Below are positions 1 to 24,161 of a DNA stretch of 24,161 nt, piece by piece. Both the position numbers and the translations under genes were made by a program. How positions within the stretch are numbered: the stretch's first letter is position 1; every line of letters begins with the position of its first letter. The stretch is taken from positions 1-24,161 of IMG/VR virus record IMGVR_UViG_3300020470_003748. One strand, given 5' to 3'. The notes beneath the pieces are model-generated. The model ran no database searches, was not told the origin of the DNA, and saw only the letters and a program-made list of their open reading frames with translations. This DNA comes from a virus.

Positions 1-716
1 TCAATTGCAACAGATGCCGCAGTACCCCATCCAGGCACTGTAGATGCAGCACCAGATAAGAACTCCATAGCAGCACCAGCCATATCACCTTTGGCTGCTC
101 TATCAACTGCAAAAGCAGTACCCAATACAAGACCAACTAAAGGAATCTTTTTAGCAAGAAGTTTACCACCACCTTTTGTTGCAATTTTTTCAAGACCTTC
201 TTTAGCAACAGTCTTAGAAGCAGCTTCAAGACCTTCCTTAGTTACATTTTTTGCAGCACTTGTTACTCCCTTTTCAGCAAGATTTTGTGTTACTTTCTCA
301 GTTGTTTCCTTTGTAACTACCTTACTGACACTTTTAGCAGTTGTGTTTCCAGTTACTTTTGTAGCATTTTTGCCAAAGAATCTTTTACCAATACCTTTAG
401 CAAAGTTTCTAATATTCCTAATAGTATCAACGGCTTGGGCCCCGAATAACAAAGTACCCAAAAGACCAGGGCCAGGGACACTTCCGCCTCCTCCACTATC
501 GGTTAAATTTCCACCACCAAGTTTAAGGTTCTTTAACCTGTTTAACTGTCTTTCGGTAATCTCTGGAGATCTATCCAACTTCTCCTTACCAGTTTCAAGG
601 TAATTGGAGAGTTTCCTATACTCACCCTTAGATTCTCCTAAGGATTTTTTAGTTCTTTTAAAGAGAGATTCAACTACTCTTTGTTTTCTTACCAGCTTAT
701 TACCGATCTGAGACAT
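1..716 (-). CDS. Partial structural/tail protein, N-terminal 238 residues
   Basis: An open minus-strand frame starts at ATG 716 (MSQIGNKLVRKQ...) and runs off the left edge without a stop, so the C-terminus is missing. The first 60 residues are Lys/Arg/Glu-rich and probably helical. A Gly-rich linker (GGGNLTDSGGGG) follows, then hydrophobic Gly/Ala segments (about residues 82-92 and 192-203) alternating with Lys/Thr/Ala stretches that repeat KEGLE twice. It begins 4 nt after the 597-aa tail gene ends and is probably in the same late operon. Composition (glycine hinges, short hydrophobic helices) resembles tail tape-measure or baseplate-hub proteins of cyanomyophages, but I recognise no specific family. 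The plus-strand frame over 91-603 is its shadow. Confidence 0.75.
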   Translation of the reverse strand, partial: MSQIGNKLVRKQRVVESLFKRTKKSLGESKGEYRKLSNYLETGKEKLDRSPEITERQLNRLKNLKLGGGNLTDSGGGGSVPGPGLLGTLLFGAQAVDTIRNIRNFAKGIGKRFFGKNATKVTGNTTAKSVSKVVTKETTEKVTQNLAEKGVTSAAKNVTKEGLEAASKTVAKEGLEKIATKGGGKLLAKKIPLVGLVLGTAFAVDRAAKGDMAGAAMEFLSGAASTVPGWGTAASVAI

Positions 717-720
717 AGTA

Positions 721-2514
721 TTAAGATGTAGAGATTATATTATAATTTCCAATAGTACCCAACCTATAAAGGTTTGTTTCATCATAAGGCATTAAAAATG
801 GAACATTATTCGCAGCAATAGAAGGTGCAGGAATGTTAGAAGGATCATTCTGAGAAAGATCACCTATAGGAAGGTTCATAAAATTAACCATCTGTTCAGT
901 GTTTTCATTCATGGGGAATTGAGAAATCTCTTTAAAAGTATCATCCCAGTCTCGTGCAAGGGGTTTCTCAAGAAATCTTTGTATATCTGCTTCTGATAAT
1001 TTAGCCCCTTCACCTACAGTTTGACCCTCACTAGTAGTTTGGTTTTGAATTTTTAGAAGATTCTCTTGATAAACTTTCAAACTATCAGAGGCAGTTCTAG
1101 ATGTCTGATTATATTGAGGTGTCAAACTTGCCCACACACTACCCAACTTTTTCATATCAGCCTCAGTAAGAGGCTTATTAAGATCTACTCCCTTTTCCTT
1201 CGCAAGGAACATTATCAGTTTATTTTGATATTCCTTAGTAAACTTCTGTTTTGTGAAGTCTACATTGGGATCCATCCTTCTAGCATGATCTAAAAGGAAA
1301 GTAAACTGACCAGCACCAACTGCAGCAGATCTATCGGTAGTCCCATCCATATAAGTGAACTCGGATTGTGGATCATTCAAGAACTGTGTTTGGAGATCAT
1401 CCACTTCCTGAAGAGTCTTTCCAGTAATATCACCATACTTCATCTCACCTCGAGCATCACCAAACCATCTACTATAACCACCTTCCCCGTCAGTTCCTTC
1501 TAACTGGGTAATAGTTTGAATTGCTGCTCTGGCATTATCTGTTTCAACTCCAGGCACGTCAGTAGTACCTCCCATCAAGCCACTAGTGGATGTTGATGTA
1601 GTATCACTAGCATTAGTGCCTGGAGGTTTTTTCTTCTTTTGTTGTCCCAAACCTTCAAGAAACTCTTGAAATTTCCTAACGGTTTGATTAAACATATTTC
1701 TCTCTTCTTCGGGAATACCAGTAACTTCTGCAATTTGTTCTACTTCAGATTTTGATACTGCATCATCCCCCTGTCCTGCATATGCAGCAGTACCCATACC
1801 TAAGGCGCCTAATGCGCCCAATCCCAATAATAGTTTTCCTTTCTTACCTTTCATAAAGTTTCCTGCGCCAGTTGGTACTTTTGTTAAGTTCTTTTTGGTT
1901 TTGTCTACAAGATTTTTAACACGTCTAAATTTTTTGAGTCCATAAAGACCACCACCTGCCAGAAGAGCAGTAAATAGTCCACCCAATAGACCGTTTCTTC
2001 CACCTAATTTCTTTCCTACGCCGCTAAGATCTCCAAGGAACTTGGATATGTATTCTCTGACCTTAGTGACTACACCTACAGTATCCTGTAGACTTTCGTT
2101 AATTCCTTCAAATCCTTTTGAAAATGCTGATAGAGAGGCAGGATCTGCCATTCCTCTCATATAGTCGGCAATATTACCGAAAGAGCTTAAAAGACCATCA
2201 AGTTGAGGCATCCTGACTTGGGAAGCCAGTGAACCTCTCTTAGATAGACTATCATCAACTTTTTGGTTGATTACCTTATTAATATTAACAGTATTCTCGT
2301 TTCCACCAAAATTTTGAGAGATATTTTGGATAGTGTTCCCTAAACCATTAGGTGCAGCCTTTACTCTACCTAATGCACCTCTAAGTTTAGTACCGAGAGT
2401 ACCTTTACCACCAAAAAACTTGGACGCACCAATGAATCTGTTCCCAGAGCCAATACGTTTCGCTCTGGATCCTCTTCTTAATATTCGGCCAGGTTTAATA
2501 GTGCTTAGCTTCAT
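721..2514 (-). CDS. Tail/baseplate protein with embedded lysozyme-like domain (597 aa)
   Basis: The N-terminus is very basic and Gly-rich (residues 1-60). A helical middle follows with short hydrophobic Gly/Ala/Leu segments at about 173-192 and 227-247, then a Thr/Ser linker (298-318). Residues 325-485 look like a peptidoglycan-cleaving fold of the lambda-R/GH104 or lytic transglycosylase sort: helix ending in LEGTDGEGG (Glu339 the candidate acid), then KYGDITGKTL, then SAAVGAGQF, then a DFTKQKFTKEYQNKL helix. The tail (500-597) is proline-rich and unassigned. It follows gp26 and a small chaperone-like ORF, the usual place of a tape-measure or hub protein, and overlaps the preceding gene by ATGA. 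I infer a tail-borne enzyme that locally opens the host wall during injection. Which T4 hub/tape gene it replaces is unclear. Confidence 0.8.
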   Translation of the reverse strand: MKLSTIKPGRILRRGSRAKRIGSGNRFIGASKFFGGKGTLGTKLRGALGRVKAAPNGLGNTIQNISQNFGGNENTVNINKVINQKVDDSLSKRGSLASQVRMPQLDGLLSSFGNIADYMRGMADPASLSAFSKGFEGINESLQDTVGVVTKVREYISKFLGDLSGVGKKLGGRNGLLGGLFTALLAGGGLYGLKKFRRVKNLVDKTKKNLTKVPTGAGNFMKGKKGKLLLGLGALGALGMGTAAYAGQGDDAVSKSEVEQIAEVTGIPEEERNMFNQTVRKFQEFLEGLGQQKKKKPPGTNASDTTSTSTSGLMGGTTDVPGVETDNARAAIQTITQLEGTDGEGGYSRWFGDARGEMKYGDITGKTLQEVDDLQTQFLNDPQSEFTYMDGTTDRSAAVGAGQFTFLLDHARRMDPNVDFTKQKFTKEYQNKLIMFLAKEKGVDLNKPLTEADMKKLGSVWASLTPQYNQTSRTASDSLKVYQENLLKIQNQTTSEGQTVGEGAKLSEADIQRFLEKPLARDWDDTFKEISQFPMNENTEQMVNFMNLPIGDLSQNDPSNIPAPSIAANNVPFLMPYDETNLYRLGTIGNYNIISTS

Positions 2515-2696
2515 TTGTTCAATGCCGCTCGTTGTTGGGCTTTGAGATTCTCATCTTCAATGTGCTGTTTAAGCAATCCAACGTAGATGTCCCTTTCCCA
2601 GGGAATCAAATTTTCAATCTCTGTCAGTGAGTATTTATGGAACTGCATGAGAGCGAAGTTGATTCTGTAGTATGCCTCCAGACTCATCTGAGACAT
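2511..2696 (-). CDS. Small tail-assembly chaperone-like protein (61 aa)
   Basis: This short helical protein contains the motif LIPWERDIYVGLL (about residues 30-42), a pattern seen in small phage tail-assembly chaperones and baseplate-assembly proteins that sit just before tape-measure genes. It lies between gp26 (2 nt upstream) and the 597-aa tail protein, whose start overlaps its stop by ATGA, so translation is probably coupled. The plus-strand frame in this stretch is a shadow. The chaperone role is inferred from position and the WERD motif only. Confidence 0.75.
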   Translation of the reverse strand: MSQMSLEAYYRINFALMQFHKYSLTEIENLIPWERDIYVGLLKQHIEDENLKAQQRAALNK

Positions 2697-2698
2697 AA

Positions 2699-3424
2699 CT
2701 AAGCGAAAAAACTTGTTAGTCCCTCAAGCACAACAGTATTTTTCTTTTGGGTATTAGGATTCATTACTTCAATAGTATGGCTCAATTTAGGCATAGTCTC
2801 GAAGAATTCTTCAATTTGTTTGAATTGACTGGAAGTTAATCCCTCAATCCAAGTAACCAATTCCTTTTTAGTAAGATCCGAGCTAGACCAGGCATCTTCT
2901 TCAGTATAAATCTGATCGATACACGCTGCAATGACCTCAAAGGATTGTTCGACTTGGGATACGTCATCTCCATCTACTACAAAATTGTTCTTAACGAATT
3001 CATCCATAGAAGGATATTTCATTTGAATAGTAATATGATCATCAATTTGAATATCCTTTTTATGATCGGGGCTTTTTACAACCTTAATCTCATCAATAAA
3101 AACACTTACTGGAACTTGTGTCTCACCATCATCACCACATGTAATTACTAGTTCAACGGATTCAGATACAGATTTACCGCGAACATTGAGGAAAAGATAC
3201 TCAATATCAAATGTAGGCAGTGTCTCGATCTTTATTCCTCTTGCAGTAACGCAAGATTTCAATACTTGTTTGATTGCGGTAGTAATTTGTTTTGGATCCT
3301 GACTCTCTAACGCTAAGATCAGAATTTTCTCTTCTTTTACTAGAAATGGTCTATACTTAACAGTCTTTCCAGAAGAAGGTAAAGTCAACTCATACGTTGG
3401 GGTTGAAATAGTTGGTAAAGGCAT
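2699..3424 (-). CDS. 26: Baseplate hub/assembly protein gp26
   Basis: The N-terminal third (PTYELTLPSSG..VKYRPFLVKEEKILILALES) matches the T4 gp26-type base plate family, where an FRPxLVKEEKxLLxA motif is followed by a helix (ITTAIKQVLKSCV) and an IETLPTFDIEYLFLNVRGKS segment. At 241 residues it is slightly longer than T4 gp26 (about 208). It acts in baseplate hub assembly, perhaps as a chaperone of the tape-measure complex. It is the second gene of the minus-strand tail operon, after the gp54-like gene, and a CTAAATA late-promoter-like motif lies 20 nt upstream of its ATG. Confidence 0.85.
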   Translation of the reverse strand: MPLPTISTPTYELTLPSSGKTVKYRPFLVKEEKILILALESQDPKQITTAIKQVLKSCVTARGIKIETLPTFDIEYLFLNVRGKSVSESVELVITCGDDGETQVPVSVFIDEIKVVKSPDHKKDIQIDDHITIQMKYPSMDEFVKNNFVVDGDDVSQVEQSFEVIAACIDQIYTEEDAWSSSDLTKKELVTWIEGLTSSQFKQIEEFFETMPKLSHTIEVMNPNTQKKNTVVLEGLTSFFA

Positions 3425-3444
3425 AATAATTCATATCAGCGGTT

Positions 3445-3451
3445 TATTTAG
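3445..3451 (-). promoter_or_regulatory. Late-promoter-like CTAAATA upstream of gp26
   Basis: Reading on the minus strand, CTAAATAAA lies about 21 nt before the gp26 ATG and contains the TAA stop codon of the upstream gene. It resembles the T4 late promoter core TATAAATA with a C at the first position; the same heptamer stands before four other genes in the window. The function is inferred from this recurrence. Confidence 0.45.
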
Positions 3452-4380
3452 GTAGGCCAGTTAATCAGTGGTGAATTGAAATCTTTCAACGTTGTGTAAT
3501 CAGTTGCTAGATTTAATGAGTCACCAAGGAAAAATGGCGATGGTGTTTTCCAATCCCATGGAGCTCTTCCATCCATAGGATTTGTACTAGCAGAAGCAAG
3601 TTCACCAGAGGATCCAGCGGCATTATCTTGATGAACTAGAGGTTCACTAGTACCACTTTCGGGGAAATTAACCATAACGTATCTATCATACTTAAAGTCA
3701 ACTGTCACCTTAGTAACTGTAGCTTCATCATATGATAATGCAATAGAATTGATGTTAACTGGGAAAGCATTCAAGAATATAAACATAATTCTTGAACTAT
3801 AATCCCTTTCAAATTTAGTAACAGCAATTTCTCTTCTATATTCTACAGGATATCTGTGCCTATGGAAAGCGGTATTGTCTCTTAAACTAGCATATCCAGT
3901 AGGACTTGCACCTGTAACCTTTCCCTTTAAAGGATCATTAATAGGATTAATGAAATTCATCCACTCTTGAAGCAATTTCAATACCTTATAATCAGATGAC
4001 ACATAAAATGTCATACTAAGATCCGCATATATTTTTCTAACAGGGAAGAATTCTTCAATACCCTGTCTACTTCCAAGTTCAGTAAATGTTTCTACACTTG
4101 TGCCAGGAAGCATAGTTTCAGCACAAAGAAAATCATACCTCTGTGGTTCATCACTAGTAAATACTCCCGAACTAGTCAACCACTCTGATAAAGGATCTAC
4201 ATTAGTTCCTCTCTTAACATTAGCTAAGTTCAGATTTACTTTATAATGATTACTTGTAGAAGGAGATCCCAGATAATTTTGGAAATTCCTTTCAGCGTTC
4301 CCATCACTATCAATATCGATCTTATAAGGCATACCAGATGCCTCTAATCTTCTTTGATTGGCACTATTACCTGTAGTCAT
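3448..4380 (-). CDS. 54: Tail-tube-fold baseplate protein, gp54-like tube initiator
   Basis: This 310-residue protein shows the organisation of the tail tube/gp54 family: an N-terminal strand region (YKVNLNLANV), a middle segment DLSMTFYVSSDYKVLKLLQEWMNFI and a C-terminal pair FIFLNAFPVNINSIALSYDEATV / KVTVDFKYDRYVMV. The phrase 'FPxxxxxxxLSYDxxxVTxxxVDFxYxR' is typical of phage tube and tube-initiator proteins. T4 gp54 (about 320 aa) is close in length, and the gene heads the minus-strand baseplate operon, opposite gp4 and near gp48, gp54's partner in T4. A gp19-type tube paralogue remains possible. Upstream on its strand, GTATAAAGG (about 4401-4409) is a weak late-promoter candidate. Confidence 0.6.
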   Translation of the reverse strand: MTTGNSANQRRLEASGMPYKIDIDSDGNAERNFQNYLGSPSTSNHYKVNLNLANVKRGTNVDPLSEWLTSSGVFTSDEPQRYDFLCAETMLPGTSVETFTELGSRQGIEEFFPVRKIYADLSMTFYVSSDYKVLKLLQEWMNFINPINDPLKGKVTGASPTGYASLRDNTAFHRHRYPVEYRREIAVTKFERDYSSRIMFIFLNAFPVNINSIALSYDEATVTKVTVDFKYDRYVMVNFPESGTSEPLVHQDNAAGSSGELASASTNPMDGRAPWDWKTPSPFFLGDSLNLATDYTTLKDFNSPLINWPT

Positions 4381-4385
4381 GCGAA

Positions 4386-4392
4386 CTAAATA
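4386..4392 (+). promoter_or_regulatory. Late-promoter-like CTAAATA upstream of gp4
   Basis: CTAAATA on the plus strand lies 24 nt before the preferred gp4 start (ATG 4416) in the 35-nt divergent region between the tail block and the gp4 block. Spacing fits a late promoter with a short leader. It matches the motif before gp26 on the other strand. Confidence 0.5.
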
Positions 4393-4415
4393 CTACGATC
4401 CTTTATACTATGTAT

Positions 4416-4856
4416 ATGTCCTACAAGGGAAAATATAGACCAGAACACCCAAGGAAATATAAAGGCGATCCTACTAATATTATTTATAGGTCACTTTGGG
4501 AGCGAAAATTCATGAGGTATTGTGACCTCAATGAAAGTATATACCAATGGCAATCAGAAGAATTTGCTATTCCATATAAATCTCCTCTTGACCATAGGTA
4601 TCATAGGTATTTTCCAGACTTCTTTATTAAATACATTGACTCTACTGGAAAAAGGAGAATAATGGTTGTTGAGATAAAACCAGCAAAAGAATGTAAAATG
4701 CCTCCTAAAAATCCCAAGAAAAAAACGAAATCGTGGGTCAGAAGTATTGAAACATGGGCAATAAACCAAGCAAAATGGAAAGCTGCAGAAGAGTTTTGTG
4801 CGGATCGTAATTATGAATTCAAAATTATGACCGAGAAGGAACTAGGAATCAAATGA
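4416..4856 (+). CDS. 4: Head completion protein gp4
   Basis: The start MSYKGKYRPEHPRKYKGDP agrees with T4 gp4 (MAYSGK..PKNPxKYxGDP); an in-frame ATG two codons earlier (4410) is less likely. With the 4416 start the protein has 146 residues against about 150 in T4. It carries the residues of a TnsA-like PD-(D/E)XK nuclease fold: SLWERKF (Glu29), FPDFFIKY (Asp68) and VVEIKPAKE (Glu86, Lys88). In T4, gp4 acts late in head maturation, before tail joining. It opens the plus-strand block and overlaps the next gene by ATGA. Confidence 0.9.
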   Translation: MSYKGKYRPEHPRKYKGDPTNIIYRSLWERKFMRYCDLNESIYQWQSEEFAIPYKSPLDHRYHRYFPDFFIKYIDSTGKRRIMVVEIKPAKECKMPPKNPKKKTKSWVRSIETWAINQAKWKAAEEFCADRNYEFKIMTEKELGIK

Positions 4857-5338
4857 TTGCAGACGAAGTAACAAAACTAGCAGGAAAAAAGAACAGAAGT
4901 GGTGATTGGTATATCAATGCTTTACAAGATGCTTTGTCTGGAGTACAGGATCCTGATATTAGTACCAGTGATACTGGATGGGTTGAAGTAGGTAGTTTAG
5001 TATTTTTCTCTTATGGTGCAAAATTTCCCGAAAAATATGAATATTGGGACTTACAACCATTAGCATTTGTGCTGGATTTTTACAAAGATGGATTTTTAGG
5101 AGCTAATCTCCATTACGTTAATCCTGATTATAGGGACGCAGTTGCAAAAAGCCTGATAAATAGTGGAAGAGGGGCGAGTGTACCCAAAAATTCTTTGCAC
5201 AAATATCTGTATTCTGGGGTTGGTAACCTATATAAAGTTCCAGATGATGAAGATTGGGCGAGTATTTCGTTATTACCCACAGAACGTTTTATTGACAGAC
5301 GTGGGAAAAAATATCCCAAATATAGAGCCTGGAAGTAA
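4853..5338 (+). CDS. Conserved cyanophage-type protein between gp4 and gp48 (161 aa)
   Basis: No family name comes to mind with certainty. A central segment reads SLVFFSYGAKFPEKYEYWDLQPLAFVLDF followed by KDGFLGANLHYVNPDYR, a pattern (Y.PK.....YWD..PL.....GFLG.NLHY..P..R) that recurs in small virion proteins of many T4-like and marine phages. The C-terminus is basic (DRRGKKYPKYRAWK). It overlaps gp4 by ATGA and gp48 by TAATG, so it is almost certainly translated with two morphogenesis genes. A structural or DNA-end/neck role is plausible but not shown. Confidence 0.8.
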   Translation: MIADEVTKLAGKKNRSGDWYINALQDALSGVQDPDISTSDTGWVEVGSLVFFSYGAKFPEKYEYWDLQPLAFVLDFYKDGFLGANLHYVNPDYRDAVAKSLINSGRGASVPKNSLHKYLYSGVGNLYKVPDDEDWASISLLPTERFIDRRGKKYPKYRAWK

Positions 5339-6879
5339 TGTCATTAGGTTTCCAAACTGTAGAACTAGATCCACCAATTACACAGACCATCAACGGTCAG
5401 GTAATTGCGTATGATCTACAGTATGATGTTAAAAACAAGCAAGTTCGTGTAATTGAAACTGGCACAAATAAGGCAAATCCAGATGTCATCTATTCTGATG
5501 GTAACTGGACTAAGGATAATAGATTGATTGAATTAACAGATCTTCAGAAAAAACAAATTCACGAAGATATCCAAATAGCGGTTAGAAACGATCACGAAGC
5601 TAGGACAGGTAAAAGCAGCGAAAAAGGTTTACCTGCATGGGCCAAAAGAGATAGACAGGGACTGTATGCATCAGACCCTTCTAATACACCATTATCAACT
5701 AATGGTGAACCAATATCATATAATCAGAGAACAGGGACATCAAATATTTTCCAAAAGGGCTGGGATCTGGTTGGTGCTGTTTGGGATCCAATGGCAACTA
5801 TTGAAAAAGATGACGTTACTAGTTATGTAACCGCCAATGAAAGAAACGCATCTACAACACCTTTGATGTATCCCATCGATATGTCGAATCTCCAAGATAA
5901 GATGGTGATTCAGTGTTACACATATAGACCACCAACAGCACAATCATTCTTATCTGGAAGTAAAGAAGGAGAGGACAATAGAGGAAAACTTCTTACTTCA
6001 GGAATGAAAAGACAGTCTCCTTTAAAGTACAAAGTGGGTGGAGGTATTATCCTCCCAATGCCCAATGTAGTAAAAGATGCATCTACAGTTTCTTGGGAGG
6101 CAGACAAACTGAATAATCTTGCCGCTGCTGCAGCAGGTCTAGTATCACAAAACTTCTTACCATATGCAGTATTGGGTGGTGGACTGGGTGGAAAGGGTCT
6201 GATGTCTGGGCCTGGACAACTTGCAATGCAGTTGAAACTACTAGCTGAAAGTGGTCAAGGAGGCGGTCTGAGTGCGATGTCCTCCAGTATGATCAGTGGT
6301 GTCTTGAACAAGTTAGGATTCGATGTAAGTCCAGAGACCATCCTCTCAAGAGGTGCTGGTGTTGTTCCCAACTCAAACATGGAACTTATGTTCCGTGGAC
6401 CACAAATGAGACAATTCAGTTATAACTTTCAATTAACTGCAAGAAGTCCAGAAGAAGCAAAAGTTATCAGAAACATAATTAGACACCTCAAAGAAATGTC
6501 TGCGGCTAAAAAGAATCCTGGCGCAGGCGGTGTTGCAGAAGCAGGAGATCCTTCATTTTTCTTAGGAACACCTAATATATGGACTATTAGGTATGTTACA
6601 GCAAACTACAGAGATATTCCTGGCGTAAATATAATTAAACCTTCAGCTTTAATGAGACTTGAAACTGACTACACTCCACATGGTAGTTGGCAGGCATTTG
6701 ATAAAGGTCAACCAGTTTCGTATAAAATCCAAATGGACTTTGGCGAACTGGAACCAGTATACAACACAGATTACAATCGTCATGTTGCTGGAGACCGTGT
6801 TGCTAATTTTGATGATGCAGGAAACCAGACAAATAAGGGAGACCTTAGAAAAGTATCAAACGACATGATCGGTTACTAA
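5338..6879 (+). CDS. 48: Baseplate tail-tube cap gp48
   Basis: The C-terminal half holds the diagnostic stretch: NMELMFRGPQMRQFSYNF, QLTARSPEEAKVIRNII and RHLKEMSA, then the FLGTPNIWTIRYV segment and a last strand YKIQMDFGELEPVY. This is the gp48/gp54 tube-fold signature of T4-like phages. gp48 crowns the baseplate and nucleates the tail tube. At 513 residues it is well above T4 gp48 (364). The extra length is N-terminal and includes an Ala/Gly-rich hydrophobic stretch (about residues 255-330). Translation is coupled to the upstream gene by TAATG, and gp53 starts 1 nt after its stop. Confidence 0.88.
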   Translation: MSLGFQTVELDPPITQTINGQVIAYDLQYDVKNKQVRVIETGTNKANPDVIYSDGNWTKDNRLIELTDLQKKQIHEDIQIAVRNDHEARTGKSSEKGLPAWAKRDRQGLYASDPSNTPLSTNGEPISYNQRTGTSNIFQKGWDLVGAVWDPMATIEKDDVTSYVTANERNASTTPLMYPIDMSNLQDKMVIQCYTYRPPTAQSFLSGSKEGEDNRGKLLTSGMKRQSPLKYKVGGGIILPMPNVVKDASTVSWEADKLNNLAAAAAGLVSQNFLPYAVLGGGLGGKGLMSGPGQLAMQLKLLAESGQGGGLSAMSSSMISGVLNKLGFDVSPETILSRGAGVVPNSNMELMFRGPQMRQFSYNFQLTARSPEEAKVIRNIIRHLKEMSAAKKNPGAGGVAEAGDPSFFLGTPNIWTIRYVTANYRDIPGVNIIKPSALMRLETDYTPHGSWQAFDKGQPVSYKIQMDFGELEPVYNTDYNRHVAGDRVANFDDAGNQTNKGDLRKVSNDMIGY

Positions 6880-6880
6880 A

Positions 6881-7636
6881 ATGTCAAACAGAAGTTATTT
6901 CCGCTATTTTCCAAATATTGATTATGTCTCTAGAGCTTTAGAGAGAAGTTCTAATGACGAATTTATTACTGTAAAAAATATCTTTAAACGAGTAAGACTT
7001 AGAGAAGATATTGCATCAGTAGCAACATCATATGAATATTACACAATTCCTGGCAATTTTCGTCCAGATCAAGTTGCTGATCGTTACTACGATGATCCAA
7101 ATCTAGATTGGGTTGTTCTGATCACAAATAATATCCAAAATATCCATGAAGATTGGCCCATGGATAATCTGACTTTTAGAAAATACTTATTAGACAAATA
7201 TAAGACAGAAGAAGCTATTGAAGAAGTACACCATTACGAAACAAGTGCTTTCAAAGATGGATATGTAAGAACAGTGATTCCTGATGGATTAATAGTTGAT
7301 TCTGACTTTAATACATCTATGTTAGATCAAAGGTTGCAACAAGAAGTCAAATATAACGAGAATATCAATCTAACAACAGAAGGCATTGTAGATGCAAATG
7401 GAACAGTAACTGATGCCAATGGAAATGTTGTAGTAGGAAAGGCAATCACTCCTATTACTAATTATAAGTATGAATTTGATCGAAATGAAATGAAGAAAAA
7501 TATTATCATCCTTAAACCCGAATACTTAGGCGTATTCCTTGATGATATGAAGAAAATCATGAAATATGCTCCATCTTCACAATTTGTCAATAGAAAACTT
7601 AAACAGAGTTATAACCCAAGACTAACTGGAATCTAA
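6881..7636 (+). CDS. 53: Baseplate wedge protein gp53
   Basis: The N-terminus (SYFRYFPNIDY) and the segments VATSYEYYTIPGNFRPDQVADRYYDDPNLDWVVLITNNI and the late LKPEYLGVFLDDMKKIM helix match the gp53 family of T4-like phages, where YY.I.....PE.IA...Y.DP...WVIL..N is characteristic. gp53 sits in the baseplate wedge and joins wedges to the hub. At 251 residues it exceeds T4 gp53 (196), with an insert around residues 120-185 (VDANGTVTDANGNVVVG) that looks like a variable loop. It is the last plus-strand gene and ends 15 nt before a terminator facing gp32. Confidence 0.92.
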   Translation: MSNRSYFRYFPNIDYVSRALERSSNDEFITVKNIFKRVRLREDIASVATSYEYYTIPGNFRPDQVADRYYDDPNLDWVVLITNNIQNIHEDWPMDNLTFRKYLLDKYKTEEAIEEVHHYETSAFKDGYVRTVIPDGLIVDSDFNTSMLDQRLQQEVKYNENINLTTEGIVDANGTVTDANGNVVVGKAITPITNYKYEFDRNEMKKNIIILKPEYLGVFLDDMKKIMKYAPSSQFVNRKLKQSYNPRLTGI

Positions 7637-7651
7637 TCGACCCTAGGCACA

Positions 7652-7685
7652 AAAAAAAGCCCAGAATTTTTTTCCGAGCTTTTTT
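7652..7685. terminator. Bidirectional terminator between gp53 and gp32
   Basis: AAAAAAGC (7652-7660 region) pairs with GCTTTTTT (7678-7685) around a T-rich loop. Runs of A on the left and T on the right give each strand a U tract after the stem, as expected for a shared terminator between convergent genes (gp53 plus, gp32 minus). The stem is AU-rich with few GC pairs, so strength is uncertain. Confidence 0.7.
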
Positions 7686-7708
7686 GAAATTAAAAGTTGA
7701 TTTTAGCC

Positions 7709-8620
7709 TTACTCTTCAGCAAGTTTTTGGAAGTAACTCATCGCATCATCCTCATCTTCATCCGTAATGTCAGCAGACTTTGGAGTTGCAGATGCACGAG
7801 AAGCAATAGTCGCTAGTTCTTCTTCAAGACCACGATCATTGTCCTCTTCAACTTCTTCCTGTACAGGTTTACGAAGTTGTTGTTTGTTACCAAGAACAGC
7901 ATCAAGACGCTTCTTGAGATCTTCGTATGACTTGAACTGATCTGCAGCAGTAAATGCATTCAGATCATGCAAGTTGTTGTAGATCTCTTCAAGTTGATTA
8001 TCATCATCAAGAAGTGCAGAAGGTTTGGCAAACTCAGAAGAGTCATAGTTCCAGAACCCAGCAACGTTTTTGATCTTCAGTTTGAAGTTTGCACCCTGCC
8101 AAAAATCAAATGGGTTGATAGGATCCTCATCCTCAAACTCAGGTTGCATTGCTGCAGTGATCTTATCAAAGATCTTCTTACCAAACTTGTAGAGGAAGGT
8201 TTTACCTTCATTCTCAGGATTAGCAGAGTCCTTCACAACATAGATGTTGGAATAGTAAGACAGTTTGCGTTTCTGTTTACGAGCAACCTCTTTGTCTGCA
8301 TCCAACCCACTGTTCCAAAGAACACGATTGTGTTCAGAGACAGGATCCTGTTTACCCAGAGTGGTAAGGGAATTCTCAATGTACCATCCGCCAGGACCTT
8401 GGAAAGCGTGACTCCACAGTTGTGCCCATGGAAGATCACATCCCTCAGGTGCAGGGAGGAATCGAATAACTGCATAACCGTTTCCTGCTTTATCTACCGC
8501 AGGTTTCCAGAAACGTTCGTCGGCACTACCACCTTTCTCATTAAGTTTCTCCACCTTCTTCATCAGTTTATCGGTGAGAGAACCAGCCTTAGATTGTTTC
8601 TTCAGATTAGCAAAAGACAT
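7709..8620 (-). CDS. 32: Single-stranded DNA-binding protein gp32
   Basis: At 303 residues it matches gp32 (T4: 301) throughout. The basic N-terminus MSFANLKKQSK is the cooperativity domain. The OB-fold core has RFWKPAVDKAGNGYAVIRFLPAP (36-58), WYIENSLTTLGKQDPVSEHN (79-98), KRKLSYYSNIYVVKD (117-131) and GKKIFDKI (147-154). The tail from about 255 is acidic (EDEDEDDAMSYF) and should recruit replication partners. It coats ssDNA in replication and recombination and works with the helicase loader gp59 encoded nearby. The T4 zinc ligands (His and three Cys) are not present: the only cysteine in the protein is Cys61. A good GGAG site precedes the ATG, and a sigma-70 promoter lies at 8668-8696. Confidence 0.96.
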   Translation of the reverse strand: MSFANLKKQSKAGSLTDKLMKKVEKLNEKGGSADERFWKPAVDKAGNGYAVIRFLPAPEGCDLPWAQLWSHAFQGPGGWYIENSLTTLGKQDPVSEHNRVLWNSGLDADKEVARKQKRKLSYYSNIYVVKDSANPENEGKTFLYKFGKKIFDKITAAMQPEFEDEDPINPFDFWQGANFKLKIKNVAGFWNYDSSEFAKPSALLDDDNQLEEIYNNLHDLNAFTAADQFKSYEDLKKRLDAVLGNKQQLRKPVQEEVEEDNDRGLEEELATIASRASATPKSADITDEDEDDAMSYFQKLAEE

Positions 8621-8667
8621 TTGTATTTTCTCCGTATTTGTTCGTATTGTGTGTATTGAACTTGTTT

Positions 8668-8696
8668 ATTATACTGTCAATCCTCCTCGTCGTCAA
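8668..8696 (-). promoter_or_regulatory. Sigma-70-type promoter for gp32
   Basis: On the minus strand TTGACG (8691-8696) and TATAAT (8668-8673) are separated by exactly 17 nt, a near-consensus host promoter. The -35 and spacer lie inside the last codons of the upstream 123-aa gene, and the -10 immediately follows its stop. The expected start leaves a leader of about 40 nt before the gp32 ATG. This would give gp32 its own early transcript. Confidence 0.7.
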
Positions 8697-9048
8697 CCTC
8701 ATCCCATGAATTAGGGTCGTCAAGTCTCTCTTCAAGACTATCCAACACCTTGGTGAGGCCATCAAAAAATGACTCGATAGGTTGATCCTCTTTCAAACCA
8801 AGGAACTTGGCAGATTCCACAATCTGCTCTTTCATTTCCATCGCCTTGGGATCATCCGACAGTTTAAGGCGTGTGTAAAAGAGTTTTTGTTTTTCTAGGA
8901 GAGATCTCATTAGATCGAGATGATGTTGTCGATCCTCTTCTGTCAAAGATGCAGGATGCTTAAACATTGCTTTCTGCATCTCGTCTTGTATTTCGTTTAA
9001 CTCGGTTACAGCGGCACGAACCACTGGTGAATTGAAAAACTTACTCAA
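8677..9048 (-). CDS. Acidic helical protein between gp59 and gp32 (123 aa)
   Basis: Not recognised as a named T4 protein. It is predicted all-helical with a hinge-like PASLTEEDRQ motif, a central LRSLLEKQKLFYTRLKLSDDP segment and an acidic end (DDPNSWDEVDDEED). It overlaps gp59 by ATGA and ends just before gp32, the position occupied in T4 by dsbA/gp33-region genes. A role in replication or transcription is suggested only by location. Its last codons also carry the gp32 promoter -35 element and spacer. Confidence 0.75.
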   Translation of the reverse strand: MSKFFNSPVVRAAVTELNEIQDEMQKAMFKHPASLTEEDRQHHLDLMRSLLEKQKLFYTRLKLSDDPKAMEMKEQIVESAKFLGLKEDQPIESFFDGLTKVLDSLEERLDDPNSWDEVDDEED

Positions 9049-9635
9049 ACCACACTCTCCCGTAGAATCTTTTTATATCCTTGGATGTCAATATTTAGGA
9101 AGGGTTTATACTTCCTAATTTTGAAACTGACGGTTTCCCACACTGGGTCAATCAGCATAGAATCAAAGTTCTTGGCATATCCAAGGATCATATCCAATAG
9201 TACCATAGTTTCAATAGAAATGGCATTCTTCAGATGTGTTTTTAACACTTCTGGATGTTTACCATTCTTACTTGAAAATAAAGAATCAAAGTCCTTATTT
9301 GCAAGAAAAATAGACGCCTCTGTTCCAAACATGGACGGAAGCGTCTTCATTTTATCTGACCACTCTTTATATCTTTTATCACCATTGTCTATAATCTGAC
9401 CGATCCACACTGTACGGGGATCCTCCGCCTGACTAAAACTGGCAGTAAAATAATCTAAAATTTCTTGATCGGATTTCTTTCTTGACATTCTTTCAAAGAA
9501 ATACCGATCTTTTCTTTTCTTAAAAGTGGATTCGTTTGCTCTAGTCTTACCTTTATACTTGAAGAAGTCATAACTCTCTTTAGTAAAATGATTTTTGTAA
9601 GAGAGATATGTTTTATACACATCAAAAGGTTTCAT
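9045..9635 (-). CDS. 59: Helicase loader gp59
   Basis: The N-terminal part (KPFDVYKTYLSYKNHFTKESYDFFKYKG) followed by STFKKRKDRYFFERMSRK is the signature of T4 gp59 (YKLYLxIKxHxxxxYDxxKYx..., YxKRxDKYFFxKLS). The 196 residues compare with 217 in T4. gp59 binds fork DNA and gp32 and loads the gp41 helicase. Later segments (DPRTVWIGQII, KTHLKNAISIETMVLLDMILGY, DPVWETVSFKIRKYKPFL) fit the family's C-terminal helical domain. ATGA overlaps at both ends couple it to its neighbours, within the same transcript as gp33. Confidence 0.92.
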   Translation of the reverse strand: MKPFDVYKTYLSYKNHFTKESYDFFKYKGKTRANESTFKKRKDRYFFERMSRKKSDQEILDYFTASFSQAEDPRTVWIGQIIDNGDKRYKEWSDKMKTLPSMFGTEASIFLANKDFDSLFSSKNGKHPEVLKTHLKNAISIETMVLLDMILGYAKNFDSMLIDPVWETVSFKIRKYKPFLNIDIQGYKKILRESVV

Positions 9636-9919
9636 TCATCCTCTTCATCAATCTCAAAAGATCCTTTAAAATCAGGGAATTGTTTTTCCAAATTATATTC
9701 CGTAACGATGCCAAACAATCTGTCGCGAAGAAGTTTCAAGTATTCTTGTTCCATACGAGGTCTTCTAGGATATCCAGGCCATAATTCTAGGTATCCTTGA
9801 ACGATACCTAGTAAGGCCTTGACCTCCCAAATTCCCATTCGCATTTCCATTCTCCAACCATCATCTTCCTCGGGAAATTCTTCTGGAAAATGATTGAACA
9901 GGTCGTCTTGGTATCCCAT
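9632..9919 (-). CDS. Acidic/aromatic protein between gp33 and gp59 (95 aa)
   Basis: Not recognised. It has an acidic, Phe-rich N-terminus (DDLFNHFPEEFPEEDDGW), a helical core (RMGIWEVKALLGIVQGYLELWPGYPRRPRMEQEYLKLLRDRLF) and an acidic end (EIDEEDE). It starts 3 nt after the gp33 stop and overlaps gp59 by ATGA, so it is co-expressed with late-transcription and replication genes. It might be mistaken for gp33 itself because of size and position, but the preceding 84-aa ORF fits gp33 better. Confidence 0.75.
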   Translation of the reverse strand: MGYQDDLFNHFPEEFPEEDDGWRMEMRMGIWEVKALLGIVQGYLELWPGYPRRPRMEQEYLKLLRDRLFGIVTEYNLEKQFPDFKGSFEIDEEDE

Positions 9920-9922
9920 GGG

Positions 9923-10177
9923 TTACAGGGGTAATTTTGCTTTCGACGTTCTCTTTAAGAAGTTTAGTTCCATTGCTTCGCTCTTGAGTTTTTCCTTTAA
10001 AGGCTTTGAAATAAGTTTAGACACAGAATCTAACTCAATATTATTTTCCTCGCAATAACTTACGATTGCCTCAATGTAATTTAACTCAGAGTTGAGTACA
10101 AGATTTTCTATGTCTTGACTAAATTTGCCTTGGCACAAAAACTTCTCTTTGAGTAGGTCATTTACTTCTTTATCCAT
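9923..10177 (-). CDS. 33: Late-transcription co-activator gp33
   Basis: The 84-residue reading from ATG 10177 (MDKEVNDLLKEKF) is preferred over a longer frame, because the extension upstream lies entirely in the neighbouring nuclease gene and a GGAG site sits just before this ATG. The region LNYIEAIVSYCEENNIELDSVSKLISKPLKEKLKSEAMELNFL parallels T4 gp33 (MSYLEATTAFLEENSI..., ...IIEKIQSEAIDENLL). In T4, gp33 binds the RNA polymerase beta flap and, with gp55, couples late transcription to the sliding clamp. The protein here ends KLPL and lacks an obvious T4-like clamp-binding LDFLL tail. It overlaps the nuclease gene by 8 nt. Confidence 0.75.
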   Translation of the reverse strand: MDKEVNDLLKEKFLCQGKFSQDIENLVLNSELNYIEAIVSYCEENNIELDSVSKLISKPLKEKLKSEAMELNFLKRTSKAKLPL

Positions 10178-10847
10178 ACTCTCCGAGTTTGTGAGTGACG
10201 AATTCTTTAATGTACCTGGTAAGAAGTTTAATATAGTCACCTTTGTTTTTCTTTTCATAAACAACACAGTCTCCGTTTTCTGCCACCATAATAGTGACGA
10301 TTTTTTTGACAATTTCACCTGTCATTTCATAGTACATACAAGCGTATGCAGTTTCTTGAACAAAGTATTGTTCAATCCACTTCTCAGGTTTAATCTTCTT
10401 TGAAGTCTTAAAGTCGATCACTGCGAGTTCACCGTTGTACTCAGCAATGCAATCTACTCGTCCTGCAATTCCAAAGTAGTCACTATAAAGTGACTTCTCA
10501 AGTGCATGTATATTATTTATGTTGTTCAAAGAATCCTTTGCCGCGACGAACAATGCCATCGTGGAGGGAAGTGGGTTCGACTTTTTAACATCTTCATTGA
10601 GAAGATATTTTTCTACCAGATCATGAAACTTAGTTCCTCTTGTAGTTGAAATTCTAGAAACACGATTTGCTTCCTCTTCTCCCACTCGAGCTCTCCAATC
10701 TTGGAAAACTTTTCTATTATAGAAACTAGTGATGGAAGTAATGGAAGGCATCGGCTTCCCAGAGGGAGTCGTGTAGTACCTAACACCATCGATAGTTTTG
10801 GCGTCTAGATCAAAGTCACCTAACTTATCTAGATGTGTAAAATTCAT
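10170..10847 (-). CDS. RecB/MGME1-like PD-(D/E)XK nuclease
   Basis: The motifs of the RecB/Cas4/MGME1 nuclease family appear in order: GTKFHDLVEKYL (His75), GIAGRVDCIAEYNGELAVIDFKTSKK (Asp132, Asp145, Lys147) and QETAYACMYYEMTG (Gln164, Tyr168). These are the metal-binding and catalytic residues of single-strand exonucleases that act on DNA ends or flaps. The start has PSITSITSFYNRKVFQDW, also seen in this family. 225 residues is normal for a stand-alone phage member. It lies between PhoH (ATGA overlap) and gp33, in a replication and transcription operon, so it probably processes replication or recombination intermediates. Confidence 0.88.
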   Translation of the reverse strand: MNFTHLDKLGDFDLDAKTIDGVRYYTTPSGKPMPSITSITSFYNRKVFQDWRARVGEEEANRVSRISTTRGTKFHDLVEKYLLNEDVKKSNPLPSTMALFVAAKDSLNNINNIHALEKSLYSDYFGIAGRVDCIAEYNGELAVIDFKTSKKIKPEKWIEQYFVQETAYACMYYEMTGEIVKKIVTIMVAENGDCVVYEKKNKGDYIKLLTRYIKEFVTHKLGEYG

Positions 10848-11602
10848 AAAGAAAGAGCAAGTTTAGTAACCAGATAGTTCCTTACAAGCCCAGAACGAAC
10901 AATATCATCCAATCCAAATTCAATTACTCCGAAGTCTTCTTCCATGACTTCGACAATCTTTTTGAAATCTATGATTCCATCTTTCTCGGCTGATTTAGTA
11001 AGGTCAGTCTGAGTGGCATCACCGCAGAAAATAATTTTGCAGTTATCACCAACTCTTGTAATTATACTATCTAATTCATGAAAGTTCAAGTTTTGCATTT
11101 CATCTACTAATACAATGCAATTATCCAATGTAGTACCACGGATAAAAGATGTACTCCAGAATGAAATAGTTTCTTGAGTTTTTAAATTACCGTATAACAT
11201 TTCGAAATCAGCATCTGTTGCCATCTCGAACATATACTTCACCATATTTTTATATGGTATTTGATACAAGGCAGCCTTGTCATCATGGTCGCCAGGAAGG
11301 AACCCAATCTCTCTAGTAGAAACTAGAGAACGAACAATATAAAGTTTCTCGTAAGGAGTATCATCATTAAGTACATCTTGCAATGCCTTATACAGACTGA
11401 TAAAAGTTTTACCTGTACCAGCTGCACCATAAGCAAAGATGTTTTTACCTGAGTCATAATGATCAAAAAGAACTTTCTGATTATCAGTCAGAGGTTCAAT
11501 GTCAACCAACATATCACTGTTGATTGGTTTCTTACGACGCATTTGTTTTGCTGTCATTCCCACACCGATGGGATCGTCAGTTTTTCTTTTCCTTCTTGGC
11601 AT
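10844..11602 (-). CDS. phoH: PhoH-like ATPase
   Basis: It is a clear P-loop ATPase of the PhoH family: LTDNQKVLFDHY, Walker A GAAGTGKT (59-66), SLVSTREIGFLPGD (92-105, typical of PhoH), Walker B VLVDEMQN (164-171) and FCGDATQTDL (192-201). PhoH domains resemble the N-terminal part of superfamily I helicases; in cyanophages the gene is nearly universal and was long linked to phosphate stress, though its actual task is unsettled. The N-terminus is strongly basic (MPRRKRKTDD) and could bind nucleic acid. It overlaps the nuclease by ATGA, which supports a nucleic-acid rather than phosphate role here. Confidence 0.95.
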   Translation of the reverse strand: MPRRKRKTDDPIGVGMTAKQMRRKKPINSDMLVDIEPLTDNQKVLFDHYDSGKNIFAYGAAGTGKTFISLYKALQDVLNDDTPYEKLYIVRSLVSTREIGFLPGDHDDKAALYQIPYKNMVKYMFEMATDADFEMLYGNLKTQETISFWSTSFIRGTTLDNCIVLVDEMQNLNFHELDSIITRVGDNCKIIFCGDATQTDLTKSAEKDGIIDFKKIVEVMEEDFGVIEFGLDDIVRSGLVRNYLVTKLALSL

Positions 11603-11604
11603 AG

Positions 11605-11862
11605 TTAACGTGATAGTTTGTTCATTCGACCTCGGATACCTGCAGATTTCTCAGCTTTTTTGAGAACCTGATTCCAACTCGGGTGTGACTTAGACATCTT
11701 GTCTCTCCACTCACCCACTTCCCCCACGCCTGGGGTATTTTCTGGTGTGAAGTAACGTTCCCAGTCTGGGTTATCAATTTTCCACTGATCCCATTCATGA
11801 ATACTCATCTTCACTTCTTTGGTCTCACCAGTTTCTTTATGCTTTACAGGATATGTTGCCAT
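11605..11862 (-). CDS. Conserved small protein between thyX and phoH (85 aa)
   Basis: The start is ATG 11862 (MATYPVKHK), overlapping the thyX stop as TGATG with a GGAG eight nucleotides upstream; a longer reading would need a GTG. Residues follow the pattern YPVKHKETGETKEVKMSIHEWDQWKIDNPDWERYFTPE, then a Lys-rich end (NQVLKKAEKSAGIRGRMNKLSR). The 'exxEVxMSIxExdxWxxxNPDWeRyf' layout resembles the part that follows the zinc ribbon in FmdB-type proteins, but the cysteines of such a ribbon are absent. Function unknown. Translational coupling to thyX suggests co-expression with nucleotide metabolism. Confidence 0.8.
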   Translation of the reverse strand: MATYPVKHKETGETKEVKMSIHEWDQWKIDNPDWERYFTPENTPGVGEVGEWRDKMSKSHPSWNQVLKKAEKSAGIRGRMNKLSR

Positions 11863-12494
11863 CAAACCCACTCCAATGCTTCAGCAACTGTAGGGAACTG
11901 TTCGCAAAAGATTGCCTTGCATGACTCAGCGATCTTCATGTGTTCCTTCTGTGTTCCATGTGCGGAACGTAATTCTATATAGTGGATCCATGAACGACAT
12001 GATCCCGTCATGTAGATTTTTGTTGGCGTGCATAATGGCAATACCATTCGAGCACACTCCTTAGCAACGCCTGCTCCAAGCATCTGTTCATACAATGCCT
12101 CTGCACTACTGAAGAGAGTCTTCATTTGACGTTGTAGTTTGTCAACTAACTCATCATCCAAATCATCAATACTATTCTGTCTATTCTTATCATCTTGGCG
12201 ACGAAGTTCAGGTAGAGGAATCTCACCTAACTTTGTACTCTCTGCATACCGTTGAGAAAATTCTTGGAAGCAGAACGAGCGATGGCGTAGCACTTGAGCC
12301 GCTATCGCTCTGGTAGTCTCGATCTCCAGAGTCATCGTAGACTGTTCAAACACAGACCAATGATTATGTTTGATGCAATACTTCAACAGTCCTGCATACT
12401 TTTCATTTTCCTGATTGTCTGGATTGCTGACTCTGGCAATGTATGCCATGGTCTGCTCCGCATCGGGAGTAACACTAACTAATTTTGCACTCAT
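11862..12494 (-). CDS. thyX: Flavin-dependent thymidylate synthase ThyX
   Basis: The ThyX signature RHRxxxxxxxSxR is present as RHRSFCFQEFSQR (70-82). Flanking features fit too: HNHWSVFEQSTMTLEIETTRAIAAQVL before it, QRYAES after it, and late in the protein MTGSCRSWIHYIELRSAHGTQKEH, with Arg176 in the place of the catalytic/dUMP-binding arginine. The enzyme makes dTMP from dUMP with FAD, NADPH and methylene-tetrahydrofolate, replacing ThyA; it supplies thymidylate for phage DNA. 210 residues is usual. It lies in an operon with the replication genes downstream. Confidence 0.96.
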   Translation of the reverse strand: MSAKLVSVTPDAEQTMAYIARVSNPDNQENEKYAGLLKYCIKHNHWSVFEQSTMTLEIETTRAIAAQVLRHRSFCFQEFSQRYAESTKLGEIPLPELRRQDDKNRQNSIDDLDDELVDKLQRQMKTLFSSAEALYEQMLGAGVAKECARMVLPLCTPTKIYMTGSCRSWIHYIELRSAHGTQKEHMKIAESCKAIFCEQFPTVAEALEWV

Positions 12495-12496
12495 AA

Positions 12497-12658
12497 TTAA
12501 TCTGGATAACCGTCATCGTCGTCTCTGCCTTCATATCTAAATCCAAAGTCAGATTCTTTTCGTAGGTATGCTTCTGTATCAGCATACACTTCTGTTTTAA
12601 TCTCCTCTAGCAAAACTTCGAGGTTTTTGATTAGGAGTTTGAGTTTGTCTCTCTTCAT
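12497..12658 (-). CDS. Small helical protein upstream of thyX (53 aa)
   Basis: ATG 12658 to TAA 12497 gives MKRDKLKLLIKNLEVLLEEIKTEVYAD followed by TEAYLRKESDFGFRYEGRDDDDGYPD: a basic amphipathic helix and an acidic tail. The start overlaps the stop of the upstream 2OG oxygenase by ATGA, and the stop lies 2 nt before the thyX ATG, so it fills the gap exactly. I recognise no family. The tight coupling makes it very likely real. Confidence 0.75.
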   Translation of the reverse strand: MKRDKLKLLIKNLEVLLEEIKTEVYADTEAYLRKESDFGFRYEGRDDDDGYPD

Positions 12659-13152
12659 TGTGGTACACCTTCAAAAATGTTGAAGTTAAAGTTGATGACT
12701 ACTCGTCTGTTTGTATCAGTACAAGTAACACCAGCATGTTCTAAATTAGAATCAAAGACTACAAGTCTATTTGATTTACTATCTATTCTAGTACCATCAC
12801 GGAAAATTGTATAGCCATTATTTGTATTCATGTACAAAATGGCAGTAATACAATTAGGAAAATCTGTATGAAAGTCATTGTGTTGAGGTTCTTCCGTTCT
12901 AACAGTAAGGTTTGCCTTACATCTAGTCACAGAAGAAGCATTCAATCCTTTGAACACAGGTTGAACCAGAGACCAATACTGACTTCTAGGTTCATACTCC
13001 TGATAAAAACAATGAGTGAATTGATATTTGCCATCATCAGGCAATACAATCCCCTCATTATAGTTCCATGGGAAATGCATTCCCATGATTTGTTCTTCTA
13101 AAATGTTAAAGTCCTTTTGATCAAGGAACCCATCAAGTATCTGAGTTTTCAT
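12655..13152 (-). CDS. 2OG-Fe(II) oxygenase (first of three)
   Basis: The double-stranded beta-helix residues are visible: EPQHNDFHTDFPNCITAILYMN gives the HxD pair (His95, Asp97), and NRLVVFDSNLEHAGVTCTDTNRRVVINFNFN gives the distal His139 and the 2-oxoglutarate-binding Arg (149 or 150). Such phage dioxygenases are common in cyanophages; the substrate is unknown (DNA base, protein or small-molecule hydroxylation are all possible). It overlaps the next small gene by ATGA. The chain of 165 residues starts with MKTQILDGFLDQKDF, typical of the prolyl-hydroxylase-like subgroup. Confidence 0.88.
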   Translation of the reverse strand: MKTQILDGFLDQKDFNILEEQIMGMHFPWNYNEGIVLPDDGKYQFTHCFYQEYEPRSQYWSLVQPVFKGLNASSVTRCKANLTVRTEEPQHNDFHTDFPNCITAILYMNTNNGYTIFRDGTRIDSKSNRLVVFDSNLEHAGVTCTDTNRRVVINFNFNIFEGVPQ

Positions 13153-13327
13153 ACGTTGGCGGGTTGTACTTCAAAAATTCCCAAAAGGTTAGTTTCATTT
13201 CCTTTAGGGTCATTCCACAATGATCTGCCGCGTTAGGTAGATTCATCTTTGCGTAGAAGAGGGACTCGTTAGCCTCCTGTACGTTCTGTGGTGTTGTCTT
13301 CACTTTTGGTTTGACTCTCTGGTCCAT
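13133..13327 (-). CDS. Small helical protein, HTH-like segment (64 aa)
   Basis: I choose ATG 13327 (MDQRVKPKVKTTPQ); the frame is open further but only with weak starts and inside the upstream gene. The conserved-looking part is NVQEANESLFYAKMNLPNAADHC followed by GMTLKEMKLTFWEFLKYNPP, whose NAADHCGMTLKEMK resembles a helix-turn-helix turn. It overlaps the upstream gene by 59 nt and the 2OG gene by 20 nt. DNA binding is only an inference from the segment's shape. Confidence 0.65.
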   Translation of the reverse strand: MDQRVKPKVKTTPQNVQEANESLFYAKMNLPNAADHCGMTLKEMKLTFWEFLKYNPPTYENSDT

Positions 13328-13493
13328 AATCTTTAAGGATTTTAGAAATAGTATTCTCAGTGCCATCCATACTACGAATCTCGAAGAGGCTGGACTTCAT
13401 ATACTTCTTTAGTTTCTTGTAAGTCTTGTTCAATTTTTTCATCTGTTCGATGTCAATCTTGGCACCGACTTTCAAATTTTTGTCTTCAGTCAT
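13269..13493 (-). CDS. Lys-rich small protein (74 aa)
   Basis: MTEDKNLKVGAKIDIEQMKK starts at 13493, overlapping the stop of the gene before it by ATGA. The middle (LNKTYKKLKKYMKSSLFEIRSM) is a basic helix; the tail is polar (SQTKSEDNTTERTGG). No family recognised. Its last 59 nt are also read in another frame by the next gene, so its C-terminus may be shorter in relatives. Confidence 0.65.
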   Translation of the reverse strand: MTEDKNLKVGAKIDIEQMKKLNKTYKKLKKYMKSSLFEIRSMDGTENTISKILKDYGPESQTKSEDNTTERTGG

Positions 13494-13753
13494 TTTTTCT
13501 TAGACTTTTTCTCAGAATTACCCCACAGTTTAGGGTTGACTCTACCATTTGATTGAGTCATGTTTAATACTTTACCATACTTATCGTAGTAGTAATCAAA
13601 AATCTCAACCATTTTACTACTAATTGCCAAATCAAACCGTTTCTTACCCTCAGCTTCGTATTCAACTAGGTAAGCAGTGTATGGCAGAGATCTATCTTCT
13701 GCCATTTTTGCTTCGCAATTTTCGTGTAAGATTTTCAACTTCTTCCTCCCCAT
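13490..13753 (-). CDS. Conserved small protein, YDKYGKVLNMTQSNGRVNPKLW motif region (87 aa)
   Basis: The body LPYTAYLVEYEAEGKKRFDL and the motif ISSKMVEIFDYYYDKYGKV, then LNMTQSNGRVNPKLWG, looks strongly conserved and is familiar from cyanophage genomes without a function. The C-terminus is basic (SEKKSKKK). It overlaps the preceding 187-aa gene by 19 nt and the following gene by ATGA. A role alongside DNA metabolism is suggested only by the operon. Confidence 0.78.
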   Translation of the reverse strand: MGRKKLKILHENCEAKMAEDRSLPYTAYLVEYEAEGKKRFDLAISSKMVEIFDYYYDKYGKVLNMTQSNGRVNPKLWGNSEKKSKKK

Positions 13754-14298
13754 TGGATATCTGGATATGCCTCAGAGACAATCTCCCTCTTGATAGCGTA
13801 TGTACTCTCAAGGTTCTTGTCTTTAACCAAACAAAGGATCTTTGCCTCTTCAGGATGCAAAGACTCAAGCATGTTGATGAACATAGTCTCTCGTTTAATT
13901 TTATTGAGAGCATCGTTTCCGCCTTTAACAAAATTGTAAAGACGTTTCCACTCATTCCTCAAGGTGGATCGTTGTGGAACCCCTCTTACAGGGTCAGGAG
14001 CAGCTTCCTCAGTCAAGGGTTGGTATGGTACATCCCCTGCAGGAATCATTGAGACAACTGTCTCATCATAGTTCCAGATGAACAGAGCTTTTAGAAAGTC
14101 TCCTCCATGTTGTTGGAGAATCTGAATCTTCTTAGCTTTAGTTCTCTCTTGAACAACAGCCCCAAGAATTTCATGGACCAAAGAGTTTGGTCGCAGTTCA
14201 ATCTTTTGAACTTTGATAGTCTTTGGTCCCGTTTTTTTCTTAGTTGTCGTAGACGTGGATCTAGGTTTCCGCGTCGTCGATCTCTTCGTAGTCGTCAT
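13735..14298 (-). CDS. Conserved phage protein, DUF6433-like (187 aa)
   Basis: The start is ATG 14298 (MTTTKRSTTRKP); the four-codon extension would need a TTG. The first 30 residues are a Thr/Lys/Arg-rich basic tail. The globular part begins LVHEILGAVVQERTKAKKIQIL and includes FIWNYDETVVSMIPAGDVPYQ, NEWKRLYNFVKGGNDALNKIKRE, then TMFINMLESLHPEEAKILCL and VKDKNLESTYAIKREIVSEAYPDI. I associate this with a phage family of unknown function present across T4-like cyanophages (DUF6433, from memory). The basic tail and 'alpha-helical repeat' look suggest nucleic-acid or nucleoid binding. It overlaps the upstream membrane protein by 38 nt. Confidence 0.78.
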   Translation of the reverse strand: MTTTKRSTTRKPRSTSTTTKKKTGPKTIKVQKIELRPNSLVHEILGAVVQERTKAKKIQILQQHGGDFLKALFIWNYDETVVSMIPAGDVPYQPLTEEAAPDPVRGVPQRSTLRNEWKRLYNFVKGGNDALNKIKRETMFINMLESLHPEEAKILCLVKDKNLESTYAIKREIVSEAYPDIQWGGRS

Positions 14299-14488
14299 AA
14301 TTGTTTTCAAACCTCACGGCTAAAATTTCATCAGGAATAACATTACCATTTACGTCAAACATCTCAGGATGGAGGGCGGGTGTTGCGGTGTAAAACTGAT
14401 GTTGTTGATACAACCAACCAATTATACCACCAATCAATAAGAACATCACACTGAGCATGACAAAAATTGCAACTAATGTAATTTCCAT
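14261..14488 (-). CDS. Single-pass membrane protein with HPEM motif (75 aa)
   Basis: The N-terminus (about residues 4-26, TLVAIFVMLSVMFLLIGGIIGWL) is one transmembrane helix. The cytoplasmic part contains LHPEMFDVNGNVIPDEILAVRFE and an acidic end (YDDYEEIDDAET). A GGAGG site stands upstream of ATG 14488. The HPEM...G...ILAVRFE segment resembles that of the 123-aa membrane protein at 18228-18599, so the two may be paralogues. Function unknown. Confidence 0.78.
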   Translation of the reverse strand: MEITLVAIFVMLSVMFLLIGGIIGWLYQQHQFYTATPALHPEMFDVNGNVIPDEILAVRFENNYDDYEEIDDAET

Positions 14489-14509
14489 GTCCTTTTCCTC
14501 CCACGGGCG

Positions 14510-14689
14510 TTACTTCTTTTTTATATCAAAGGAAATCTGTATAAAAAAATGAATCTCTCGGTGGAAAAGAGAGATTAACTTTCCGAAATGGACTTCCCAA
14601 GTCTTCTTTTCTGTCTTTTTTTCGGAATGGCCTCCTGAAAGCATAAGATCCACACCTCTATTTATGTGGAGATCCCCATCGTTTTTCAT
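14510..14689 (-). CDS. Small protein after glutaredoxin (59 aa)
   Basis: ATG 14689 overlaps the glutaredoxin stop by ATGA. The product MKNDGDLHINRGVDLMLSGGHS continues EKKTEKKTWEVHFGKL and ends in a hydrophobic/basic stretch (IHFFIQISFDIKKK). A longer in-frame start inside the glutaredoxin gene is less likely. Its final third is encoded by a terminator-like hairpin and U tract, so the natural C-terminus or the function of this end is uncertain. No family recognised. Confidence 0.6.
   Translation of the reverse strand: MKNDGDLHINRGVDLMLSGGHSEKKTEKKTWEVHFGKLISLFHREIHFFIQISFDIKKK
14543..14576 (-). terminator. Terminator-like hairpin inside the 59-aa ORF
   Basis: On the minus strand AATCTCTC (14569-14576) and GAGAGATT (14552-14559) form a perfect 8-bp stem with a 9-nt loop, followed by CA and seven T (14543-14549). 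This has rho-independent terminator form and would end transcripts coming from the talC/nrdC operon. It lies inside the end of an ORF, hence moderate confidence. Confidence 0.6.
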
Positions 14690-14922
14690 GTTAGAATACG
14701 ATGTTCCTTCAAGTATTCTATCGTCTCTTGGCAATCCCCGATGTGTTTTCCATCCATCTCCACTTGTGGGAACTGGATTTTGCCAGGAAACTTAGCAGTA
14801 AATTCTTCTGCCGTAAAATCATCATCAAGAACTAGGTAATCAAAATCTTTTCCAAGTAGTTCGAGAACCATGATAATTTTTCTACAAAGTCCGCATTTAT
14901 CTTTACCCCAAATAGTAAACAT
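14686..14922 (-). CDS. nrdC: Glutaredoxin (CGLC type)
   Basis: This 78-residue thioredoxin-fold protein has the redox motif CGLC (Cys10, Cys13), the cis-proline segment IQFPQVEMDGKHIGDCQETIEYL and a C-terminal helix, the full glutaredoxin layout. T4 NrdC and cyanophage glutaredoxins supply electrons to ribonucleotide reductase, linking it to DNA precursor supply. It has a strong AGGAGG site. It sits downstream of talC in the same transcript. The CGLC pair is unusual beside the CPYC of the second glutaredoxin at 20370. Confidence 0.9.
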   Translation of the reverse strand: MFTIWGKDKCGLCRKIIMVLELLGKDFDYLVLDDDFTAEEFTAKFPGKIQFPQVEMDGKHIGDCQETIEYLKEHRILT

Positions 14923-14930
14923 AAAACCTC

Positions 14931-15134
14931 CTATTCTTTATCTCTGTTTTTAAAAAGGTCTTCCATATTATCAAACATCTTATCCAATTGAATAAGTTGT
15001 TCGATGTTTGCAATCATTTTAGAAATAGTCACGGCTACATGAGGATCTTCATGTCTTGCAGCAAAAGCTAATGCATTACGCAGATTTGATTCTGCATCTT
15101 TTAATGATTGTTCTACAGATTCAGAGAGTGCCAT
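14931..15134 (-). CDS. Small helical protein downstream of talC (67 aa)
   Basis: ATG 15134 (MALSESVEQSLKDAESNL) is preferred to an earlier start inside talC; the overlap with talC is then 14 nt. The protein is one long helical hairpin: RNALAFAARHEDPHVAVTIS / MIANIEQLIQLDKMFDNMEDLF. The gene follows talC in cyanophages as I remember them, without known function. A protein-protein adaptor is possible. Confidence 0.75.
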   Translation of the reverse strand: MALSESVEQSLKDAESNLRNALAFAARHEDPHVAVTISKMIANIEQLIQLDKMFDNMEDLFKNRDKE

Positions 15135-15774
15135 TGATTGAGTCCCAGTCTTTTTGAAAACGTTCCAGTCCATTATCTGTCAAGATATGATTAAACATCT
15201 TATCAAAAACACCGACTGGTAGTGTACATACTTCCGAACCTGCAGCAAAACAACGTCCTACATGATGAACATCACGGAGAGATGCGGATAGAATATTTGT
15301 ACGAACCATATGCTCACGATAAACTTGAGCAATAGTTTGCACTAAGGAAACACCAGAGAAAGAATTGTCATTCAGTCTTCCAACAAAGGGAGACACATAA
15401 GTTGCATCTGCTTTTGCAGCAAGAATGGCCTGTGATGCAGAGAATACTAGAGTAACATTAGTAGTGAATCCTTCACCTCTCAGTGCCTTACATGCTTTAA
15501 GTCCTTCGACTGTGCAAGGTACTTTGATAGTAACGTTCTTCATCTCTTTGAATACCTGTGCCTGATCGATCATGTCAGGTGCAGTATCAGCAACAACCTC
15601 AGCAGAGATAGACTCAAAATGAGGGAACTCCTCAGAGATCTCTCTGATCGTCTCTACGGGGTCTTTACCAGCCTTAAGGATAAGAGTTGGATTTGTAGTC
15701 ACACCGTCTACAAGACCCGTGGCGTTTCCCCTACGGATCTCTTCGATATCGGCAGTGTCAAGAAAGATTCTCAT
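15121..15774 (-). CDS. talC: Transaldolase, small TalC/fructose-6-phosphate aldolase type
   Basis: The 217-residue beta/alpha barrel begins MRIFLDTADIEEIR with Asp6, has GVTTNPTLI (24-32), the Schiff-base Lys84 in NVTIKVPCT, then TTNVTLVFSASQAILAA and ATYVSPFVGRLND. These are the catalytic and phosphate-binding features of the short transaldolase subfamily. In cyanophages TalC shifts host carbon from the Calvin cycle toward the pentose phosphate pathway, making NADPH and ribose-5-phosphate for nucleotide synthesis. It overlaps the preceding gene by ATGA and lies in the operon started at the 16142-16170 promoter with the glutaredoxin gene. Confidence 0.97.
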   Translation of the reverse strand: MRIFLDTADIEEIRRGNATGLVDGVTTNPTLILKAGKDPVETIREISEEFPHFESISAEVVADTAPDMIDQAQVFKEMKNVTIKVPCTVEGLKACKALRGEGFTTNVTLVFSASQAILAAKADATYVSPFVGRLNDNSFSGVSLVQTIAQVYREHMVRTNILSASLRDVHHVGRCFAAGSEVCTLPVGVFDKMFNHILTDNGLERFQKDWDSINGTL

Positions 15775-15968
15775 TGGTCATCATCTCCATCTAATCTGTG
15801 TTTCTTTCGAATTTTTTTAAGTTGTTTTAGTTCTTCTTTGATTTGTTGATATGCAACTTCCACTTCTATCTTATTCGCAATCTCCATAGCACATACCATA
15901 GAAACCTTGTCTCCGAAACGGGCAAGAGCCCGTTCGAAGTCATTATCATGCGAGTAGAATGGAACCAT
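15771..15968 (-). CDS. Small conserved protein upstream of talC (65 aa)
   Basis: MVPFYSHDNDFERALARFGD is followed by a helix KVSMVCAMEIANKIEVEVAYQQIKEELKQLKK and a charged end (IRKKHRLDGDDDQ). The stop overlaps the talC ATG by ATGA, so TalC translation is probably coupled to it. It begins 2 nt after the 48-aa gene. No family recognised. Confidence 0.75.
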   Translation of the reverse strand: MVPFYSHDNDFERALARFGDKVSMVCAMEIANKIEVEVAYQQIKEELKQLKKIRKKHRLDGDDDQ

Positions 15969-15970
15969 AG

Positions 15971-16117
15971 TTATTTTTTAATAGTATCAAGGAAAAGGAA
16001 ATTGGGGTGTTCAGCCTTGTATTTTTCAACTTCTTTCAGATCTTTTAGAAAGATTGAAACTGTGGGCTGATGCTCTTTAAAACAATAACGCAATTGGATA
16101 AAATCTTGTTGAGCCAT
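15971..16117 (-). CDS. First gene of the talC transcript (48 aa)
   Basis: ATG 16117 to TAA 15971 encodes MAQQDFIQLRYCFKEHQPTV with a C-terminal SIFLKDLKEVEKYKAEHPN and FLFLDTIKK. A GGGAG site lies 7 nt upstream and the gene is the first after the strong promoter at 16142-16170. Too short for family assignment, but promoter, ribosome site and tight 2-nt spacing to the next gene support it. Confidence 0.72.
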   Translation of the reverse strand: MAQQDFIQLRYCFKEHQPTVSIFLKDLKEVEKYKAEHPNFLFLDTIKK

Positions 16118-16141
16118 TTTGGTTCTCCCAATGATAGTGGC

Positions 16142-16170
16142 ATTATATCCCCTTATATAGGGTAAGTCAA
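16142..16170 (-). promoter_or_regulatory. Near-consensus sigma-70 promoter for the talC-nrdC operon
   Basis: On the minus strand TTGACT (16165-16170), a 17-nt spacer and a perfect TATAAT (16142-16147) form a host-type early promoter. The spacer contains a CCCTATATAAGGGG palindrome, which could bind a regulator or melt easily. It lies just after the stop of the upstream gene, and the expected start is about 20 nt before ATG 16117. Confidence 0.82.
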
Positions 16171-16446
16171 CTAAAGTTTTCCTCCTACAGTTCCATCATA
16201 CGACGAAGCTGTTTCTGGGAATCCGTGTTTGACCCCATGTAGGTGGAATACAGTTCCATCGTAACAAGCCCCCTTCGTAAGTGCGGTGATGATTCCCTTA
16301 CCTTCCTTGTCATAGCTAGTCCAAAGTCCAAATCGCGTCTCCTTGAGTTCGAATAATCCTGTTCCATGGTCATACCATTGTCCTTCTTTAATTAAGTGGT
16401 TGTAAGGGTGTTCTTCAATCGTTGAACTCTTCGTTTCTTCGTTCAT
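16171..16446 (-). CDS. Conserved cyanophage-type protein (91 aa)
   Basis: The core YDHGTGLFELKETRFGLWTSYDKEGKG and ITALTKGACYDGTVFHLHGVKHGFPE reads like a compact beta-rich domain that I recall from cyanophages without a function. The N-terminus (MNEETKSSTIEEHPYNHL) is polar. It overlaps the previous gene by 32 nt and ends at the 16142-16170 promoter, so it closes the small-protein operon. The other frame over 16185-16373 is a shadow. Confidence 0.8.
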   Translation of the reverse strand: MNEETKSSTIEEHPYNHLIKEGQWYDHGTGLFELKETRFGLWTSYDKEGKGIITALTKGACYDGTVFHLHGVKHGFPETASSYDGTVGGKL

Positions 16447-16600
16447 CTAAGTACCTGATTATTTCGTCTCTCCATTCCATAAGTTCATTAAAGCATTCCT
16501 GATTATGTGAACACTGACGTAGTTCATGATCAGGTTTTAATACACTTTCATAAAAAAGACCGAGAGCATCTCGGCGTTTCTCATGTTTAATAGAATCCAT
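16415..16600 (-). CDS. Small charged helical protein (61 aa)
   Basis: MDSIKHEKRRDALGLFYESV, then LKPDHELRQCSHNQECFNEL and MEWRDEIIRYLDERRNEEFND: soluble and helical with two cysteines (CSHNQEC). It overlaps the upstream membrane protein by 14 nt and the downstream gene by 32 nt. No family recognised. Confidence 0.7.
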   Translation of the reverse strand: MDSIKHEKRRDALGLFYESVLKPDHELRQCSHNQECFNELMEWRDEIIRYLDERRNEEFND

Positions 16601-16865
16601 TAGGTTTCTCCTCTGTGTTTAGATTGTCTTTCATTAACTCTACAGCATCCCACTGCTTAGCCATTTCATCTGTCAGATACAGAACTCTTTTCTCATGAAT
16701 CTGATCTCTCTCCAACAAATAGCCAATGGTATCAGACAATCGTTGCCTATTACCTTCCTTATCAATGAGAAAGATACTATAAGTATTTTGAAATTTTTTC
16801 TCAAGTCTAAATTTAATGTACACGAAGAGTACAAAATTCAGGAGGATTACAAATAAGTAAATCAT
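16587..16865 (-). CDS. Single-pass membrane protein (92 aa)
   Basis: Residues 1-18 (MIYLFVILLNFVLFVYIKF) form one N-terminal transmembrane anchor followed by basic residues, so the rest should face the cytoplasm. That part (EKKFQNTYSIFLIDKEGNRQ and LSDTIGYLLERDQIHEKRVL) is helical and charged. The start overlaps the stop of the coiled-coil gene by ATGA. Unknown function. Confidence 0.75.
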   Translation of the reverse strand: MIYLFVILLNFVLFVYIKFRLEKKFQNTYSIFLIDKEGNRQRLSDTIGYLLERDQIHEKRVLYLTDEMAKQWDAVELMKDNLNTEEKPNGFY

Positions 16866-17122
16866 TTAACCTTGGAGAGGTCTTCAAATGTTAACATGTC
16901 AGGATCTCTTTGTCCAGCGGGAACAAACTTATATTCGTTATTCCATTTGAACGACGTGTTATTTAATTCATGTTTGACAACCTCTGCTACTGCTTCTGGT
17001 TCGTTCTCTAATTTTGCAAGAACCTGAGCAAGAAGTAATTTAACCTCATGTATCTCAGCATGGATGTCTTGATGGTGAAACCTCAGTGATTTTTCAATCA
17101 ATTTCTGAATTTTTTTCTTCAT
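16862..17122 (-). CDS. Coiled-coil-like protein (86 aa)
   Basis: I choose ATG 17122 (MKKKIQKLIEKSLRF); an ATG at 17134 in frame adds MLTV. Residues 1-50 form a His/Glu/Leu heptad-like helix (DIHAEIHEVKLLLAQVLAKLENE). The C-terminal part reads SFKWNNEYKFVPAGQRDPDMLTFEDLSKVK. A TATAAATA motif lies at 17141-17148, close enough that the start at 17134 would have almost no leader. No family recognised. Confidence 0.7.
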   Translation of the reverse strand: MKKKIQKLIEKSLRFHHQDIHAEIHEVKLLLAQVLAKLENEPEAVAEVVKHELNNTSFKWNNEYKFVPAGQRDPDMLTFEDLSKVK

Positions 17123-17140
17123 AACAGTGAGCATTCTCAA

Positions 17141-17148
17141 TATTTATA
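17141..17148 (-). promoter_or_regulatory. T4-late-type TATAAATA promoter candidate
   Basis: An exact TATAAATA on the minus strand lies 18 nt before ATG 17122 and shares bases with the stop codon of the upstream 34-aa ORF. This equals the T4 late promoter core. It would allow late expression of the coiled-coil and membrane genes from within the overlapped operon. Confidence 0.5.
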
Positions 17149-17248
17149 GGTCACTTAAGACACTAATCAGAAACAACATTACTCCGAAACCTAAGAAGTA
17201 GGCAAGGATAATGAGGAAACTTATCTCAGTGGGCAGTGCCGTTTCCAT
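17144..17248 (-). CDS. Tiny membrane peptide (34 aa)
   Basis: ATG 17248 to TAA 17144 gives METALPTEISFLIILAYFLG then FGVMLFLISVLSDL: one transmembrane helix of about 22 residues with an acidic N-terminus. It overlaps the previous ORF by 23 nt. Size and topology recall photosystem or cytochrome b6f small subunits, but no specific match is visible, and the ribosome site is weak. Confidence 0.5.
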   Translation of the reverse strand: METALPTEISFLIILAYFLGFGVMLFLISVLSDL

Positions 17249-17357
17249 CGTAGTCATCAGAGTCATAGTAATTATTCTCTCCTTTTAAAAACCCAAAGGT
17301 AAGAGTCGTTACAACAAAGGGTACGGAAATCCACATTAGAAAGTGTGCAAAGGTCAT
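17226..17357 (-). CDS. Tiny membrane protein with acidic tail (43 aa)
   Basis: ATG 17357 overlaps the preceding stop by ATGA. MTFAHFLMWISVPFVVTTLT then FGFLKGENNYYDSDDYDGNGTAH: one transmembrane helix and an acidic, Tyr/Asn-rich cytoplasmic tail. The coupling to its neighbour supports expression. Function unknown. Confidence 0.6.
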   Translation of the reverse strand: MTFAHFLMWISVPFVVTTLTFGFLKGENNYYDSDDYDGNGTAH

Positions 17358-17503
17358 GGGTTTGATGGGTCTAATCCTAGTTCAATAAGGTAATCTACCC
17401 ACCACTGTGGGTTCTTTTGTTGTCTCCACTGAGGCACTGGGACTCCTTTCTCAACCACATAGTATTGATGAAGGCTATCCTCGATAATCTGTGCGATCTC
17501 CAT
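17354..17503 (-). CDS. Small protein with strong embedded ribosome site (49 aa)
   Basis: The chosen start is ATG 17503 (MEIAQIIEDSLHQYYVVEKG), because the bases just upstream, GAGGAGGAAGAGGAG, make a very strong Shine-Dalgarno and longer readings lie inside the previous gene. The rest is VPVPQWRQQKNPQWWVDYLIELGLDPSNP: soluble, Trp-rich. The final codons overlap the next start by ATGA. Confidence 0.65.
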   Translation of the reverse strand: MEIAQIIEDSLHQYYVVEKGVPVPQWRQQKNPQWWVDYLIELGLDPSNP

Positions 17504-17690
17504 ACTCCTCTTCCTCCTCATCAACATCTGCATACGGGTTGTCCACATAGGGTCCTCGTTTTCGAAGGGGTTCTTTTCGAACATAGGCAGTTTCTTCATT
17601 GACGGCAGATAACCATACAGCAACTTTCATCACTATGTAAATGACAGCGATTGGCGAAAGACACGCCAATAGTATGAGGTTTTGTCTCAT
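17475..17690 (-). CDS. Membrane protein with polyglutamate tail (71 aa)
   Basis: An N-terminal membrane helix (LILLACLSPIAVIYIVMKVAVWL, about residues 5-27) is followed by a basic region (RKEPLRKRGP) and an acidic end (DVDEEEEEYGDRTDYRG). The start overlaps the 2OG oxygenase stop by ATGA. The Glu run provides the Shine-Dalgarno of the next gene. No family recognised. Confidence 0.75.
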   Translation of the reverse strand: MRQNLILLACLSPIAVIYIVMKVAVWLSAVNEETAYVRKEPLRKRGPYVDNPYADVDEEEEEYGDRTDYRG

Positions 17691-18157
17691 GTGTAGTAAT
17701 TTCCTGCAAGGACTACTCTCCCTTTAGATGTGTTAGGTGGGACAGCATGTTTGTAATCGGATGAAAATATAACACACATACCAGTAGCAGTTTCAATGGT
17801 TCTATCTTCAAAGACCAGTGGGGATGACCCGTCTGGAACCCTAACATAATACACGAAAGAATACGAACATGGGGTATGTGTATGGGGATCCGCATAATCC
17901 CCCTCATTGTATATAGCTGCCCACAATTCTGTGCCTGTGGGATTTATCTCAAATGTGGTAGTATCTAATACCCAATCACTTAATTCTCTAAAAATTTTAG
18001 GAAAAGTATCGAATCCAGTATGTTTTTCTACTACTAAACTACTTTCCTCAGGGGTTGCATCAGGCAACCAATCAATAAACTTCAGTAGTTTATCATTAAT
18101 AGTATCTGCATCTGGATGATACAGTACCTCTAAACATGGGCGTTTTCCAATCCCCAT
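17687..18157 (-). CDS. 2OG-Fe(II) oxygenase (second of three)
   Basis: The 156-residue protein fits the small phage family of 2OG-Fe(II) oxygenases (PF13759 type): ELWAAIYNEGDYADPHTHTPCSYSFVYYV carries His92 and His94, the segment PLVFEDRTIETATGMCVIFSSDYKHAVPP gives His137, and GRVVLAGNYY gives Arg147. The metal site is therefore HxH...H rather than the usual HxD...H, so either Fe is held by His92/His94/His137 or the acidic ligand is elsewhere. It lies in the middle of the small membrane-protein run and overlaps the next gene by ATGA. Substrate unknown. Confidence 0.82.
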   Translation of the reverse strand: MGIGKRPCLEVLYHPDADTINDKLLKFIDWLPDATPEESSLVVEKHTGFDTFPKIFRELSDWVLDTTTFEINPTGTELWAAIYNEGDYADPHTHTPCSYSFVYYVRVPDGSSPLVFEDRTIETATGMCVIFSSDYKHAVPPNTSKGRVVLAGNYYT

Positions 18158-18213
18158 ACAATAAAATATGCAATGGTAGCAAAAATAATAACAGCATTAA
18201 TAATAGTAGACAT
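18130..18213 (-). CDS. Tiny membrane peptide (27 aa)
   Basis: ATG 18213, preceded at ideal spacing by GGAGG, to TAG 18130: MSTIINAVIIFATIAYFIVW then GLENAHV. It is almost all one transmembrane helix. It overlaps the 2OG oxygenase start by 28 nt, in the manner of a leader for coupled translation. The strong ribosome site argues for expression. It might act as a small membrane regulator or mimic photosynthetic small subunits such as PetN. Confidence 0.62.
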   Translation of the reverse strand: MSTIINAVIIFATIAYFIVWGLENAHV

Positions 18214-18227
18214 TGTTCTAACCTCCG

Positions 18228-18599
18228 TTAGCGACGAACTACAGCTACTCCATCATCATCATCGTCATCATCATCATCGTCTTCATATGTAGAGGGTTCT
18301 TCCCAAAGAGACTCTCTCTTCTGTCGAACTCTCTCCTGTAATGCTTCATAAGGATCCTTCTTAAAAGGATCATCATCATCTAACTCGGGTAACTCAGGCT
18401 TAGGGCCATCAAAAGTAATACCCATTAGAACACCAGTTCCTTTAACCTCTTCCATCTCTGGATGAGATTTAACTTTTGGGTTTTGTCTGTACCCATCAGT
18501 TTCATTGACTATCCTCATAGCCTGCCACATGAATGACAATGCAAACAAAGCTAATCCAAGCCATGCTATCATAAACATGTATTGTGGGATGTCATTCAT
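18228..18599 (-). CDS. Single-pass membrane protein with HPEM motif and polyaspartate tail (123 aa)
   Basis: One transmembrane helix at residues 8-30 (MFMIAWLGLALFALSFMWQAM) is followed by KSHPEMEEVKGTGVLMGITFDGPKPELPELDDDDPF, a charged helix (QERVRQKRES) and a run of ten aspartates (EDDDDDDDDDDGVAVVRR). The Asp run is encoded by repeated GAT/GAC. The HPEM segment resembles the 75-aa membrane protein at 14261. Function unknown; the acidic tail should bind cations or basic partners. Confidence 0.78.
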   Translation of the reverse strand: MNDIPQYMFMIAWLGLALFALSFMWQAMRIVNETDGYRQNPKVKSHPEMEEVKGTGVLMGITFDGPKPELPELDDDDPFKKDPYEALQERVRQKRESLWEEPSTYEDDDDDDDDDDGVAVVRR

Positions 18600-18602
18600 A
18601 AG

Positions 18603-18884
18603 TCAAACACTAGGTCTGTAAGTATTGACAATGGGAGCAATTTGTTCTTTAACTTTGTCAACAATGTCTTGGATGACATTGACATCAATACCAAGAAAAG
18701 GTGGTATCATTCCCATTACTCTGAAAAAACCTTCAGCAAACAGAGCAAGGAAAATCAACCCCAAAACCATACTAAGAAGCGATGCGTTCCGATTATGTTG
18801 ACGGATCGCAGCTTCAATCTTTCGGTCACATTCTTCTTCTGTGACGTAATGTGGGGGCTTAATTTCCTCCATTCTGTGAGACAT
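18603..18884 (-). CDS. Conserved membrane protein (93 aa)
   Basis: The N-terminus MSHRMEEIKPPHYVTEEECD with RKIEAAIRQHNRNASLLSMV leads into a transmembrane region (LLSMVLGLIFLALFAEGFFRVMGMI, about residues 36-60) and a C-terminal VNVIQDIVDKVKEQIAPIVNTYRPSV. PHYVTEEECDRKIEAAI and RQHNRNAS look conserved. A promoter TATAAT lies at 18914-18919 and CTAAATA at 18900-18906, so it begins its transcript. I recall relatives in cyanophages without a function. Confidence 0.8.
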   Translation of the reverse strand: MSHRMEEIKPPHYVTEEECDRKIEAAIRQHNRNASLLSMVLGLIFLALFAEGFFRVMGMIPPFLGIDVNVIQDIVDKVKEQIAPIVNTYRPSV

Positions 18885-18899
18885 ACACCTTAGTAAGGT

Positions 18900-18906
18900 T
18901 ATTTAG
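18900..18906 (-). promoter_or_regulatory. Late-promoter-like CTAAATA upstream of 93-aa membrane protein
   Basis: GCTAAATAACC on the minus strand lies 15 nt before ATG 18884. It is followed by an AACCTTACTAAGG imperfect palindrome. Same heptamer as before gp26 and gp4. Confidence 0.4.
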
Positions 18907-18913
18907 CACACCC

Positions 18914-18942
18914 ATTATACAAAAAAAGGGTTGCCAAAGCAA
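18914..18942 (-). promoter_or_regulatory. Sigma-70-like promoter overlapping the terminator
   Basis: TATAAT (18914-18919) follows the U tract of the terminator directly; a TTGCTT at 18937-18942, inside the hairpin, lies exactly 17 nt upstream. The -35 is weak (matching only the leading TTG), so the promoter call rests on the perfect -10. It would restart transcription for the 93-aa membrane gene cluster. Confidence 0.5.
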
Positions 18943-18945
18943 CCC
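18921..18945 (-). terminator. Rho-independent terminator
   Basis: On the minus strand GGGTTGC-TTTG-GCAACCC (18928-18945) forms a perfect 7-bp GC-rich stem with a tetraloop followed by seven T (18921-18927). It ends the transcript of the small-ORF block 18966-19826. Confidence 0.9.
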
Positions 18946-18965
18946 CGAACACATTTATTTGGATT

Positions 18966-19130
18966 TCAACAAGTAATCCTCCAGTTTTGTATACCAAACG
19001 ACTTTAAATTAACCCACTTGGCATAATGTACACCACGATAGGTCAAAAACGCGAAGGTTCTATCTGGATCGTGTTTATCTGGGTCAAAAGCTGGAAGATC
19101 ATATTCGAAACCGATGTTGATCTTCAGCAT
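18966..19130 (-). CDS. Small YRG-motif protein (54 aa)
   Basis: ATG 19130 to TGA 18966 gives MLKINIGFEYDLPAFDPDKH, then DPDRTFAFLTYRGVHYAKWV and NLKSFGIQNWRITC. The phrase FLTYRGVHY matches the TYRGVKY of the 47-aa protein two genes upstream. An AGGAG site is unusually close (2 nt) to the ATG. Last gene before the terminator. Confidence 0.6.
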   Translation of the reverse strand: MLKINIGFEYDLPAFDPDKHDPDRTFAFLTYRGVHYAKWVNLKSFGIQNWRITC

Positions 19131-19138
19131 GACTCCTT

Positions 19139-19243
19139 CTACCCCTTACTAAATGCGTGTAGTAAGCGGACTTCACCATAGAGTAATAAAAGGAATGCTA
19201 CAGATCCTAGGGATACGCTCCCGACGACTGTTAGTGCTTCCAT
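19139..19243 (-). CDS. Tiny membrane peptide (34 aa)
   Basis: ATG 19243 to TAG 19139: MEALTVVGSVSLGSVAFLLL then LYGEVRLLHAFSKG. One transmembrane helix with a basic C-terminus. It lies between two YRG-motif ORFs with short gaps. The ribosome site is poor, so confidence is moderate. Confidence 0.5.
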   Translation of the reverse strand: MEALTVVGSVSLGSVAFLLLLYGEVRLLHAFSKG

Positions 19244-19248
19244 TGGTC

Positions 19249-19392
19249 TTAGCTCTGTGATGCGAACTTACGGTCTACTTTAATACCACGATACATAAGT
19301 TCGTGATTACGGTTTTGCTCTTGCTCAGCAAGAACTTTTGCCTTGTAGCCCTCTGCGTCGTACTTGACGCCTCTATAAGTAATTACGGTCAT
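19249..19392 (-). CDS. DUF4278-like YRG protein (47 aa)
   Basis: ATG 19392 has a good GGAG seven nucleotides upstream. MTVITYRGVKYDAEGYKAKV, LAEQEQNRNHELMYRGIKVD and RKFASQS show two YRG elements (ITYRGVKY and LMYRGIKV) separated by a helix, the layout of the small cyanobacterial DUF4278 family. Presumably taken from the host lineage; function unknown there too. Confidence 0.72.
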   Translation of the reverse strand: MTVITYRGVKYDAEGYKAKVLAEQEQNRNHELMYRGIKVDRKFASQS

Positions 19393-19433
19393 TGTGACTC
19401 TCCTAAAGTAATTGGATTTTTAGGCCCGTTCCT

Positions 19434-19595
19434 TTAGTCGTTTGCGTCCCAGTTGCACTCAGGCGATGCTTCTTGAATAACTTCAATAACTTCTGTCCTG
19501 ATTGATTGACTCACGTTATCGTTTGCATTGATACGACTGATCATGTCAGAAGCATCAGCACAATTCAAATTAACATAGAGTAAAAATTCAAACAT
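19434..19595 (-). CDS. Small conserved protein with hydrophobic N-terminus (53 aa)
   Basis: ATG 19595 to TAA 19434: MFEFLLYVNLNCADASDMIS, RINANDNVSQSIRTEVIEVI and QEASPECNWDAND. Two cysteines (12 and 47) and the ECNWDAND end look conserved and familiar from cyanophages. The N-terminal stretch is too short for a clear signal peptide. It sits after the 19620 gene without a promoter of its own. Confidence 0.65.
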   Translation of the reverse strand: MFEFLLYVNLNCADASDMISRINANDNVSQSIRTEVIEVIQEASPECNWDAND

Positions 19596-19619
19596 GGGAT
19601 GAACGCTCCGTTCCGCGAC

Positions 19620-19826
19620 TTACTTGCGTCCAAATGACCAAGGTTTGCAGTTCTGTTCTGGAACTTTAGTATAGAAGTAATCAATAAGATACTCCTTAGC
19701 GTCAGGTGTGTGATACTGATCACTCAATATCTCCAACCTTGCTTCGTTCCACTCGTCACAAGACATTTCCCAATGATATGAGTCATGTGCTGCTAGAAGT
19801 GTTAACAGTAGTGCTAAACTATGCAT
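19620..19826 (-). CDS. Small, probably exported protein (68 aa)
   Basis: I choose ATG 19826 (MHSLALLLTLLAAHDSYHWE). An earlier in-frame ATG (19859) lies between the -35 and -10 of the promoter that best explains this gene. The start is a short hydrophobic signal-like stretch; the rest, SCDEWNEARLEILSDQYHTP and DAKEYLIDYFYTKVPEQNCK, then PWSFGRK, holds two cysteines. HWEMSCDEW is a motif I recall from cyanophage proteins. Function unknown. Confidence 0.65.
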   Translation of the reverse strand: MHSLALLLTLLAAHDSYHWEMSCDEWNEARLEILSDQYHTPDAKEYLIDYFYTKVPEQNCKPWSFGRK

Positions 19827-19839
19827 TTGGATGAACGAC

Positions 19840-19874
19840 AGTCCTACTATAGGACTCATACCTTATTTAGTCAA
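19840..19874 (-). promoter_or_regulatory. Composite promoter with palindromic operator-like site
   Basis: On the minus strand TTGACT (19869-19874), 17 nt and TATAGT (19846-19851) form a sigma-70 promoter. CTAAATA (19864-19870) overlaps the -35. The -10 lies in a perfect inverted repeat AGTCCTA-TAG-TAGGACT (19840-19856), which could be an operator or a 5'-end hairpin. Confidence 0.65.
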
Positions 19875-19933
19875 GTTAGTTTGGAAACCGTAACAAACGA
19901 TACCGAAAATATTATCACAGCGATACCATTTTA

Positions 19934-20344
19934 TTATTTCTTAAGTTTCTTATAGACAAAATTATTGCGGGTCAAGATCATTCCTGCCCGCTTCGTCTCG
20001 ATATAATTCGAGAAGTTTGCTGTATTCTGTTTTTGCCATTCAATGATGCACTTCTCTTTAAAAGGATCATAGAACCATTGACGTGAGTACCATGTACGCC
20101 AGTCTTCATGTGACTTGTCTCGGTTACATTCGGCACACGCACAAACAAGATTTTTAGTTTCGTCAGTGCCACCGTGGAAACGTGGAACCACATGATCTAG
20201 AGTAAGGGATTCTCTTGATCCACAATATGCACACTTGTAGTTGAAAGATTCTTTAATCTGGTCCTTCCATATTCGTCTAGCTTCTCCTGGGGAACATGTG
20301 TGAAGATTATAAAGATAATCTTCAGGTGAGCTGAAAACTTCCAT
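19934..20344 (-). CDS. HNH homing-type endonuclease
   Basis: The start is ATG 20344 (MEVFSSPEDYL); the reading from 20356 would need TTG. The HNH domain is clear: two zinc pairs CAYC (38, 41) and CAEC (70, 73), with LTLDHVVPRFHGGTDETKNLV giving His51 and Asn65, then NRDKSHEDW. This is the McrA/HNH fold of phage free-standing homing or packaging-type nucleases. 136 residues. No group I intron flanks it. It lies between glutaredoxin and the small-ORF cluster and could be a mobile or moron gene; a CTAAATA motif precedes it. The small overlapping frames are shadows. Confidence 0.9.
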   Translation of the reverse strand: MEVFSSPEDYLYNLHTCSPGEARRIWKDQIKESFNYKCAYCGSRESLTLDHVVPRFHGGTDETKNLVCACAECNRDKSHEDWRTWYSRQWFYDPFKEKCIIEWQKQNTANFSNYIETKRAGMILTRNNFVYKKLKK

Positions 20345-20366
20345 GCAATGCTGCAAAGGACAAAAT

Positions 20367-20373
20367 TATTTAG
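20367..20373 (-). promoter_or_regulatory. Late-promoter-like CTAAATA upstream of HNH gene
   Basis: GTCTAAATAATTT on the minus strand lies 22 nt before ATG 20344 and overlaps the stop of the glutaredoxin gene. Spacing supports an own late promoter for the nuclease. Confidence 0.45.
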
Positions 20374-20609
20374 ACTAATTTGTTTTCTTTGAGATACCTT
20401 ACAGTCTCGGTGCAACCACCTATAAGCTCTTCGCCCAACTTGACTTTGGGGAAAGTGGACTCAATTCCGAACATTTCATAAAATTCTACAATGGTATAAT
20501 CCGTACCCAATTTGTAAAGAACAAATGGTTGTTCGGATAATTCCAAAACTCTTTGTACCTTAGTACAATATGGACATCCATCTTTGCTGTAGACTGTAAA
20601 GTAGTTCAT
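20370..20609 (-). CDS. Glutaredoxin (CPYC type)
   Basis: MNYFTVYSKDGCPYCTKVQR has the classic CPYC active site (Cys12, Cys15), followed by TDYTIVEFYEMFGIESTFPKVKLG (cis-Pro) and EELIGGCTETVRYLKENKLV, the GG-C-T/D element of the glutathione site. 79 residues, standard glutaredoxin. Translationally coupled to the upstream 92-aa gene (4-nt overlap). It is distinct from the CGLC glutaredoxin at 14686; the two probably serve different partners. Confidence 0.93.
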   Translation of the reverse strand: MNYFTVYSKDGCPYCTKVQRVLELSEQPFVLYKLGTDYTIVEFYEMFGIESTFPKVKLGEELIGGCTETVRYLKENKLV

Positions 20610-20884
20610 TGTAAATCAATAGGTTGTAGATCAGATTCAGATAGAATTTTTTGTTCTGGAAGTTGTAAGTCAGGTTCCAGTTCAACATGAGCCACGTCTA
20701 CAGTTTGTGGTGGATGTGGCAAAAGAATTTTAGCATAGACTGCATCGGGATAGATGTTTAATATACACTCAACATCTTTGAGTGTTCCACAATGCCGTTT
20801 CTTTCCGTTCGATAAAGTCATTTCATAATAGTGTGGCATCTCTGACCGCACAATTTGATTTGACCTCTCTTTACTTAGAGTCAT
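20606..20884 (-). CDS. Conserved cyanophage-type protein (92 aa)
   Basis: MTLSKERSNQIVRSEMPHYY, EMTLSNGKKRHCGTLKDVEC and ILNIYPDAVYAKILLPHPP: a small alpha/beta region with HCGT..DVE.IL...P...Y...LPHPPxTVDV, then a proline/acidic tail (LQLPEQKILSESDLQPIDLQ). It overlaps the 2OG gene by 14 nt. Known to me only as a conserved hypothetical in this phage group. Confidence 0.78.
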   Translation of the reverse strand: MTLSKERSNQIVRSEMPHYYEMTLSNGKKRHCGTLKDVECILNIYPDAVYAKILLPHPPQTVDVAHVELEPDLQLPEQKILSESDLQPIDLQ

Positions 20885-21476
20885 TAGTTTCTGGAGCGTA
20901 GGATGTATTGAAACTAACTACAGTTCTATTTCCAATTTCAGTATCGGTTTTATGTTCTAACCAACTTGGGAATAGAATCAAAAGTCCTTGAGATGGCCAT
21001 ACGGTATTGAAACCAAAGGCATGTTGACTCTCAGCACCAGGCCTATAGAGTTCATTCATCTTGTAGGGTAACAAGGGACTTTTGAATAAGAGTGGAGCAA
21101 CATCCTGTCCATTTAAACAAGGATATAAAGCTCCACTAATAGCACTTCCCTCATGACGATGAAGTTCCAAACGTCCACCTGGCGGAGTGATATTAAACCA
21201 ACTCTCTACGATATCAACTGCATGAGTACCCAATCGATGACAATAATCATTGACACATTTCATTAATTCTGATCGTAGGTCAACCAAATTAGGATGACCT
21301 AGAAGATCAGCGACTGGACTGAATGTACTTTCACCACCAGAAACCAAATGGAATTGTCCTCTTTCAGTTTCTTCAATAATTTTTATTAGTGGCTTGAAAT
21401 CATAATATTCAAGATCATATACAGAGACAGGAGTTGGAAACAAATCCAACTCTGCCTTTCTCAATTCTTCAGACAT
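20871..21476 (-). CDS. 2OG-Fe(II) oxygenase (third of three)
   Basis: The 201-residue protein fits the PF13759 phage group: ELRKAELDLFPTPVSVYDLE at the start, then IVESWFNITPPGGRLELHRHEGSAISGALYP with His106 and His108 (again HxH), TVWPSQGLLILFPSWLEHKTDTEIGNRTVVSFN with His175 and Arg184. FPSWLxHxxxxxxxxxRxxxSFN is the hallmark. It follows the plastocyanin-linked 70-aa gene (TAATG overlap), so it belongs to the petE transcript. Substrate unknown. Confidence 0.92.
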   Translation of the reverse strand: MSEELRKAELDLFPTPVSVYDLEYYDFKPLIKIIEETERGQFHLVSGGESTFSPVADLLGHPNLVDLRSELMKCVNDYCHRLGTHAVDIVESWFNITPPGGRLELHRHEGSAISGALYPCLNGQDVAPLLFKSPLLPYKMNELYRPGAESQHAFGFNTVWPSQGLLILFPSWLEHKTDTEIGNRTVVSFNTSYAPETNDSK

Positions 21477-21688
21477 TATTTAAAACCTTTTTGTTTCTTG
21501 GGTTTATCTAGTACCTCGACATGAGATAACCAAATACCTTTCTCAAACCATGCTGATTGAACTTGCATGTAATCATCTGTCACGAAAGATTCACCAGATT
21601 TGGATACAACTTTGTATTCGTGACGATCATAAGGTTCGTGGGAACTCTGAGTGAAATAACGAGGATCACTACGTTTAATTAGATTCAT
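21476..21688 (-). CDS. Small conserved protein downstream of plastocyanin (70 aa)
   Basis: ATG 21688 overlaps the plastocyanin stop as TGATG; a one-codon extension would need TTG. MNLIKRSDPRYFTQSSHEPY continues DRHEYKVVSKSGESFVTDDY and MQVQSAWFEKGIWLSHVEVL. The compact beta pattern with SSHEPYDRxEYxV and WFxxxxxLSHVxVLD looks conserved in cyanophages. Coupled to petE and to the 2OG gene. Confidence 0.78.
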   Translation of the reverse strand: MNLIKRSDPRYFTQSSHEPYDRHEYKVVSKSGESFVTDDYMQVQSAWFEKGIWLSHVEVLDKPKKQKGFK

Positions 21689-22011
21689 CAATTTACATGA
21701 ATAGTACCAGTCATGCCAGCACCTTGGTGAGGAGCGCAGAAGAACTCATAGTCTCCTGCTTCATTGAATGTGATGTCCTGTGACTCACCAGGCGAGAACA
21801 TAAGTGCCTCTCTAGAAAGGTCAGCACGACCTTCAACAATAATGTTGTGTGGAGGTAACATACCATTCACAAAGTGAACGGTATCTCCTGCGTTAATTGT
21901 AACATCGTTAGGTTCGAAAATCAAGTTTCCATTTGAACCCATTGTAATATCGACAGCCCATGCAGGAAGGGCGAAAAACATTGTAGCAAGTAATGCGAAA
22001 AAGAACTTCAT
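21688..22011 (-). CDS. petE: Plastocyanin
   Basis: A signal peptide (1-19, ending PAWA) targets the protein to the thylakoid lumen. The mature part has the type-1 copper ligands His55 (PPHNIIVE), Cys92, His95 and Met100 (FFCAPHQGAGMTG). It carries electrons from cytochrome b6f to photosystem I, and phage copies would keep that flow while the host declines. 107 residues against about 120-130 in cyanobacterial precursors, so it is somewhat shortened. No clear Shine-Dalgarno; a palindrome (CTACAACTATGTAG region) lies just upstream. It lies two genes downstream of psbA, behind a terminator. Confidence 0.95.
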   Translation of the reverse strand: MKFFFALLATMFFALPAWAVDITMGSNGNLIFEPNDVTINAGDTVHFVNGMLPPHNIIVEGRADLSREALMFSPGESQDITFNEAGDYEFFCAPHQGAGMTGTIHVN

Positions 22012-22030
22012 ATGGAGTTACTAACTACAA

Positions 22031-22246
22031 CTATGTAGTCGTAGACTGAGGTCTAGGGTTTAATGTTGTGTTGGAAAGAACAATAAACTTATCCTTCTTC
22101 CATGTTCCCCCAGTTTTAACTTCAATATCACCAGCTTCCCAACCGAGTTCGGTGATGGTGTCTGAAATTTCTTTAATGAGACTACAGGGGATGTGAGTGA
22201 TCTCTTCTGAGAGAACATTCTCTTCGGGTTCTAAGTTTCCAATCAT
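22031..22246 (-). CDS. Small conserved protein between psbA and petE (71 aa)
   Basis: MIGNLEPEENVLSEEITHIP, CSLIKEISDTITELGWEAGD and IEVKTGGTWKKDKFIVLSN, then TTLNPRPQSTTT. A small alpha/beta fold of unknown role. It begins after the psbA terminator, with a TATAAT at 22271-22276 but no good -35, and ends 19 nt before petE, so probably heads the petE transcript. Confidence 0.75.
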   Translation of the reverse strand: MIGNLEPEENVLSEEITHIPCSLIKEISDTITELGWEAGDIEVKTGGTWKKDKFIVLSNTTLNPRPQSTTT

Positions 22247-22290
22247 AGTAAGATGCAGATTAATGGTACTATTATAGTCATATTTGCAAG

Positions 22291-22320
22291 AAAAAACCCC
22301 CCGACATAGGTCAGAGGGTT
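22291..22320 (-). terminator. Rho-independent terminator after psbA
   Basis: On the minus strand AACCCTCTGAC pairs with GTCGGGGGGTT (11 bp, with two or three G-U pairs) around CTAT (22295-22320), followed by a T run (22291-22296). It lies 28 nt past the psbA stop. Confidence 0.9.
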
Positions 22321-22348
22321 AGGTTCGTGATTATTCACAGATATTATA

Positions 22349-23431
22349 TCAACCGATGCTAGGAGCTGTAAGTGCAACAGGCACAGACTCAGCAGCAGCA
22401 AGGTCAAGAGGGAAGTTGTGAGCATTACGCTCGTGCATAACTTCCATTCCAAGTCCTGCTCTGTTAAGGATGTCTGCCCAAGTAGGAATCACTTTACCAC
22501 CAGCGTCTACGACAGACTGGTTGAAGTTGAATCCGTTAAGGTTGAATGCCATAGTTGACACACCCATTGCAGTGAACCAGATGCAAACAACTGGCCATGC
22601 AGCAAGGAAGAAGTGAAGTGAACGAGAGTTGTTGAACGAAGCATACTGGAAGATCAAGCGACCGAAGTAGCCGTGTGCAGCAACGATGTTGTAAGTCTCT
22701 TCTTCTTGTCCGAACTTATAACCGTAGTTCTGACTCTCTGTTTCAGTTGTCTCGCGGACGAGTGAGGAAGTAACAAGACTTCCGTGCATAGCAGAGAAAA
22801 GAGATCCACCGAATACCCCAGCAACACCGAGCATGTGGAACGGATGCATAAGGATATTGTGCTCTGCTTGGAACACAAACATATAGTTAAAAGTACCAGA
22901 GATACCAAGAGGCATAGCATCAGAGAAACTCCCTTGACCGAAAGGATAAACTAGGAATACAGCGAATGCAGCAGATACAGGAGCACTGTAAGCAACGCAG
23001 ATCCATGGGCGCATACCCAAACGGTATGAAAGTTCCCACTGGCGACCACAGTATGCGGTGATACCAATAAGGAAGTGGAAAACTACAAGTTGGAAAGGAC
23101 CACCATTATACAACCACTCATCTAGAGTAGCAGCTTCCCAGATGGGATAAAAGTGCAGACCAATTGCGTTTGAACTAGGAACAACAGCACCAGAAATAAT
23201 GTTGTTTCCGTATAGAAGTGAACCAGCGACGGGTTCACGGATGCCATCGATGTCCACGGGAGGAGCAGCGATGAAGGCAACAATGAAGCATGTAGCAGCA
23301 GCGAGAAGGCAAGGAATCATCAGAACACCAAACCAACCAACGTAGATTCTGTTGTCTGTTGATGTTACCCACTCACAAAACTCAGGCCAGCCTTGAAGTA
23401 GACCGCCCTGTTTGCGTGTTAAAGTTGTCAT
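22349..23431 (-). CDS. psbA: Photosystem II D1 protein
   Basis: A full-length, uninterrupted 360-residue D1: [101 protein letters not shown] and [14 protein letters not shown]. The C-terminal MHE..H....DLA holds the manganese-cluster ligands, and the extension [15 protein letters not shown] would be cut off. The residue equal to position 130 is Gln (GRQWE), as in the D1:1 type. Phage D1 replaces damaged host D1 and sustains photosynthesis through infection. It has its own promoter region (23584-23617) and terminator. Confidence 0.99.
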
Positions 23432-23479
23432 TTGAAAAAAGGGTTAAGTAGAAGTGCAGGGGACACTGAATTAAATATT

Positions 23480-23551
23480 CCTTCACCACCCTCAGGCGAA
23501 GGTATTAGAGACGTAATTTAGACTCCCTAGAGGTCTCGGTTTACAGGGAGT
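23480..23551 (-). promoter_or_regulatory. psbA 5' leader with two hairpins
   Basis: In the 150-nt leader, CTCCCT/AGGGAG with the flanking A-T pair (23522-23528 and 23545-23551) and CCTTC.CC/GG.GAAGG (23480-23487 and 23495-23502) are two inverted repeats able to form stem-loops before the start codon. They may stabilise the messenger or control translation. No ORF is present between 23432 and 23699. Confidence 0.5.
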
Positions 23552-23583
23552 AGTATATCGTTACGTTTCGCAACGTTTCGATT

Positions 23584-23617
23584 TATTTATAATACAACGG
23601 TTCGGTTTTCCTGTCAA
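23584..23617 (-). promoter_or_regulatory. psbA promoter: sigma-70 and late motif overlapping
   Basis: On the minus strand TTGACA (23612-23617, exact consensus), 17 nt and TATTAT (23589-23594), overlapped by an exact TATAAATA (23584-23591) late core. The expected leader before the psbA ATG is about 150 nt. Confidence 0.82.
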
Positions 23618-23643
23618 CACTGGCAGGAGGAGTATTTTTACCT

Positions 23644-23669
23644 AAAAAAAACCCCCGAAGTTCGGGGGT
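23644..23669 (-). terminator. Rho-independent terminator upstream of psbA
   Basis: On the minus strand CCCCCGAACTTCGGGGG (23652-23668) forms a strong GC stem followed by eight T (23644-23651). It insulates psbA from the 62-aa gene 31 nt upstream. Confidence 0.93.
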
Positions 23670-23699
23670 AGTTAAGCTTATGATCTTTCAGTCATCGGT

Positions 23700-23888
23700 T
23701 TATTGGTCGGTTGGGGAGGATAGAATCGACCTGCACACACGTTTGCATGTGCTTTGTTCTTCGTCACACTCAATTAGACAGTCGAAATAATCGTTGATCT
23801 TATCGAATTCGTCCTGGGCATCGGAGACATATGATGGTTCAAAATGATTCCATTCTGCTAATTGGTTATACGAAAGTAAGTTGTGCAT
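23700..23888 (-). CDS. Twin CX3C protein (62 aa)
   Basis: ATG 23888 has a strong GGAGG seven nucleotides upstream. MHNLLSYNQLAEWNHFEPSY, VSDAQDEFDKINDYFDCLIE and CDEEQSTCKRVCRSILSSPT: a helix, then Cys37-x3-Cys41-x6-Cys48-x3-Cys52, the spacing of a small disulfide-stapled helical hairpin (twin CX3C) or a metal site. I recall similar phage proteins (DEFDKINDYFxCLxxC). Followed by a strong terminator; function unknown. Confidence 0.78.
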   Translation of the reverse strand: MHNLLSYNQLAEWNHFEPSYVSDAQDEFDKINDYFDCLIECDEEQSTCKRVCRSILSSPTDQ

Positions 23889-24017
23889 AAATTACCTCCA
23901 CATTATGCATGGTGTTTAGGATCATGATGAAGATGAGTTTCATTTCATGGGCCTATTCTCAATTCTACCACTACTTATAAGAGCAATGTGTGAATATTAC
24001 AACAAATAATGGTATAT

Positions 24018-24161
24018 TTAACAACAATTATTCTTTGGTAATATTTTTTCAACATGTGCTAATTCTGGAAGATGTTCAAAGTATCCAAAGTCAAACACGG
24101 CATCGAGTTCCCAGATAAACATTGGGTGAGCGATGGGAGATGTAGTCCAAGGGTCATCCAT
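24018..24161 (-). CDS. ORF cut by or starting at the window edge (47 aa visible)
   Basis: The frame reads MDDPWTTSPIAHPMFIWELD, AVFDFGYFEHLPELAHVEKI and LPKNNCC to TAA 24018. An ATG sits exactly at 24161, so it may be complete or an internal Met of a longer gene that began outside the window. The Trp/Phe/Pro-rich pattern is not a family I can name. The 128 nt between this stop and the 62-aa gene hold no ORF I trust. Confidence 0.5.
   Translation of the reverse strand: MDDPWTTSPIAHPMFIWELDAVFDFGYFEHLPELAHVEKILPKNNCC

Follow-up and report, generated by a model that had tools for sequence, protein, structure and literature searches.

Homologues of the NDH-1L subunits NdhP and NdhQ in a run of overlapping small genes of a cyanomyophage

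Six overlapping genes in a cyanomyophage contig

The window, that is, the whole stretch of DNA analysed here, is a cyanomyophage contig of 24,161 bases (an IMG/VR record), which carries talC, petE and psbA in addition to phage replication and structural genes. An earlier note on this DNA claimed six overlapping ORFs, and all of them are present on the minus strand. Read from 18213 downwards, these are an ndhQ-like gene of 27 aa (18130..18213), a 2OG-Fe(II) oxygenase gene of 156 aa (17687..18157), the gene for p71, a 71-aa single-pass membrane protein with an acidic tail (17475..17690), the gene for p49, a 49-aa soluble protein with two predicted helices (17354..17503), an ndhP gene of 43 aa (17226..17357), and the gene for p40, a 40-aa single-pass membrane protein (17144..17266). 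As described earlier, no free spacer is left at the junctions, the successive overlaps measuring 28, 4, 29, 4, and 41 nt. On the same strand, the run continues into a predicted coiled-coil protein of 86 aa (16862..17122; ORF call and comparison with the related contig L003) and then into a 92-aa membrane protein with one N-terminal hydrophobic helix (16587..16865; ORF call, L003 comparison, and hydropathy). The four single-pass products are the 27-, 71-, 43-, and 40-aa proteins, with one hydrophobic helix each (maximum 19-residue Kyte–Doolittle values of 1.9–2.6).

The sixth product had been described as a 34-aa peptide. Its ORF exists, but the 34-aa start is only the third in-frame ATG, and the 40-aa form starting at 17266 is preferred because the orthologue in L003 has the upstream ATG only.

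In comparison with L003, synonymous change far exceeded non-synonymous change in every frame, also when the overlaps were excluded. At codons outside the overlaps, dN/dS was 0.17 for the oxygenase, 0.11 for p71, 0.08 for the 43-aa frame, and 0.13 for p40; it was near 0 for p49, for which dS is saturated, and approximately 0.29 for the 27-aa frame, which has few sites (18 free codons) and is the weakest case of the run. A dN/dS near 1 had been named as the sign of frames that are not conserved, and none of the six exceeded about 0.29. The six ORFs are thus real genes under purifying selection. The coiled-coil protein is 94% identical to its L003 orthologue (dN/dS about 0.05).

Homology to NdhP and NdhQ

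In the host, NdhP and NdhQ are subunits with one helix each, located on either side of NdhD1 in the distal membrane arm of NDH-1L. Both contact NdhF, NdhD being sandwiched between them, and the complex falls apart when either one is lost (PMC6992706; PMC4131877).

The 43-aa ORF (PHROG 2173) was retrieved from the 691 ORFs of the window by a host-only NdhP profile with E=6.4e-16, the runner-up scoring 0.39. In the PDB, a profile of 24 phage sequences matched the solved NdhP chains (E=3.5e-9 and 8.7e-8), with the plant NDH subunits PnsB4 and NDF6 among the weak lower-ranked matches; the window protein alone matched PDB NdhP with E=0.001. The phage profile also gave one match in each of 12 of the 12 cyanobacterial genomes searched (E from 1e-8 to 1e-14; for example, ...FFGTKGGYYDTDDYDGNGTAH). 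With 43 aa, one transmembrane helix, and the conserved C-terminal tail, the window protein has the form of NdhP. Phage and cyanobacterial NdhP (PDB 6khi chain P, 6hum chain P) are alike in length and in their single helix, and have in common the tail Y-[DE]-[ST]-x-x-Y-x-G-[ND]-G-x-[AS]-H. Most phage NdhPs differ from host NdhP by a 3-residue insertion of the KGEN type between helix and tail, which is absent in the hosts examined, and, unlike the host gene, phage ndhP shares about 41–56 nt with zwf or with another gene. On these profile matches, we identify the 43-aa ORF as homologous to the NDH-1L subunit NdhP. In a tree of 43 columns, phage and host NdhPs are nearly separate and the NdhP of P-SSM2 groups with Prochlorococcus; the tree neither demonstrates a single origin nor contradicts it.

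For the 27-aa ORF, which is preceded by GGAGG a few nucleotides 5′ of its ATG, a host-only NdhQ profile gave the sole significant match among the 691 window ORFs (E=3.2e-8; next 0.19). The same profile picked up a dozen or so distinct phage copies in a set of 24,224 ORFs from 169 loci. Since the profiles run on the window were made from host sequences only, the identification of both subunits is not circular. In the PDB, a phage NdhQ profile of two sequences had NdhQ as its only matches (E=0.29); the value was 0.0053 with seven sequences, and with 15 the top three matches were all three NdhQ sequences (best E=2e-4). Among the 12 cyanobacterial genomes, this phage profile found one NdhQ ORF in each of eight (E <0.01) and no match in one Cyanobium and three Prochlorococcus genomes (G006, G007, and G008). 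NdhP is present in these three Prochlorococcus, which may have lost NdhQ or have a version that is too divergent.

Phage NdhQ resembles cyanobacterial NdhQ (PDB 6khi chain Q, 6l7o chain Q) in its single helix and in the end [FL][IV]xWGLxxAY, and is nearest to sequences of the marine Synechococcus type. The helix-end motif W-x-L-x-x-A-Y takes the form VWGLENAH in the window, WGLTHAYG in L003, and WGLTHAYPG in hosts. The phage proteins differ in being about 27–30 aa long and in lacking the host N-terminal segment of about 15 aa before the helix (GIMKFxGADxP type or similar), which is absent from every phage NdhQ found. As this segment varies among hosts too, its absence is treated as a truncation and not as the loss of a defining motif; without it, phage NdhQ may not fully replace host NdhQ. 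The profile and motif evidence thus points to the 27-aa ORF as an NdhQ-like homologue of this NDH-1L subunit. The earlier suggestion that the small membrane peptides mimic photosynthetic small subunits therefore holds, by homology, for two of them, the 27-aa NdhQ and the 43-aa NdhP.

Gene order in relatives and the neighbouring genes

Phage ndhP is widespread, unannotated, and often overlaps zwf. A phage NdhP query matched 332 cyanophage records at a loose threshold of E <=1, and among 13 whole phage records tested, ndhP was found in nine and ndhQ in four. The gene is immediately followed by zwf in 84 of 131 cases, and in 65 it comes after gnd. It is present without annotation in S-SSM4, Syn33, Syn1, and S-ShM2, and ORF 253 of P-SSM2, annotated as hypothetical, is NdhP. 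Of the 31 ndhQ loci, 30 have ndhP within about 1.5 kb of ndhQ, and in related phages both genes lie near zwf, gnd, PTOX, petE, and talC. Among 80 contigs centred on p71, 18 have both genes and one has ndhQ alone; the association becomes weaker when the count is limited to contigs with complete flanks (six with both, none with ndhQ alone; p=0.10), and the contigs are not independent of one another. ndhQ and ndhP are not obligate partners, since ACG-2014i and ACG-2014j have ndhQ and no detectable ndhP. Both genes occur together in isolates of the ACG-2014f type, and S-SSM4, Syn33, and S-ShM2 have only ndhP.

The two genes lying between the oxygenase and ndhP, p71 and p49, are an invariant overlapping cyanophage pair. 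p71 (PHROG 2832, E=6e-39) occurs in 155 cyanophage isolate records, and p49 (PHROG 2075, E=1e-23), the start of which is nested in the 71-aa gene, directly follows it in 120 of 123 loci. Neither could be assigned as an NDH or photosystem subunit: p71 has no match in the PDB or in the 12 cyanobacterial genomes, and for p49 (AlphaFold pLDDT of 81), neither sequence nor fold comparison gave a convincing match in the PDB. No host homologue of the pair was found in these searches, a single 0.01 match inside a 383-aa frame being disregarded. The gene 5′ of p71 varies (gnd, oxygenase, ndhQ, zwf, PTOX, and others).

The oxygenase belongs to PHROG 81 and matches PF13759 (E=2e-9; score 38.1, cutoff 27); its TIGR02466 score of 43 is below the cutoff of 62.5. 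In an alignment with phage homologues, the iron and 2OG ligand pattern H-x-[HD]...H...R is found as H92-T-H94, H137, and R147, and with the expected residues present the enzyme is probably active. A structure predicted from the single sequence was unusable (pLDDT 32). The oxygenase start codon falls within the part of ndhQ that encodes the WGL motif, in TTGTATGGGGATTG. An oxygenase in the slot between ndhQ and p71 occurs only in the lineage of the window (the near-identical contig L002, plus L003 and L004), and five contigs (L012–L016) have ndhQ-p71-p49-ndhP directly adjacent, in most cases with TAATG as the ndhQ-p71 junction. The gene therefore looks like a sporadic insertion, an unrelated passenger. 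The window encodes two further 2OG-Fe(II) oxygenases (20871-21476 and 12655-13152), one of the HxH and one of the HxD type, which brings the total to three.

At the other end of the run, the order ndhP then p40 is the arrangement of the window's lineage, p40 occupying the place where most relatives have zwf. The start of p40 is nested in the ndhP tail, where one frame of GATGGAAACGGCAC gives DGNGT and the next one META. For p40, searches of the PDB, Pfam, and PHROG yielded no family above cutoff, and it had no match as a photosystem or b6f subunit. That its N-terminus (MTLMTTMETALP) is a leftover of zwf was also ruled out, since both MTLMTTMETALP and the Zwf N-terminus MTQMTMTETEP are the NdhP tail DGNGTAH read out of frame. 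With the next gene starting in the conserved 3′ ends of both ndhP and ndhQ, the cargo that follows either tail can be swapped. At the stop of p40 and 5′ of the coiled-coil gene, positions 17140-17148 of the window hold TATAAATA, which is similar to a T4-type late promoter; the counterpart in L003 is CCTAAATA.

Overlap with ndhP also bears on three short ORFs found in Syn33 (276 nt), Syn1 (303 nt), and S-ShM2 (306 nt), which Sullivan et al. (2010; PMC3037559) list as zwf remnants (T4-GC1021; L301–L303: NC_015285.1 102320-102595; NC_015288.1 160237-160539; NC_015281.1 39696-40001). Each of them shares 86 to 119 nt with ndhP. The resemblance to Zwf (E down to 2e-9) is essentially confined to this overlap, and outside it the match to Zwf is no better than E=0.9. 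On this sequence comparison, they probably represent an unrelated small gene with its start in the ndhP tail, for which too early a start was called, and the published remnants look like an artefact of an overlapping and unrecognized ndhP.

A proposed role in host electron transport

The case for cyanophages controlling electron transport in the host has mostly been built on psbA, petE, PTOX, and the pentose phosphate genes. We consider it likely that the run is a cyanophage auxiliary-metabolism cassette with NdhQ and NdhP, which sustains or re-tunes the NDH-1L of the host. During infection, the two phage proteins would insert into host NDH-1L and keep it assembled or re-tune it; most likely, they would keep or build the complex while host gene expression shuts down. 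Electrons from ferredoxin, provided by the pentose phosphate pathway and PSI, would pass to plastoquinone and then to the phage-encoded plastocyanin, and this sustained flow, alongside phage D1 and the pentose phosphate enzymes, would make ATP for phage replication. The starts of the following genes are nested in ndhQ and ndhP, and ribosomes finishing either gene may start the next one via the overlap; the oxygenase and p40 would be cargo exchanged at their slots. Both the incorporation of the phage copies into NDH-1L and its benefit to the phage are what we infer from homology and gene context.

Tight packing had been put forward as the sign of a functional unit. This argument does not stand against the base rate of such overlaps, which these phages show frequently: of the 63 adjacent junctions in 40 kb of S-SSM4, 28 overlap, including a run of six. 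The same base rate favours the view that the run is an ordinary packing of unrelated small proteins, with ndhP and ndhQ as mere neighbours in an AMG hotspot and no joint function. This view also draws on the widely varying upstream neighbour of p71, on ACG-2014i and ACG-2014j, and on the description of the zwf/gnd/petE/PTOX cassette of cyanophages as mobile in Sullivan et al. (2010; PMC3037559). The loci of relatives resemble this cassette in having ndhP beside gnd and zwf; ndh genes are not mentioned in the main text of that paper. However, ndhQ and ndhP encode two subunits of one subcomplex and lie at most about 1.5 kb apart in 30 loci, and we regard the absence of a joint function as rather improbable, though an option to be taken seriously. 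The idea, also from the earlier note, of a membrane complex modified by the oxygenase, in which the run is one unit and the enzyme hydroxylates a small membrane protein, fares much worse. Both in the window and in L003/L004, the oxygenase gene does overlap ndhQ and p71, and its HxH...H...R residues are kept. Yet it is found at only six of 123 p71 loci (three contigs), the restriction to one lineage and the five contiguous loci devoid of it point the same way, and gene overlaps are common in such genomes, all of which makes hydroxylation very improbable.

Two other explanations concern the subunit homologues themselves. For NdhQ, which has only 27 aa, mostly in one helix, and for which the first two-sequence profile reached E=0.29 only, one might suspect that a short hydrophobic peptide has matched by chance. 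This we find scarcely credible, given that the host-only profile singles out this ORF from 691 with the next best at 0.19, that three NdhQ entries head the PDB list at E=2e-4 with 15 phage sequences, and that eight host genomes each yield their NdhQ, with the WGLxxAY end common to both sides. Alternatively, phage NdhP and NdhQ could be decoys or dominant-negatives that take the place of the host subunits and modify or inactivate NDH-1L, for instance by blocking respiration or changing the partners of the complex, instead of keeping it going. The N-terminal segment missing from phage NdhQ and the KGEN-type insertion of most phage NdhPs, unseen in the hosts examined, would fit such a role; the core residues of NdhP (YYxSxxYxGNGTAH), which are kept under strong purifying selection, and the nearby psbA, petE, PTOX, zwf, gnd, and talC, usually interpreted as keeping up electron flow and the supply of NADPH, speak against it and leave it quite unlikely. 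It is doubtful, too, that NdhQ, NdhP, and the phage-only p71 and p49 together form a set for remodelling NDH-1L, as an infection-specific distal arm or an assembly factor; if they did, this set would reshape cyclic and respiratory electron flow.

On the favoured reading of a cassette that sustains or re-tunes NDH-1L, NdhP and NdhQ join the phage genes for photosynthetic electron transport, among which viral ndhP has already been reported. Viral ndhI, ndhD, and ndhP were proposed earlier from marine metagenomes (PMC3877843 and PMC10452541, citing Sharon et al., 2011); the available portions of these accounts do not describe NdhQ, nor do they note the widespread unannotated ndhP of isolate genomes. 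No report of viral NdhQ was found in the literature accessible without subscription. If phage NdhP and NdhQ do join NDH-1L, the virus would act directly on the complex that links ferredoxin to the plastoquinone pool. Even in genomes that have been under study since 2005, genes this small went unnoticed or kept a hypothetical label, as with P-SSM2 ORF 253 and the ndhP of S-SSM4.

Other small proteins were also observed in these regions. Another membrane family of about 27 aa, with the consensus MxSxLFVFAFIxLLVxGMELTWPxKYR, is encoded close to zwf, ndhQ, or p71 in numerous cyanophage contigs (for example, L067:4761-4859, L068:2396-2494, L260:941-1081, and L086:702-860). A protein of 70–75 aa (MRYxFAxSSFxRM...; for example, L283:2286-2501 and L282:2301-2504) is found in 325 cyanophage records, its start often lying inside ndhP.
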